From positions 806,001-870,000 of the forward strand of contig NZ_CP130322.1 in NCBI RefSeq assembly GCF_033025475.1: a DNA stretch of 64,000 nt, given 5' to 3'. Shown here in pieces: positions 1 to 64,000 of this stretch (positions within the stretch are counted from its first letter, which is position 1; each line of letters opens with the position of its first letter). Source of the DNA: Sphingomonas sp. C3-2. GTDB taxonomy: Bacteria; Pseudomonadota; Alphaproteobacteria; Sphingomonadales; Sphingomonadaceae. The notes beneath the pieces are model-generated. The model was given only the letters and a program-made list of their open reading frames with translations. It had not been told where the DNA came from and did no database searches. Made by a program: the position numbers and the translations under genes.

Positions 1-26
1 GGAAAAAGAGACAGGAAACTATTTTT

Positions 27-1736
27 ATGGCTTCTATGAATCCCTCGCGCGACGAATTCGCCGCGCTTCTCAATGAAACGCTCGGTGGCGAAAACGAAGG
101 CTTTGAAGGCCGCGTCGTCAAGGGCACCGTCACCGCAATCGAAAACGATCTGGCTGTCATCGACGTAGGCCTGAAGTCGGAAGGCCGCGTGCCGCTGCGC
201 GAATTCGCTGCGCCGGGCCAGAAGGCCGACCTCAAGGTTGGCGACGAAGTCGAAGTCTATGTCGACCGCGTCGAAAACGCCAATGGCGAAGCCATGCTGT
301 CGCGCGACCGCGCGCGCCGCGAAGCCGCCTGGGACAAGCTCGAAGCTGAATTCAGCGAAAACACCCGCGTCGAAGGCGTCATCTTCGGCCGCGTCAAGGG
401 CGGCTTCACGGTCGACCTCAACGGCGCCGTCGCCTTCCTTCCCGGTTCGCAGGTCGACATCCGCCCCGTGCGCGACGTCACCCCGCTCATGGATATTCCG
501 CAGCCGTTCCAGATCCTCAAGATGGACCGTCGTCGTGGCAACATCGTTGTGTCGCGTCGCGCGATCCTCGAAGAAACCCGCGCCGAACAGCGTTCGGGCC
601 TGATCCAGACGCTGGCCGAAGGCCAGGTGATCGAAGGCGTCGTCAAGAACATCACCGATTACGGTGCGTTCGTTGACCTTGGCGGCATCGACGGCCTGCT
701 GCACGTCACCGACCTGAGCTACAAGCGCATCAACCACCCGTCGGAAATGATCAACATCGGCGACACCGTCCGCGTGCAGATCATCCGCATCAACCGCGAA
801 ACGCAGCGCATCTCGCTCGGCATGAAGCAGCTTGAGAGCGATCCGTGGGAAGGCGCAGCCGCCAAGTACCCGGTTGGCGCGAAGCTGACCGGCCGCGTGA
901 CGAACATCACCGAATATGGTGCGTTCGTTGAACTCGAACCCGGCATCGAAGGCCTGGTCCACGTTTCGGAAATGAGCTGGACCAAGAAGAACGTCCACCC
1001 CGGCAAGATCGTTTCGACGAGCCAGGAAGTCGACGTCATCATCCTCGAAGTCGACGAAGACAAGCGTCGTATCTCGCTGGGCCTCAAGCAGGCGATCAAC
1101 AACCCCTGGGAAGCGTTCGCCGCAGCGCACCCGATCGGCAGCGAAGTCGAAGGCGAAGTCAAGAACGCCACCGAATTCGGCCTGTTCATCGGCCTGGACG
1201 GCGACGTGGACGGCATGGTCCACATGTCGGACATCGCATGGGGCATCTCGGGCGAAGACGCACTGGCTCTGCACCGCAAGGGCGAAGTCGTGAAGGCAAT
1301 CGTTCTCGACATCGACGTCGAGAAGGAGCGCATCTCGCTCGGCATGAAGCAGCTTGAAAAGGGTGCACCGGCAATCGGCGGCGCAGTCACCTCGGGTCTG
1401 GCGAAGAACAGCGTTGTCACCGTCACCGTTCTCGAAGTTCGCGATGGCGGCCTCGAAGTGCAGGCTGGCGACGATGGCGCAACCGGCTTCATCAAGCGCA
1501 CCGACCTCGGCCGCGACCGCGACGAACAGCGTCCGGAACGCTACCAGGTTGGCCAGAAGTTCGACGCGATGGTCACCGGTTTCGACCGTTCGAAGAAGCC
1601 GACCTTCTCGGTCAAGGCAATGCAGATTGCCGAAGAGAAGCAGGCAGTTGCACAGTATGGCTCGTCCGACTCGGGCGCGTCGCTGGGCGACATCCTCGGC
1701 GAAGCGCTGAAGGCGCGCACCGAAGACAAGAAGTAA
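27..1736 (+). CDS. rpsA: 30S ribosomal protein S1
   Basis: This 569-residue protein binds mRNA on the small ribosomal subunit and helps load it for initiation. Six S1/OB-fold repeats can be followed at roughly residues 28-96, 112-178, 197-268, 284-355, 371-441 and 457-530. The central ones carry the typical turns DYGAFVDL, EYGAFVEL and EFGLFIGL, and several end in an ISLGMKQL-like strand. The length matches alphaproteobacterial S1. The start at 27 has an AGGAAA Shine-Dalgarno at 12-17; a second Met three codons on is possible. A strong terminator follows and then ihfB, the same order as in many proteobacteria. The gene that precedes it (often cmk) lies outside the window. Confidence 0.98.
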   Translation: MASMNPSRDEFAALLNETLGGENEGFEGRVVKGTVTAIENDLAVIDVGLKSEGRVPLREFAAPGQKADLKVGDEVEVYVDRVENANGEAMLSRDRARREAAWDKLEAEFSENTRVEGVIFGRVKGGFTVDLNGAVAFLPGSQVDIRPVRDVTPLMDIPQPFQILKMDRRRGNIVVSRRAILEETRAEQRSGLIQTLAEGQVIEGVVKNITDYGAFVDLGGIDGLLHVTDLSYKRINHPSEMINIGDTVRVQIIRINRETQRISLGMKQLESDPWEGAAAKYPVGAKLTGRVTNITEYGAFVELEPGIEGLVHVSEMSWTKKNVHPGKIVSTSQEVDVIILEVDEDKRRISLGLKQAINNPWEAFAAAHPIGSEVEGEVKNATEFGLFIGLDGDVDGMVHMSDIAWGISGEDALALHRKGEVVKAIVLDIDVEKERISLGMKQLEKGAPAIGGAVTSGLAKNSVVTVTVLEVRDGGLEVQAGDDGATGFIKRTDLGRDRDEQRPERYQVGQKFDAMVTGFDRSKKPTFSVKAMQIAEEKQAVAQYGSSDSGASLGDILGEALKARTEDKK

Positions 1737-1757
1737 TCGATAAATTTTCCAGTAAGG

Positions 1758-1794
1758 TGCCGCCGTCGCTTCATGCGACGGCGGCATTTTTTTT
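1758..1794 (+). terminator. Rho-independent terminator of rpsA
   Basis: A 12-bp perfect stem (TGCCGCCGTCGC and its complement) encloses a 5-nt loop and is followed by eight T residues. It sits 21 bp after the rpsA stop. It separates rpsA from ihfB, which must therefore have its own promoter in 1795-2019. I could not assign a convincing -35/-10 pair there. Confidence 0.92.
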
Positions 1795-2019
1795 CGTCTT
1801 TCCAATGGCCTGCACAAATTGACGTTTTCAGGCCCCGAAATGCCCGTGCTTTCTGGCCGAAGCGCATTCGGGCAAGGGCTTGCAAATGCACCGCAAAACG
1901 TCACATTTGGGACGCCGATCGAATGGTGTGGGGCCATTTTCCGGCGCTTAAGCGTTACAACAGCCCAACCCGGCGTATCGAGGCCTGTGGCCTCGACACC
2001 CATTTATGGGGATATTGCC

Positions 2020-2307
2020 ATGATCCGTTCCGAACTTGTTCAGAAGCTCGCTGCGGAAAACGCCGATCTGTCGCTGAAAGACGTGGAACGCATTGTCGAC
2101 GTCTTTTTCGACGAGATCACGGCACGCCTTGCCGAAGGCGGCCGCGTGGAACTGAGGGGCTTTGGCGCCTTTTCCACACGTGCACGTGCATCACGCCAGG
2201 GCCGCAACCCGCGCACGGGAGATCCGGTGGAAGTGGACGCCAAGCGCGTCCCCTATTTCAAACCGGGCAAGGAAATGCGCGAACGACTGAACATGGACGA
2301 CCATTGA
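2020..2307 (+). CDS. ihfB: Integration host factor subunit beta
   Basis: This 95-residue DNA-bending protein of the HU/IHF family pairs with IHF-alpha in transcription, replication and recombination complexes. The arm region is diagnostic: RGFGAFS near residues 46-52, then GRNPRTGD and [14 protein letters not shown]. That pattern fits IhfB better than HU or IhfA. The open frame extends 67 codons upstream, but the ATG at 2020 has a GGGG Shine-Dalgarno about 8 nt before it and begins exactly where the family begins (MIRSELV). It is convergent with the ABC permease gene on the other strand. Confidence 0.93.
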
Positions 2308-2309
2308 TA

Positions 2310-2332
2310 GGAGCGGAGCCTGGCTCCGCTCC
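2310..2332. terminator. Hairpin between ihfB and the convergent ABC permease gene
   Basis: GGAGCGGAGCC followed after one base by its complement forms a compact hairpin directly after the ihfB stop and 22 bp from the end of the convergent permease gene. The T-run is weak, so it may act on both strands or only protect transcript ends. Confidence 0.6.
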
Positions 2333-2353
2333 TTATCCTCGCCGTGCTCCTGC

Positions 2354-3121
2354 TCAGCTTTTGAGACGATAGCCGGTCCGGAAAATCCACCAGATCACGA
2401 CCAGGCACAGAAAGAAGAAACCGAGCGTCGCCGCGAGGCTGAGCGTGATGCTGACATCCCCCTTCCCAAAGAAGCTCCAGCGAAACCCGCTGATCAGATA
2501 GACGATCGGATTGAACAGCGTGACCGTGCGCCAGGCCGGCGGCAGCATGTCGATCGAGTAGAAGGCCCCGCCGAGAAAGGTGAGCGGCATCACCACGAGC
2601 AACGGAATGACCTGAAGCTGTTCGAAATTGCGCGCCCAGATGCCGATGATGAAGCCGAACAGGCAGAAGGTGGCCGCGATCAGGAGGAGGAACGCCGCCA
2701 TCCAGAACGGATGGGCGATCGTGACATCGACGAAGAGATGCGCGGTCGCGAGGATGACGAGCCCGACGATCACCGATTTCGTTGTCGCCGCGCCAACATA
2801 GGCGAGCACCGTCTCGAACGCCGAAATGGGCGCCGAGAGCAGTTCATAGATCGTGCCGGACCATTTGGGCATGAAGATGCCGAAGCTGGCGTTGAAGATG
2901 CTTTCGGTAAACATCGAGAGCATGATCAGCCCCGGGACGATGAACGCGCCGTAAGGGACGCCGCCGATTTCGGTCATCCGCGATCCAATCGCCGAGCCGA
3001 ACACGATGAAATAGAGCGAGGTGGTGATCACCGGCGTGACGAGGCTGGTGAGCGCGGTGCGCATGAAGCGGTGGATTTCGAACTTGTAGATCGACCAGAT
3101 GCCGCGAGCGTTGAAGTTCAC
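2354..3121 (-). CDS. ABC-2 type transporter permease
   Basis: This 255-residue inner-membrane protein has about six hydrophobic segments (near 20-43, 58-78, 105-127, 137-158, 166-190 and 225-248). The ABC-2 permease signature region [17 protein letters not shown] lies before the last loop. It should form a dimer that exports a substrate using the ATPase encoded just upstream, whose stop overlaps this start by 4 nt (ATGA), indicating translational coupling. The family covers multidrug, polysaccharide and Nod-factor-type exporters; the substrate cannot be read from the sequence. Nothing nearby gives a pathway clue. Confidence 0.93.
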
Positions 3122-4116
3122 TGGCCTTCCCCCTTCCCGTCGCGCACGAGCCCGACGAAGATTTCCTCGAGCGAGCTTTGGCGGGTGTTCAGATCCTTGA
3201 ACCCGATGCCGAGATCGCCCAGCGCGCGCAGCAGCGAGGGCACCCCCGTCCGTTCGGCATTGATGTCGAATTCATATTGCAGCTCGTTGCCGTCGGCATG
3301 GAGCGTGAGCGGCCATTCGGCGAGCGTGTCGGGAATGGCGGCCATCGGCTCGCTGAGATTGAGCGTCAGCGTCTTGCGCCCCAGCTTCTTCATCAACCGC
3401 GTCTTTTCCTCGACAAGGATCAGTTCGCCCTTGCTGACCACGCCCACGCGGTCGGCCATTTCCTCCGCCTCCTCGATATAATGGGTGGTGAGGATGATGG
3501 TGACGCCGCTTTCGCGGAGTTCGCGGACGAGCTGCCACATGTCGCGCCGCAGATCGACATCGACACCCGCGGTGGGTTCGTCGAGGAACAATATCTCGGG
3601 CTCATGCGCGAGCGCCTTGGCGATCATCACCCGACGCTTCATCCCGCCCGAAAGCTCGATGATCTTGGCGTTGCGCTTTTCCCAGAGGCTGAGATCGCGC
3701 AGCACCTTTTCGACGAGCGCGGGATTGCGCGGCTTGTTGAACAACCCGCGGCTGAAGCTGACGGTATCGACCACGCGTTCGAACTGGTCGGTATGCAGTT
3801 CCTGCGGCACCAGCCCGATCCGCGCACGCGCCGCGCGGTAATTCTGGACGATATCGTGTCCGGCCACGCTGACCGTTCCCGAACTGGGACGGACGATGCC
3901 GCAGACGATACTGATCATCGTCGTCTTGCCCGCGCCATTGGGGCCGAGCAGCGCGAATATCTCACCGCGCCGGATATCGAGGTTCACGGCCTTGAGCGCC
4001 TGGACCCCGCCCGCATAGGTCTTGGTGAGACCGGCAATGGAAATGATCCCCTCACCCGGTGGGACCGCGCCATCGGCACGCCCCCCGCCATTGGATTCCG
4101 GAACTACGCCGCGCAT
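3118..4116 (-). CDS. ABC transporter ATP-binding protein (ABC-2 exporter type)
   Basis: This 332-residue cytoplasmic ATPase energises the permease encoded immediately downstream. Walker A is GPNGAGKT (58-65), the ABC signature is LSGGM (155-159), and Walker B is ILFLDEP (175-181) followed by a D-loop and the switch histidine in LTTHY. About 85 C-terminal residues beyond the nucleotide-binding fold form the extension usual in DrrA/CcmA-like exporters. The first 22 residues are Gly/Pro-rich and may not be translated, because the family normally begins near [11 protein letters not shown]; no clearly better start with a Shine-Dalgarno was found. Confidence 0.95.
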
Positions 4117-4264
4117 CCTCTACTCCTGTTTTTATTATATCCCAGCTATCGGACGGGAGCGGCGCAACCGCAAGCCGGCGCAGCGCGAAACGCTCTTTTG
4201 CGCGACCAGAGGCGAACAACCCGCTTGACCGAAGGGCCGTTATCCGCCTTTGGTCAGCCATCAC

Positions 4265-4350
4265 GCGGATGTGGCGAAATCGGTAGACGCAGCGGACTTA
4301 AAATCCGCCTCCCTCTGGGAATGCGGGTTCAAGTCCCGCCATCCGCACCA
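4265..4350 (+). tRNA. tRNA-Leu (anticodon UAA)
   Basis: The acceptor arm GCGGATG pairs with CATCCGC and encoded CCA occupies 4348-4350. The anticodon stem GCGGA/TCCGC encloses a CTTAAAA loop with anticodon TAA at 4299-4301. A long variable arm identifies a class II tRNA, and the T arm has GGTTCAAGTCC. It reads UUA and, by wobble, UUG. The next gene starts only 43 bp downstream. Confidence 0.97.
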
Positions 4351-4392
4351 GAACACTTGCCCCCTACCCTCCCCATCGTCCAAAGGCAGTAT

Positions 4393-5907
4393 GTGACTGC
4401 CAGAATCGACATTGGAACAGATGGCACCGGACAATCGGTGCAAATGGATCTTGAAGAACTGCTCGCGACCCGGCTGCTCGTGCAGGGCAATTCGGGATCG
4501 GGAAAGTCGCACCTTTTGCGCAGGCTGCTCGAGGGTAGCGCCGGGCTGGTCCAGCAGGTGGTGATCGACCCCGAGGGCGACTTCGTGACGCTTTCCGAAC
4601 CCTTCGGGCACGTCGTGCTGGATGCCGCCGAGCACAGCGAGGGCGAGATTGCCCGCATCGCCGCGCGAATCCGCGAGCACCGCGCCTCGGTGGTGCTGAA
4701 CCTTGAAGGGCTGGACCTTGATGCGCAGATGCGCTGCGCGGGCGGTTTCCTGTCCGCGCTGTTCGATGCCCCGCGCGATCATTGGTATCCCGCGCTGGTG
4801 GTGGTCGACGAAGCGCAGATGTTCGCGCCCGTTGCCGCGGGCGAATTTTCCGAAGATGCGCGCCGATCCGCGCTGGGCGCGATGACCAACCTGATGTGCC
4901 GTGGCCGAAAGCGCGGGCTGGCCGGCGTGATCGCGACGCAGCGTCTGGCGAAGCTGGCCAAGAACGTCGCGGCCGAAGCCTCGAACTTTCTGATGGGGCG
5001 TACCTTCCTCGATATCGACATGGCGCGCGCGGCCGACCTGCTGGGCATGGACCGGCGCCAGGCCGAGCAGATCCGCGATCTGGAGCGCGGGCGCTTTCTG
5101 GCGCTTGGCCCGGCGGTGTCGCGCCGCCCGCTTTCGGTGAAGATCGGCGAGGTGAAGACCGGCGCGCGCGGCGGCACCCCCAAGCTGACCCCGCTGCCCA
5201 CCGCGCCCGAGGATCTGGAAGACCTGCTGTTTTCCTCGTTGGAAGTGGCGCACCCGCCGCCGCCTCCCCCGCCGACACCGCGCGTGACATCCGAGGAACT
5301 GATCCGATCGATCGCGCGGCCGGTGCTGACGCCCGCATCCCCCACACCCGCCGCGCCGCCGATGGAGGAAGGGCCGCGCAACGCAATCATCTCTGCCGTG
5401 CTGGCCGAGATCTGCGCCGATCCCGACGCGACCTACCGGACGGCGGCCGTGCTGTATCAGGATTTCGGGCTGCGCTGCCGCATGCGCCAGCTCAATGATC
5501 CGGGCATGGACCTGGCCGATTTCCGCCGCCGCCTTGCGATGGCGCGCGCCGGGATTTTCGACGAGGGCGATGAGAGCTGGACCGAGGCGCTGGAGCTTTC
5601 GACCCGACTGCCCGAGGACATGCTGGGCGCGTTTCTGTTGATCGCCCGCGCGGCGAAGGATGTGCTGCCCTGCCCATCCGACGCCGAACTGGCTGAGGTT
5701 TACGGCACGCGCTCCCCCGGGCGCGTCCGGCGCCTGCTGAGCTATATCGAGGCGCGCGGGCTGCTCGTCACCCGCATCGACCTTTCGGGCAAGCGTACGC
5801 TGACCCTGCCCGACCTGGGCTGGACCACCGCGCCCGCCATTCCCGAACCCGAGCAGCCGAGCGCGACGCCCGCGCGCGGGACGGCCGATATGGGCTCGCT
5901 GCTCTAA
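4393..5907 (+). CDS. HerA/DUF87-like ATP-binding protein
   Basis: This 504-residue protein has a FtsK/HerA-type P-loop fold: Walker A GNSGSGKS (32-39), Walker B LVVVDE (135-140) followed by AQMF, and a sensor segment GVIATQR (178-184). HerA-type ATPases are hexameric pumps for DNA or peptides, but this subgroup has no function I can name. After about residue 284 comes a run of prolines and a low-complexity linker, then an alpha-helical region ending in a likely winged helix (GRVRRLLSYIEARGLL). The GTG start at 4393 has AAAGG about 7 nt upstream and begins at the family N-terminus; the longer frame upstream runs through the tRNA and is not real. An 85-residue gene follows after 10 bp. Confidence 0.85.
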   Translation: MTARIDIGTDGTGQSVQMDLEELLATRLLVQGNSGSGKSHLLRRLLEGSAGLVQQVVIDPEGDFVTLSEPFGHVVLDAAEHSEGEIARIAARIREHRASVVLNLEGLDLDAQMRCAGGFLSALFDAPRDHWYPALVVVDEAQMFAPVAAGEFSEDARRSALGAMTNLMCRGRKRGLAGVIATQRLAKLAKNVAAEASNFLMGRTFLDIDMARAADLLGMDRRQAEQIRDLERGRFLALGPAVSRRPLSVKIGEVKTGARGGTPKLTPLPTAPEDLEDLLFSSLEVAHPPPPPPPTPRVTSEELIRSIARPVLTPASPTPAAPPMEEGPRNAIISAVLAEICADPDATYRTAAVLYQDFGLRCRMRQLNDPGMDLADFRRRLAMARAGIFDEGDESWTEALELSTRLPEDMLGAFLLIARAAKDVLPCPSDAELAEVYGTRSPGRVRRLLSYIEARGLLVTRIDLSGKRTLTLPDLGWTTAPAIPEPEQPSATPARGTADMGSLL

Positions 5908-5917
5908 GGATCGCCCC

Positions 5918-6175
5918 ATGGACCTCGACACGCTGATCCACCATTATTTCGGCACCGACGACCTCGATGCGCTGTCCGACGACGCACTCGCGCGCGGGCA
6001 GGAAGCGCTGGCGATCGATTTCGGCATCGCACAGGAACCGGGCCGCCGCTTTGCGCTCTGGGCGCTGATGCAGATGATGGGATGCGCGCCCGATCCGGAC
6101 ACGGCATTCGAGGACGCGGAGGAGCGCCGCGCTGCGTGGCGCTTTGCCCGGATGACAGAGCCGCCGCGCGACTGA
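5918..6175 (+). CDS. Small acidic hypothetical protein, partner gene of the HerA-like ATPase
   Basis: This protein of 85 residues is rich in Asp and Glu, with no signal peptide or membrane segment. It is probably all-helical, with an N-terminal DLDTLIHHYFGTDD stretch and a central ALWALMQMMG helix. I do not recognise a family. It starts 10 bp after the ATPase stop, preceded by an AAGGA Shine-Dalgarno, so the two are very likely co-transcribed. Its codon use resembles that of neighbouring genes. A role as a small regulator or adaptor of the ATPase is a guess from position only. Confidence 0.75.
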   Translation: MDLDTLIHHYFGTDDLDALSDDALARGQEALAIDFGIAQEPGRRFALWALMQMMGCAPDPDTAFEDAEERRAAWRFARMTEPPRD

Positions 6176-6618
6176 TCCGGATCATAAAGGCGACATGACG
6201 ATTGTCCCCTTTGTCGCGCGTGCATCGAAATGTTGCCCTTGCACACAAAATGATAATGATTATCAAGAGCGCGCAATGACCCGTCGCGCCGCCCTTTCCG
6301 ATTCGCATTTTCGGCAGATCGACCGGCGCGGCACCGCCTGGCCCGCCAAGGCCGATCGGATGCGCATAATGCCGCCATACCCGGCATTGCCACGCCAAGA
6401 CGCACGCACCGGCGGATTTTTGCGGGTTTCGCCAAAGGCGCGCACCGATGCCTGCCCGCACCCGCCACCGACGCAGCCCAGCCTATTCACGCCAAAACAA
6501 TTCTTACGTTGCTCTTGGCGAACAAGGTTGTATCGACGCGCTGCAGGCGTTTTGCCCCGGCATTGGCGCGTTTGGCGTGCCCGACACCTGCCCCGTTTGA
6601 TCAAATGAGAGTTTTCGA
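6176..6618. other. 443-bp gene-poor gap upstream of fpr
   Basis: No convincing protein gene fills this gap. It holds a Fur-box-like palindrome (6251-6265). The longer plus-strand frame at 6274-6608 is Arg/Pro-rich with no recognisable pattern and looks non-coding. A 50-codon frame from ATG 6448 to TGA 6600 ends 18 bp before fpr and has a Cys-containing C-terminus (GCIDALQAFCPG and DTCPV). It could be a real micro-gene or chance. The rest may be a long fpr leader or an unannotated small RNA. Confidence 0.5.
6251..6265. promoter_or_regulatory. Candidate Fur box
   Basis: TGATAATGATTATCA is a perfect 7-1-7 inverted repeat. It matches the core of the ferric uptake regulator (Fur) operator and stands out as an AT-rich island in GC-rich DNA. 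The first protein gene downstream on the plus strand is fpr, 354 bp away. To the left there is no divergent gene it could serve. Confidence 0.62.
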
Positions 6619-7434
6619 ATGAGCGACCGTAACGCTGCCGCATCGCTGCTTGCCCCTTCGGCCAGCCTTTCCGTCGAGGAAGTGCTGAGCGTGCGCCACT
6701 GGAACGAGCATCTTTTCAGCTTCACCATCACCCGCCCCGCAAGCTTCCGCTTCCGTTCGGGCGAGTTCGTGATGCTGGGCCTGCCCGATGGCAACCGCCC
6801 GCTGCTCCGCGCCTATTCGATCGCCAGCCCGTCTTATGCCGAGGAACTGGAGTTCCTGTCGATCAAGGTGCCCGATGGCCCGCTGACCTCGAAGCTGCAG
6901 CTGATCCAGCCGGGCGACCAGCTGTTCCTTGGCCGCAAGCCGACCGGCACGCTGGTGGCCGATGCGCTGCTGCCGGGCCGCCGCCTTTTCCTCTTGTCCA
7001 CCGGCACCGGGCTTGCCCCGTTCCTGAGCATCATCCGCGATCCGGAAATCTATGACCGGTTCAACCAGATCGTGGTGGTCCACAGCGTGCGCCGCGTATC
7101 CGACCTCGCCTTCCGCGAGGAACTGGAATCGCAGCTGGCGGGCGATCCGCTGGTGCAGGACCAGGCGCTGGTGCAACTCAGCTATCTGCCGACCGTAACG
7201 CGTGAGGAATTCCGCACCACGGGCCGGATCGACAAACTGATCAGCGACGGCACGCTGTTCGAAGGCCCGCTGGCCGGCCCCAAGAATTTCGATCCCGAGC
7301 TGGACCGCATCATGCTGTGCGGCAGCATGGCGATGATCAAGGAAACCGCCGCGATGCTCGACGAATTGGGCTTCGAGGAAGGTTCGAACAACAAGCCCGG
7401 CCATTATGTGATCGAGCGCGCCTTTGTCGGCTGA
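6619..7434 (+). CDS. fpr: Ferredoxin--NADP+ reductase
   Basis: This FAD enzyme of 271 residues passes electrons between NADPH and ferredoxin or flavodoxin in the cytoplasm, supporting Fe-S enzymes and oxidative-stress repair. The FAD-binding motif RAYS is at 64-67, the NADP-binding loop GTGLAPF at 129-135, and a CGSMAM segment lies near the C-terminus. It ends in YVIERAFVG, the C-terminal form seen in bacterial subclass FPRs. The start has GAGAG upstream. A Fur-like site lies 354 bp upstream, which would fit iron or redox control but is too far away to be certain. A terminator follows. Confidence 0.94.
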   Translation: MSDRNAAASLLAPSASLSVEEVLSVRHWNEHLFSFTITRPASFRFRSGEFVMLGLPDGNRPLLRAYSIASPSYAEELEFLSIKVPDGPLTSKLQLIQPGDQLFLGRKPTGTLVADALLPGRRLFLLSTGTGLAPFLSIIRDPEIYDRFNQIVVVHSVRRVSDLAFREELESQLAGDPLVQDQALVQLSYLPTVTREEFRTTGRIDKLISDGTLFEGPLAGPKNFDPELDRIMLCGSMAMIKETAAMLDELGFEEGSNNKPGHYVIERAFVG

Positions 7435-7463
7435 CGCCCGCCGCGCATAACAACCGCGTACAA

Positions 7464-7506
7464 ACGCCGCGCCGCCCCTCAAAGGTCGGCGCGGCGTTTT
7501 GCTTTT
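7464..7506 (+). terminator. Rho-independent terminator of fpr
   Basis: An 11-bp stem (ACGCCGCGCCG with its complement at 7487-7497) and a 12-nt loop are followed by TTTTGCTTTT. It lies 30 bp after the fpr stop and ends that transcript before the solute-binding protein gene. Confidence 0.85.
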
Positions 7507-7583
7507 CAGCCCTTTGCGCGCCCGATCGGGCTTGGCAGCACCGCGCCCACGCCATACACCCGTGAATCAGAAACACGGACACC

Positions 7584-9038
7584 ATGGCCTTGAAATTCCG
7601 CGCCCTCCTGACCGCTGCCCTGCCTGCACTGCTGCTTGCCGGATGCAGCGAGCCCGCCAATGACGGGCCGCTGCGCGTGGTGGCGATCGGCGGCGAGCCC
7701 AAGCTGGAAGCCGCCGAGGGTGCGCTGAACCTGCCAAGCCAGATCCTGCGCATCTCGGTGGCGCAAGGGCTGGTGGCATTTGACGAGAGTGGCCATGTTG
7801 AACCCGCCCTGGCGCAACGCTGGGTCGTTTCGGACGATGGGCTGAGCTATATCTTTCGCCTGCGCCGGGCCGAGCTTTCCGACGGCAAGCCACTGACCGC
7901 GCAGATGATGGCGCGCCGGATCCGAACGATGGTGGCGCATGGCAGCAAGAACCCCCTGGCGCCGCTGTTCAACCCGGTGGAGCAGGTGAGCGCGGTGACG
8001 CCCGAGATCATCGAGCTGCGCCTGCGATCGCCGCGACCACAGCTGTTGCCGCTGCTGGCCCAGCCCGAGGCGGGGCTGACATTCGGCAATGCTGGGGGTG
8101 GGCCGTTCAAGATGGCGCGCGAGGAAGGCGGGTCGATCCTGCTGACGCCACTGGCCGAGGCGCAAGACGAGGAGGAACCGCAACAAGCGCGCTATGCGGT
8201 GCGGCTGCGCGGCGACCGTGCGGCGGCTGCCGTGGCGCGGTATGACAAGGGCTATGCCGATCTTGTGCTGGGCGGCAGCTTTGCCGACCTGCCCTATGCC
8301 CGGCTGATCAAGCCCCCCAGTGCACAGCTGCGTTTCGACCCCGCGATCGGCCTGTTCGGACTGGCGGTAGAAAAGCGCGAAGGCTTTTTGGCGAGCGCGA
8401 AGAACCGCGAGGCGATTGCCATGGCAATCGACCGCGAGGCGCTGATCCAGACGCAGAACATCTCAGGCTGGCGCCCCGCCTATACGATCGTGCCCGAGCG
8501 GCTGGATCTGGCATCGGACCCTGCCCAGCCCGGCTGGATCGGACTTGGCCGCGAGGAGCGGCTGACGATCGCGCGCCAGCGCGTGGCCGAATGGAGCGCG
8601 GGCCAGACTGCATTTCCGCGCGTGCGGATCGCGCTGCCCGCCGGCCCGGGATCGAAGATATTATTCGCGCGGATCGCCGTTGACCTGGGCCAGATCGGTA
8701 TCATTGTGGAACGCGCCGAGGGCGACGATACCGATCTGCGCCTGATCGACGAAGTGGCGCCGCATGACAGCGCGAGCTGGTTCCTGTTGCGGCTGGGCTG
8801 CGGACGCGGGCTGCCGTGCAGCGAGGCAGGCGCCGCCGCACTGGAGGCTGCGCGTGCGGCGGACACGCTGTCTGCGCGGTCGAACCAGTTGACCAATGCC
8901 GAGGCCGCCTATCTGGCCGAATTGCCCTTCATTCCGATCGCATCGCCGGTCCGCTGGTCGCTGGTGCGGCCAAAGCTTACGGGGTTTCGGACCAATGTCC
9001 GTGCGGCGCACCCGCTCAACCGATTGTTGAAGGACTGA
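7584..9038 (+). CDS. Solute-binding lipoprotein, peptide/nickel ABC type (SBP_bac_5)
   Basis: This 484-residue protein begins with a lipoprotein signal peptide; the lipobox LLAGC puts the acylated Cys at residue 21. The rest resembles DppA/OppA-type binding proteins (for example FDESGHVEPALAQRWVVSDDG near the N-terminus and a GGGPF loop), though conservation is loose. Such proteins capture peptides, nickel chelates or similar ligands in the periplasm. No permease or ATPase gene lies beside it, so it is an orphan that must dock to a transporter encoded elsewhere or act alone. The DUF4112 gene begins 47 bp later and may be co-transcribed. Confidence 0.88.
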   Translation: MALKFRALLTAALPALLLAGCSEPANDGPLRVVAIGGEPKLEAAEGALNLPSQILRISVAQGLVAFDESGHVEPALAQRWVVSDDGLSYIFRLRRAELSDGKPLTAQMMARRIRTMVAHGSKNPLAPLFNPVEQVSAVTPEIIELRLRSPRPQLLPLLAQPEAGLTFGNAGGGPFKMAREEGGSILLTPLAEAQDEEEPQQARYAVRLRGDRAAAAVARYDKGYADLVLGGSFADLPYARLIKPPSAQLRFDPAIGLFGLAVEKREGFLASAKNREAIAMAIDREALIQTQNISGWRPAYTIVPERLDLASDPAQPGWIGLGREERLTIARQRVAEWSAGQTAFPRVRIALPAGPGSKILFARIAVDLGQIGIIVERAEGDDTDLRLIDEVAPHDSASWFLLRLGCGRGLPCSEAGAAALEAARAADTLSARSNQLTNAEAAYLAELPFIPIASPVRWSLVRPKLTGFRTNVRAAHPLNRLLKD

Positions 9039-9085
9039 TCGGGGCTTCCCATATCCGGGGCTCCCTTTTTGGAGACACGGTTCCA

Positions 9086-9508
9086 ATGCGTATTTCCCCC
9101 GACCAGTTCGACGCGATGATGCGCGACATGCCCGGCATGGGGCGCGACGCGGATTCGATCCGCCGCCGTATCGAGGCGATGGAGGGCATATTGGAACGCG
9201 CCTTCGTCATCCCCGGCCTGAACCGGCCCGTGGGGCTTGATTCGATCGTAGGCCTTATCCCTGTGCTCGGCGATGTCGTGACCGCAGCGATGGGGGCGTG
9301 GATCGTGTGGGAAGCGCGCAATCTGGGCATGTCGAAATTCCAGATCGCCCGCATGGCGGCGAATGTCGGCTTCGATACGCTGCTGGGCGCGGTGCCGCTG
9401 GTGGGCGATGCGTTCGACTTCCTGTTCCGATCGAACAGCCGGAACCTGAAAATCATCAGAAAGCATCTGGACAAGCACCACCCATCCACTGTCGTAATAG
9501 ACGGGTAA
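9086..9508 (+). CDS. DUF4112 domain-containing membrane protein
   Basis: This protein of 140 residues is of unknown function. The DUF4112 core is visible as GLIPVLGDVVTAAMGAWIVWEA followed by the second half GAVPLVGDAFDFLFRSNSRN. The two halves carry similar P-x-x-G-D turns and probably make two membrane-associated hairpins. The frame is open much further upstream, but that part overlaps the previous gene. ATG 9086 has GGAGA at 9071-9075. The N-terminal 40 residues are Met-rich and charged. Confidence 0.88.
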   Translation: MRISPDQFDAMMRDMPGMGRDADSIRRRIEAMEGILERAFVIPGLNRPVGLDSIVGLIPVLGDVVTAAMGAWIVWEARNLGMSKFQIARMAANVGFDTLLGAVPLVGDAFDFLFRSNSRNLKIIRKHLDKHHPSTVVIDG

Positions 9509-9579
9509 GGCGGCGTCCGTCGCCTGCTTCCGGATTCCCGCGTCTGACCAGGGCGCCAACAATATGACAGGAAGATGCG

Positions 9580-10644
9580 ATGCCCGTTCAGACCGACGCC
9601 TATGCCGTGAAAACCGCCGGGACCCCGCTGGCGCCGTTCAGTTTCGAGCGGCGCGATCCCGTGGGAGACGATGTCGCGATCGACATCCAGTTCTGCGGGG
9701 TGTGCCATTCCGATCTGCACACCGCCTATGACGAATGGGGCCGCACCACCTTTCCCTGCGTGCCGGGCCACGAGATCGTCGGCAAGGTGACCGCGATCGG
9801 CCCCGATGTCACCAAGTTCGCCGTGGGCGATACCGTGGGCGTAGGCTGCATGGTCGACAGTTGCGGCACCTGCCCGTCCTGCGATGCGGGCGAGGAGCAA
9901 TATTGCGAAGGCAGCGGCTTTGTCGGCACCTACAACAGCAAGGACGCCAAACATGGTGGCCACACGCTGGGCGGATACAGCACGCATATCGTCGTGAAGC
10001 AGGATTTCGTGCTGGCGATCGGCCATGACGACGCCGATCTGGCGGCGGTTGCCCCGCTGCTGTGTGCGGGGATCACCACCTATTCGCCGCTGCGCCACTG
10101 GAAGGTGGGGCCGGGCAGCAAGGTGGGCATCGTCGGGCTGGGCGGGCTTGGCCATATGGGCGTGAAGATCGCGCACGCGATGGGCGCCGAAGTCTATGTG
10201 TTCAGCACCTCCCCCTCGAAGCGCGAGGATGCGAAACGGCTGGGGGCGACCGACCTGATCGTATCGGGCGACGACGCCGAGATGCAAGCGCATGCGGGCA
10301 GCTTCGACTTCATCCTGAACACCGTGGCCGCGCCGCATGATCTGGACCGTTTCCTCAACCTGCTGAAGCGCGATGGGACGATGACGCTGGTCGGCGTGCC
10401 CGCCGAGCCGCATCCCTCACCCGCCGTCGGCAACCTCATCTTCCGCCGCCGCGCCATTGCCGGCTCGCTGATCGGCGGGATCGCCGAAACGCAGGAAATG
10501 CTCGATTTCTGCAAGGAGCACGGGATCACCGCCGATATCGAGACGATTCCGATGGACGCGATCAACGAGGCTTATGACCGGATGCTGCGCAGCGACGTGA
10601 AATATCGCTTCGTGATCGACATGGCGTCGCTGAAGGCGGCCTGA
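9580..10644 (+). CDS. NAD(P)-dependent zinc alcohol dehydrogenase (cinnamyl/YahK type)
   Basis: This medium-chain dehydrogenase of 354 residues reduces aldehydes or oxidises primary alcohols in the cytoplasm. Catalytic zinc ligands sit in CGVCHSD (Cys42) and GHE (His64, Glu65). The structural zinc uses the four-Cys cluster at 95, 98, 101 and 109. The dinucleotide loop is GLGGLG. Its overall pattern resembles the CAD/YahK/AdhC group of broad-range aldehyde reductases, usually NADP-dependent, but I cannot prove the cofactor. It is a single gene with an AGGAAG Shine-Dalgarno, convergent with the RNase T2 gene. Confidence 0.93.
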   Translation: MPVQTDAYAVKTAGTPLAPFSFERRDPVGDDVAIDIQFCGVCHSDLHTAYDEWGRTTFPCVPGHEIVGKVTAIGPDVTKFAVGDTVGVGCMVDSCGTCPSCDAGEEQYCEGSGFVGTYNSKDAKHGGHTLGGYSTHIVVKQDFVLAIGHDDADLAAVAPLLCAGITTYSPLRHWKVGPGSKVGIVGLGGLGHMGVKIAHAMGAEVYVFSTSPSKREDAKRLGATDLIVSGDDAEMQAHAGSFDFILNTVAAPHDLDRFLNLLKRDGTMTLVGVPAEPHPSPAVGNLIFRRRAIAGSLIGGIAETQEMLDFCKEHGITADIETIPMDAINEAYDRMLRSDVKYRFVIDMASLKAA

Positions 10645-10674
10645 GCCTGAAACCCCGGCCGGGCGCTGAACCGA

Positions 10675-11391
10675 TCAGCGCCCGCGCCAGATCTTGAGCC
10701 GCGCGCTATCGGCGAGCCCCTTTTGATGCGTGGGGCAGCGTGTCCATTTGCGCTGGCGGTTCATGCAGATCCACACCTCATCCAGCCAACCGCGCGCGCC
10801 GGTGACGCGGAACATCGCAGTGGTGAGCCCCGGATTGGCGGCGGCAAAGGCGTGCGCAAACTGCGCCACGGTGAGGTTAGGCAGCCGCGATAAGGCATCC
10901 ATATCGGGATAGCGGATCTTCGCATAATGCGCGCGCGCTTCGGCGAAATAGGTTTCGGGCCGCGTCGTCATGCAGGTGCCGTGCTTGGCCCATTCATGCT
11001 GGATCAGCTGCGCCGACGGCGTGGCGCAGAGATTGGCGCGGATCGTGCTTTGCGGCAGGATGCGGGCCGGACGGCAATATTGCGGCCATTTCCCGCCATA
11101 TCCATCGGGCCAGAGCCCGTGGAGCGTGAAGCCGAAGCGGTTGCCGCTGCCGCACTGGAACCGATCCTCGGTGCTGTTCTGGCGCGTCCGGCAATATTCG
11201 GGCGACCAGGTGAGCGCGAGCGTATAGCTGCCGATCGCAAGATTGCGCTGCGGCTGAGAGGGGGTGGGGTTATCCGGTAAGGGTCGCGCGACATGGCGTG
11301 GGATGGCGCAACTGATCGCCTGCGCACCCGCAGCCCCCGGCAAGGCAGCGCCGATCAGCGCCGCCGCAAGGGCAAGATCATGCGCTTTCAA
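10675..11391 (-). CDS. Ribonuclease T2 family protein
   Basis: The protein (about 238 residues) is a secreted endoribonuclease. Both T2 active-site blocks are present: FTLHGLWPDG with the first catalytic His, and HEWAKHGTC with the second His and the acid/base Glu. Several Cys are available for the family disulfides. The N-terminus AHDLALAAALIGAALPGAAGA is a signal peptide, so it acts in the periplasm or outside. The start is uncertain: I chose TTG 11391, which overlaps the nadC end by 14 nt; GTG 11433 is the alternative. It is the last gene of the nad cluster and may scavenge nucleotides. Confidence 0.88.
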   Translation of the reverse strand: MKAHDLALAAALIGAALPGAAGAQAISCAIPRHVARPLPDNPTPSQPQRNLAIGSYTLALTWSPEYCRTRQNSTEDRFQCGSGNRFGFTLHGLWPDGYGGKWPQYCRPARILPQSTIRANLCATPSAQLIQHEWAKHGTCMTTRPETYFAEARAHYAKIRYPDMDALSRLPNLTVAQFAHAFAAANPGLTTAMFRVTGARGWLDEVWICMNRQRKWTRCPTHQKGLADSARLKIWRGR

Positions 11392-12223
11392 AATCGAGCC
11401 CGATATCGGCCGCCGGTGCAGACTGGGTGAGACGGCCGACCGAGATATAGGTGACGCCGCTTTCGGCAATCGCGCGGATGGTATCGAGGCGGACGCCGCC
11501 CGACGCCTCGGTCGGCACACGGCCGTTCACCAGCGCCACGGCCTCGCGCAGCGTGGCGGGGCCCATATTGTCGAGCAGCAGGTGCGTGGCCCCGGCGGCG
11601 AGCGCGGGCTGGATCTGATCAAGCCGATCGACCTCGACGATGATGCGTTCGATCCCGGCGGCGACCGCGCGGCCGACGGCCTGGGCGACCCCGCCCGCAA
11701 CGGCGACATGATTGTCCTTGATCATCGCGGCGTCCCACAGGCCCATGCGGTGGTTGGTCGCGCCGCCCATGCGGGTTGCATATTTTTCGAGCGCGCGCAG
11801 GCCCGGAATGGTCTTGCGCGTATCGAGCAGCGTTGCGCCCGTGCCGTCGATCGCATCGACATAGTCGCGCGCCATCGTCGCAATGCCGGTGAGGTGCTGG
11901 ACGGTGTTGAGCGCCGAACGCTCGGCGGTAAGCATCGCGCGCGCGCTGCCCTTCAGCCGCATCAAATTGGTGCCCGCGGCCACCCGGTCGCCATCGGCAA
12001 CGAGCATCTCGATTTCCACCGACGGATCGAGCGCGCGGAAAAAGGCGGCGGCGATGGGCAGCCCCGCGATCGTCACGGCATCGCGACTGTCCATCACGCC
12101 TGCGAAGATCGCATCGGCGGGAATGACCGCAGCCGAGGTGATATCGCCCCCCGGGCCGAGATCTTCGGCGAGCGTGGCGGCAACGAAAGCGTCGAGGTCG
12201 AAACCGGAAAGCGAGAAAGTCAT
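11378..12223 (-). CDS. nadC: Nicotinate-nucleotide pyrophosphorylase (quinolinate phosphoribosyltransferase)
   Basis: This cytoplasmic enzyme of 281 residues turns quinolinate and PRPP into nicotinate mononucleotide, the last dedicated step before the shared NAD pathway. Recognisable segments are LAEDLGPGGDITSAAVI at the N-terminus, TLDTRKT-like LLDTRKTIPGLRALEKYA in the centre, MIKDNH, and EASGGVRLDTIRAIAESGV near the C-terminus with the phosphate-binding GG. It lies downstream of nadA on the same strand, separated by the small Tat protein gene, and overlaps the RNase T2 gene at its 3' end. Confidence 0.96.
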   Translation of the reverse strand: MTFSLSGFDLDAFVAATLAEDLGPGGDITSAAVIPADAIFAGVMDSRDAVTIAGLPIAAAFFRALDPSVEIEMLVADGDRVAAGTNLMRLKGSARAMLTAERSALNTVQHLTGIATMARDYVDAIDGTGATLLDTRKTIPGLRALEKYATRMGGATNHRMGLWDAAMIKDNHVAVAGGVAQAVGRAVAAGIERIIVEVDRLDQIQPALAAGATHLLLDNMGPATLREAVALVNGRVPTEASGGVRLDTIRAIAESGVTYISVGRLTQSAPAADIGLDFESA

Positions 12224-12307
12224 GCGCGCTGCCTAGCCGCATTCAACGCGCTGGAAAAGCCGGAATGGCGCGCGAGCGCGAATGGATGCGGCGAGATCCG
12301 AGCAGGT

Positions 12308-12670
12308 TCAGCGCAGATTTTCGTGCCGTCGCCCCTCGTCCCGCCCGCCATCCCCACCGCCTGTACGCGGGGTTTCCCTCCGGGGTGCCTCGGTACGTGG
12401 AGTTTCGACGCGCGGCGCATTCCCGCTATCGCCAGCACCGCTGCGTGGTCCCTCGCCAGTCGGAGAAGAAGACGGCGGTGCCCCGCCCCCAGTTTCGCCG
12501 CCACCCCCAGGCGTACCGCCGGTAGACGCGGCGATGGCGGGCGAAGACAGCGATGTGGACAGCAGCACGGTCATGGCCGGCGGCACGGTCAGCGCGAAAC
12601 GGCCACAACCTTTCAGGAAGGTTCGCCGATCATCCCCCGCAGTGTCCGCCAAGCGTTCGTCGTGCTGCAT
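12308..12670 (-). CDS. Small Tat-exported Gly/Pro-rich protein
   Basis: This protein of 120 residues is of unknown function. Residues 15-19 (RRTFL) followed by a hydrophobic stretch ending SSPAIAAS form a twin-arginine signal peptide. The remaining 70 residues are Gly, Pro, Ser and Arg rich. They include imperfect repeats of an ETPR unit around residues 89-105, encoded by short direct DNA repeats. I recall small proteins with a similar FALTVPPAMTVLLSTSL core in alphaproteobacteria, but no function is known to me. It lies between nadA and nadC on the same strand. The composition is biased, so the exact length of the real product is uncertain. Confidence 0.7.
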   Translation of the reverse strand: MQHDERLADTAGDDRRTFLKGCGRFALTVPPAMTVLLSTSLSSPAIAASTGGTPGGGGETGGGAPPSSSPTGEGPRSGAGDSGNAPRVETPRTEAPRRETPRTGGGDGGRDEGRRHENLR

Positions 12671-12810
12671 CGGATTGCCCTCCTGCCCTGCGCGTTCAGG
12701 GCAGAATGCAGCGGGGGTGCGGGAGGGTCAAATGCGCGGGCGGCTTATGCCGGGGCGCATAGATCATTGGTCAGAGGGTTCTTCCACGCACGAAAAGCGC
12801 GGGGTACGCC

Positions 12811-12841
12811 AAGGGGCGTGCAGGCCGCACGCCCCTTGGTG
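12811..12841. terminator. Perfect hairpin after nadA
   Basis: CCAAGGGGCGTGC and its exact complement (13 bp) enclose a 5-nt loop. It begins only 5 bp past the nadA stop on the minus strand. There is no U-run, so it may be an attenuating or mRNA-protecting hairpin rather than a full terminator; the downstream Tat protein and nadC could still be read through. Confidence 0.5.
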
Positions 12842-12845
12842 ATCG

Positions 12846-13862
12846 TTAGTCGCCCGTGGGGCGCGCGCCGAGATCGCCCATGCCCACCGTGCCGGAGGCC
12901 ATGGCGAGCATGCGATCGAGCGACGTCTTCGCGGCGAGACGCACATTTTCGTCGAGTTTGATGCGCGGCTCCAGATCGCGCAGCGCAATATAGAGCTTTT
13001 CCATCGTGTTGAGCGCCATATACGGGCAGATATTGCAGTTGCAGTTTCCGTCCGCACCGGGGGCGCCGATGAACGTCTTGTGCGGAACCGCCTTTTCCAT
13101 CTGGTGGATGATGTGCGGTTCGGTGGCGACGATCACCACGTCATGCTCGGTCGTCTTCGCGAATTCGAGGATCGCGCTGGTCGACCCGACCATATCGGCA
13201 TGGTCGAGCACGTGCGGCGGGCATTCGGGGTGCGCCGCAACCGGCGCGCCCGGATACTGCGCCTTGAGCTTGAGCAGTTCGGTTTCCGAAAACGCCTCGT
13301 GCACGATGCAGACGCCCGGCCACAGCAGCATTTCGCGGCCAAACTTGCGCGCCAGATAGCCGCCAAGATGCTTGTCGGGGCCGAAGATGATCTTCTGATC
13401 CGCGGGGATCTGGCTGAGGATCTTTTCGGCCGACGAACTGGTGACGATGATGTCGCTGAGCGCCTTCACCTCTGCCGAGCAGTTGATATAGGTGAGCGCG
13501 ATGTGATCGGGGTGCTGTTCGCGGAACGCCTTGAACTTGTCCGGCGGGCACGAATCCTCGAGGCTGCAGCCGGCGTCCATGTCGGGCAGGATCACGGTCT
13601 TTTGCGGCGAGAGGATCTTTGCCGTTTCAGCCATGAAGCGCACGCCGCAAAAGGCGATCACGTCCGCATCGGTTTCCGCGGCCTTGCGCGAAAGCTCAAG
13701 GCTGTCGCCCACGAAATCGGCCAGATCCTGAATCTCAGGCTTCTGGTAGTAATGGGCCAGAATGACGGCATTGCGCTCCTTGCGCAGACGGTCGATCTCC
13801 GCCTTCAGGTCGAGCCCGGTCAGGCTCCCGCCAATTCCACCACGTGCATCCATCTTCCTCAA
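12846..13862 (-). CDS. nadA: Quinolinate synthase
   Basis: This [4Fe-4S] enzyme of 338 residues condenses iminoaspartate with dihydroxyacetone phosphate to quinolinate in de novo NAD synthesis. The likely cluster ligands are Cys99 (in MDAGCS), Cys185 (in WPGVCIVHE) and Cys279 (in NICPYM), which match the three positions used in the family. AHYYQ near residue 37 and GPDKHLGGY are further landmarks. Its start overlaps the stop of the upstream DUF4230 gene by 4 nt (ATGA). No nadB (aspartate oxidase) is present in this window, so the iminoaspartate source lies elsewhere. Confidence 0.97.
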   Translation of the reverse strand: MRKMDARGGIGGSLTGLDLKAEIDRLRKERNAVILAHYYQKPEIQDLADFVGDSLELSRKAAETDADVIAFCGVRFMAETAKILSPQKTVILPDMDAGCSLEDSCPPDKFKAFREQHPDHIALTYINCSAEVKALSDIIVTSSSAEKILSQIPADQKIIFGPDKHLGGYLARKFGREMLLWPGVCIVHEAFSETELLKLKAQYPGAPVAAHPECPPHVLDHADMVGSTSAILEFAKTTEHDVVIVATEPHIIHQMEKAVPHKTFIGAPGADGNCNCNICPYMALNTMEKLYIALRDLEPRIKLDENVRLAAKTSLDRMLAMASGTVGMGDLGARPTGD

Positions 13863-14482
13863 CCTCCGGATTCGTCGCTGAAACGCGCGACGACGTTGGC
13901 CTCTACGCCCGCTGCCTTCAAAGGCATAGAGAAACTGTTGGCGATTGCGCGCCGGGTGGCTTCCCGGGCGAGCTTCATCGGAACGTCTTCGCGCGCCTGC
14001 CGCACCAGCTCAACCTGACCGGCCTTGCGATTCGCGGCGTCGAGCGTCTTTTCCGCATCGGTCAGCGCCAGCAATATGCCGCCGCCATCATATTCCCTTA
14101 TCGCGGTCATATCCACTTCCGGTCCGCTGATCTCGACGGGCGGAAGCGTGATGCTGAGCGTCTTGGTCGCTTCGTCCCAGCGCAGGTCCTTGTCTGCAAG
14201 CTTGGACAGATCGACCTCGTAACGCACCAGCCCGGGCATGATCAGCGTCTTCTTCGCGCTCAGCCCGAAGCGGTTCTGTTCGGAGGTGACGACCGCGACG
14301 AAGCGCGCGGCGAAGGCCGACAGGCGGTTCTGTTCGCGCAGGCCCTGAAGGCTCGACGCAGCGATCGTCTCAAGGCTTCCCTGCCAGCGATTTTCGGCGG
14401 TGCGCTGCACGAGAAGGAGCGCACCGAGCCCCAGCGCAATCGCAAAGGCAATTGCGATCAGCCATTTTCCAAGCGGTTTCAT
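13859..14482 (-). CDS. DUF4230 domain-containing membrane-anchored protein
   Basis: This protein has 207 residues, with one N-terminal membrane anchor (about residues 7-26) and a soluble, probably periplasmic domain of the DUF4230 type. That domain includes LIMPGLVRYEVDLSKL and the strand-rich LSITLPPVEISGPEVD. Function is unknown to me. I chose ATG 14482 because its ATGA overlaps the stop of the metallo-hydrolase gene and gives a clean Lys-then-hydrophobic start; six extra residues are possible upstream. It is coupled by 4-nt overlaps to genes on both sides, including nadA. Confidence 0.85.
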   Translation of the reverse strand: MKPLGKWLIAIAFAIALGLGALLLVQRTAENRWQGSLETIAASSLQGLREQNRLSAFAARFVAVVTSEQNRFGLSAKKTLIMPGLVRYEVDLSKLADKDLRWDEATKTLSITLPPVEISGPEVDMTAIREYDGGGILLALTDAEKTLDAANRKAGQVELVRQAREDVPMKLAREATRRAIANSFSMPLKAAGVEANVVARFSDESGG

Positions 14483-15348
14483 TGCGGCAGCAATTCCCAA
14501 TGCTCATCGTGCGCGCGGACCTGCCCGCGGCGTTCGAGATCGATGAGATGCGCAAGGACCGAGCGTCCGGCGGCGCCGTGTAGCCGCGTGTCGAGCCCCT
14601 TGTACATGCTGGCGACCATCGCCGGGATATCGTGCGTGCCCCGGCCGAGCAGGCGCAGTATCTGCCCTTCGCGCTGCTTGCGGTGGCCGAGCAGCCCGCG
14701 CACGAAGCGGCGCGGGTTTTCCACAGGATCGCCGTGCGCGGGATAATAGACCGCGTCGGGACGGCCGAGCAGCAGTTCGAGGCTGGCCATATAGGCCGCC
14801 ATGTCGCCATCGGGCGGGGAGACGACGCTGGTGGACCAGCCCATCACATGATCGCCCGTGAACAGCGCCTGTTCCTCTTCCAGCGCGAGGCAAAGATGGT
14901 TCGACGTATGCCCCGGCGTTGCGACCGCGCGCAGCGTCCACCCCTCACCGCTCAGCGCTTCGCCATCGGCGAGAACCCGGTCGGGATGGTAATCGGCATC
15001 GAACGCGGCATCGGCGCGCGGGCCATCGTCATCGAGCGCGAGCGCGGCGCAGCCCACGATCTCCGCCCCCGTCGCCGCCTTCAGCGCGCGCGCGGCCGGG
15101 CTATGATCGCGGTGGGTGTGCGTACAGACGATATAGGCAACCGTTTCGCCCGCGACCGCAGCGAGCAGCGCATCGACATGCGCGGCATCGTCCGGACCCG
15201 GATCGATCACGGCGACGCGGCCATGCCCGATGACATAGGTCTGCGTGCCCGAATAAGTATAGGCGGAGGGGTTGGGCGCAAGCACGCGGCGGATAAGCGG
15301 CGTCAAGGCGATGACCTGTCCCGTCGGGAAATCTTCCATGCCCCCCAT
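14479..15348 (-). CDS. MBL-fold metallo-hydrolase (LACTB2-like)
   Basis: This protein of about 289 residues has the metallo-beta-lactamase fold. The zinc motif reads THTHRDHS; later ligands are in TPGHTSNH, FTGDHVMG and YPAHGDPV. The C-terminal 80 residues (GLLGHRKQREGQIL onward) form the helical domain typical of LACTB2-like hydrolases, some of which are RNases. The substrate is not known here. The start is uncertain: ATG 15348 or ATG 15339, both with poor Shine-Dalgarno sites. It is the first gene of an overlapping set with the DUF4230 gene and nadA. Confidence 0.9.
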   Translation of the reverse strand: MGGMEDFPTGQVIALTPLIRRVLAPNPSAYTYSGTQTYVIGHGRVAVIDPGPDDAAHVDALLAAVAGETVAYIVCTHTHRDHSPAARALKAATGAEIVGCAALALDDDGPRADAAFDADYHPDRVLADGEALSGEGWTLRAVATPGHTSNHLCLALEEEQALFTGDHVMGWSTSVVSPPDGDMAAYMASLELLLGRPDAVYYPAHGDPVENPRRFVRGLLGHRKQREGQILRLLGRGTHDIPAMVASMYKGLDTRLHGAAGRSVLAHLIDLERRGQVRAHDEHWELLPQ

Positions 15349-15394
15349 GTGGCATATTATCCGCGAGAAACAAGATTTCGAGGCCCACAAACGT

Positions 15395-15431
15395 GATCGG
15401 GCGAAACGGCCTGTAAGCGTTTCGCCCGATC
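15395..15431. terminator. Perfect 14-bp hairpin between the M56 protease gene and the MBL gene
   Basis: GATCGGGCGAAACG and its exact complement flank a 9-nt loop, in the short gap downstream of the M56 gene (stop at 15493) and upstream of the MBL gene. A long T tract is missing. It most probably ends the blaI-M56 transcript. Confidence 0.6.
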
Positions 15432-15492
15432 CCCTCCCTGAATGCGTCCCTCAGGTGGAGCTGGATAAGCATAGCAGAGCGGCCAGCCCCAG

Positions 15493-17034
15493 TCACCACC
15501 GCTTGGCATCGGCCGAGAGGCGCGCGATCTGCGCGTCGATCGAGGCGACCGCCTGCCGCCGCGCGGTGGCATCCATCGCGCGATCGGCGTCAAGATCCGA
15601 GCGCACTTCCTTGAGCGCATCGAGCGTCTGGCGCCGGATCTGGGCCCGATCGGGCAGGCAATATTCGGTGCGATCGATGACCGCGCCCGTGCCATCGGTG
15701 GTGACCATCGCCCGCGCCGAACCCTTGCAATCCGCCGATGCACTGATCTTTACCGAGCGGGTGACGATCCGCGCCTGGGCATCCGCCAGCCGCGCCTGAG
15801 CATGGGCCACGCGCATCGCTTCAGCGACATGGCGCTCGGCATCGGCATGCGCGGCGCGGGCTTCGCGGATCGCGGCATGGGCTTCGCGCAGATCGGGGGC
15901 GACCGGGGGCACGGGGGGAACCGGGGGCACCGGCGGCTGCGCCGGATCAGCGTTTGCCACGGGGGGGAGCGGCGCAATCGGCGCGGGCACGGCGCCCGCA
16001 TGATCCGCGACTGCCGGCGGCGCAGGCACAGCGAGCGTGGCGATCGCAGCTATATTTGCGGGCGCCGGAATTGCGGTTTCGATGGCCTCTACCTGATCGG
16101 CGACGATATCCCGTGTGGTATCGGCGGCAAACCCGCCCGAGGCGGTAAGCCCCAGCCCGCTGCCGATAAGCGCGACGGCGAGCGCGCGCGAGCCAACGCC
16201 CGGTGCCGACACCTGGCGCATCATGCGCAGGCGCAGCTTCAGCTGATCGCGCGGGTTGAGCGCGCACACGGCCACCGGCGTTCGGCTGCACGCCGATTTG
16301 ACGAGCGCAAGGCCATAGCTGTGCTTGGCATCCCCGCCAGCGCCAGCGAGCACGATCGCATCGCACGCCAGTTCCTGATCGGCGCGGAAGGCGCGCCAGG
16401 CGCGGTGTGCGACCGGGTTGAACCAGTGGAGCGAGAGCATCGCGAGCGCGAGATAGTTGACCGAGAGATCGCCGCGACGGTGATGTGCGGTTTCGTGGAG
16501 CATCGCGAGGCGGAGTTCGGTTGCGTCGTAACGGGTGCGCCAGTCGAACGGCAGGACGATGCGCTGAAGGAGGACGCCGGTGGCCACCGGCCCGTCCACA
16601 GCCTTGCTGGCGCACACCTCAATCCCATGGCGATCAAGCTCGGGCAGCTGCAGCGCATTGTCCAGCGCGGTGCGGACGAAGCGGTGATAGGCAACGAGAT
16701 GCCAGGCAAAATAGGCGAGCGCCCCGGTGAGCCAGATAGCGAGCACCAGCGTGAGCCAATCCACCCCGCCCGTGCCCTGCACCGGCGTCTCGGCAAGCGC
16801 GATCATGTCGACGGGCATTTCGAGCACGGCGAGATCGAGCATCTGGGGCAGATGGCTTGACGGCACATCGGCCACGGTTTCGGGGATCGGCGGCAGCACC
16901 ATGCGCAGCGCCGGCAGAAGCCAGAGCATATAGGCAATGCGCGGACCAAAGATGCGCGCGACGGGCGCGCGGACAAGCAGGACGGCGGCCATGAGCAGCG
17001 TCGATGCGATGAGGGTTTCGGCGATCCAGTTCAT
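15493..17034 (-). CDS. M56 family metallopeptidase (BlaR1-like membrane protease)
   Basis: This protein of 513 residues has an N-terminal membrane part (hydrophobic segments near 5-22, 30-48, 92-112 and around 190-210) carrying the zinc site HETAH (180-184) and third ligand Glu221 in ELACD. In BlaR1/MecR1 systems this protease clears the partner repressor once a signal is sensed. After a fourth membrane segment near 270-288 comes a Pro/Ala-rich linker with repeated PPV units, then a charged helical region. There is no penicillin-binding sensor domain, so the inducer is probably not a beta-lactam. Its start overlaps the repressor stop by 4 nt. Confidence 0.92.
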   Translation of the reverse strand: MNWIAETLIASTLLMAAVLLVRAPVARIFGPRIAYMLWLLPALRMVLPPIPETVADVPSSHLPQMLDLAVLEMPVDMIALAETPVQGTGGVDWLTLVLAIWLTGALAYFAWHLVAYHRFVRTALDNALQLPELDRHGIEVCASKAVDGPVATGVLLQRIVLPFDWRTRYDATELRLAMLHETAHHRRGDLSVNYLALAMLSLHWFNPVAHRAWRAFRADQELACDAIVLAGAGGDAKHSYGLALVKSACSRTPVAVCALNPRDQLKLRLRMMRQVSAPGVGSRALAVALIGSGLGLTASGGFAADTTRDIVADQVEAIETAIPAPANIAAIATLAVPAPPAVADHAGAVPAPIAPLPPVANADPAQPPVPPVPPVPPVAPDLREAHAAIREARAAHADAERHVAEAMRVAHAQARLADAQARIVTRSVKISASADCKGSARAMVTTDGTGAVIDRTEYCLPDRAQIRRQTLDALKEVRSDLDADRAMDATARRQAVASIDAQIARLSADAKRW

Positions 17035-17399
17035 GGTTTCAGCGCCTTCAAAAGGGCTTCGATCTCGGCGACATCTTCGGCGCTGAGTTCATCGCGTTCG
17101 GCCAGATGCGCGACCAGCGGCGAAAGACGGCCGCCGAACAGGCGATCGACGAGCTTGCGCGATTCCCCGCTGACATAATCGTCGCGCGCGACCGCCGGGC
17201 GATAAAGATAGCGCCGGCCCTCTTCCTCATGCGCAAGCGCGCCCTTGGTGAGCAGCCGCGACAACATCGTCTTGACGGTGCGATCGGACCAGCCGCGTGC
17301 CGGATCGATCCGCTGGTGGACTTCGGCGGCGGTGAGCGGGGCCTCTTCCCAGAGCACCTCCATCACCACATGTTCGGCATCACTTATGCGTTCGTGCAC
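17031..17399 (-). CDS. BlaI/MecI/CopY family transcriptional repressor
   Basis: This dimeric winged-helix repressor has 122 residues. The N-terminal domain reads ISDAEHVVMEVLW, then the recognition helix region WSDRTVKTMLSRLLTKGAL and the wing EEEGRRYLYRP. The C-terminal helix is the dimer and proteolysis region. I chose GTG 17399: it has GGGGAGAG 6 nt upstream and starts at the usual family N-terminus, whereas the longer frame from 17456 would run through the operators. Two BlaI-type palindromes lie just upstream, so autoregulation of repressor and protease together is very likely. Confidence 0.92.
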   Translation of the reverse strand: MHERISDAEHVVMEVLWEEAPLTAAEVHQRIDPARGWSDRTVKTMLSRLLTKGALAHEEEGRRYLYRPAVARDDYVSGESRKLVDRLFGGRLSPLVAHLAERDELSAEDVAEIEALLKALKP

Positions 17400-17417
17400 C
17401 GGCTCTCTCCCCGTCCG

Positions 17418-17431
17418 ACTACAACTGTAAT
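17418..17431. promoter_or_regulatory. BlaI-type operator, proximal
   Basis: ACTACAACTGTAAT is a dyad with TACA and TGTA half-sites, the pattern bound by BlaI/MecI repressors. It lies 18 bp upstream of the repressor start. Its centre is 22 bp, about two helical turns, from the second site. Confidence 0.72.
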
Positions 17432-17438
17432 TAACAGT

Positions 17439-17454
17439 GACTACATCTGTAGTC
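17439..17454. promoter_or_regulatory. BlaI-type operator, distal
   Basis: GACTACATCTGTAGTC is a near-perfect 16-bp palindrome with the same TACA/TGTA half-sites. With the proximal site it forms a phased pair suited to two repressor dimers side by side. Confidence 0.78.
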
Positions 17455-17528
17455 AATTGACTGAACGCGAAATGAACATGGGGTGCCGCCGGCGACGGCG
17501 GCGGTTTTTACCACACGGCCAGACAAAC

Positions 17529-17564
17529 AAAAAGGCCGCGCCACCGGGGTGGCACGGCCTTTTC
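17529..17564 (-). terminator. Rho-independent terminator of the DUF1476-bolA-grxD operon
   Basis: On the minus strand AAAAGGCCGTGCCACC pairs with its complement with one mismatch around a short loop, followed by a T-rich tail. It is 30 bp past the grxD stop. Confidence 0.85.
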
Positions 17565-17593
17565 AAGCTATCGGCCCCTTAAAGGGCGAAGGA

Positions 17594-17926
17594 TCAACCG
17601 GCCTTGGCGACGCCGGCTTCGTCGACGAGCTGCTGCAGCTCGCCCGCTTCGAACATTTCCATCATGATGTCCGAACCGCCGACAAATTCGCCCTTCACAT
17701 AAAGCTGGGGTATGGTCGGCCAGTCGGAAAATTCCTTGATGCCCTGCCGAACGCCCTGATCCTGAAGCACGTCGACGCTTTCATACGCCACGCCGAGATG
17801 ATCGAGAATCGCCACCGCGCGGCTGGAAAAGCCGCATTGCGGGAAAAGCGGCGTGCCCTTCATGAACAGCACCACATCGTTCGAAGAGACGATCTGGCCA
17901 ATACGGGCCTGGGTATCGTCGGTCAT
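17594..17926 (-). CDS. grxD: Monothiol glutaredoxin (Grx4 type)
   Basis: This cytoplasmic protein of 110 residues binds a glutathione-ligated [2Fe-2S] cluster and passes it to target proteins, usually together with a BolA partner. The monothiol active site CGFS is at residues 31-34; [13 protein letters not shown] and GGSDI supply the glutathione-binding residues. It ends the three-gene operon DUF1476-bolA-grxD, and the gene just upstream encodes a BolA protein, the known physical partner. Confidence 0.97.
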
Positions 17927-17938
17927 GTCATTTGCTCC

Positions 17939-18172
17939 TTAGTCGGGCGTGGCCGTGGTCAGCTGGAGAGCGTGGAGAACCCCGCCCATCCGACCGCCCA
18001 GCGCGGCGTAAACCGCCTGGTGCTGCTTCACACGGGGCATGCCCCGAAAAACTTCGCTCACCACGCGAGCGGCATAATGATCGCCATCCCCAGCCAGATC
18101 GGTGATTTCCACCTTGGCATCGGGAATAGCGGCAACGATCATCGCCTCGATGTCTTCTGCCGCCATAGGCAT
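17939..18172 (-). CDS. bolA: BolA family protein
   Basis: This BolA/IbaG-type protein has 77 residues. The class II KH-like fold is indicated by AKVEITDLAGDGDHYAARVVSEVF and the conserved His in VKQHQAVYAAL, which helps bind the shared Fe-S cluster with glutaredoxin. The gap to grxD is 12 bp and to the upstream DUF1476 gene only 2 bp, so they form one operon. Whether it is BolA proper or IbaG cannot be decided from the sequence alone; the symbol is used loosely. Confidence 0.93.
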   Translation of the reverse strand: MPMAAEDIEAMIVAAIPDAKVEITDLAGDGDHYAARVVSEVFRGMPRVKQHQAVYAALGGRMGGVLHALQLTTATPD

Positions 18173-18174
18173 GA

Positions 18175-18498
18175 TCAGAGCGCTTCCATGAACTGGCGGC
18201 GGGCTTCGACGGTCATTTCGTCGAGCGCGGCGCGGACAACGGCTTCGTCGACTTCGACGCCGGCCGAGGTGAGATCACCCAGCACCTTGCGGATCACGTC
18301 TTCGTCGCCGGCTTCCTCGAAATCGGCCTGGACGACAGCCTTGGCATAGGCGTCGGTTTCCTCGGCGGTCAGCTTCATCTTTTCGGCGGCCCACTGACCC
18401 AGCAGACGGTTGCGCCGCGCGGTGATCTTGAACTGGACTTCCTGATCGTGCGCGAATTTTGTTTCGAATGCGCGCTCGCGCTCGTCAAAAGTGGTCAT
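18175..18498 (-). CDS. DUF1476 protein (alphaproteobacterial F1-ATPase inhibitor zeta type)
   Basis: This helical protein of 107 residues begins MTTFDERERAFETKFAHD. DUF1476 members in Paracoccus are the zeta subunit, which blocks ATP hydrolysis by F1-ATPase through its N-terminal segment; the corresponding FDERERAFE stretch is present here. The remainder forms a four-helix bundle (RRNRLLGQWAAEKM, then DVIRKVLGDLTSAG). That it inhibits ATPase in this organism is inference from the family; many free-living relatives have weak inhibitory activity. It is first in the operon with bolA and grxD. Confidence 0.92.
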   Translation of the reverse strand: MTTFDERERAFETKFAHDQEVQFKITARRNRLLGQWAAEKMKLTAEETDAYAKAVVQADFEEAGDEDVIRKVLGDLTSAGVEVDEAVVRAALDEMTVEARRQFMEAL

Positions 18499-18573
18499 TG
18501 TGGTCCCTTGATTAGTCAGCGTTTCGAGCCCGAGATAAGGCCGCGCGCGCCGAACCGCAACGGGGACGGCCGA

Positions 18574-19575
18574 TCAATCTCCGATATCGACCACAAGCTT
18601 TCCAATGACCTTGCGCGCGGCCATCTGGGCGATCGCGTCTCCCGCCCGCTCGAGCGGGAAGCGGCCGGTGACGCGCGGCGCGATCTTGCCATCTTCCCAG
18701 AGCGCGAAAAGCCGCGCGACATTGGCGCGGTTGGCCTCGGGATCGCGCGCGGCAAATGCGCCCCAGAAGACGCCGCGCACGTCGCAGCTCTTGAGCAGGG
18801 TAAGGTTGAGCGGGAGCTTGGGAATACCGGCCGGGAAGCCAATGACGAGATAGCGCCCCTCCCACGCGATGGCGCGCAGCGCGGGCTCACAATAATCGCC
18901 GCCGACGGGATCGTAGATAACATTGGCGCCGTCTGGCCCGACCGCCTGCTTAAACGCATCGGCAAGCGCCTTGGACTGATCGCGGTCGAACGGCGCGCGG
19001 CCATAGATCACAACGTCATCGGCGCCCGCGCGGCGAACGGCCTCAGCCTTTTCTTCCGACGAGACGGCGGCAACCACGCGCGCGCCGAGCGCCTTGCCCA
19101 GCTCGACAGCAGCCAGCCCTACCCCGCCCGCAGCGCCAAGCACGAGCAGCGTTTCGCCCGCCTTGAGGCCACCGCGGTCGACGAGCGCATGGATCGTCGT
19201 GGCATAGGTGAGCAGAAGCGCTGCACCCTCGGCGAAATCGCGATTTTCGGGAAGCTTGAAGGCCTTTTCGGCGGGGATCAGCACTTTCTGCCGCATCCCG
19301 CCCGAACCGGGAACCGCGACCACGCGGTCCCCCACCTGCCAGCCGGTGACGCCGGGGCCGATGGCTTCCACCACCCCGGCGATTTCACCACCGGGCGAAA
19401 AGGGCCGCGGCGGTTTTACCTGATATTTGTCCTCGATGATGAGGACGTCGGGGTAATTGACCGCACAGGCCCTTACCGAGACGAGGAGCTGCCCTGCCCC
19501 GGCCTCCGGATCCGCGATGTCTTCGACAACCAGCGTTTCCGGCCCACCAACGGCCTTGGACAGCAATGCCTTCAT
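18574..19575 (-). CDS. NADPH:quinone oxidoreductase, zinc-independent medium-chain type
   Basis: This enzyme of 333 residues should reduce quinones or enones with NADPH in the cytoplasm. The cofactor loop [19 protein letters not shown] is clear, and structural-zinc Cys are absent, as in QOR (zeta-crystallin-like) proteins. [12 protein letters not shown] and YDPVGGDY are family landmarks. I chose ATG 19575: it overlaps the leuD stop (ATGA) and has GGGG about 8 nt upstream; eight extra residues are possible. It is thus translationally coupled to leuD as the last gene of the leu cluster, an unusual place for this enzyme. Confidence 0.92.
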
Positions 19576-20168
19576 CCAGTTACCCCTTTTGAGATCCATG
19601 GCCGTTCATCGCCGACCTTCTGCTCAAACTGCGCAATCTGCGCGTCCATGGCAAGGGTCAGGCCGATTTCGTCCAGACCTTCCATCAGGCAGCGCTTGCG
19701 GAAGGGATCGATCTCGAAGCTGAAACGATCCTGGAAGGGGGTCGTCACCGACTGGTTTTCCAGATCGATATGGATCGGATGCGTCCTGGCGACTTCGAGC
19801 AGGCGGTCCACCGCGTCCTGCGGCAGGACGACCGTGAGGATGCCGTTCTTGAACGCATTGCCCGAATAAATGTCGGAAAAGCTGGGGGCGATCACCGCCT
19901 TCAGCCCCATGTCGAGCATCGCCCAGGCAGCGTGTTCGCGGCTGGAGCCGCAGCCGAAATTATCGCCCGCGATGACGATCGGCGCGCCCTGATATTCAGG
20001 ATCGTCGAACACATTGTCGGGGTCCTTGCGCAGACGCTCAAACGCGCCCGCGCCGAGGCCTGAGCGGCTGATCGTCTTCAGCCATTCGGCCGCGATGATC
20101 ATGTCGGTATCGACATTCTTCAGACCGAGCGGATAGGCCCGCCCCTCGATTACAGTAACCTTTTCCAT
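19572..20168 (-). CDS. leuD: 3-isopropylmalate dehydratase small subunit
   Basis: This protein of 198 residues is the swivelling domain of isopropylmalate isomerase, which moves the hydroxyl group in leucine synthesis. Landmarks are the N-terminal [23 protein letters not shown], the substrate-contacting [18 protein letters not shown], and [16 protein letters not shown]. It pairs with leuC, which lies upstream but is separated by a metallo-hydrolase gene. The 6-bp gap to that gene and the 4-nt overlap with the oxidoreductase gene argue for one transcript. Confidence 0.96.
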
Positions 20169-20174
20169 AAGTCC

Positions 20175-21011
20175 TCAGTCTAGCGCCGCCGGAAAGACGG
20201 GCAGTTCTGCCAGATCGCGCGAATCATGCTGGATGACGACGCGCGCGTTCAGATTTTTCGCAATTTCCTCAAACCGGTCGTGCGAGGCGAGCGTCTCGGC
20301 ACGGCTGGTATTGGGGATGGGAACACCGCGCACCGCGCGGTTTTCCCGGAAATGATATTGATCGCCGCTGATGAGCACCGCGCCCGTCTTGGGCAGGCGC
20401 ACGAGCAGCGCGCTGTGCCCCGGCGTGTGCCCCGGCATGGCGAGCATCGTGACGCTGCCATCACCGAAAACGTCGAGATCGCCCTTCACCGGACGGACGC
20501 GCCCCTTGCCCGAAAGCCAGTGGGTGAGCATCTGCGCCTGTGGGTTATCGGGCTTCATCGCCTGAACCGCGTTCCAGTCGCCCGCGCCGATCAGCAGTTC
20601 GGCATCGGGAAACTCGGCCGCGCCGCCCGTATGATCGGGATGATAATGGCTGATGCCGACATGGGTGACAGAAGTCGGCTGGATGCCCGCCTGCGACAGG
20701 CGATCGGTGATGCTTTGCGACACGACCACGCCCGCCGGGCCATCCTTCGCGCCGACCAGCGCCTTGGTAAAGCCGCTGTCCCAAAGCAGCACGCCCTTGG
20801 GGTGGCGGATCAGGAAACAGCCAGCGACGAATTCGCGCTTTTCGCCCTTGAAACGCATCGTGTCGGAGAAGATCCCGAGATCATTTTGCTGGAAGCGTCC
20901 ACATTCGAACGCCTGCAGCGTAATCCCGGGATTTTCCTGCGCCATGGCGTTCCACGCCGCGACCCCGCTCAGGATCGCGCCGCCGAACAGCAGGACCATT
21001 ACCCTTTTCAT
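20175..21011 (-). CDS. Secreted MBL-fold hydrolase (AHL-lactonase-like), embedded between leuC and leuD
   Basis: This metallo-beta-lactamase-fold protein has 278 residues, with an N-terminal signal peptide (MKRVMVLLFGGAILSGVAAWNAMA), so it works in the periplasm or beyond. The zinc motif is SHYHPDHTGG, with further ligands in MPGHTPGHS, SGDQYHF and VIQHDS. The arrangement resembles the N-acyl-homoserine-lactonase-like group, but most members have no proven substrate. It sits within the leu cluster with gaps of 19 bp to leuC and 6 bp to leuD. Why a secreted hydrolase is co-transcribed with a cytoplasmic leucine enzyme is unclear. Confidence 0.9.
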   Translation of the reverse strand: MKRVMVLLFGGAILSGVAAWNAMAQENPGITLQAFECGRFQQNDLGIFSDTMRFKGEKREFVAGCFLIRHPKGVLLWDSGFTKALVGAKDGPAGVVVSQSITDRLSQAGIQPTSVTHVGISHYHPDHTGGAAEFPDAELLIGAGDWNAVQAMKPDNPQAQMLTHWLSGKGRVRPVKGDLDVFGDGSVTMLAMPGHTPGHSALLVRLPKTGAVLISGDQYHFRENRAVRGVPIPNTSRAETLASHDRFEEIAKNLNARVVIQHDSRDLAELPVFPAALD

Positions 21012-21030
21012 GGCGCCCCTTCCCCCTTGT

Positions 21031-22473
21031 TCAGTCCATCAGTTCGCGCACGTCCGTCAGACGCCCGGTCACCGCCGCCGCCGCCGCCATGGCCGGCGAG
21101 ACGAGATGGGTGCGCGCACCCGGCCCCTGCCGCCCCATGAAATTGCGGTTCGACGTCGAGGCGCAGCGTTCGCCCGAAGGCACCTTGTCCGGGTTCATGC
21201 CGAGGCACATCGAGCAGCCGGGTTCGCGCCATTCGAAGCCCGCTTCGATAAAGACGCGGTCGAGCCCTTCCTGTTCGGCCTGATATTTGACGAGGCCCGA
21301 GCCGGGCACGACAAGCGCCTGCTTGACGCCCGCCGCGACATGGCGGCCACGCACGATATCGGCGGCGGCGCGCAGATCCTCGATCCGGCTGTTGGTGCAA
21401 CTGCCGATGAAGATGTTTTCCACCGCCACGTCCTGCATCCGCTGACCGGGCACGAGGCCCATATAGTCGAGCGACTTGCGTGCGGCATCGCGCTTGGACG
21501 CATCTTCGAAGCTGTCGGGATCGGGCACGACACCGGTGATCGGCACGACGTCTTCGGGGCTGGTGCCCCAGGTGACGCTGGGGACGATGTCGGCGGCGTC
21601 GATGATGACGGTGCGATCATAGGTTGCGCCGGGATCGGTAGCGAGCGACCGCCACCAGGCAACCGCCTTGTCCCAATCCGCGCCCTTCGGCGCCATCGGA
21701 CGCCCCTTCAGATAGGCGAAGGTCTTGTCATCGGGCGCGATCAGGCCAGCGCGCGCGCCACCCTCGATCGACATGTTGGAGACGGTGAGACGCCCCTCGA
21801 CCGACATGTCGCGGAAGACCGAGCCGGTATATTCGATGACATAGCCGGTGCCGCCCGCGGCGCCGATCTTGCCGATGCTCGCGAGGATCACGTCCTTGGG
21901 CGTGACGCCCGCGCCGAGCGTGCCGTCGACGCGGATTTCCATCGTCTTCGACTGTTTGAGCAGCAGCGTCTGCGTGGCGAGCACATGCTCCACCTCGCTG
22001 GTGCCGATACCGAAGGCGAGCGCACCGAGCGCACCGTGCGCGGCGGTGTGGCTGTCACCGCAGACAAGCGTGCAGCCCGGCAGCGTGAAACCCTGTTCGG
22101 GGCCGACGACATGGACGATGCCCTGTTCGCGGTCGGTGGCGCCGATATAGCGGATGCCGAACGCAGGCGCGTTGGCCTCAAGCGCGGCAAGCTGCCCGGC
22201 GGACATCGGGTCCGCGATCGGCAGGCGGTTGCCCGCCGCATCGAGACGCGCCGTGGTCGGCAGGTTGTGATCGGGGACCGCGAGCGTCAGTTCGGGCCGG
22301 CGCACCTTGCGGCCGGCGGCGCGAAGCCCCTCAAAGGCCTGCGGGCTCGTGACCTCGTGAACAAGGTGACGATCGATATAAATCAGGCAGGTGCCATCAT
22401 CGCGACGTTCGACGACGTGCGAATCCCAGATCTTTTCGTACAGTGTGCGTGGCATAGTCATGCCACCGCCCAT
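21031..22473 (-). CDS. leuC: 3-isopropylmalate dehydratase large subunit
   Basis: This aconitase-family subunit has 480 residues and holds the catalytic [4Fe-4S] cluster. Ligands are in the [10 protein letters not shown] segment and in the paired C-x-x-C of [10 protein letters not shown]. The N-terminus [15 protein letters not shown] and [32 protein letters not shown] are typical. The first residues (MGGGMT) may not be used: [12 protein letters not shown] begins at an internal ATG six codons down. It is first in the leuC-MBL-leuD-oxidoreductase cluster; leuA and leuB are not in the window. Confidence 0.96.
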
Positions 22474-22539
22474 AGACCCATTCCGCGTTGCAGCGAAAGC
22501 CAGAAATGCGCAATTTTCGTGCGTATCATCCGCTGACGA

Positions 22540-23832
22540 CTAGCGCGCAACGACCGGTGCGCCGCCACCGCCGGCAGGCGCCTTGCCCAGATCCATCCAG
22601 TCGGTGAAGGGCTGGCCGTAAAGCATGTCCATCACCTCGAGCTGCATGCCGACCGGGCGGTTGCTCTGCGAGTTCCAGAGCATCGCGATCCCCGATTTCT
22701 GGGCACCGTCGAACAGGATGAGCGAGCGATAGCCGTTCACTGCGCCGCGGTGCCCGGTGATCTTGTGGCCAAGATATTCATAGTCGCGCCAGCCAAGCGC
22801 ATAATGCGCGTTCTTGAGCTGGGCATCGACGCGGCCGCCGCCATGGCGCGTGCTGACGACCATCGGCTGGTGGACGCGGTCGAGCACCTCGTTCGACAGC
22901 ACGCCGGGAGCTGCGCCCATCTGCGCGCGCATCCATTTGGCGAGGTCGAAGATCGAGGAATTGACGCCGCCCGCTGCGGGCACGCGGTAATAATTGTCGT
23001 TCACTTCAAGCATGTGCTGATTGACATGCGGGCGCGCCCAGCTGGCCGCGTGCTGCAGCCCGGCGCGGCCGATGCTGGCATTCGCCATGCCGAGCGGCGC
23101 GAACAGGCGTTCCTGCACGACCTGCGCATAGGGCTTGCCCGTCACCTTCTGCACGATTTCGGCGGAGGTGTCGTAGGCGACATTCTGATAGCTGTAGCAG
23201 GTGGGGATCGCGCAGGTTGCACCGACGGTGGCGAGCATGCCGCGCAGCACGCCCGCATCCATGCCCTGTTCGAGCTTGTCGTCATAGGCATTGCGGGGAA
23301 GCCCGGTGCGCTGGGCGAGAATATCCTCGACCGTGACGCGGCTTTCGGCGCCGCCGGGCAGGCGCAGCGTGGTGTTGAACTGGGCGACCGGGGCCCGGAG
23401 CGAAAGCATGCCCTTGTCGGCAAGGCTGGCGACGAGCGTGGAGGCGACACCCTTGGACAGCGAGGCCCAGCGGAAGACCGTCGTGGGGGTAACGGGTTCG
23501 GTGCCGCCGGAAGTGGTGACGCCGTACCCCTTCACGAAGCGGATATGGCCGTTCTCGATGATCGCCACGGCAAGACCGACCATGTCGCGGCCGTGGACGA
23601 GTTGCTGAAGGCGCTGGTCGACGCGTTCATAATCGACGCGTTGAGGGCCGCTAAAGGCGATCGGATCGGCGACCACCGCGCTGTAGGTGGAGGTGAGCTT
23701 GAAGGCGTCGCCCTTGTCATCGGCCGCCTTGCCCGGCCCCGCCTGCGCGAATCCGTAAAGTGCGGCCGCTGCCATGCTGATGGCGGCTATCGGATAGCCC
23801 AGCGCCCAACGACGCGATCCCGCTGATTTCAT
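22540..23832 (-). CDS. Serine hydrolase, class C beta-lactamase/D-aminopeptidase-like
   Basis: This exported protein of 430 residues has the penicillin-recognising fold; the N-terminal hydrophobic stretch (about 10-32) is a signal peptide or anchor. The nucleophile motif S-L-S-K is at 124-127 and the YxN motif at Tyr215-Asn217. The third motif reads HRG in TGHRGAVNGY rather than KTG. That set is usual for esterase-like or peptidase-like members of COG1680. It could act on peptidoglycan peptides or esters. It is a single gene on the minus strand, followed after 66 bp by leuC. Confidence 0.92.
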   Translation of the reverse strand: MKSAGSRRWALGYPIAAISMAAAALYGFAQAGPGKAADDKGDAFKLTSTYSAVVADPIAFSGPQRVDYERVDQRLQQLVHGRDMVGLAVAIIENGHIRFVKGYGVTTSGGTEPVTPTTVFRWASLSKGVASTLVASLADKGMLSLRAPVAQFNTTLRLPGGAESRVTVEDILAQRTGLPRNAYDDKLEQGMDAGVLRGMLATVGATCAIPTCYSYQNVAYDTSAEIVQKVTGKPYAQVVQERLFAPLGMANASIGRAGLQHAASWARPHVNQHMLEVNDNYYRVPAAGGVNSSIFDLAKWMRAQMGAAPGVLSNEVLDRVHQPMVVSTRHGGGRVDAQLKNAHYALGWRDYEYLGHKITGHRGAVNGYRSLILFDGAQKSGIAMLWNSQSNRPVGMQLEVMDMLYGQPFTDWMDLGKAPAGGGGAPVVAR

Positions 23833-23967
23833 CTCGTTTCCGACCCCCGCAAAGCCTGACTGGCCCGCTCATTCATTATGGTAACAAATGTAAGCGTGTC
23901 ATAGGGGTTTCGCCAAGACTCCGCAGATTCACCCGGTCCCGTGTCACGGTTCATTCATCGTAAAAAT

Positions 23968-24297
23968 TCAGCGCTTTTTCGCGACACCCAGCCGTTTCCG
24001 CACGATCGGCGGGACGGCAAGATCGCTGACGACCGAGGCGGTATCGGCAAAACCGCACAGTTCGCGCTGCACCAGATATTCCCACACGCGCGCGGCTGCG
24101 GCATCGCACAGCGCATCATGTTCCGTGCCATCAACGTCCCCGGCAAAGGCGGCGAGATCGGCCAGCGCCTTTTCCGCCACCCGCGAAGCGCGGGTGAGCG
24201 AGGCGACCTTTTCGTTGAGCAGTTCAGCCTCGAACGCCGCATGGGCGGCGTCTCCGGCCTGCAGATTCGTGGCACCGTGGGGAAGACGAATGGCCAT
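23968..24297 (-). CDS. Conserved hypothetical protein (possibly DUF6665)
   Basis: This protein of 109 residues is mostly helical and acidic in the middle, with no membrane segment. FEAELLNEKVASLTRASRVAEKALADLA is a likely coiled helix and the C-terminus is basic (RKRLGVAKKR). From memory it resembles the DUF6665 type of small alphaproteobacterial proteins; I could not confirm that. A larger overlapping frame exists, but this start (ATGGCCATTCG) gives the more natural protein. It lies alone between a GST gene and the serine hydrolase gene, all minus strand. Confidence 0.7.
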   Translation of the reverse strand: MAIRLPHGATNLQAGDAAHAAFEAELLNEKVASLTRASRVAEKALADLAAFAGDVDGTEHDALCDAAAARVWEYLVQRELCGFADTASVVSDLAVPPIVRKRLGVAKKR

Positions 24298-24333
24298 GGT
24301 ATGGATGCTAGCGCCTGACGCGCGCCGCGCCAG

Positions 24334-25023
24334 TCAATTCGTGCGTCGATAATCTGCCGTGATGCGCCCCGCCGCCAGCAATTCGGCCTCGTGCGCCGCC
24401 TCGCGCCAGCCTTCGGCAAGCGCGGCCTCTTCCCATTCCTGCATCGCCGGATGGGCGAGGATGCGGTCTACCCAGGCCTGCCCGGCGGCGCCGACATCCA
24501 GCCCATAGGTGCGCACGCGGTAGGCGACCGGCGCGTAAAAGGCGTCGGCGGCGGTGAAGCTGTCCCCGGCAAGCCAGGGACCGCCGAAACGCGAAAGCCC
24601 CTCCGCCCAGATTTCGGCGATCCGCGCGATATCGCGCTCGAGCGCGGCGCGCTTGGGATTGGGCGCGACCCGCACGCCGATATTCATCGTGCAGTCGTTG
24701 CGCAGCGCGCCGAAGCCGGCGTGCATTTCGGTAACCACGCAGTAGGCCCAGGCCCGTGCATCGGCGTGGGCAGGCCAGACGCCGGGGTGGCGTTCGGCCA
24801 GATAGAGCGCGATGCCGAGCGAATCCCAGATGCGGGTTTCACCATCAACTAGAACGGGCACCTGCCCGGTGGGCGAGAAGCTGCGAAAATCCTCGTAATT
24901 TTCAGGGCCAGTAAAGGGCTCTAGCCGATCGGTGAAGGCGAGCCCCAAGGCCTTCATCAGGATCCACGGGCGCAGCGACCAGCTCGAATAATTCCGGTTT
25001 GCGGTGATCAGCGTATAGGCCAT
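24334..25023 (-). CDS. Glutathione S-transferase family protein
   Basis: This protein of 229 residues has an N-terminal thioredoxin-like domain (NRNYSSWSLRPWILMKA with the likely catalytic Ser, and TGQVPVLVDGETRIWDSLGI for glutathione binding) and a C-terminal helical domain with GDSFTAADAFYAPV. The NYSSWSLR signature is typical of the maleylacetoacetate-isomerase/zeta-like GSTs common in sphingomonads. The substrate is unknown. I chose ATG 25023; two more residues are possible upstream. A terminator for the CoA-transferase genes separates it from them. Confidence 0.92.
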   Translation of the reverse strand: MAYTLITANRNYSSWSLRPWILMKALGLAFTDRLEPFTGPENYEDFRSFSPTGQVPVLVDGETRIWDSLGIALYLAERHPGVWPAHADARAWAYCVVTEMHAGFGALRNDCTMNIGVRVAPNPKRAALERDIARIAEIWAEGLSRFGGPWLAGDSFTAADAFYAPVAYRVRTYGLDVGAAGQAWVDRILAHPAMQEWEEAALAEGWREAAHEAELLAAGRITADYRRTN

Positions 25024-25055
25024 GCGCACTCTCCCGTGATTGCCGGGCGCGCCAT

Positions 25056-25092
25056 GAAAAAAGCCGGCCCCGCGCGTGCGGAGCCGGCCTTA
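25056..25092 (-). terminator. Rho-independent terminator of scoA-scoB
   Basis: A GC-rich stem built from two CCGGC blocks with one mismatch ends in six T residues on the minus strand, 24 bp after the scoB stop. Confidence 0.85.
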
Positions 25093-25115
25093 TCACAGCC
25101 AAAGCGGTTGTGCGA

Positions 25116-25766
25116 TCAGCTGATGTAATGCGCGCTTGTCTTGGCGGCGACTTCCTCGGCGGTTACGCCGGGGGCAAGCTCGACCAGCCGGAACGGGCTG
25201 GCATGATCGGGCCGCTGGAACACGGCGAGATCGGTGACGATCATATCGACGACATTCTTGCCGGTGAGCGGCAGCGTGCAGGCGGGAATGAACTTGGGAT
25301 CGCCGTTCTTGGAGGTGTGTTCCATCACGACGATGATCTTTTTCACCCCCGCGACGAGATCCATCGCACCGCCCATGCCCTTGATCATCTTGCCCGGGAT
25401 CATCCAGTTGGCGATGTCGCCATTTTCGGCGACTTCCATCGCACCGAGCACGGTGAGATCGATATGCCCGCCACGGATCATGGCAAAGCTGTCCGCCGAG
25501 CTGAAATAGACCGACGACGGCAGTTCCGAAATGGTCTGCTTGCCCGCATTGATCAGATCGGGATCGACATCCTCGGGATAGGGGAACGGGCCGATGCCAA
25601 GCATGCCGTTTTCGGACTGGAGCGTGACCTCGACCCCGTCTGGGATGTGGTTCGCCACCAACGTCGGGATGCCGATGCCGAGATTGACGTAGAAACCGTC
25701 CTTGAGTTCCTTTGCCGCACGCGCGGCCATTTCATCGCGCGTCCAGCCTTTGGTTTGCTCAACCAT
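25116..25766 (-). CDS. scoB: 3-oxoacid CoA-transferase subunit B
   Basis: This protein of 216 residues is the catalytic subunit, which moves CoA between succinyl-CoA and acetoacetate. The active-site Glu lies in [33 protein letters not shown] and [25 protein letters not shown] are family landmarks. The A subunit gene ends 2 bp upstream on the same strand. With subunit A it would feed ketone bodies or polyhydroxyalkanoate products into acetyl-CoA. Confidence 0.95.
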
Positions 25767-25768
25767 GA

Positions 25769-26476
25769 TTATGCCCCCTCCCGCGCACGCGTGGTCGTGA
25801 ATTCGATCTTCTTGTCATAGGGCGCACCCACGATCATCCGCTTCACATAGATGCCGGGCAGATGGATCGCATCGGGATCGAGACTGCCAACGGGGACAAC
25901 CTCTTCCACCTCGGCCACGCAGATCTTGCCTGCGGTGGCCATGGGCTGGTTGAAGTTGCGCGCCGTCTTGCGGAAGATGAGGTTTCCGGCCTCGTCGGCC
26001 TTCCACCCCTTGATGATCGAGACATCGGCACGGATGCCGCGTTCGAGGATATATTCCTCTCCGTCGAAGAGCTTCACTTCCTTGCCCTCGGCCACCAGCG
26101 TGCCGACGCCCGTCTTGGTGTAGAAGCCGGGAATACCCGCACCACCAGCACGGCAGCGTTCGGCGAGCGTGCCCTGCGGGCAGAACTCGACCTCAAGCTC
26201 GCCCGAGAGATATTGGCGCTCGAACTCCTTGTTCTCGCCGACATAGGACGAGATCATCTTCTTCACCTGCCGCGAGCGCAGCAGCTTGCCCAGGCCTTCA
26301 TTGTCGATGCCGGCATTGTTGGAAGCGATGGTGAGATTCTTGACGCCCGATGCCTGGATGGCATCGATCAGGCGTTCGGGAATGCCGCACAGGCCAAAAC
26401 CGCCCGCGCAGAGCGTCATGCCGTCGAACAACAGCCCCTCAAGCGCAGCCTGCGCATCGGGAAAAAGTTTTTTCAT
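25769..26476 (-). CDS. scoA: 3-oxoacid CoA-transferase subunit A
   Basis: The 235-residue partner of ScoB contains [22 protein letters not shown] at the N-terminus, [15 protein letters not shown] and [12 protein letters not shown], all typical of the glutaconate/3-oxoacid CoA-transferase alpha subunit. It binds CoA together with subunit B. It starts with AGGACC upstream and is the first gene of a two-gene operon. Confidence 0.95.
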
Positions 26477-26601
26477 TCAGGGTCCTCCCCAAGTTTTATG
26501 GGCGGAGGATGTAATCGGTTTCCCAAAGCGTCAATCGCGCGCCGCTTGCAAAGCCCGAAGCCGCGATTGCCATTCTTGCACCTTGGGCGCGTTTCAACCG
26601 A

Positions 26602-27525
26602 TCAGCCAGCACACCCCGCAAGCCGCAGACCGGGGCGTGGCCAATCCATCCGCACCAGCCGCCCCGTGCCCGACAGGGTGATGAAGGCCGTGGCCATATC
26701 CACGCCGCCCCAGCAGATATTGGTGGTGAAGGGATCGTCCATCGGCACGAAATCGATCAGTTCGCCTTCCGGCGAGATCACGGTAATGCCGCCCTGCCCC
26801 ACGGTCGCGACGCAGATATTGCCGCACGCCTCGACCCCAAGGCTGTCGAAATAGGTGTAGCCGGCAGGCGAATAGAGGAAGCGGCCACCGCCGCCGGTGA
26901 GCCCCGGGGTGCTGCGAACCCGGCCGGGGCCGTCGAGATCAAACGCCCAGAGCTTGGAGGTATAGGTTTCGGCGACATAGAGCGTGTTGCCATCGGGAGA
27001 GAGGCCGATGCCGTTCGGGTTTTCGAGCGGGAAGATCACTTCCTCGATGTGGCTGCCGTCAGCCCGGGCATAGAAGACACCGACGACATCGCGTGAGCGC
27101 GGGCCGGTTTTGCCATGATCGGTGAACCAGAAGCCGCCATGCGCATCGAAGACGATGTCGTTCGGACCACGCAGGGACACATCGCCCGCATGGGTGTAGA
27201 GCGTTTCGACCGCGCCCGTGGCGATATCCACGCGCTGGATCGCCCCGCCCGCATAATCGGACGCGGTGCCGTGGGGAACGAGCAGTCCGCCCGCCTCCGC
27301 CCAGCCGAAACCGCCATTGTTGCAGACATAGAGATGCCCGTCCGGCCCCAACGCCAGCCCATTGGGCCCGCCCCCGGTTTCGGCGACGGCGGACAGGGAA
27401 CCATCCGGTTGCACCCGCGTGATCCGGCCCGCTGCGATCTCGACCAGAATGACGCTGCCATCGGCCATGGCCACGGGCCCTTCGGGAAAACGCAGGCCCG
27501 ATGCGACCTGATGGACTGCGATCAT
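26602..27525 (-). CDS. SMP-30/gluconolactonase-family protein
   Basis: This six-bladed beta-propeller of 307 residues is a probable lactonase of the SMP-30/LRE-like group. Repeating blade segments are seen: GPNGLALGPDGHLYVCNNGG, GPNDIVFDAHGGFWFTDHG and NPNGIGLSPDGNTLYVAET, which together hold the metal-binding Glu/Asn/Asp residues. ATG 27525 is chosen because GGGGAGGGG stands just before it; the longer frame would overlap the divergent gene's promoter. It is divergent from a ThDP-enzyme gene, and the pair may act on one carbohydrate or acid, but that is inference. Confidence 0.9.
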   Translation of the reverse strand: MIAVHQVASGLRFPEGPVAMADGSVILVEIAAGRITRVQPDGSLSAVAETGGGPNGLALGPDGHLYVCNNGGFGWAEAGGLLVPHGTASDYAGGAIQRVDIATGAVETLYTHAGDVSLRGPNDIVFDAHGGFWFTDHGKTGPRSRDVVGVFYARADGSHIEEVIFPLENPNGIGLSPDGNTLYVAETYTSKLWAFDLDGPGRVRSTPGLTGGGGRFLYSPAGYTYFDSLGVEACGNICVATVGQGGITVISPEGELIDFVPMDDPFTTNICWGGVDMATAFITLSGTGRLVRMDWPRPGLRLAGCAG

Positions 27526-27623
27526 CCTGCCCCTCCCCTCTGCGCGCCCGGCGGCTGTTGACTTGGATGAGAGCAAAGGCCACCCCTTTCGACAAGGAAA
27601 AAACAATCCGGAGAGCGAGTGCC

Positions 27624-29294
27624 ATGCCAGCCAGAACCGGCGGCCGCATCCTTGTCGACCAGTTGATCGCGCAGGGCTGCGATCGGATTTTCACCGTGCC
27701 GGGCGAAAGCTTTCTCGCCGTGCTCGACGCGCTGCACGATACCCCTCAGATCGAAACGGTGATCTGCCGTCAGGAAGGTGGTGTCACCTTCATGGCCGAG
27801 GCGGACGGCGCGATGACCGGGCGACCGGGTATCGCCTTCGTCACGCGCGGGCCGGGCGCCACCAATGCATCGATCGGCGTGCACGTCGCGATGCAGGATT
27901 CGACGCCAATGATCCTGTTCATCGGCGACGTTGCGCGCGGCGACCGCGACCGTGAGGGATTTCAGGAAGTCGATTTTCAGGCGATGTTCACCCCACTCGC
28001 CAAATGGGCGGCGCGGATCGACGATGCGCGGCGCATTCCCGAATATGTCGCGCGCGCCTATGCCACCGCGATGTCGGGACGCCCCGGCCCGGTGGTGCTG
28101 GCGCTGCCCGAAGACATGCTGTGCGATGCGGTGGAGGCGATCGATCGCCCGCGCGTCGTGCCGCCTGAACAGGCGCCCGATGCCGAAGCGCTGATGACGA
28201 TGGTCGACCTGCTGAAGGACGCGTGCGCGCCGATTGCAATCGTGGGCGGCGCGGGCTGGTGCGCAGGCGCCGCGCATTATTTCAAGGAATGGGCCGAACG
28301 CGTCGGCATTCCGGTGGCGGCCGCATTCCGCCGGCAGGATGCGATCGACAATGACAGCGCCGTTTGGGCGGGCAATCTGGGCTATGGACCCAACCCCAAG
28401 CTGGTGGAGCGCGTGCGCAATGCCGACCTGATTCTGGCGGTAGGCGCGCGATTGGGCGAGGCGACGACTGATGGTTATTCGCTGATCACGCCCGATCACC
28501 CCGACCAGATACTGATCCATGTCCACCCCGACCCCAATGAGCTGAACCGCGTGTACCGCGCCGATCTGGCGATCTGCGCGGATATGCGCGAATTCGCCGA
28601 GGAGGCGTCGCTATGGGAGGATGATCTGCTCGATTTCGACGCGGGCAAGGAGGCGCACGGCGAGTGGGAGGCGTGGAACGAGCCCGTGCCCGTCGACGTG
28701 CAACTGGACCTTGGCATGTGCGTGAAGGCGATGCGCGAAAAGCTGCCCGCCGACACCTTCATCTGCAACGGCGCGGGGAATTTTTCCGGCTGGTGGCATC
28801 GCCACTGGCGCTACAAGCCGGGCAGCCAGTTGGCGCCGACCGCAGGCGCGATGGGCTATGGCCTGCCCGCCGCAGTGGCCGCGTGCCTGCGCCATCCCGA
28901 CCGGCAGGTGGTGGCGCTGGCGGGAGACGGCGACTTCCTGATGAACGGACAGGAACTGGCGACCGCGATCCGTTATGGCTGCAACATGCTGGTGCTGGTG
29001 ATCGACAACGGCGCCTATGGCACGATCCGCATGCATCAGGAGCGCGAATATCCCGGCCGTGTTTCGGCAACCACGTTGGTCAACCCGGACTTTGCGGCGC
29101 TGGCGCGCGCTTATGGTGCCTGGGCGACGACGGTGGACAGCACCGACGCCTTCCCGGCCGCGCTCGACGAAGCGCTGGAGCAAACCGGCGTGCGGCTCAT
29201 CCATTTCCGGACCGAGGTGAACAATATCGCCGCAGGCGGCCTGACGCTGGACAAGGTGCAGGCGCTGGGCCGCAAGGCACGCGGCGAGGGCTGA
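27624..29294 (+). CDS. Thiamine diphosphate enzyme, acetolactate-synthase-like
   Basis: This protein of 556 residues has the three ThDP-enzyme domains: an N-terminal PYR domain with the cofactor-activating Glu in CRQEGGVTFMAEADG, a middle domain, and a C-terminal PP domain with GDGDFLMNGQEL (the GDG...N magnesium/diphosphate motif). It resembles the COG0028 family used for acetolactate, oxalyl-CoA or benzoylformate chemistry. The length and the single gene without ilvH argue against true acetolactate synthase. ATG 27624 has GGAGAG upstream. It is divergent from the SMP-30 gene. Confidence 0.92.
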   Translation: MPARTGGRILVDQLIAQGCDRIFTVPGESFLAVLDALHDTPQIETVICRQEGGVTFMAEADGAMTGRPGIAFVTRGPGATNASIGVHVAMQDSTPMILFIGDVARGDRDREGFQEVDFQAMFTPLAKWAARIDDARRIPEYVARAYATAMSGRPGPVVLALPEDMLCDAVEAIDRPRVVPPEQAPDAEALMTMVDLLKDACAPIAIVGGAGWCAGAAHYFKEWAERVGIPVAAAFRRQDAIDNDSAVWAGNLGYGPNPKLVERVRNADLILAVGARLGEATTDGYSLITPDHPDQILIHVHPDPNELNRVYRADLAICADMREFAEEASLWEDDLLDFDAGKEAHGEWEAWNEPVPVDVQLDLGMCVKAMREKLPADTFICNGAGNFSGWWHRHWRYKPGSQLAPTAGAMGYGLPAAVAACLRHPDRQVVALAGDGDFLMNGQELATAIRYGCNMLVLVIDNGAYGTIRMHQEREYPGRVSATTLVNPDFAALARAYGAWATTVDSTDAFPAALDEALEQTGVRLIHFRTEVNNIAAGGLTLDKVQALGRKARGEG

Positions 29295-29302
29295 CGCAAG
29301 AA

Positions 29303-29336
29303 AAGGGCCTCGCTCCGATGAGGGAACGAGGCCCTT
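29303..29336. terminator. Bidirectional terminator between the ThDP enzyme and pcm genes
   Basis: AAGGGCCTCG and its complement enclose a 14-nt loop. The minus-strand side ends in TTTTCTT and the plus side in CTTCC. It can end both convergent transcripts; the minus-strand one would carry about 150 nt beyond the pcm stop. Confidence 0.8.
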
Positions 29337-29481
29337 CCTGCGACCCTCGGCAGGCCCCGAGCTCCCGCAGCCCGAAAGAGGGAGTAAACTTCCGAACTGC
29401 TGCTGAAGCGACAACGACCGCCTTGCGTTCGGGTTTCGGAAGGTGCGACAGACGGTTGCGTCGTACCGACAATCGGTGGGC

Positions 29482-30147
29482 TCAGGCGATATCGTCGGCA
29501 AGGCCCGGATCAACGCCGCTGAGAAGCGGGACGAAGCGCACATCGCAAAGGCCGTGCGCGGAAAAATCGCCCTTCCCCATGCGCCGGTAGAGCATCAACG
29601 CCTGACCATCGCCCGGTTGCGCCACCGGCATGACGAGGCGTCCGCCGATTTTCAGCTGGTAAAGCAATGCGGAAGGGACATGGGTGCCAGCAGCCGAGAC
29701 GATGATCGCGTCATAGGGTGCGGCAGCAGGCCAGCCCGACAGCCCGTCTGCGGCAATGATATGGACATTGCCCAGATGCAGATCGGCGATCCGGCCTGCC
29801 GCCTCCGCCGCAAGCGGGGCGCGGCGTTCGAGCGCATGGACCGAGGCGGCGATCTGCCCCATGACGGCGGACGCGTAGCCCGATCCTGCGCCCACTTCGA
29901 GCACGCTCGCCCCCGCGTCGATCTCCGCCGCATCGATCATCAATGCGACGATATAGGGCTGGGATATGGTCTGCCCCGCCCCAATCGGGAGCGGGCAATC
30001 ATCATAGGCGTAAGGGCGCTCTTCCTCTGGCAGGAAGAGGTGGCGCGGCACCGTGCGCATCGCCGCCAGCAGGCGCGGGCTGTGAATACCCCGCGCCTCG
30101 ATCTGGCGGGCCACCATGTGATCGCGTGCCGCTGCATCACCCGGCAT
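29482..30147 (-). CDS. pcm: Protein-L-isoaspartate O-methyltransferase
   Basis: This cytoplasmic enzyme of 221 residues methylates isoaspartyl groups in aged proteins using S-adenosylmethionine. The N-terminal VPRHLFLPEEERPYAYDDCPLPIGAGQTISQPYIVALM is highly typical, and the SAM loop is EVGAGSGYASAVMGQ. The C-terminus is a little shorter than in E. coli. It lies 47 bp downstream of thiSG on the same strand and convergent with the ThDP-enzyme gene. Confidence 0.95.
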   Translation of the reverse strand: MPGDAAARDHMVARQIEARGIHSPRLLAAMRTVPRHLFLPEEERPYAYDDCPLPIGAGQTISQPYIVALMIDAAEIDAGASVLEVGAGSGYASAVMGQIAASVHALERRAPLAAEAAGRIADLHLGNVHIIAADGLSGWPAAAPYDAIIVSAAGTHVPSALLYQLKIGGRLVMPVAQPGDGQALMLYRRMGKGDFSAHGLCDVRFVPLLSGVDPGLADDIA

Positions 30148-30194
30148 GTCCGGCCTCCGTTACCCCCGCACGGGGATAACGCAGCGCCGCGCGA

Positions 30195-31187
30195 TCAGAT
30201 CAATCCGGCAAGCGGGCTCGACGGATCGGCATAGCGGCGCTTGCCCATGCGGCCGGCCAGATAGGAAAGACGCCCCGCCTCGACCGCCGCCTTCATCGCG
30301 CGTGCCATCATGAGGGGGTTCTTCGCCTCGGCGATGGCGGTGTTCATCAGGACGCCGTCACACCCCAGCTCCATCGCGACCGCCGCATCCGACGCGGTGC
30401 CGACGCCGGCATCAACCAGCACGGGCACCTTGGCGCCCTCGACGATCAGGCGAATCGTGACGCGGTTCTGGATACCGAGCCCCGAGCCGATCGGCGCGCC
30501 CAGCGGCATCACCGCAACCGCGCCCGCATCCTCAAGCTGCTTCGCCGCGATCGGATCGTCGACGCAGTAGACCATCGGCTTGAAGCCTTCCTTGGCGAGG
30601 ACCTCGGTCGCGCGCAGCGTCTCGCGCATGTCGGGGTACAGCGTCTTGGCCTCGCCCAGCACCTCGAGCTTGACCAGATCCCAGCCCCCGGCTTCGCGCG
30701 CAAGGCGCAGCGTGCGGATCGCGTCATCGGCGGTGAAGCAGCCTGCGGTGTTGGGGAGATAGGTGATCTTTTTGGGATCGATGAAATCGGTGAGCATCGG
30801 CGCCTTGGGATCGGCGATATTCACCCGGCGCACGGCAACCGTGACGATTTCCGCCCCCGACGCCTCAACCGCGGCGGCGTTTTCGGCGAAGTCCTTGTAC
30901 TTGCCGGTGCCGACGATTAGGCGCGAGCGGAAGGTGTGGCCCGCCACGGTCCAGCTGTCATCGTCCGACTGGCCGCCGCCCACGAAATGGACGATTTCGA
31001 GCTGGTCGCCATCCTCGACCTTCACATCGGCGAGAGTCGAACGGGGGACGACCTCGAGATTGCGTTCGACCGCGACCTTGGCGGGATCGAGCCCCAGTTC
31101 GGCAGCGAGATCGGCAATCGACATGCCCGATACGATCCTGCGATGTTCGCCGTTCACCTCGATCGAAACCGTTCCGTCCGTGCTCAT
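30195..31187 (-). CDS. thiSG: Fused sulfur carrier ThiS / thiazole synthase ThiG
   Basis: This protein of 330 residues joins two thiamine-pathway proteins. Residues 1-72 are ThiS (VEVNGE-like start, [15 protein letters not shown]), which carries sulfur as a C-terminal thiocarboxylate. Residues about 78-330 are ThiG, a TIM barrel that makes the thiazole phosphate from deoxyxylulose 5-phosphate, dehydroglycine and ThiS sulfur. The Schiff-base Lys is K173 in DLVKLEVLG. The Gly-Gly that must be free in separate ThiS is buried at 70-72 here and followed by QSDDDS. No other thi genes are nearby. It is divergent from aroQ with a 78-bp gap. Confidence 0.95.
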
Positions 31188-31265
31188 TCAACTCAAACCT
31201 TTGCGTGTTTCCGTCGCGGGCCATATAGGGAGCCCCTTGGCAATGCCGCAACCGAAAGGCTCGTA

Positions 31266-31706
31266 ATGGCAGATACAAAGACCGTGTTCGTGCTCAACGG
31301 CCCCAATCTCAACCTGCTTGGGCTGCGCGAACCGGAAATCTACGGATCTGACACGCTGGACGACATTGCAGACCGTCTGGAAGACCGGGCACGCGAACTG
31401 GGGCTTGTCATCGACATGCGCCAATCGAACCATGAGGGGCATCTGATCGACTGGCTGCACGAGGCGAATGCCGAGGGCGCACAGGCGGTTATCCTCAATC
31501 CGGGCGGTTACACGCATACTTCGGTGGCGCTGCACGACGCGATCAAATCGATCACCGTGCCCGTTATCGAGGTCCATCTTTCAAACCCGCATGCGCGGGA
31601 AAGCTTTCGCCATGTCAGTTATGTAGGCCGCGCGGCCAAGGGAACCATTGCGGGCTTCGGCGCGCTCTCCTATTCCCTTGCGCTGGACGCGGCCGCCCGT
31701 CTCTGA
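31266..31706 (+). CDS. aroQ: 3-dehydroquinate dehydratase, type II
   Basis: This protein of 146 residues is a dodecameric enzyme of the shikimate pathway. The N-terminal [17 protein letters not shown] contains the mobile-loop Tyr, RQSNHEG and NPGGYTHTS line the active site, and [17 protein letters not shown] has the catalytic His. ATG 31266 has GAAAGG upstream. accB starts 37 bp later, so aroQ-accB-accC is probably one transcript, an order known from many proteobacteria. Confidence 0.97.
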
Positions 31707-31743
31707 CAATAGCGCTCGCTTCAAGGGGTAAAATGAGGGTCGG

Positions 31744-32220
31744 ATGACGACTGAAAAAACCAACGACACCATGCAGATCGACCCGGCGCTGGTTCGCCAG
31801 CTGGCAGAACTGCTCGACGACAGCAAGCTGACCGAAATCGAGGTGCAGGACGGCGATCGCCGCATCCGCGTTGCCCGTAACGTCACGATTGCGGCAGCAG
31901 CCCCCGTGGCGATGGCCGCGCCGGTGGCAGCAGCGCCTGTTGCAGCGGCAGCGCCCGCAGCCGAGGCACCCGCAGCGGCAGCGCCTGCCAATGCAATCAA
32001 GTCGCCCATGGTCGGTACCGTCTATCTCGCGCCCGAACCGGATGCCGCGAGCTTCGTGACCATCGGCAGCACCGTGAAGGCCGGCGACACGCTCCTCATC
32101 GTCGAAGCGATGAAGGTGATGAACCCGATCACCGCGCCGAGCGGTGGCCGCGTGACCGCCATCCTCGTCGAAAATGGCCAGCCGGTCGAATACGACCAGC
32201 CGCTCGTTGTCGTCGAGTAA
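31744..32220 (+). CDS. accB: Acetyl-CoA carboxylase biotin carboxyl carrier protein
   Basis: This protein of 158 residues is part of the first step of fatty acid synthesis. The C-terminal biotinyl domain has EAMKVMNPI with biotin attached to Lys124. The N-terminal 48 residues resemble AccB, and the middle is a flexible Ala/Pro linker (about 50-82) as usual. It precedes accC by 6 bp. Confidence 0.97.
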
Positions 32221-32226
32221 GCGACC

Positions 32227-33579
32227 ATGAAGATCGAGAAGCTCCTGATCGCCAATCGCGGCGAGATCGCGCTGCGCATCCACCGCGCGGCGCACGAAAT
32301 GGGCATCCGGACGGTAGCCGTGCATTCGACCGCAGACGCGGACGCCATGCACGTGCGCCTGGCCGACGAGGCGATCTGCATCGGCCCGCCGCCGGCGGGC
32401 GAGAGCTATCTCAACATCCCCAACATCATCTCGGCTGCCGAGATCAGCCATGCCGATGCGATCCATCCCGGCTATGGCTTCCTTTCGGAAAACGCGCAGT
32501 TCGCCGAGATCGTTGAATCGCACGGCATCGTCTTTGTCGGCCCCAAGCCGGAACATATCCGCACGATGGGCGATAAGGTCGAGGCCAAGCGCACCGCGGG
32601 CAAGCTGGGCCTGCCGCTGGTTCCGGGTTCGGACGGCGCGCTGACCGGCATTGAAAGCGCCAAGATCATCGCCGAACAGATCGGGTATCCGGTGCTGATC
32701 AAGGCGGCATCGGGCGGCGGCGGCCGCGGGATGAAGGTGGTGCCAAGCGCCGATCAGCTCGAAAGCCTGATCGGCCAGGCCAAGAGCGAGGCCAAGGCGG
32801 CGTTCGGCGACGACACCGTCTATATGGAAAAATATCTCGGCAACCCGCGCCACATTGAATTCCAGGTGTTCGGCGACGGCAGCGGCAACGCCATCCATCT
32901 GGGGGAGCGCGACTGTTCGCTGCAGCGCCGCCACCAGAAGGTTCTGGAAGAAGCGCCCTCCCCCATCCTCAGCCACGCACAGCGCGACGAAATGGGTGCG
33001 ATCTGCGCCAAGGCCATGGCCGAAATGGGCTATCGCGGCGCTGGCACGATCGAGTTCCTGTACGAAAATGGCGAGTTCTACTTCATCGAGATGAACACCC
33101 GCCTGCAGGTGGAGCATCCGGTGACCGAAGCGATCACCGGCCTCGACCTCGTCCGCGAACAGATCCGCATCGCCGAAGGCAACCCGCTGACCCTGCGCCA
33201 GCAGGATGTGCAGTTCCGCGGCCATGCGATCGAATGCCGTATCAATGCCGAAGACCCGCGCACCTTTGCCCCCTCGCCGGGCCTGGTGAAGAGCTTCCAC
33301 GCGCCGGGCGGCATGCACGTGCGCGTCGATAGCGGGCTGTATGCCGGGTACAAGGTGCCGCCTTATTACGACAGCATGATTGCCAAGCTGATCGTATACG
33401 GCACGACCCGTCAGGGCGCCCTTCGCCGTCTGCGCCGCGCGCTGCAGGAATTCGTGATCGAGGGCATGAAGACCACGATCCCGCTGCATCAGGCGCTGCT
33501 CGACGATCCCGAATTCCAGTCGGGCGACTATACGATCAAGTGGCTGGAAGAATGGCTGGCCAAGCAGGACGACGCCTGA
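32227..33579 (+). CDS. accC: Acetyl-CoA carboxylase biotin carboxylase subunit
   Basis: This protein of 450 residues carboxylates the biotin on AccB using ATP and bicarbonate. It starts [26 protein letters not shown], has the ATP-grasp Gly loop [11 protein letters not shown], and carries [18 protein letters not shown] with the metal and catalytic residues. The length is normal. It forms an operon with accB; accA and accD are elsewhere. Confidence 0.98.
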
Positions 33580-33611
33580 GCGCATTTCGAGCATAGACTA
33601 AGGAGGTCCGG

Positions 33612-34316
33612 ATGCCTGATCTTACCGCGTTTCCGATTACGAGGCGCTGGCCGGCCAAGCATCCGGACCGTATTCAGCTTTATTCGCTACCCACGCCCAA
33701 TGGCGTGAAGGCTTCGATCATGCTGGAAGAGATCGGGCTTCCCTATGAGCCCCATCTGATCGATATCGGCGCGAACGAGACCTGGACGCCCGAATATCTG
33801 GCGCTCAACCCCAATGGCAAAATCCCGGCGATCATCGATCCGGACGGCCCCGGCGGCCAGCCGCTGGCGCTGTTCGAATCGGGCGCGATCCTCCTCTATC
33901 TGGCCGACAAGACCGGAAAGTTCATCCCGCACGACGTCCACCAGCGTTACGAGACGATCCAGTGGGTCTTCTTCCAGATGGCGGCGATCGGGCCGATGTT
34001 CGGTCAGGTTGGTTTTTTCCACAAATTCGCGGGCCGCGAATATGAGGACAAGCGCCCCCTCCAGCGCTATGTGGCCGAAAGCAAGCGCCTGCTGGGTGTT
34101 CTTGAGAGCCGGCTGGACGGGCGCGACTGGATCATGGGCGAGGATTACACCATCGCCGATATTTCGATGCTGGGCTGGGTGCGCAACCTGATCGGTTTCT
34201 ACGATGCGGGCGAGCTGGTCGATTTCGCCAGCCTGAAGCACGTGCCCGCATGGCTGGAGCGTGGACTTGCCCGTCCGGCCGTGCAGCGCGGGCTGAACAT
34301 TCCCGCACGCGGCTGA
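33612..34316 (+). CDS. Glutathione S-transferase, YfcG/YghU-like (nu class)
   Basis: This protein of 234 residues has a thioredoxin-like N-terminal domain (LYSLPTPNGVKASIMLEEIGLPYE; Asn/Thr near the disulfide-bond reductase site, and no Cys) and a helical C-terminal domain with GEDYTIADISMLGWVRNLIGFY. The TPNG motif is that of the nu class, which has glutathione-disulfide reductase activity rather than classical conjugation. It starts 32 bp after accC with an AAGGAGG Shine-Dalgarno. Confidence 0.93.
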   Translation: MPDLTAFPITRRWPAKHPDRIQLYSLPTPNGVKASIMLEEIGLPYEPHLIDIGANETWTPEYLALNPNGKIPAIIDPDGPGGQPLALFESGAILLYLADKTGKFIPHDVHQRYETIQWVFFQMAAIGPMFGQVGFFHKFAGREYEDKRPLQRYVAESKRLLGVLESRLDGRDWIMGEDYTIADISMLGWVRNLIGFYDAGELVDFASLKHVPAWLERGLARPAVQRGLNIPARG

Positions 34317-34394
34317 TCCCCCCATCGCCATCGTCAAGGAACAGATGCGCCGCGCGGCGCATTGGACCACTATATCAAACCCAAGGAGCAGGCC

Positions 34395-34739
34395 GTGAAG
34401 GCAACCATCTGGCACAACCCGAAATGCGGCACATCACGCAAGACGCTGGAAATTCTGCAGAACCAGCCCGGCGTCGAGGTTGAGGTGATCGAGTATCTGA
34501 AGAACCCACCGTCCCCCGAAAAGCTGGGTGCGCTCTACGCCCGCGCCGGCATGACCCCGCATGACGGGCTGCGCCGCAAGGAAAAGCTGGTGCAGGACCT
34601 CGACCTTGATCATGTGAGCGAACCGGCGGTGCTGAAGGCGATGGTGGCCGATCCGATCATCATTGAACGCCCGATCGTCGAGACCGAAAAGGGTGTCCGC
34701 CTGTGCCGCCCGCAGGAAAAAGTGCACGAAATCCTGTGA
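34395..34739 (+). CDS. arsC: Arsenate reductase, glutaredoxin-dependent ArsC-like
   Basis: This protein of 114 residues has a thioredoxin-like fold with the catalytic Cys11 in HNPKCGTSRKTL. The arsenate-binding Arg residues (about 60, 94 and 107 in E. coli) are represented by LRRKEKL, ERPIVET and RLCRP. I chose GTG 34395 because AGGAG lies 7 nt before it; the earlier ATG gives an unlikely extension. No arsR, arsB or acr3 genes are nearby, so its role may be general (YffB/ArsC-like) rather than arsenic resistance. Confidence 0.9.
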   Translation: MKATIWHNPKCGTSRKTLEILQNQPGVEVEVIEYLKNPPSPEKLGALYARAGMTPHDGLRRKEKLVQDLDLDHVSEPAVLKAMVADPIIIERPIVETEKGVRLCRPQEKVHEIL

Positions 34740-34828
34740 TCCGGCGCTAATCGCGCCAACTGCAACATCCCTGTCACATTTCGTGCGTTTACCCCGGGGC
34801 GAGAAAGCCAGAAGGGGTGGCGCACGAT

Positions 34829-35578
34829 ATGGGCACGGTTGCTGTTTACAGTTTGAAAGGCGGGGTCGGCAAAACCACGATCGCAGTGAACCTGGCCTGG
34901 GCGGCGGCGCAGCAGTCCGCCCGGCGAACGCTGTTATGGGACCTCGATCCGCAAGGGGGTGCCAGCTATCTGATCGGCGCCCCCGCGACGCCCGGCATTT
35001 CGGCCGAGGCGATATTCTCGAAATCGGTGGCGCCTTCCCATTATATCCGCCCCTCGACGGTAGCGGGCGTAGACCTGCTCGGTGCCGGCGCGTCGCTGCG
35101 CGGGCTTGACCGGTTCCTTGAGGATCTGGCCAAGAAGAAGCGGTTGGCGCGGCTGATCGAGGGGCTGCGCAAGGATTATGACCGGATCATCCTCGATTGC
35201 CCGCCCGGGCTGCACGAGACCGGCGAGCAGATATTGCGCGCGGCGGATATCATCGCCGTACCCGTCATCCCCTCTCCGCTTGCCGAACGCGCGCTGGACG
35301 AGATGATCCAGACGCTTTCTCGGCTAAAGGGCGCGGACGGTGCGATCATCCCCATCTATTCGATGGTGGACCAGCGCCGCGTGCTCCACCGCACCGCCAC
35401 CGACGCCCGGCCAAGCTGGCCTGCCATTCCCATGGCGAGCGCGGTCGAACAAATGGGTGTCGAACGTGCCCCGGTGCATGCATTTGCCCCTCGTTCCAAC
35501 GCCGGGCAGGCCTTCAGCGAATTATGGCGCGTGATCGAACAAAGGCTGAGCGGCGCAAAACCAATGCGGGGCCATTGA
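34829..35578 (+). CDS. ParA/Soj-family partition-like ATPase
   Basis: This protein of 249 residues has a deviant Walker A motif, KGGVGKTT, at residues 10-17 with the signature Lys. The Walker A' and B equivalents are [16 protein letters not shown] and [10 protein letters not shown]. The rest lacks a DNA-binding N-terminal domain. No parB gene is nearby, and the true chromosomal parAB pair is normally near the origin, so this is an orphan ParA-like ATPase that could position a cellular cargo. ATG 34829 has GAAGGGG 11 nt upstream; GTG 34817 is the alternative. Confidence 0.88.
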
Positions 35579-35609
35579 TAAGGCGGGGTTAAAGCCGCAT
35601 ATTGAGGGC

Positions 35610-36338
35610 GTGCAACCACTCGACACAACGATGCTGCTCCGCGCCTATGCCTGCGGCGTCTTTCCGATGGCGGACGACCGCGATGCCGACAAGGTGTTCT
35701 GGGTCGAGCCCAAGAAACGCGGCGTGTTGCCCCTTGACGGCTTTCACCTCTCCCGCTCGCTTGCCAAGACGATCAAGTCCGACCGGTTCATAGTGACCGC
35801 CGACCGGGCGTTTCGCGAGGTGATCGCCACCTGCGCGCAGGAAACGAGCGACCGGCCGGGCACGTGGATCAACGCGCAGATCGAATCCGCCTGTGTCGAG
35901 CTCCACGCGCGTGGCCATGCCCATTCGGTGGAAGTGTGGCACGAGGATGCGCTGGTCGGCGGGCTTTACGGGATCAAGCTGGGCGGCGCGTTTTTTGGGG
36001 AGAGCATGTTCAGCCGGATGCGCGACGCCTCGAAGGTTGCGCTGGCGCATCTGGTGGCGCGGTTGCGGCTGGGCGGATTTACGCTGCTCGACTGCCAGTT
36101 CATCACCGATCATCTGGCGTCGCTGGGCGCGATCGAAATACCGCGCGACGATTACATCGCGTTGCTGGATTCGGCGTTGGTCGGCGGTTCGGGCGTGGCT
36201 TCCTCACCCGACTTCTCGGCGCTCGATTCCCTGGCGGCGGAGGCCTTGCGCGGCGCCGATGACGCAGCTTCGGAAACAACCGTATCGGGCCCGGTATCGG
36301 GGAAATTCATCGTGCAGGCCTTGGCCCACACATCATAG
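35610..36338 (+). CDS. aat: Leucyl/phenylalanyl-tRNA--protein transferase
   Basis: This protein of 242 residues adds Leu or Phe to N-terminal Arg/Lys of proteins, marking them for ClpAP (N-end rule). [50 protein letters not shown] and the acceptor pocket [20 protein letters not shown] are all typical. The start (GTG 35610) has only a weak Shine-Dalgarno; Met8 is an alternative. The last 62 codons overlap the 3' end of the DUF2155 gene on the other strand by 187 nt. The C-terminal [13 protein letters not shown] tail resembles that of relatives, so the overlap seems real. Confidence 0.92.
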
Positions 36339-36808
36339 ACCGGGTGCTCGACGACGTTGAGCGAAGGCGACTCCTTGAACAGCCAGCCCGAGAATACCCG
36401 GCCCCATTTGTCCTTGGCGTCCTTCACATCGACCTGGACAAAGGCGCCGGTCAGTTGCTCGGGCTCCCAGGGCGCGGTCTTTTCACAGGCGCGCAGGCGG
36501 ACGATGACATCGCCCAGCCGCAGCGCCTGGCCGGGCTTCATCGTGAGATCGCGGGAAATACCATTGCGCTTGTTGAGCACGCCGATCACGGCCACGCGGT
36601 CGGCCATCGGCGTCGTCCCGGCGACCGCCGGGGCATCGACCTGCTCGACCTTTTCGGTGGGCAGGGCTTCAGCCGCGGCGCGGGGCGTTGCGGGCGCCTG
36701 CGGCTGTTGATCCTGAAGCGCCGAGACAGCCTGCCAGCCAGCCGCGCCAAGCACGACCGCGGCCACACCGCCCAGCACCCAGCGCTTGCTCACGCGCCGG
36801 GCGTCCAT
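36152..36808 (-). CDS. DUF2155 domain-containing periplasmic protein
   Basis: This protein of 218 residues has one N-terminal hydrophobic segment (about 9-28) that anchors or exports it, a Pro/Ala linker, then the DUF2155 core. The core has two Cys ([15 protein letters not shown] and WAKACTMNF) likely to be disulfide-bonded. The DUF has been linked to the cell envelope in alphaproteobacteria, but no function is established. The tail after about residue 178 is low complexity and is encoded in the stretch that overlaps aat. Its start overlaps the end of the NDUFA12-like gene by 19 nt. Confidence 0.9.
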
Positions 36809-37185
36809 GCCTCATAATCGCCAGTGGCCTTGGCCCGCTGACCACCCTTTTCAAGCGCGCCCGCAGGACGATAGGCCTGCGGCGTGCCGGTAAGGTTGGG
36901 CATGGGCTCCACCTGCCAGGCGCGCGCCGGGGGCATCACTTCATCGGGCGTGCCGCTGATCGTGCCGTGGAGCCAGCTGTGCCATTCGGGCGGCACGCGG
37001 CTTGAATCGTTCAAGCCCTTGTAGATGACCCAACGACGACCGCGACGGCCATCCTGCGCGCGCCCTTCGTAATAGACATTGCCCAGATGGTCCTCGCCGA
37101 CCTTGCGGCCATTGCGCATCGTGTTGAGCGCGGTGCCGAAGGTCGCGCCTTCCCACCAAGTGAAAATATTCTTGAAAATGCCCAT
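36790..37185 (-). CDS. NADH:ubiquinone oxidoreductase accessory subunit, NDUFA12 type
   Basis: This protein of 131 residues is homologous to the eukaryotic accessory subunit B17.2 (NDUFA12), present in alphaproteobacterial complex I. The core GEDHLGNVYYEGR, then RRGRRWVIYKGLNDSSRVPPEWHSWLHG, is clear and highly typical. It binds to the peripheral arm of complex I at the membrane. It lies outside the nuo operon, as in many alphaproteobacteria, and its 3' end overlaps the DUF2155 gene. Confidence 0.95.
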   Translation of the reverse strand: MGIFKNIFTWWEGATFGTALNTMRNGRKVGEDHLGNVYYEGRAQDGRRGRRWVIYKGLNDSSRVPPEWHSWLHGTISGTPDEVMPPARAWQVEPMPNLTGTPQAYRPAGALEKGGQRAKATGDYEAWTPGA

Positions 37186-37245
37186 AGGCGCTCCGTTACT
37201 GCAAAGCAGGCCGTTAGCAAACCGCTTTTCGCCCGATCGCGGCGT

Positions 37246-37728
37246 TCAGCGGGGTTGCGGGCCGCCTTCCCAGCTTACCTTGTCGCCTTCGCGGATGCCG
37301 AGCGCGTCCGAGCGGCCACCGGCGATCTCGAAAACGGCAATGACCGGCTCTCCCGAGTCGACAGGCTCCAGCGAGTGGGGTGTGGCCTCCCGCGCTATGC
37401 GCGCAATGCTACCGTCCTGCCGGATGAAGATCATATCGAGAGGGATGAGCGTGTTCTTCATCCAGAACGACGCCGGGCGCGGCGTTGCGAAGGGAAAGAT
37501 CATCCCGCCATCGTCGGGCAGCTGGGTCCGGAACATCAGGCCCCGCTGCTGTTCCTCAAAGCTGCGCGCAACCTCGACGCGGAAAGCGATCGTGCGATCG
37601 GCGGTTTTCACCGAAAGCGGGATGAGAACGGCCTCTTCGGCCTGATTCGCGGCCACGGCAGACGTCGCCCCACTGCAGCCGCCCAGCATTGCAGAAAGCG
37701 CCAGCACACACGCCAGATATGTCTTCAT
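37246..37728 (-). CDS. DUF192 domain lipoprotein
   Basis: This protein of 160 residues has a lipoprotein signal; its lipobox is MLGGCS, with the acylated Cys about 18 residues in. The DUF192 core includes VARSFEEQQRGLMFRTQLPDDGGMIFPF, SFWMKNTLIPLDMIFI, then SGEPVIAVFEIAGGRSDALGI. Function is unknown. I chose ATG 37728; the frame begins seven codons earlier but that ATG lies inside the upstream cold-shock gene. The start is close behind the cold-shock gene stop, so co-transcription is likely. Confidence 0.9.
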   Translation of the reverse strand: MKTYLACVLALSAMLGGCSGATSAVAANQAEEAVLIPLSVKTADRTIAFRVEVARSFEEQQRGLMFRTQLPDDGGMIFPFATPRPASFWMKNTLIPLDMIFIRQDGSIARIAREATPHSLEPVDSGEPVIAVFEIAGGRSDALGIREGDKVSWEGGPQPR

Positions 37729-37732
37729 CGGT

Positions 37733-38371
37733 TCAGTGAGGCCTTTCAACGACCACGGCGAGCAACCCCTTGTTGCCCTTCACACTGCGTGCGTGAAGCG
37801 TATCCCCGGTTTCAATGTCAATGAGGCCCGCGCGCCGAAGCGTTTCCATATGGACGAAAATGTCGCTCTCATCATCGTCGCGAACAAGGAAACCGTAGCC
37901 CTTGACCCGGTTGAACCATTTCACCGTTACCTTTTCGAAAGGCCCGGCTTCGTCGACGAACTCCATCGGATCGACACGGCTGGCACGATCACGCGCCTGC
38001 TTGTCGAAATCGGGCCCGATCGCGGTCGACAGGTCGAAGGTCAAAATCTTGCGCGCCTGAAGCCCGCGATTGCGGCGCACCGCAAGGCAGACGAGCCGCG
38101 TCCCTTCGGGCAGGCTCCTACGGTCATGCTCACGCAGGACCGAGAAATGGATGAGCACATCGCCCGATCCGTCCTCGGCAACCATGAAGCCGAAGCCCCG
38201 CGTTGCATCGAACCATTTGATGGTGCCCGAATGGCGTTCCAGAACCTCCAGATCGGCCGATCCGGCCGAAATGGAATTTGTGTGAGCAGTCTCATGGCCG
38301 GCCCCAAAAGCCGAACCGTGATCTAATGCCTCCAAGCGACCAGTCTCATGCACGCGAGCGGTCCCCTCCAT
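37733..38371 (-). CDS. Double cold-shock-domain protein
   Basis: This nucleic-acid-binding protein of 212 residues has two cold-shock domains. The first, about 47-113, carries [14 protein letters not shown] (RNP-1) and VLIHFSVL (RNP-2). The second, about 146-210, carries [14 protein letters not shown] and [10 protein letters not shown] charged linker of about 30 residues separates them. Two-domain CSD proteins of this type are widespread in alphaproteobacteria and contribute to cold or stress RNA handling. The first 45 residues are unusual and may be disordered. It precedes the DUF192 gene by 4 bp. Confidence 0.94.
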
Positions 38372-38438
38372 TCATGTGCTTCCCCAGTTGAAGGTAACAT
38401 AGGAACCAGAAATACCAAACCTTGAGAAGAGGAATGTT

Positions 38439-38972
38439 TCACAACGGTTCTTCAAGTTCATCGCCGGGAGCGGCCGAGACTATTCTTTTCGAGAATTCAA
38501 AGGAATGACCTGCGCGCAACATCGCGGAAAACTGCCGTTTACGCGTAGGTTCATCAGCGGGCGAAGCGCCATAGGGGCCGATCCGGCGCCGGCTGGCAAA
38601 ACGCATCGCGGCATCCCATGCGCCCTCCTCCGCCACCGTGCGCGCAGCCCCTGCGTCCGAATCCTCGATCCCCGCGAGTCGCAGCGCCTCTTCCACGCGG
38701 CGGCTGCCATAGCCGCGCCGGGTGAGTGCGGTCGCGCGCATTTCGGCAAAAAGCGCGTCGTTGACATAGCCGAGCTCTGCCATCCGCTCGGCGAGCTGTT
38801 CCACCGGCGGCGGCGCCTCCCCCGCCCAGCCGCGCTCGCGCAGCTTGCGATGCAAATAAGCCTGCAATCTGGCCCTTGAGGTGGCGTAGCGTTCGACATA
38901 ATGGAGCGCCAGACGTTCAAGGTCAGCCGCCTGTAGCGCCGGACGCCCGGTTTTTGGTTGTTTTCCCGTCAC
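38439..38972 (-). CDS. recX: RecX family regulatory protein
   Basis: This all-helical protein of about 177 residues limits RecA filament growth. The RecX repeats are seen in ALHYVERYATSRARLQAYLHRKLRERGW and in LAERMAELGYVNDALFAEMRATALTRRGYGSRRVEEALRLAGI. recA is not adjacent. The start is uncertain: GTG 38972 gives a natural N-terminus but has a poor Shine-Dalgarno; the frame is open for 35 more codons upstream, overlapping the promoter region of the divergent ligase gene. Confidence 0.85.
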   Translation of the reverse strand: MTGKQPKTGRPALQAADLERLALHYVERYATSRARLQAYLHRKLRERGWAGEAPPPVEQLAERMAELGYVNDALFAEMRATALTRRGYGSRRVEEALRLAGIEDSDAGAARTVAEEGAWDAAMRFASRRRIGPYGASPADEPTRKRQFSAMLRAGHSFEFSKRIVSAAPGDELEEPL

Positions 38973-39107
38973 CGCCACGTTTGTGCCACAGTCGGGCCGG
39001 ATTTTGAACGCGCCTTTATCGTTAGAAGGCGAAACTGTGATAATTCGCGCCGGTGCGCCTGCTGGGTTCAAAACCACGGCAATTCCGGCAACAAGGGACG
39101 CTGTGAC

Positions 39108-40883
39108 ATGCTTAATATAGCAAGGAATGCCGCGCCCGGCTCAAAGGTCGCTGATATGCAAATTCTTGAACCGACCCCGACCCAGGATGGGCTGGCGCGT
39201 CGTTTTTCCGACTTCAACACGCTTGGCGACGCGCTCGACTATGCCGCCACCGGCAAACGCGGCCTGAATTTTCACGATGCGCGCGGCAATCTGGCGCACC
39301 CCTATCGCTACTCCGAACTGCGCGAAGATGCGCTCGACTATGCCTATCGTCTGATCGCGCACGGAATCGCCCCCGGCGACCGTATCGCGCTGATCGCCGA
39401 AACCGGCCCCGAGTTCGCTGCCCTGTTCTTCGGCACCGTCTATGCCGGTGCATGGCCCGTGCCGCTGCCCCTGCCCACCTCGTTCGGCGGTCGTGACAGC
39501 TATATCGACCAGCTCAAGGTCCAGTTGCAAAGCTCCGACCCGAAGATGCTGCTCTTCCCGGCCGAACTGGCGACGATGGCCGGTGAGGCAGCGACCCAGT
39601 CGGATGTCGAAGGGATGGCCTGGGAAGATTTCGGCGCGCGCGCCGCAACGCCCGCCCCGCTTCCCGAAGCCAAGCCGGACGATATCTGCTATCTGCAATA
39701 TTCCAGCGGCTCCACCCGCTTTCCGCACGGCGTGGCCGTGACCCACCATGCGCTGCTCAACAATCTGGCCGCGCATTCGCATGGCATGGAACTGGCCCCC
39801 GAGGACCGCTGCATTTCGTGGCTGCCCTGGTATCATGACATGGGTCTGGTCGGCTGCTTCCTGTCGCCGGTCGCCAATCAGGTTTCGACCGACTATCTGA
39901 AGACCGAGGATTTCGCGCGCCGGCCGCTCGCCTGGCTCGACATGATCAGCCGCAACACCGGCACCTCGATCAGCTATTCGCCGACCTTCGGCTATGACAT
40001 CTGCGCCCGTCGCATGTCGAGCCAGACGCGCGCGTCGGACCGTTTCGACCTGTCGCGCTGGCGGCTTGCGGGCAATGGCGCGGACATGATCCGCCCCGAC
40101 GTGATGCAGAGCTTTGTCGATGCCTTTGCCGAAGCCGGCTTCAAGGCATCGGCCTTCCTCCCCAGCTACGGCCTTGCCGAAGCAACGCTTGCGGTGTCGA
40201 TCATGCCCCCGGGCGAAGGCATCGTCGTCGAACTGGTCGAGGAAACCGAATTGTCGGGCGGCGCGGGCGCCGAAGACCGGCCGCAGCGTTACCGCGCCAT
40301 CGTCAATTGCGGCAAACCCTGCCGCGACATGACCATCGAGATCCGCGACGAGGATGGCGGCGCGCTGCCCGACCGCACGATCGGCAAGGTCTGGTGCAAG
40401 GGGCCGTCGGTCATGGCGGGCTATTTCCGGGATCAGGAAGCCACCGATGCGTGCATGCGCGATGGTTGGCTCGACACCGGCGACATGGGTTATATGTCCG
40501 ATGGCTACATCTATATTGTCGGCCGCGCCAAAGACATGATCATCATCAACGGCAAGAACCACTGGCCGCAGGACATTGAATGGGCCGTGGAGCAGCTCCC
40601 CGGCTTCAAGCAGGGCGACATCGCGGCGTTCTCGATCACCACCGCCGGTGGCGAGGAAACCCCCGCCGTGCTCGTCCATTGCCGCACGTCGGACAATGCC
40701 GAACGCGTCCGCCTGCGCGAGGAAATCCGCGAAAAGGTACGTTCGATCACTGGCATGAACTGCGTCATCGAACTGGTTCCGCCGCGGACGCTGCCGCGCA
40801 CCAGCTCGGGCAAGCTCAGCCGCGCCAAGGCGCGCAACCTGTATCTGTCGGGCGAGATCCAGCCCTTCGATCTGGCCGCCTGA
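39108..40883 (+). CDS. Fatty acyl-AMP ligase (FadD32-like)
   Basis: This protein of 591 residues is of the acyl-adenylate-forming superfamily. The ATP loop reads YSSGSTRFPHGVAVTH, then SYGLAEATLAVS, then GWLDTGDMGY and the C-terminal Lys in TSSGKLSRAKARN. The insertion near ICYLQYSSGSTRF and the PLPLPTSFGGRD segment are typical of FAALs, which make acyl-AMP and usually pass it to an acyl carrier protein or polyketide synthase rather than to CoA. No carrier protein or synthase gene is next to it. I chose ATG 39108 (AAGGGA upstream); ATG 39156 is also possible. Confidence 0.9.
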   Translation: MLNIARNAAPGSKVADMQILEPTPTQDGLARRFSDFNTLGDALDYAATGKRGLNFHDARGNLAHPYRYSELREDALDYAYRLIAHGIAPGDRIALIAETGPEFAALFFGTVYAGAWPVPLPLPTSFGGRDSYIDQLKVQLQSSDPKMLLFPAELATMAGEAATQSDVEGMAWEDFGARAATPAPLPEAKPDDICYLQYSSGSTRFPHGVAVTHHALLNNLAAHSHGMELAPEDRCISWLPWYHDMGLVGCFLSPVANQVSTDYLKTEDFARRPLAWLDMISRNTGTSISYSPTFGYDICARRMSSQTRASDRFDLSRWRLAGNGADMIRPDVMQSFVDAFAEAGFKASAFLPSYGLAEATLAVSIMPPGEGIVVELVEETELSGGAGAEDRPQRYRAIVNCGKPCRDMTIEIRDEDGGALPDRTIGKVWCKGPSVMAGYFRDQEATDACMRDGWLDTGDMGYMSDGYIYIVGRAKDMIIINGKNHWPQDIEWAVEQLPGFKQGDIAAFSITTAGGEETPAVLVHCRTSDNAERVRLREEIREKVRSITGMNCVIELVPPRTLPRTSSGKLSRAKARNLYLSGEIQPFDLAA

Positions 40884-40909
40884 CCTTATCCGGCAAGACT
40901 GATAAAATT

Positions 40910-40942
40910 GTTCGGGCGGCAGGACATTCCTGTCGCCCGAAC
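40910..40942 (+). terminator. Hairpin after the acyl-AMP ligase gene
   Basis: GTTCGGGCGGCAGGA pairs with the near-complement at 40928-40942 around a 3-nt loop, 27 bp past the stop. There is no clear T-run, so termination may be partly Rho-dependent. Confidence 0.6.
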
Positions 40943-40997
40943 TGCAATTCGGCATAGCCCGGCCGCCTCGGCAACTTCTCGCTAACCTGTCTCCGCT

Positions 40998-43361
40998 ATG
41001 TCCGCCCATGTGGACCAGAATCGGATGATAGGGGGAATTGCGCCCGATATCGGGTGGCTGACCATATTGGGGCTGAGTGATTCGGCTGCCCGCAATCTGG
41101 GTGCCGTGCGCGCGGCCCAGTTGAGCGTGCTCCACCGCACCGCACTATTTCGCTTTGCTGCCAATATGTTCGCCGCGCTGCTCCTCATCATCGCGTTCCG
41201 GGAGCAGATCGGTGCTCAAACGCTGTATGGCTGGCTGGTGCTGACCATCGCCACCACCGGCTTCAACGCGCATGACCGGATAAGCGCCCGCCACTGGGCG
41301 GACCGTTCCGCAACGCTGGTAAACCTCCACCGCGAAACCATTGGTTCGCTGCTGACCGGCCTTGTCTGGTGCATCCCGATCATTTTGTTCGCGCCGCACG
41401 CGGATACGGGCGGGTTGCTCGCGCTCTGGGCGATATCGGCCTTTCTAATGGCGGTATCGACCGCAATCCTCGTTACCGTTCCGGTGGCGACGATCACCTT
41501 CCTGCTGCTGATCGGATTCACATGGGCGGCGCAACTGGCGGCGCTCGGGCATATCATCCCGATGGTGGTGACGCTCTGCTACACGGCCATACTTGTCGTC
41601 TCCGCCATGCGAAGCGGCCGCGCCTTTGTGCTGAACCGCGTCGCCACGCTTGAACTCAGCGAGAATAAGGAAGTCGTGAGCCTGTTGCTGCGCGAATTCG
41701 AGGACGAAAACGCAGACTGGCTATGGCAGACCGACATGCAGGGACGCATGACCTCAATCGCGCCCCGCTTTGCCGCGGCCCTCGGCAAACCGGCCGAGGA
41801 ACTGATTGGAATGACGCTGCCATCGATGCTGATGTCGGCGTCGGAAGATGGCAACGCCGCCGCCCTTGCGCCGCTCATCGACCGCTTGGCAACGCGGACG
41901 AGTTTCGCCAACCTGATCGTGCCGATCGATCGGCAGGGCGAAATACGCTGGCTGGCGCTGTCCGCCGCGCCCAAGACCGATGTGCATGGCAATTTCATGG
42001 GGTTTCGGGGTGTCGGGTCTGACGTGACCGCCGAACGCACCTCCGCCGACCAGATCAACCGGCTGGCCCGATCCGACATGCTGACAGGCCTGCCCAACCG
42101 ACTGAGCCTGAACGAAATGCTGAGCCGGGCACTGGAACCGTGCGGGGCCATTCCGCCGCGCTGCGCCTTCTTGATGATCGACCTCGACCGATTCAAGGCG
42201 GTCAACGACACGCTCGGCCACCCGCTCGGAGACCGGTTGCTGGGCCAGGTGGCGGCACGGCTCAACGCCCTGATGGCCGCGCAGGATCTGTGCGGGCGCC
42301 TGGGCGGCGACGAATTTGCGGTGGTGATCCGCAATGTCGCCGTGATCGAACATATCGACGAACTGGCTCAGGCGATCATCGAATCGCTTTCCGCGCCCTA
42401 TGAGGTGGACGGGCATTCGCTATACATAGGCGCGAGCATCGGGATCGCCGTGGCCCCGGAAGACGGATCAACGCCCGAGACGCTCGTCCGCAGCGCCGAC
42501 CTCGCCCTGTACCGATCCAAGGATGCCGGCGGCGGGCGCTATCACCGGTACGAGCCGCAGCTTCATGCGGATGCCGAAGAGCGCCGCGCGCTTGAAAGCG
42601 CGCTGCACGGCGCGCTGGAAGCCGGACAGATGCGGATCGTCTATCAGCCGGTCATCTCGACGAGCGCGGCCGCGATCGAGGCGTTCGAAGCGCTTTTGCG
42701 CTGGGACCACCCCGAACTGGGCGCTGTTCCGCCCTATAAGTTCATCCCCGTCGCCGAGGACACCCGGCTGATCACGCGGATCGGTGAATGGGTGCTGCGC
42801 ACCGCGTGCATCGAGGCCGCGCGCTGGCCCGCCCCCATCCGCGTCGCGGTGAACGTCTCCCCCGAACAACTGAACGATCCCCACTTCGTGTCGTCGGTGG
42901 TGTCGGCCTTGTCGCACAGCGGGCTTGCGCCGGAACGGCTTGAGCTTGAGGTGACCGAGAGCATTTTTCTGCGCGAGGGCACGGGGGCGATCAATATTCT
43001 CGATCAGGTGCTCCGCCTCGGCATTCGCCTGACGCTCGACGATTTCGGCACCGGCTATTCAGCGCTCGGCTATCTGCGCAAGACCCGGTTCTCGACGATC
43101 AAGATCGACCGAAGCTTTGTCGAGGGTGCGGCGCGCAACAACAGCGAAAGCCTCGCGATCATCCGCGCGGTGGTGGCGCTGGCGCAGAGCCTGGGCATGA
43201 GCACGACCGCCGAAGGCGCCGAAACCGAGGAAGAGGTGAAAATCGCCCGGCAATTGGGGTGCAGCAAGGTGCAGGGCTATTATTTCGGCCATCCCATGAG
43301 CCCGGCCCATGCCGCAGCGCTGGTGAATCAGGACGCATCGCCGATTGCTGCCAGCGCCTGA
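40998..43361 (+). CDS. Membrane PAS-GGDEF-EAL cyclic-di-GMP protein
   Basis: This protein of 787 residues has about five to six N-terminal membrane helices (within residues 45-210), then a PAS-like domain (about 240-345), a GGDEF domain with an intact GGDEF motif at 436-440, and an EAL domain with EALLRW at 564 and the catalytic pair at 681-682 in DDFGTGYS. Both motifs look intact, so it could make and break cyclic di-GMP, with one activity often dominant. The membrane part resembles a MASE-type sensor, but the signal is unknown. It is a single gene after the acyl-AMP ligase. Confidence 0.95.
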   Translation: MSAHVDQNRMIGGIAPDIGWLTILGLSDSAARNLGAVRAAQLSVLHRTALFRFAANMFAALLLIIAFREQIGAQTLYGWLVLTIATTGFNAHDRISARHWADRSATLVNLHRETIGSLLTGLVWCIPIILFAPHADTGGLLALWAISAFLMAVSTAILVTVPVATITFLLLIGFTWAAQLAALGHIIPMVVTLCYTAILVVSAMRSGRAFVLNRVATLELSENKEVVSLLLREFEDENADWLWQTDMQGRMTSIAPRFAAALGKPAEELIGMTLPSMLMSASEDGNAAALAPLIDRLATRTSFANLIVPIDRQGEIRWLALSAAPKTDVHGNFMGFRGVGSDVTAERTSADQINRLARSDMLTGLPNRLSLNEMLSRALEPCGAIPPRCAFLMIDLDRFKAVNDTLGHPLGDRLLGQVAARLNALMAAQDLCGRLGGDEFAVVIRNVAVIEHIDELAQAIIESLSAPYEVDGHSLYIGASIGIAVAPEDGSTPETLVRSADLALYRSKDAGGGRYHRYEPQLHADAEERRALESALHGALEAGQMRIVYQPVISTSAAAIEAFEALLRWDHPELGAVPPYKFIPVAEDTRLITRIGEWVLRTACIEAARWPAPIRVAVNVSPEQLNDPHFVSSVVSALSHSGLAPERLELEVTESIFLREGTGAINILDQVLRLGIRLTLDDFGTGYSALGYLRKTRFSTIKIDRSFVEGAARNNSESLAIIRAVVALAQSLGMSTTAEGAETEEEVKIARQLGCSKVQGYYFGHPMSPAHAAALVNQDASPIAASA

Positions 43362-43392
43362 CAATCGCGCCCGAGCCAGTTAAGCTCACCCA

Positions 43393-43962
43393 ATGCAAAC
43401 GCCCCCTGCCCTGATCCTGATCGACCTGCAACGCGCGATCGACGATCCGCTCTGGGCGCAACACGGCCCGCGCAACAATCCACAGGCGGAGGAGCGCGCA
43501 GCCACGCTGCTGGCGCACTGGCGCGCAAAACACTGGCCGGTAATTCACGTCCGGCATGATTCGACCGAGCCCGATTCCGCCTATCGGCCGGGACAGGCAG
43601 GACATGATTTCAAACCCGAACTGTCGCCCTTGGCGCAGGAAACGATCGTCCCCAAGCACCGCAACAGCGCCTTTATCGGCACCGGACTGGAGGACGCGCT
43701 GCGCCGCGCGGGAATCGAAAGGCTCGTGCTGGCAGGGGTGCTCACCAACAATTCGGTGGAGGCGACCGCCCGCATGGCCGGCAATCTGGGGTTCGACGCG
43801 ATTCTGGCTGAAGATGCCTGCTTCGCCTATCCGGTGCGCGACCGACGCGGCAGGATATGGCCCGCCGAGGATGTCCATGCGCTTTCGCTCGTCAATCTCG
43901 ACGGCGAATATTGCCAGATAATGCTGACCCAGAACATCGTCGCGGACGATTTTTTCACCTGA
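43393..43962 (+). CDS. Isochorismatase-fold hydrolase with Ser in place of the catalytic Cys
   Basis: This protein of 189 residues has the isochorismatase fold. The catalytic Asp11 (LILIDLQRAI) and Lys88 (VPKHRNSAF) are present. The third residue, usually Cys in the C-V-x-x-T-A-R segment, is Ser121 (NNSVEATARMAGNLGF), so a normal cysteine-hydrolase mechanism is doubtful. Members without Cys act as isochorismatase or have unknown roles. It is a single gene, 31 bp after the c-di-GMP protein, and ends before tRNA-Trp. No siderophore genes are near. Confidence 0.9.
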   Translation: MQTPPALILIDLQRAIDDPLWAQHGPRNNPQAEERAATLLAHWRAKHWPVIHVRHDSTEPDSAYRPGQAGHDFKPELSPLAQETIVPKHRNSAFIGTGLEDALRRAGIERLVLAGVLTNNSVEATARMAGNLGFDAILAEDACFAYPVRDRRGRIWPAEDVHALSLVNLDGEYCQIMLTQNIVADDFFT

Positions 43963-44047
43963 AGCGCGCAGCAATCCGCGAATAAACGCATTGAAGCACT
44001 TGCGCTTCCCCGCAGCGGCGGCTAATGGCCGGGCTCTTCCCGAGACT

Positions 44048-44123
44048 AGGGGTATAGCTCAGTTGGTAGAGCATCGGTCTCCAAAACCGAGGGTCGTGGG
44101 TTCGAGTCCCTCTGCCCCTGCCA
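44048..44123 (+). tRNA. tRNA-Trp (anticodon CCA)
   Basis: The acceptor AGGGGTA pairs with TGCCCCT (one G-T pair); the discriminator is G and CCA is encoded at 44121-44123. The anticodon stem TCGGT/ACCGA encloses CTCCAAA with anticodon CCA at 44081-44083. The T arm GTGGGTTCGAGTCC is normal. The tRNA precedes secE and nusG, the standard order in bacteria. Confidence 0.97.
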
Positions 44124-44256
44124 CGCTTGCCACAACAGGCGGCGCGGATTAGATCGGGATCTGAAATTGAGGTCGGCAGGCGACTCTGGTCGATGAGGCC
44201 GGACGGTTGCCTACGGCCTCATTTTCGTTGTCTATTGGATTTTGAAGGCGAGCAGC

Positions 44257-44454
44257 GTGGCGAAGATCAATCCCGGCGAGTTCATCCGGCAGGTCCGAGC
44301 GGAAACGGCGAAAGTCGTTTGGCCGTCCAGCCGTGAGACGATCCTGACCACGGTCATGGTTCTCATCATGACCACCATTCTTGCGCTGTTCTTCTTCACG
44401 GTCGATACGGTATTCAGCCGCATCGTTAAGGCACTGCTCAGCCTCATCGGCTGA
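44257..44454 (+). CDS. secE: Preprotein translocase subunit SecE
   Basis: This protein of 65 residues has one transmembrane segment and clamps SecY in the Sec translocon. The sequence PGEFIRQVRAETAKVVWPSSRETILTTVMVLIMTTILALFFFTVD has the conserved WPSRxE motif followed by the hydrophobic helix. I chose GTG 44257 (GAAGG about 8 nt upstream), since the frame open to 44242 would add only five residues. It lies 134 bp after tRNA-Trp, with no gene between, and 19 bp before nusG. Confidence 0.95.
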   Translation: MAKINPGEFIRQVRAETAKVVWPSSRETILTTVMVLIMTTILALFFFTVDTVFSRIVKALLSLIG

Positions 44455-44473
44455 CAAGTTTTTAGGGACGAGA

Positions 44474-45010
44474 ATGTCGCGCTGGTACATCATTCACGCC
44501 TATTCGGGCTTTGAAAACAAGGTTCGTGACGCGATCATGGCGGAAGCCACGCGCATGGGTCTCGAACGGCTCGTGGAAGCGGTCGAGGTTCCGACCGAGA
44601 CGGTGACCGAAGTCCGCCGTGGCAAGAAGGTCCAGTCCGAACGCAAGTTCTTCCCCGGCTATGTGCTGGCGAAGCTCGAGATGAACGACGACGTCTATCA
44701 CCTGGTGAAAAACACCCCGAAGGTGACGGGCTTCCTCGGATCGTCGGGCAAGCCGCAGCCGATCAGCGAAGCGGAAGCCGCGCGAATCCTCAACACCAAG
44801 GAGGAAGCCGCCGCAGCACCCAAGCACAAGATCAAGGTCGATTTCGAAATCGGCGACAGCGTCAAGGTTCTCGATGGCCCGTTCGCGAGCTTCAACGGCC
44901 TTGTCGAGGAACTCGATTTCGAAAAGAACAAGGTCAAGGTCGCGGTATCGATCTTTGGCCGCGCCACCCCGGTCGAACTGGATTTCGAACAGGTCGAGCG
45001 CGCGAAATAA
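44474..45010 (+). CDS. nusG: Transcription termination/antitermination protein NusG
   Basis: This protein of 178 residues binds RNA polymerase and links it to Rho and the ribosome. The N-terminal NGN domain begins SRWYIIHAYSGFENKV and includes KFFPGYVLAKLEM. The C-terminal KOW domain starts around VDFEIGDSVKVLDGPFASFNG. The start at 44474 is at the normal family N-terminus with GGGACGAG upstream. Confidence 0.97.
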   Translation: MSRWYIIHAYSGFENKVRDAIMAEATRMGLERLVEAVEVPTETVTEVRRGKKVQSERKFFPGYVLAKLEMNDDVYHLVKNTPKVTGFLGSSGKPQPISEAEAARILNTKEEAAAAPKHKIKVDFEIGDSVKVLDGPFASFNGLVEELDFEKNKVKVAVSIFGRATPVELDFEQVERAK

Positions 45011-45041
45011 GAATTTGGCCCTGGCGACGGCCAGGACCAGA

Positions 45042-45065
45042 GTACCCCGGCTTCGGCCGGGGTAC
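45042..45065 (+). promoter_or_regulatory. Leader hairpin upstream of rplK
   Basis: GTACCCCGGC and its exact complement enclose a TTCG tetraloop in the 112-bp gap between nusG and rplK. A second smaller hairpin lies around 45020-45037. In other bacteria the L1 protein binds the rplK-rplA leader to repress it, so this leader is a candidate for autoregulation; no L1-site mimic was proven here. Confidence 0.45.
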
Positions 45066-45122
45066 GAACTTGCGGGAGGCCTTTGGGCTGCAAGAACCGC
45101 TAAACTTGAAAGAGAGTGAACC

Positions 45123-45554
45123 ATGGCAAAGAAGATTACGGGCTATATCAAGCTCCAGGTGCCTGCTGGCGCCGCCAATCCCTCGCCGCCGATCGGCCCT
45201 GCACTGGGTCAGCGCGGCGTGAACATCATGGAATTCTGCAAGGCTTTCAACGCCGCCACCGGCGACCTTGAAAAGAGCATGCCGATTCCGACGATCATCA
45301 CCGTCTATGCCGATCGCAGCTTCTCGTTCATCACGAAGACGCCGCCGGCCACCTTCCTCATCAAGAAGGCCGCCAACCTGAAGTCGGGCTCGAAGGAACC
45401 CGGCAAGGCGAGCGCTGGCAAGATTGCCCGTTCGAAGCTGGCTGAAATCGCCGAGCTGAAGATGAAGGATCTGAACGCCAACGACATCGAAGCGGCGACG
45501 AAGATCATCGAAGGCAGCGCCCGCTCGATGGGCCTCGAAGTGGTGGAGGGCTGA
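45123..45554 (+). CDS. rplK: 50S ribosomal protein L11
   Basis: This protein of 143 residues is part of the GTPase-associated centre on the large subunit. [38 protein letters not shown] is the highly conserved N-terminus, and the C-terminal RNA-binding domain follows ([26 protein letters not shown]). rplA begins 4 bp after the stop. Confidence 0.98.
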
Positions 45555-45558
45555 AACC

Positions 45559-46257
45559 ATGGCTAAGCAGACCAAGAAGGCAAAGACCCTCGCCCAGAGC
45601 ATCGACCGTGACAAGCTGCACGGCGTTGATGAAGCGATTGCACTGATCAAGGCAAACGCGACCGCCAAGTTCGACGAAACCGTCGAAATCGCACTGAACC
45701 TGGGCGTTGACCCGCGCCACGCCGACCAGATGGTCCGCGGCGTCGTCACCCTGCCCAAGGGCACCGGCAAGACCGTTCGCGTTGGCGTTTTCGCCAAGGG
45801 CAACAAGGCTGACGAAGCCAAGGCTGCCGGCGCAGACGTGGTTGGCGCAGAAGACCTGCTCGAAATCATCCAGGGCGGCAAGATCGAGTTCGATCGCTGC
45901 ATCGCGACCCCGGACATGATGGGCCTGGTCGGCCGCCTCGGTAAGGTTCTGGGTCCGAAGGGCCTGATGCCGAACCCGAAGCTGGGCACCGTGACCCCGA
46001 ACGTCGCCGAAGCCGTCAAGGCAGCCAAGGGCGGCCAGATTGAATACCGCGTCGAAAAGGCCGGCATCATTCACTCGGGCATCGGCAAGGCATCGTTCTC
46101 GGCCGAAGACCTGCGCGCGAATTTCGACGCGCTGGTTGACGCTGTCGTCAAGGCAAAGCCGTCGGGCGCCAAGGGCAAGTATCTGAAGAAGATCGCCCTC
46201 AGCTCGTCGATGGGCCCGGGCGTGCGCGTGGACACTGCGGAAGTCGCAGTCGCCTGA
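45559..46257 (+). CDS. rplA: 50S ribosomal protein L1
   Basis: This protein of 232 residues is part of the L1 stalk and usually represses its own operon by binding the rplK leader. The segments [35 protein letters not shown] and [21 protein letters not shown] are highly typical. The gene is followed by a strong terminator, so rplJ is transcribed separately. Confidence 0.98.
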
Positions 46258-46277
46258 TCGCACGACAGGACAAACGG

Positions 46278-46312
46278 AAAGGGCTGGAGGAAACTCCGGC
46301 CCTTTTTGTTTT
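46278..46312 (+). terminator. Rho-independent terminator of secE-nusG-rplK-rplA
   Basis: AAAGGGCTGGAG pairs with CTCCGGCCCTTT (one T-G wobble) around a short loop and is followed by TTTTGTTTT. It stands 20 bp after the rplA stop. Confidence 0.9.
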
Positions 46313-46367
46313 AGATCAACCGATCGATCGGACTGGACTCCCCCGCCCCACTGCGCACAATGCCGAC

Positions 46368-46826
46368 ATGCAGAACCCTGATCTATATCTTGAAGACCTG
46401 ACGCCCGGCGAAAGCTGGACGGGCCAGCCCTTTCAGATCACCGAGGCGGAGATCCTGGCCTTTGCCCGCGAATATGATCCGCAACCCATGCATGTGGACG
46501 CCGAAGCCTCCGCCAAGGGACGGTTCGGCGGGATCATCGCGAGCGGATGGCATGTCGCATCGCGCGTGATGCGCGAATATGTCGACACCGCACCTTTCGG
46601 CAACACGCCGATGCTGGGCGTGCGAATCGACAATCTCTGCTGGCTTCACCCGGTACGCCCCGGCGACTGGCTGACGGTGCGCCGCGAGATCGTGGAGGTC
46701 AGCCGGTCGAAAAGCCGCCCCGACCGCGGCATGCTGCGCACCGCGACGAGCGTGACCAACCAGGACGGCGTGGCCGTGCTGACCTTCGAAAATCTGATGC
46801 AGATGCCCGCCCGCGCCGCACCCTGA
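46368..46826 (+). CDS. MaoC-like hotdog-fold dehydratase
   Basis: This protein of 152 residues has the single hotdog fold. The hydratase-2 motif is represented by FAREYDPQPMHVDAEAS (Asp/His pair) and the following FGGIIASGWH segment. Such proteins hydrate enoyl-CoA or act on related thioesters. It lies between the rplA terminator and the rplJ promoter with its own short upstream region. No fatty-acid gene is nearby. The insertion into this conserved ribosomal-protein block is lineage-specific. Confidence 0.92.
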   Translation: MQNPDLYLEDLTPGESWTGQPFQITEAEILAFAREYDPQPMHVDAEASAKGRFGGIIASGWHVASRVMREYVDTAPFGNTPMLGVRIDNLCWLHPVRPGDWLTVRREIVEVSRSKSRPDRGMLRTATSVTNQDGVAVLTFENLMQMPARAAP

Positions 46827-46838
46827 CCGCGCCAAAGC

Positions 46839-46866
46839 TTGACGGGCGAGCCGAATCTGCTATGCG
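46839..46866 (+). promoter_or_regulatory. Predicted promoter of rplJ-rplL
   Basis: TTGACG at 46839 and TATGCG at 46861 are separated by 16 bp. They stand about 275 bp upstream of rplJ and just ahead of its structured leader. Confidence 0.55.
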
Positions 46867-46901
46867 CTCGCCCTTGATCGGAAGGCTTTGCCGCCCGATC
46901 G

Positions 46902-46955
46902 CCGTCCGAGACAGTTGGTGCAGGGATTTGCCTGCTTAATTTCCAGCCTAGACGG
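46902..46955 (+). promoter_or_regulatory. Candidate ribosomal protein L10 leader
   Basis: A tiered stem-loop: CCGTC/GACGG at the base, an internal loop with CGAGACA and CTA on the two sides, then GTTGG/CCAGC, another internal loop, and GCAGG/CCTGC at the top. It lies in the 314-bp gap before rplJ that has no gene. In E. coli and others, L10-(L12)4 binds such a leader to repress rplJL. The remaining part to 47140 holds further weaker hairpins, such as CCCTGA/TCAGGG around 46972-47007. Confidence 0.7.
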
Positions 46956-47140
46956 GGAACAGTTTCATATGCCCTGAGCCACGCTTTCGCGCTGATTTCA
47001 GGGTCTGCCACTCAGGCAGGCGATACATTCCCCTCGGACCAAAACACCCCGCGCCTGGGCGCGTGCGTTTCGGCGCATGCCCTGATCGCGGGATTTGCCG
47101 GTTTTGCGTGGTGCGAAACCGGAATTACGTGGAGAATGGC

Positions 47141-47656
47141 ATGGATCGTGCTCAAAAAGCTGAGCTGGTCGCCGAACTGAACAGCGTCTTCTCCGAGACC
47201 AGCGTGGTGGTTATCACCCGCAATCTCGGCCTCACCGTCGCCCAGTCGACGGATCTGCGTGGGAAGATGCGCGAAGTTGGTGCCAGCTACAAAGTAGCGA
47301 AGAACCGCATTGCCAAGATCGCGCTCGAAGGCACGCCGTATGCACCGATCAGCGACCTGCTGACCGGCCCGACGGCGATCGCCACCTCCGCCGACCCCGT
47401 GGCCGCCGCCAAGGCAGCTGTGGAATTCGCGAAGACCAACGACAAGTTGGAAATCGTGGGCGGCGCGATGGGCGAAACGTTCCTCGACGCCGATGGCGTG
47501 AAGGCGCTTGCTGCGCTTCCTTCGCTCGACGAACTGCGCGCAAAGATCGTGGGCCTCGTTCAGGCTCCCGCTCAGAAGCTCGCTTCCGTCACCCAGGCAC
47601 CCGCAGGCCAGCTGGCCCGCGTGTTTGGCGCTTACGCGGCCAAGGACGCCGCCTGA
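47141..47656 (+). CDS. rplJ: 50S ribosomal protein L10
   Basis: This protein of 171 residues anchors the L7/L12 stalk and regulates its own mRNA. The N-terminal [35 protein letters not shown] and [17 protein letters not shown] are typical, and the C-terminal helix is Ala-rich, for L12 binding. ATG 47141 has GGAG at 47131-47134; the frame open upstream lies in the leader. rplL follows after 54 bp. Confidence 0.97.
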
Positions 47657-47710
47657 GTTACCTAATCAATCTGAAACTTTCGGGGCACAGCCCCAATTGG
47701 AGATTACATC

Positions 47711-48082
47711 ATGGCAGACCTTAACCAGATCGTTGAAGACCTTTCGGCTCTTACCGTTCTCGAAGCAGCTGAGCTCTCGAAGCTCCTCGAAGAAAAGTGG
47801 GGCGTTTCGGCCGCCGCAGCAGTTGCAGTTGCAGCTCCCGCCGGTGCCGCTGCTCCCGCAGCTGAAGAAAAGACCGACTTCGACGTCGTTCTCGTCAACG
47901 ACGGCGGCAAGAAGATCAACGTCATCAAGGAAGTCCGCGCCATCACCGGTCTCGGCCTGACGGAAGCCAAGGCACTCGTCGAAGGCGCTCCGAAGGCTGT
48001 CAAGGAAGGCGTCAACAAGGACGAAGCCGAAAAGATCAAGAAGCAGCTCGAAGAAGCTGGCGCGACCGTCGAACTCAAGTAA
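47711..48082 (+). CDS. rplL: 50S ribosomal protein L7/L12
   Basis: This protein of 123 residues is present in several copies on the ribosome stalk. The N-terminal dimerisation domain is followed by a flexible Ala-rich hinge (about 37-54), then the factor-binding domain [43 protein letters not shown], which is almost universally conserved. A terminator follows. Confidence 0.98.
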
Positions 48083-48127
48083 GTTCGCGATCCGCGTGGT
48101 TGGCCCCGGCCAACCCGATCGAAAAGG

Positions 48128-48160
48128 AAGGGCGGTGCTTCGGCGCCGCCCTTTTCTTTT
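48128..48160 (+). terminator. Rho-independent terminator of rplJ-rplL
   Basis: AAGGGCGGTGC and its near-complement enclose a TTCG tetraloop and are followed by TTTTCTTTT. It stops transcription just before the convergent carotenoid oxygenase gene. Confidence 0.9.
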
Positions 48161-48164
48161 GGGC

Positions 48165-49613
48165 TCAGAGCCCGCCCGGCACCCAATTGCCGTGAAACCC
48201 CGGCGGAATGCGGTGCGGAATGTGGATAACCGCGACCGGCGCCCCCGTGAAATCACCGGCATCGAGGATCTGAAGCTCGGTCCGCTCACCGGGCAGATCG
48301 ACGACCATCCCGATCAGCCAGCCATCCCCCTCTGCGGCTTCGCCTGAACGCGGCACGAAGACGAACTCGCCCGGATGGCGACCGGGGCCGCAATCACGAA
48401 TATCAGTTTTCGCCGCCTCGACATCATGACGGAAGAGCCGCGTGTCCGAGATCGATAGCTCGCCCCGGCCATCCTGCGGCAGCGCGACCGAATAGAGCCA
48501 TTTATAGGGCCTGCCCGTCTGCCGTTCATCGAAACGCGGAAATTCCTGCGGATGCTCGTGGAGCACCGCGCGGGTGACCGCCCCCGCCACCGGATCGATC
48601 GTCCAGCGCTCAAGCCGCGACGCGGGGGAATCTGGGCCAAAGACGCTTTGCGCAAACATGGTATCGTGCGCGACGACATCGACGATGACACACCCGTCCG
48701 CGCGTTCGAACGCATTGCCCGGATGGAAGACATAGCAGGGATCGACATCGCACCAGATGGTGTCGGCGCCGCGGCCGGTGCGCGGGCACAACCCGACACG
48801 CGCACGGTGCGCGGGGTTCCACTGATAGGGGAAACGCCGACCGCCGAGCATCGCCTTCATCGAGAAAGTAACGGGCAGATCGAAGACCAGCACATAGTGT
48901 TCGGTAATCGCGCAGTCATGTATGCTTGGCCCATGTTCGACGGCGATCGCTTCCTGCCGGACGACATGCCCCGCCGGATCGACGACGACGTGCCAGACCG
49001 TGTCCATGACGGGCGCGTCATAGCAGATGGCGTGGAGATCGCCGGTGGCCGGATCGCGGTGGGGATGCGCAGAAAAGGCGGTGGTGAGCGTACCGCCGAA
49101 CGGATTGTGCGCGACCGTATCGAGCCCGTCGGAGAGTTCGACCGGATAGCCGCCCGCCTCGACAATCGCCCAGGTGCGCCCGGCATGGCCGATGATATTG
49201 GTATTGGCGGTATCCGTCCGGGGATTACGGGAGCCCGACGCGCGCGGCTCACCCAGTGCATCGCTGACGGCATTCGAGCGGATCCAGCGATTGCGATACC
49301 ACGCGGCGCGCCCCCCCGCGATGCGAATGCCGTGCGCCATGCCATCGCCGGTGAACCAGTGATAATCGGCCGGATTGGGCGGCGTGACCGGATTGGGCCC
49401 GATGCGCAGATAGCGGCCATCGAGTTCGGGCGGAATAGCCCCCTCCACCACCAGATCCGAAAGGCTTTCCTCCGTCGTCATCGGGCGGTGGATGCCAGTG
49501 AGATACGGATGCGGGCGATCGGGTGCGGCCATGCGGCCCCGATTGAACTCCGCCACCATGCCAAGGCCTTTTCCAACGGCAGACCGGATCGTGCTTTCAA
49601 TGCTGTTGGGCAT
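48165..49613 (-). CDS. Carotenoid oxygenase family protein
   Basis: This non-haem iron dioxygenase of 482 residues (CCD/RPE65/lignostilbene dioxygenase family) has a seven-bladed propeller with four His ligands. Candidate ligands are in HPHRDPATGDLHAICYD, EHGPSIHDCAITEHYVLVFD, PGNAFER-like FHPGNAFE, and the C-terminal IPHRIPPGFHGNWV. Such enzymes cleave carotenoids or stilbene-type lignin products; which one applies is unknown. I chose ATG 49613 because AGGAG lies 8 nt before it. It is divergent from a TetR gene with a likely shared operator. Confidence 0.92.
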   Translation of the reverse strand: MPNSIESTIRSAVGKGLGMVAEFNRGRMAAPDRPHPYLTGIHRPMTTEESLSDLVVEGAIPPELDGRYLRIGPNPVTPPNPADYHWFTGDGMAHGIRIAGGRAAWYRNRWIRSNAVSDALGEPRASGSRNPRTDTANTNIIGHAGRTWAIVEAGGYPVELSDGLDTVAHNPFGGTLTTAFSAHPHRDPATGDLHAICYDAPVMDTVWHVVVDPAGHVVRQEAIAVEHGPSIHDCAITEHYVLVFDLPVTFSMKAMLGGRRFPYQWNPAHRARVGLCPRTGRGADTIWCDVDPCYVFHPGNAFERADGCVIVDVVAHDTMFAQSVFGPDSPASRLERWTIDPVAGAVTRAVLHEHPQEFPRFDERQTGRPYKWLYSVALPQDGRGELSISDTRLFRHDVEAAKTDIRDCGPGRHPGEFVFVPRSGEAAEGDGWLIGMVVDLPGERTELQILDAGDFTGAPVAVIHIPHRIPPGFHGNWVPGGL

Positions 49614-49657
49614 ATCGCTCTCCTGACATTCCGCATGGATGGCTTTTGCTCCATGCA

Positions 49658-49676
49658 ATGTTTACAGTGAAAACAT
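49658..49676. promoter_or_regulatory. Candidate TetR operator
   Basis: ATGTTT and AAACAT are an exact inverted repeat with a 7-bp spacer. It lies in the 61-bp gap between the divergent carotenoid oxygenase and TetR genes and touches the tetR start codon, so it could let the repressor control both. Confidence 0.5.
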
Positions 49677-50286
49677 GACAAGAAATGGTAACAGCGTCAA
49701 CATTGAACCGATAAGGCCCTATCATCACGGCGATTTGCGCGCGGCGCTGATCGCTTCGGGCCTTGAATTGCTTGCCGAACATACCGCCGACGCCCTTTCC
49801 CTGCGCGAAGTGGCCCGCCGAGTCGGCGTAAGCGCCACTGCGGTCTATCGCCACTTTCCCGACAAGCAGGCGCTGCTTTCGGCGCTGGCGGCCGAGGGGA
49901 TGGAGCAGCTGGGCGAGATGCAGCGCGCGGCCAGCGACCGTGCGGGCGGCGGCCCCGACGGATTTGTCGCCTCGGGCGCCACTTATGTGCGCTTTGCGGC
50001 GGAAAACCCCGCGCTGTTCCGGCTGATCTTTGCCTCGGCCGCTTCGATCAGCCTGCTCGATGCCGCGCCGGACAAGGTGGGCCGCGCGATGCGCGGTCTG
50101 CGTGAGGACATTGCCCGGCTGATACCGGCCGATCTGCCCGACGCCGCCCATCGCACCGCCGCGCTCCACGCCTGGTCGCTGGTGCATGGGCTCGCAATGC
50201 TGATCCTCGACGGCCAAGTGTCATATGAGCCCGACGAGATCGAGGCCGTGATCCGTGGTGCCGGGCTTGCCGGAAAGGCTGGCTGA
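49675..50286 (+). CDS. TetR/AcrR family transcriptional regulator
   Basis: This protein of 203 residues has an N-terminal helix-turn-helix (SLREVARRVGVSATAVYRHFPDKQALLSALA) and a C-terminal ligand domain of the TetR_C_33/WHG type (ALFRLIFASAAS and WSLVHGLAMLILDGQV). It likely represses the divergent carotenoid oxygenase gene; the ligand is unknown. ATG 49675 is chosen because the frame upstream of it overlaps the neighbour's promoter. rpoB follows after its own promoter. Confidence 0.92.
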   Translation: MTRNGNSVNIEPIRPYHHGDLRAALIASGLELLAEHTADALSLREVARRVGVSATAVYRHFPDKQALLSALAAEGMEQLGEMQRAASDRAGGGPDGFVASGATYVRFAAENPALFRLIFASAASISLLDAAPDKVGRAMRGLREDIARLIPADLPDAAHRTAALHAWSLVHGLAMLILDGQVSYEPDEIEAVIRGAGLAGKAG

Positions 50287-50302
50287 GCCCCTTCCTTCCC
50301 CT

Positions 50303-50331
50303 TTGACACGGAACCAGCCACAGCCTATATC
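50303..50331 (+). promoter_or_regulatory. Predicted promoter of rpoB-rpoC
   Basis: TTGACA at 50303 and TATATC at 50326 are separated by 17 bp, near the sigma-70 consensus. They lie 170 bp upstream of the rpoB start; the leader between holds no gene. Confidence 0.72.
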
Positions 50332-50501
50332 CGGTCGATCACCACAATCGTTCGGGAAATGATGTGCCGTCGCGCAGTGCATCGTACGTATGGAGCGATT
50401 GGGGTTCCAGTGACGCTGAAGCTGCGGCCTTCCAGGCGGGAAGGCGCGCGGCTTTCGGCGTTTTGCGCGCCTGAATTCTTGAATACGAGGCGAAAATCAA
50501 C

Positions 50502-53500
50502 ATGGCGACCAAGGAAGCACCCGCGACCGTCAAGAAGCGCATCCGGAAGGTCTTCGGCAACATCCACGAAGTGGTGCAGATGCCGAACCTGATCGAGGTT
50601 CAGCGCGAATCATACGAACAGTTTCTTCGTTCCGATTCCAGCACGGGCTATGTCTCGGGCCTGGAAAAGACGCTTCGCTCGGTCTTCCCGATCCGCGATT
50701 TCGCCGGCACCGCCGAACTCGACTTCGTGCACTATGAGCTTGAAGACCCCAAGTTCGACGTCGAAGAATGCCGCCAGCGCGGCATCACCTATGCAGCGCC
50801 GATGCGCGTCACGCTGCGCCTGATCGTTTTCGAAGTCGACCAGGACACCGAAACCCGTTCGGTGCTCGATATCAAGGAGCAGGACGTGTACATGGGCGAC
50901 ATGCCGCTCATGACCGAGAACGGCACCTTCTTCATCAACGGCACCGAACGCGTCATCGTGTCGCAGATGCACCGTTCGCCGGGTGTTCTGTTCGACCATG
51001 ACCGCGGCAAGACCCACGCCTCGGGCAAGTATCTCTTCGCCGCGCGCGTCATTCCGTATCGCGGTTCGTGGCTCGATTTCGAATTCGACGCCAAGGACAT
51101 CGTCAACGTCCGTATCGACCGCAAGCGCAAGCTGCCGGTGACGGCGCTGCTCTATGCGCTTGGTCTGAATTCGGAAGAGATCCTCGGCCACTTCTACAAC
51201 AAGGTCACCTTCGTTCGTGGCGAAAATGGCTGGGTTGTCCCCTATGCCGCCGAACAATGGCGCGGCCAGAAGCCCGCGTTCGACGTCGTCGACGCGCAGT
51301 CGGGCGAAGTCGTTTTCGCCGCCGGCCAGAAGATCAGCCCCCGCGCCGCCAACAAGGCCGGCAAGGATGGCCTTGAGCAGCTGCTGATCCCGACCGAGGA
51401 AATCTTCGGCCGCTATTCGGCGTTCGACCTGATCAACGAAACCACCGGTGAGATCTATATCGAAGCCGGCGACGAAGTTTCGCCCGAAAATCTGGAAAAG
51501 CTGGACAAGGCCGGCATCGAGAAGCTCGAACTGCTCGACATCGACCATGTCAACACCGGTCCCTGGATCCGCAACACCCTGAAGGCAGACAAGGCCGAAG
51601 ACCGCGACCACGCGCTCGCCGATATCTACCGCGTCATGCGCCCCGGCGAACCGCCGACGCGCGAAACCGCCGAAGCGCTGTTTGCTGGCCTGTTCTTCGA
51701 CCCCGAGCGCTACGACCTGTCGGCCGTGGGCCGCGTCAAGCTGAACATGCGCCTTGACCTCGACTGCGAGGACACGGTGACGACGCTGCGTTCGGAAGAC
51801 ATTCTGGCCGTGGTGAAGACCCTCGTCGACCTGAAGGACGGCAAGGGCGAAATCGACGACATCGACAATCTCGGTAACCGCCGCGTGCGTTCGGTGGGCG
51901 AACTGCTTGAAAACCAGTACCGTGTCGGTCTGCTGCGCATGGAACGCGCGGTGAAGGAGCGCATGAGTTCGGTCGACGTGTCGACCGTGATGCCGAACGA
52001 CCTGATCAACGCGAAGCCGGCCGTGGCCGCGGTGCGTGAATTCTTCGGCTCGTCGCAGCTGTCGCAGTTCATGGACCAGACAAACCCGCTGTCGGAAGTC
52101 ACCCACAAGCGCCGCGTTTCGGCACTTGGGCCGGGCGGTCTGACCCGCGAACGCGCAGGCTTCGAAGTCCGCGACGTTCACCCGACCCATTATGGCCGTA
52201 TCTGCCCGATTGAAACGCCGGAAGGCCCGAACATCGGTCTGATCAACTCGCTGGCGTCGTTCAGCCGCGTCAACAAGTACGGCTTCATCGAAACCCCGTA
52301 CCGCAAGGTCGTGGACGGCAAGGTGACGACCGACGTCGTCTATCTGTCGGCGATGGAAGAAGCCAAGCACACGATTGCACAGGCGAACGCCGAACTGAAC
52401 GCTGACAACAGCTTCGTCGAGGAACTGATCTCGGCGCGTGAAGCCGGCGAATTTCTCATGGCGCCGCGCGATCACATCACGCTGATGGACGTCAGCCCCA
52501 AGCAGCTCGTCTCGGTTGCAGCATCGCTCATTCCGTTCCTGGAAAACGATGACGCCAACCGCGCGCTCATGGGCTCGAACATGCAGCGTCAGGCCGTGCC
52601 GCTGGTGAAGGCGGAAGCGCCCTTCGTCGGCACCGGCATGGAAGAAACCGTGGCCCGCGATTCGGGCGCAGCGATCGCCGCCAAGCGTGCGGGCATCGTC
52701 GACCAGGTCGACGCGACCCGTATCGTCGTCCGCGCAACGGGTGATGTCGAAGCCGGCAAGTCGGGCGTCGACATCTACACGCTGATGAAGTTCCAGCGTT
52801 CGAACCAGAACACCTGCATCAACCAGCGTCCGCTGGTGAAGGTGGGCGATCCGGTGAACGCGGGCGACATCATCGCTGACGGCCCGTCGACCGAACTGGG
52901 CGAACTCGCCCTCGGCCGCAACTCGCTCGTCGCGTTCATGCCCTGGAACGGCTACAACTATGAGGACTCCATCCTCATTTCCGAACGCATCGTGAAAGAC
53001 GACGTCTTCACCTCGATCCATATCGAGGAATTCGAAGTGATGGCGCGCGACACGAAGCTCGGGCCGGAAGACATCACGCGCGATATCCCGAACGTCGGCG
53101 AGGAAGCCCTGCGCAACCTCGACGAGGCGGGCATCGTGTACATCGGCGCCGAAGTCGAGCCGGGCGATATCCTCGTCGGCAAGATCACGCCGAAGGGCGA
53201 AAGCCCGATGACGCCGGAAGAAAAGCTGCTCCGCGCGATCTTCGGTGAAAAGGCCAGCGACGTGCGCGACACCTCGCTCCGCCTGCCCCCGGGCGTCGCC
53301 GGTACCGTTGTCGAAGTCCGCGTCTTCAACCGTCACGGCATCGACAAGGACGAGCGCGCGATGGCTATCGAGCGCGAGGAAATCGAGCGCCTGAAGAAGG
53401 ACGCCGACGACGAACGCGGCATTCTGAACCGTGCCACCTGGTCGCGCCTGCGCGAAATGCTCCTCGATCAGGTGGCGACCGCCGCTCCGAAGGGCATCAA

Positions 53501-54650
53501 GAAGGGCACCGAGATCACGCCGGAGCTGCTCGACGAAGTCGAGAAGCATGAATGGTGGAAGTTCGCCGTTCAGGACGACAAGCGTCAGGCCGATCTCGAA
53601 GCCGTCAAGGCGCAGTATGACGATGCCGTCAAGGTCATCAACGAGAAGTTCGAAGACCGTCGCGAGAAGCTCGAGCGCGGTGACGAACTGCCCCCGGGCG
53701 TTCTCAAGATGGTCAAGGTGTTCGTCGCGGTGAAGCGCAAGCTGCAGCCGGGCGACAAGATGGCAGGTCGCCACGGGAACAAGGGTGTCATCTCGCGCAT
53801 CCTCCCCGTCGAAGACATGCCGTTCCTTGAAGACGGTACGCCGGTCGACCTCGTTCTGAACCCGCTGGGCGTGCCTTCGCGTATGAACGTCGGTCAGATC
53901 TTCGAAACGCATCTTGGCTGGGCAGCCCGCAACCTGGGCATGCAGGTGGCGAGCGCGCTGGAAGATTGGCGCGAAGCCAACCCCAATGCGCAGGCAGGCG
54001 AAATGCCCGCCGCCGTCAAGGACCGCCTGAAGGCGATCTATGGCGACCATTATGCCGACGACATCGAAGCCCGGACGCCCGACCAGGTGGCCGAGCTGGT
54101 GCACAATGTCCGCACCGGTGTGCCGATGGGCACCCCCGTGTTCGACGGCGCGCGCGAAGCCGATGTTTCGGACATGCTGGAACTGGCGGGTCTCGACACC
54201 TCGGGCCAGTCGACGCTGTTCGACGGCCGTACGGGTGACGCGTTCGACCGCAAGGTGACCGTGGGCATCATCTACATGCTGAAGCTCCACCACCTTGTTG
54301 ACGACAAGATCCACGCACGTTCGATCGGGCCCTACTCGCTCGTCACCCAGCAGCCGCTGGGTGGTAAGGCGCAGTTCGGCGGCCAGCGCTTCGGGGAAAT
54401 GGAAGTCTGGGCGCTCCAGGCTTACGGTGCCGCGTACACGCTGCAGGAAATGCTCACGGTCAAGTCCGACGACGTGGTCGGCCGTACCAAGGTTTACGAA
54501 GCGATCGTCAAGGGCGACGACACCTTCGAAGCCGGCATTCCCGAGAGCTTCAACGTGCTCGTCAAGGAAATGCGCTCGCTGGGTCTCAACATCGAGCTGT
54601 CGTCGGTCACCGACCAGGACGATGGCGACGTTGCCGAGGCCGCGGAGTGA
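50502..54650 (+). CDS. rpoB: DNA-directed RNA polymerase subunit beta
   Basis: This catalytic-core protein of 1382 residues is full length. The rifampicin region reads [23 protein letters not shown], with the Asp, Ser, His, Arg and Ser resistance positions all wild type; the Thr after DQ is usual in alphaproteobacteria. Later motifs are [16 protein letters not shown] and the C-terminal [25 protein letters not shown]. An AGGCGAAAATC leader with a weak Shine-Dalgarno precedes ATG 50502. It is transcribed from a promoter after the tetR gene and is followed by rpoC after 79 bp. Confidence 0.99.
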
Positions 54651-54729
54651 TCCTGCCCGGGCCAGGTGCTGACCGCACCGGGCCCGCCAGCCGCCCCGCC
54701 AGAGATTTGCCCTCCAGAGGGAAGAGAAA

Positions 54730-58986
<4,257 letters not shown>

Positions 58987-59015
58987 GCCCCTGCCCATCC
59001 GGGCCAAGAGAAATC

Positions 59016-59052
59016 ACCCCGCAGGCCAGCCCGGCCTGCGGGGTTTTCTTTT
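59016..59052 (+). terminator. Rho-independent terminator of rpoB-rpoC
   Basis: ACCCCGCAGGCC and its exact complement (12 bp) flank a 5-nt loop and are followed by TTTCTTTT. It is 30 bp past the rpoC stop. Confidence 0.92.
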
Positions 59053-59148
59053 GCCCCCTGCCGACGTGCATAACCCCAACGGGCAGAGTTCCCTGATTTT
59101 CGGATCTACCCCCTAAAGCCCCGCCCCCGCCTGCCCTTCCCGGCTAGG

Positions 59149-60342
59149 ATGGCCCACCCGCACCGAGCCAGAGACAGGGCCAAGCGACAGGGGGAAATCA
59201 TAGCCAGCATTGCCGCATCACCCAGCTATCTGCGTATCAAGGCGACGCTGAAAGGCATTCGCCGGCGGCGGCTGTGGATGCAGGAGCGGCTGTCACTCTC
59301 TCAACTGAGCAACCTGGCCCGCAATGTCCTGGCTTTTGCGACGCATGCGGAACGCGCGGCGCCTTTGCCCTCGGTGGTCAAGATCGACATATCGCCCCAG
59401 TGCAGCCTTGCGTGCACGCACTGCCTGCACGCCGTTCCCGAAGGCCGTGACAAGCCGCTGCTTGCCGCACAACGCTTTGCCAAGACCGACCGGATGTCGC
59501 TGGCGCAATATGGCCGGATCATCGATCAGTTGCGCGGGCGAGCGGTGGCGGTGAGCCTTTATTATTATGGCGATCCGCTGATCCACCCAGATCTCGACGC
59601 GATGATCCGGATGGCGCGGGCGGCGGGGCTCGCCGTCCATATCACCACCCATTTCAGCTATAAGCTGTCGCTGGCGCGCATCCGTAGCCTGGTGGAATCG
59701 GGCCTCAGCCACATCACCGTGGCGGTCGACGGCGCGACGCAGGAAAGCTATTCTGCGACGCGCGTGCGCGGGCGGCTCGATTTCGTTCTCGCCAATCTTG
59801 CCATGGTGGCGCAGGTGAAGCGCGAGACTGGTCGCGCGCATCCCTTTGTCGAGGTGCAGCATCTGCGCTTTCCGCACCACGCGCCCGACGAACGCGAGCG
59901 CGTGCAACAGATCGCGCTCGATCTGGGCGCGGACAAGTTTACTACCTATTCGGGGCTCCACAAAAATCCCGACGGGTCATTCTACAATGTCGTCGACGAT
60001 GATCCGGGGGATGCGCCGCCGCCCCCTGCCCGGCCACTGCGCCCGGTGCCGCGCTGCCTATGGCCCTATAGCAGCACGGTGATCCGGTTCGACGGAACGG
60101 TGATCCCCTGCTGTCTGTGGCGCGTGGGGCGCCAATATGCCGCGGGCGAGGATCCACGCGGAGTTGGCAATATCTTCGAAACGCCGCTCAGCGCGATATG
60201 GAACAGCCGCCCCTATCGGCAGTTGCGCCGTCAGGTATCAAACCCGCGGCGCTTTTCGAAAAAAGAGGGCTGCGGCAGTTTTTGTGATGGTTGCCCCAGA
60301 TTGTACGAGGCCCCCGGAGCCGATCAGCCGGCGGGCGGATAG
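59149..60342 (+). CDS. Radical SAM protein with SPASM domain
   Basis: This protein of about 397 residues has the radical SAM motif in CSLACTHC (C-x-x-x-C-x-x-C) after KIDISPQ, a TIM-barrel core (YYYGDPLIHPDLDAMIRMARAAGL) and a C-terminal SPASM cluster region beginning CLWPYSSTVIRFDGTVIPCC and ending GCGSFCDGCP, which can hold one or two extra Fe-S clusters. SPASM enzymes often modify peptides, but none is encoded nearby. The start is uncertain: ATG 59149 has only CTAGG close by, and an internal ATG at residue 44 is possible. It overlaps the convergent DUF2188-like gene by 19 nt. Confidence 0.9.
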   Translation: MAHPHRARDRAKRQGEIIASIAASPSYLRIKATLKGIRRRRLWMQERLSLSQLSNLARNVLAFATHAERAAPLPSVVKIDISPQCSLACTHCLHAVPEGRDKPLLAAQRFAKTDRMSLAQYGRIIDQLRGRAVAVSLYYYGDPLIHPDLDAMIRMARAAGLAVHITTHFSYKLSLARIRSLVESGLSHITVAVDGATQESYSATRVRGRLDFVLANLAMVAQVKRETGRAHPFVEVQHLRFPHHAPDERERVQQIALDLGADKFTTYSGLHKNPDGSFYNVVDDDPGDAPPPPARPLRPVPRCLWPYSSTVIRFDGTVIPCCLWRVGRQYAAGEDPRGVGNIFETPLSAIWNSRPYRQLRRQVSNPRRFSKKEGCGSFCDGCPRLYEAPGADQPAGG

Positions 60343-60557
60343 GGATCGGTGCCATAGGTCCATTGGGTGCGGAAACGGCCATCGCCTTCCTGCACCAGAA
60401 CCTGCGCCTCGAAACCACCGACACCCGCCTTTTGCGCGGTATCGACCGCGTCACGCAGCGCCGCGCTCTGCGTCGAATAGGGCCCGTAATTCTTGCCGTC
60501 GATATTGATCATCCACTGATTGCCATGGGGAATGATCGCATAACGGGCTTGAGGCAT
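60324..60557 (-). CDS. DUF2188-like small protein
   Basis: This protein of 77 residues has the short alpha/beta layout of DUF2188: an N-terminal YAIIPHGNQWMINIDGKNYGPYSTQSAALRDAVDTA followed by VLVQEGDGRFRTQWTYGTDPYPP. Function is unknown. Aromatic and Gly residues are concentrated at the ends. A GGATGC Shine-Dalgarno-like run precedes the start. The gene lies alone and overlaps the radical SAM gene at its 3' end. Confidence 0.75.
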   Translation of the reverse strand: MPQARYAIIPHGNQWMINIDGKNYGPYSTQSAALRDAVDTAQKAGVGGFEAQVLVQEGDGRFRTQWTYGTDPYPPAG

Positions 60558-60629
60558 TCGGGCATCCTTTCAATTGGTCTGATCAAGGAGTTAGGAAGTC
60601 GCGCCCCCGATTTCCAGACACGTTGATCG

Positions 60630-62033
60630 TTACAGCTGCAGCGCTGCCACGATCGAGGCGGCGAATTCGGACAAGGTGTCGTCGCGCGCGCCCATCACGA
60701 CGATCCGGTCCCCCGATCGCGCCAGTTCGACCAGTCTTTTGCCCGCATCGGCGCGCTCGGCGACATGCTCCGCCTGACGCCCCGCCGCCGCGACGCCCGC
60801 GATGATGCCCTCGGTCCCCACGCTCCCGTCGGTCGTGCCGCCGAAATAGACGGGATCGGGCATGATGAGCACATCGTCAGCCGCCATGTTGCCGACGAGG
60901 CAGGCGATGAGTTCGTCCTTCATCGTCCGCAGCGGGCCATAGCCGTGCGGCTGGAACATCACGAGGAGACGGCCGGGAAAATCGTGAAGCGTCGACAGCG
61001 TGGCGGCGATCTTGTCGGGGTTGTGCCCGAAATCGTCGATCACGGTGATGTCGTTTGCGGTTCCGGCGATTTCCATGCGGCGCGACAGGCCGGCAAAGCC
61101 GCCCAGTGCCTCGGCCGCAACGTCAAGCGAAAGCCCGCAGGCCCGTGCAGCGGCCAGCGCAGCGAGCGCGTTCGAGGCATTGTGGCGGCCGGGGACCCGC
61201 AAGGAAACGCTGGTACGCGCGCCATTTGCCTTTTCGACCACGCCGAAGCGGATGCCATCGGGCAAAGCGACAATATCGACCGCGCACAGATCGGCATCGC
61301 TACGGCCGAGGCCGTAGCTGATTACGCGTTCGGACGGCAGCGTGTCGGCAAGGCGGGCAACCTCGTCATTGTCGAGATTGAGCACGGCATGATCGGCCTT
61401 GCCGATAAAGTCCCCGAACAGGCTGCGCAGTTCCTCCATCGACTTGTGATCGTGGGAAATATTGTTGAGCACGGCGATGCGCGGGCGGTAAAGCGCGATC
61501 GAGCCGTCGCTTTCATCAACTTCGCTGACAAAATACTCCGCCCCGCCGACGAGCGCGCTGGCGAAGGGCGCATCGGGGGTGACGAAATTCTTCATCACCG
61601 CGCCGTTCATCACGGTAGGACGCAGCCCCGCGCTGTGCAGTATCCAGCCGATCATACCGGTGACCGTGGACTTGCCGCTGGTGCCCGCGACGCCGATGCT
61701 GGTGGGGGCATCGTTGAACAGTTCGGCAAGCAGATTGGCGCGGCGCATCATCGGCGCGCCGAGTGCGTTGGCCTTCACCACATCGGGAATCGTGTTTTCT
61801 ACCGCGGCCGAGGTGACGAGTACCTGCTCCGCGCTAGTGAGCCCGCTGCCATCCTGTGGATAAAGAGCAATTCCGAGACCGCGTAGAAAATCGAACTTTG
61901 CCGCGATCCGCCCCTGATCGAGCGAGCGATCCGAGCCCCCGACCGCGTGCCCGCGCGCCTTCACGATGCAGGCGAGCGGCAGCATCCCGCTGCCACCAAC
62001 GCCACAGAAGAAATAGCTTTTGGTCTTGCTCAT
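60630..62033 (-). CDS. Mur ligase family protein (MurC/Mpl-like)
   Basis: This protein of 467 residues has the three Mur-ligase domains: an N-terminal UDP-binding domain ([22 protein letters not shown]), an ATP loop [12 protein letters not shown] (about 112-123), and a C-terminal domain with [12 protein letters not shown] and [13 protein letters not shown]. It resembles MurC/Mpl, but the P-loop differs from canonical MurC (AGTHGKT), and the gene is not in a dcw cluster. Beside an LD-carboxypeptidase gene it most likely acts as the recycling ligase Mpl, joining murein tripeptide to UDP-MurNAc. That is inference. Confidence 0.85.
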
Positions 62034-62080
62034 AAGCTCGGGCTATTGACGCTTTTCCTTCAATCGGCAAGCGCGCGGGG

Positions 62081-62920
62081 ATGAGTGACGTGAAATCGAG
62101 ACGGATCGGCATCGTCGCCCCCAGTTGCCCAATCGACGATGCGGTGGTGACTGCGGTCAATGCGCGGGCCCTGGCGCTCTACGGAGACGACGCCCCCGAG
62201 CTCGTTTTTCATCCGCAATGCTTCCTGTCCCACGGTCATTTCGCGGGCGAGGATCATGAGCGCCTGTCGGCGCTTGTCGAAATGGCGAACGATCCGGCCA
62301 TCGACGCGATCTGGTGCGCGCGCGGCGGTTATGGCTCGGGACGAATTGCCGAGGATGCGCTGGCACAAATGGAAAGCACCGCGCGCGCCAAGAGCTGGCT
62401 TGGCTATAGCGACGCTGGAAATCTGCTGGGCGGGCTGTACGCGCAAGGGTTCGAACATGTCGCGCATGGCCCGATGCCCGCCGATATCCGCCGAAAGGGT
62501 GGCGATGCCGCCGTCGACCGCGCGCTGAACTGGCTGGTCGAGGGGGACAGCAATGCCGTCGAACCCAATGCCCTCGCCGCGCCATCAGCCGCGTTCAACA
62601 TGATCATCCTGAGCCATCTGATCGGCACGCCGCTGCAGCCTGACCTGTCTGGCCATGTGCTGATGCTGGAGGAGGTTGCGGAGCATCTCTATCGCGTCGA
62701 CCGGGCGCTGTTCCACATCACCAGCAACCGCGACATCCGGCGCGTTGCCGGAATCCGGCTTGGCCGGGTAAGCGACGTGATCGAGAATGACCGCCCCTTC
62801 GGCTATGAGATCGACGAGATCGTCGCGCATTGGTGCGCCAAATCGGGCATCGCCTGGCTCGGAACCGCCGATATCGGGCATGATGTCGACAACAAGGTGG
62901 TTCCATTCGGCCACAGTTGA
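62081..62920 (+). CDS. ldcA: LD-carboxypeptidase (S66 family)
   Basis: This serine peptidase of 279 residues removes the terminal D-Ala from tetrapeptides during murein recycling. The start RIGIVAPSCP, the DAIWCARGGYGSGRI block with the nucleophile region, and the later Glu/His parts (EEVAEHLYRVDR) fit the family. The catalytic Ser appears to be in the YSDAGNL/LGYSD segment rather than a perfect GYSD match, so residue assignment is tentative. It is divergent from the Mur-ligase gene by 47 bp; cytoplasmic action is expected. Confidence 0.9.
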   Translation: MSDVKSRRIGIVAPSCPIDDAVVTAVNARALALYGDDAPELVFHPQCFLSHGHFAGEDHERLSALVEMANDPAIDAIWCARGGYGSGRIAEDALAQMESTARAKSWLGYSDAGNLLGGLYAQGFEHVAHGPMPADIRRKGGDAAVDRALNWLVEGDSNAVEPNALAAPSAAFNMIILSHLIGTPLQPDLSGHVLMLEEVAEHLYRVDRALFHITSNRDIRRVAGIRLGRVSDVIENDRPFGYEIDEIVAHWCAKSGIAWLGTADIGHDVDNKVVPFGHS

Positions 62921-62989
62921 CGATTGATTGCGGTTGATGGGCGTTGCCGGTGGAAATTCACGGTCGAAGCCGTTATCGGCTGTGCGCTT

Positions 62990-64000
62990 ATGGAAGCTTC
63001 CGACCTTCGCATCGCCCTGTTCAGCGGTAACTATAACTATGTACGCGATGGTGCCAACCAGGCGCTCAATCGGCTCGTCGGCTATTTGCTGAAGCAAGGC
63101 GCGCAGGTGCGCGTCTATGCCCCGGTCGTTGAAAATCCGGCTTTCCCGCCGACCGGCGATCTTGTCGGTGTACCGGCGTTCGCGATCCCCGGCCGCGCCG
63201 AATACCGCGCGCCGATGATGATCCCGCCCTCAGTGAAGCGCGACATCAAGGCGTTTGCGCCCAATATCTTTCATGTGTCGAGCCCGGAGATACTCGGCCA
63301 CCGCGCCGTGACGCTGGCGCGCAAGTGGAAGACGCCGGTGGTGGCCTCGGTCCACACCCGCTTCGAGACCTATTTGCGCTATTACGGCCTTGCTTTTCTG
63401 GAGCCGCTGGCCGTGGCATGCCTGCGCCGTTTCTATCGCCGCTGCGACGCGATCTTTGCCCCGTCCGATTCGATGGCGCAGCTGCTGCGCGAGCAGCGGA
63501 TGAACTATGATGTCGGCATCTGGACGCGCGGCATCGATCAGGAAATCTTCAATCCCGGCCGCCGCGACATGGAATGGCGCCGGAGCCTGGGCATTGCCGA
63601 TGACGAGGCGGTGATCGGCTTTGTCGGCCGACTGGTGATGGAAAAGGGCCTCGACGTGTTTTCCGACACGATCGACGCGCTCACCAAGCGCGGCGTGAAG
63701 CACCGCGTGCTGATCGTGGGCGAAGGCCCTGCGCGCGAATGGTTCACCGATCGGCTGCCATCAGCCACTTTCGTTGGCTTTCAGGCGGGCCCCGATCTGG
63801 GCCGCGCCGTTGCCTCGATGGACATGCTGTTCAACCCGTCGGTCACCGAAACCTTTGGCAATGTCACGCTGGAAGCCATGGCCGCTCACCTGCCGGTGGT
63901 GGCAGCACGCGCGACGGGCAGCGAAAGCCTGGTCACCGACGGCGTTACGGGCAAGCTGATCCGCCCCGGTGCGATCTCGGACTTTGCCGACGCGCTCCAA
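62990..64000 (+). CDS. GT4-family glycosyltransferase, 3' end cut by the window
   Basis: An open frame of 337 codons runs from ATG 62990 to the window edge without a stop. The N-terminal domain begins DLRIALFSGNYNYVRDGANQALNRLVGYLLKQGA, and the C-terminal nucleotide-sugar domain has IGFVGRLVMEKGLDVF and the EX7E-type region SVTETFGNVTLEAMA with both Glu. This is a retaining GT-B enzyme, similar to the mannosyl/sulfoquinovosyl-type family, which moves a sugar onto a lipid or polysaccharide. Donor and acceptor are unknown. Confidence 0.92.
   Translation, partial: MEASDLRIALFSGNYNYVRDGANQALNRLVGYLLKQGAQVRVYAPVVENPAFPPTGDLVGVPAFAIPGRAEYRAPMMIPPSVKRDIKAFAPNIFHVSSPEILGHRAVTLARKWKTPVVASVHTRFETYLRYYGLAFLEPLAVACLRRFYRRCDAIFAPSDSMAQLLREQRMNYDVGIWTRGIDQEIFNPGRRDMEWRRSLGIADDEAVIGFVGRLVMEKGLDVFSDTIDALTKRGVKHRVLIVGEGPAREWFTDRLPSATFVGFQAGPDLGRAVASMDMLFNPSVTETFGNVTLEAMAAHLPVVAARATGSESLVTDGVTGKLIRPGAISDFADALQ

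Follow-up and report, generated by a model that had tools for sequence, protein, structure and literature searches.

The window, a 64,000-nucleotide stretch of Sphingomonas sp. C3-2 DNA, encodes an ATPase of the HerA/FtsK class followed at short distance by a small acidic gene. In the reading that we favour and hold to be rather probable, the ATPase is a free-standing HerA/FtsK-class motor for double-stranded DNA that targets itself through a C-terminal winged helix, and the small gene is a separate gene rather than a required subunit. The ATPase gene is widespread but unstudied in bacteria and encodes a variant of a known motor class; a limited literature search returned no publication that we recognised as treating this ATPase family. 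The original prediction had described an ATPase of HerA/FtsK type, ending in a winged helix and lacking NurA, and had suggested that it may define a two-component system with the small protein. The description of the ATPase stood; the two-component system did not.

Two genes downstream of a tRNA-Leu gene

The ATPase gene starts 42 bp after the end of tRNA-Leu(TAA), and the small acidic gene starts 10 bp after the ATPase stop codon (Table 1). The ATPase frame is open back to 3178; this longer version was rejected since the tRNA gene, ending 42 bp before 4393, lies in between and the start therefore cannot be further upstream. In 17 aligned homologues, the start codon nearest to the match was chosen, and it falls at or within a few residues of the same start. 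Against three congeners, the ATPase has a dN of 0.08–0.23 versus a dS of 0.72–0.94, and the small gene a dN of 0.31–0.33 versus a dS of 0.90–1.14; each is present in more than half of 149 genomes of the sphingomonad family. Judged from these sequence comparisons, both frames are real genes. A chance origin of the small frame was rejected because its dN is well below its dS and the gene is found in 80 of the 149 genomes (81 rows minus a weak one, G013); the short acidic gene that had been noted behind the ATPase is genuine by the same dN/dS measure.

Table 1. Features of the ATPase locus, in window positions
Feature	Position	Strand	Details
tRNA-Leu (TAA)	4265..4350	+	ARAGORN and Rfam; directly upstream of the ATPase gene
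ATPase gene	4393..5907	+	GTG start, 504 aa; Pfam DUF87 2e-8; HerA/FtsK class
Walker A GNSGSGKS, residues 32–39	4486..4509	+	G32, G35, G37, K38 and S39 invariant in 44/44 homologues
Walker B strand PALVVVDEAQ, residues 133–142	4789..4818	+	D139 and E140 invariant in 44/44
RGRKRGLAGVIATQR, residues 170–184	4900..4944	+	R170, R172, R174, Q183 and R184 invariant in 44/44; strand in model
Proline-rich linker, residues 261–325	5173..5367	+	identity 0.40 vs 0.79 in the core; pLDDT block means 36–65 over 261–320
Helical segment, residues 326–403	5368..5601	+	AlphaFold2 model
Predicted winged helix, residues 408–472	5614..5808	+	H-H-H-E-E order, high pLDDT
Small acidic gene	5918..6175	+	ATG start, 85 aa, computed pI 4.34; five predicted helices; sphingomonad family

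The five neighbours scanned in the window are of housekeeping type, namely ribosomal protein S1, an ABC-2 transporter pair, a flavin/NAD-binding reductase and a solute-binding protein. A tRNA-adjacent genomic island is unsupported, given these neighbours and the presence of a tRNA-Leu gene in only 2 of 46 other loci scanned (L097, TAA; L164, GAG), each more than 1 kb away from the ATPase.

The ATPase core belongs to the HerA/FtsK class by model and sequence

DUF87, the HerA central domain in Pfam, is matched by the window ATPase and by all 44 aligned homologues, and no other HerA family was found by Pfam for the window protein at E values up to 1. An AlphaFold2 model built with 44 sequences has a mean pLDDT of 82.7 and a pTM of 0.54; between residues 141 and 260 its block means are 69–91, with places down at 69–83. 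Residues 1–263 of the model align to Sulfolobus HerA (4d2i) with a VIA Z score of 29.6 and an rmsd of 2.5 over 244 residues, which take up a 356-residue stretch of HerA. Twelve of the 15 top rows in the VIA list (Z 26–30) are structures titled HerA, and further HerA rows, DndH, VirB4, TrwB, viral B204 and FtsK follow at Z 19–26; the comparison covers the structures listed, and families absent from the list are not thereby excluded.

Among the 44 homologues, mean identity to the query falls from 0.79 in the core to 0.40 in the linker and stands at 0.56 in the C-terminal part; all 14 tested positions (in Walker A, Walker B, R170–R174, Q183–R184 and R203) are invariant in every homologue. The part of PMC10853773 that treats the HerA/FtsK clade gives as its marks a sensor-1 glutamine and an arginine finger just ahead of strand 4. 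Along with Walker A and Walker B, the window ATPase carries a candidate sensor-1, Q183, and candidate arginine finger(s), R172/R174, just before the strand 176–182, and so presents the HerA/FtsK signature. On the evidence of the model and the sequence together, the core is of the HerA/FtsK class, and the intact Walker A, Walker B and sensor segment that had been read from the sequence were borne out.

The protein nevertheless differs from HerA itself. It shares with the HerA of NurA-HerA systems (4d2i, 9x1m, 7wrw; Z 24–30) the RecA-like core, the Walker motifs and the candidate sensor glutamine and arginine segment, but has an additional C-terminal winged helix, and NurA (PF09376) was found in 0 of 20 relatives, the window's own genome included, whereas 7 of 14 control genomes were positive. 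The predicted lack of NurA was thus upheld. Residue 1 of the model pairs with HerA residue 117 and nothing is aligned before it, indicating that the N-terminal part of HerA is missing from the ATPase. The HAS barrel of HerA presumably lies before residue 117; this N-terminal domain is absent from the window protein according to the model alignment and a start bounded by the tRNA gene. Against the NCBIfam HerA equivalog, the protein scored 29.1 bits, below the cut-off of 970.

The motor core is also shared with FtsK (Z 19.5 to 2iut), though by Z score it is nearer to HerA. FtsK likewise ends in a winged helix and has an N-terminal membrane domain; as the ATPase core begins at residue 1, there is no room for a membrane domain of that type. 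The HerA-like E. coli YjgR/DUF853 proteins are stand-alone ATPases of ∼500 aa without a HAS barrel, features in which the window ATPase would be alike. Viral packaging ATPases in BFVD match the core as well, and among PHROGs the top matches are a family of unknown function (1e-15) and a terminase large subunit (4e-13). Because of this resemblance to viral packaging ATPases and a terminase, the fold alone does not give the job of the protein.

A predicted winged helix closes the protein

Behind the proline-rich linker, the AlphaFold2 model of the whole chain shows four helices and then a segment in winged-helix order, with pLDDT block means of 91–98 over residues 331–480, in agreement with the helical/winged-helix end anticipated by the original prediction. 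Pfam has no match in this part, and a profile search of it against the PDB gave nothing significant (best E 0.23). In the model, the C-terminal winged helix is probably a DNA-binding module.

The ATPase is a patchily distributed accessory gene

Strong ATPase matches were obtained in 87 of the 149 family genomes (92 rows minus five weak ones, G028, G044, G089, G134 and G136) and in 11 genomes outside the family in a class sample of 289. In a phylum sample, 40 of 299 genomes matched at E 1e-10, all of the same class among the matches listed. Among named genomes, at least 571 of 595 candidate stretches carry the ATPase, and 80 loci were kept; the genera here include Sphingomonas, Sphingobium, Novosphingobium, Sphingopyxis, Rhizobium, Mesorhizobium and Devosia, among others. 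The ATPase is a patchy, accessory chromosomal gene in the Alphaproteobacteria. It is also found on plasmids and chromids, where 15 of 21 near-full-length copies are named 'ATP-binding protein' and six are without a listed feature. In one Sinorhizobium record the gene lies between murI and rpsD, and a pseudogene with many stops is present in a 1.5-Mb alphaproteobacterial genome (G691:C1:255191-256504).

A search for a conserved neighbour as the partner of the ATPase found none, the commonest non-ATPase cluster being present in only 20 of the 80 kept loci. In Sphingomonas loci such as L107, L110 and L112, the ATPase lies amid RuvC/RuvA/YebC-like and GapR/DUF1244-like genes, the cluster names (GapR, DUF1244, YebC, RuvC) having been given by eye from the sequences. 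The ATPase lies ∼10 kb or less from ribosomal protein S1 in several genomes (G034 contig C10; G055 contig C1; the window, 27–5907). In G034 the small gene sits between the two, a hint of an ancestral shared region.

A role in antiviral defence was considered as well. Among PADLOC profiles, the nearest were a defence HerA (4e-16) and MADS mad8 (PDLC04140; 7e-16). The mad8 profile is covered almost from end to end (ATPase residues 7–263 to profile positions 6–311 of 314), and capture of HerA/FtsK motors by defence systems is proposed in the portions of PMC10853773 and PMC12839542 that deal with it. That the window ATPase is the motor of such a system is nonetheless very improbable: no defence family was found among its five scanned neighbours, there is no conserved neighbour in the 80 kept loci, and Pfam recognised no effector domain in the protein, which further differs from mad8 in its extra helical/winged-helix C-terminus. 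Neither a SIR2 nor a DUF4297 partner gene was present among the five neighbours. A literature search directed at MADS gave nothing useful.

The small acidic gene is a genuine but separately travelling family

The family of the small acidic gene has a nearly constant length and a five-helix model with a pLDDT of 91.5. In the class sample (n = 289), it was found in three genomes, all within the sphingomonad family; it is a genuine family, found here only in sphingomonads. No known family was matched by Pfam or in a further family search, and fold comparison was uninformative: the best Foldseek match had an E of 1.5, and the best VIA match, a designed helical repeat, had a Z of 6.0. The possibility that the protein is a derived piece of the ATPase C-terminus was rejected, with an hhalign probability of 0.1. 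Phage records and viral contigs yielded no copy of the gene, and 11 sphingomonad plasmid records, pNL1 included, contain it. Six of the plasmid copies were opened (L226–L231, including pNL1); they lie amid plasmid cargo, with Fic or toxin-antitoxin-type genes close by in four of the six.

We also weighed a two-component system in which the small protein would be dedicated to the ATPase as its regulator or adaptor, with genes unlinked in most genomes. The two genes are co-oriented and 10 bp apart, and no terminator-like site was found within 4100–6700, hence none between them. Both are present in all five genomes of the genus and adjacent in four of them; in the fifth (G890), separate contigs carry them, and the ATPase contig continues for 37 kb downstream of that gene. 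Across the 149 family genomes, both genes occur in 62, the ATPase alone in 25, the small gene alone in 18 and neither in 44, giving a raw odds ratio of 6.1 (p = 4e-7, relatedness uncorrected).

Linkage is also closer than expected at random. The small gene lies within 300 bp of the ATPase in 6 of the 62 two-gene genomes versus ∼0.01 expected, and within 10 kb in three more versus ∼0.4 expected, where random placement assumes 3.3-Mb genomes and ignores relatedness. Distances were taken for 38 of the 62 genomes, chosen by eye as one-contig (G102, one contig with the genes ∼3 Mb apart, was omitted). Measured from the match end and not from the stop codon, the small gene is 9–14 bp downstream in the same direction in three genomes of one genus, and it is 96–292 bp upstream and divergent in three others. 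In the 80 kept loci, it is within 120 bp in eight (four downstream, four divergent) and at 3.8 kb in one more. Adjacent pairs are present in G000, G021, G107 and G891, and a divergent pair in Sphingopyxis. On the ATPase tree, the linked state needs six changes (gains or losses) and linkage recurs in separate clades. Close linkage thus recurs above chance in several clades and in two layouts, which can be explained by an optional functional link or by genes that shared a position ancestrally and were rearranged later.

Set against this, the two genes are clearly separable. The small gene is missing from 25 of the 87 ATPase genomes and from all 11 ATPase carriers outside the family, and the ATPase is missing from 18 of the 80 small-gene genomes, so that the constant co-occurrence expected of the pair in sphingomonad genomes was contradicted. 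When relatedness was corrected for on a ribosomal protein S1 tree (146 of 149 genomes, the other three having no match), no significant association emerged from the 14 supported independent pairs, a number of low power (median p = 0.51); on average, 5.5 pairs agreed in direction, 2.6 ran counter and 5.9 showed no difference. In the six opened plasmids there is no ATPase match within 5 kb of the small gene, although both genes are present, at distances of several hundred kilobases, in two of the 11 plasmid records (AP027331.1, ∼450 kb; NZ_CP020539.1, ∼610 kb). An obligate two-component system cannot explain this distribution, and we regard a dedicated regulator or adaptor as unlikely. The recurrent linkage and the raw odds ratio are a hint that the small gene may matter to the ATPase. 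As the small gene is real but travels separately, no fixed two-part system is formed. The 10-bp spacing seen in a single genus was no sign of an obligate pair, and such spacing should be read with caution.

A possible mode of action

Under the favoured reading of a free-standing, self-targeted motor, the ATPase would probably assemble into a hexameric ring and use ATP hydrolysis to move DNA or hold it. Its own C-terminal winged helix would bring it to DNA, in place of a nuclease bound to a HAS barrel, as NurA is. Such a motor may serve genome maintenance, for instance in segregation, in recombination or in dealing with integrated elements. In this genus the small acidic gene has the same orientation as the ATPase gene and is probably co-transcribed with it; it would not be a required subunit. 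A HerA-type motor that does without both NurA and the HAS barrel and brings its own DNA-binding end would offer a simple model for the aiming of such motors.

Relatives on viral contigs and plasmids carry other DNA-recognition parts

A scan of IMG/VR found 12 contigs with an ATPase match. Two of them (L409 and L410) have a full-length copy at the contig end, and L411 has a truncated copy that groups with Sphingopyxis; these three may be host flanks. In L420 there is just a 298-aa core. The other eight (L412–L419) carry a core 57–68% identical to that of the window ATPase and, unlike the chromosomal form, have a conserved N-terminal region of ∼100 residues ahead of the core, which is HTH-like, and a short C-terminal end after it; HTH_23 was matched at E 0.02 in the N-terminal region of L417, and no match was found in that of L412. 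A further difference is a ParB-like gene directly upstream, overlapping the ATPase frame, in 8 of 8 contigs; the cassette lies, for example, at L417:2297-6304 and L419:963-10716. The two copies scanned are DUF6551/phrog_1033, making the phage cassette a source of a concrete partner candidate. As far as the relevant part of PMC12704722 goes, phage DUF6551-type ParB-fold proteins bound CTP and ATP in one study. An overlapping frame of 159–297 aa follows the ATPase in seven of the eight contigs. Genes resembling repressors (6/8), primases (7/8) and integrases (6/8) are nearby, and those scanned, one of each, are an S24 repressor, a CHC2/Toprim primase and a tyrosine integrase; on account of these genes we call the contigs temperate.

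In a midpoint-rooted tree, the eight viral rows form one clade beside the chromosomal rows and far from the plasmid rows. Together with the identity of their cores and with 32 presence/absence changes of the ATPase on the S1 tree, this makes it conceivable, though on balance doubtful, that the chromosomal gene was domesticated from a temperate phage, or the phage copy captured from a host, and that the ATPase handles mobile-element DNA, for example in replication, partition or interference. The direction of transfer is not given by a midpoint-rooted tree, however, no phage family was found among the five scanned neighbours of the window ATPase, and the purifying selection fits a host function equally well.

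The plasmid relatives are more distant; the paralogue on L178 is 43% identical over 261 core residues. Their cores are related, and they differ from the chromosomal form by a downstream multi-HTH gene of ∼400–424 aa, which follows the DUF87 ATPase in all eight opened plasmids (L177, L178, L179 and L258–L262). It overlaps the ATPase by 4 bp in the five plasmids that annotate it as a gene of its own, lies in an unannotated gap in two, and is part of a longer annotated gene in one. The seven other copies are 54–67% identical to that of L177, which has HTH_38, Myb and GcrA matches; both copies scanned have several HTH matches. At the C-terminus of the plasmid ATPase, HTH_11/MarR matches below Pfam's cut-off were seen in L178 and none in L177, the two scanned. 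Neither the multi-HTH gene nor the ParB-like gene was found near the chromosomal ATPase in the window and the 80 kept loci.

Because the phage and plasmid relatives have partner genes, the chromosomal ATPase may need a partner that is encoded elsewhere. We tentatively suggest, as a possibility well short of the free-standing motor in likelihood, an undescribed class of HTH-aimed HerA-core motors comprising the chromosomal form in Alphaproteobacteria (core and C-terminal winged helix), the temperate-phage form (N-terminal HTH-like region and core, coupled to a ParB-like nucleotide-binding protein) and the sphingomonad plasmid form (core and multi-HTH protein). That the same core pairs with different DNA-recognition parts across hosts is the main support for an HTH-aimed DNA motor as the mechanism. 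If it exists, the suggested class would represent a ParA-independent way of directing a DNA pump to a selected site, be it in partition, in replication or in integration.

Two other genes recur around the plasmid DUF87 ATPases: a PAPS-reductase-family gene lies upstream in three of the eight plasmids, and an ATP-binding/histidine-kinase-like gene lies downstream in five of the eight.
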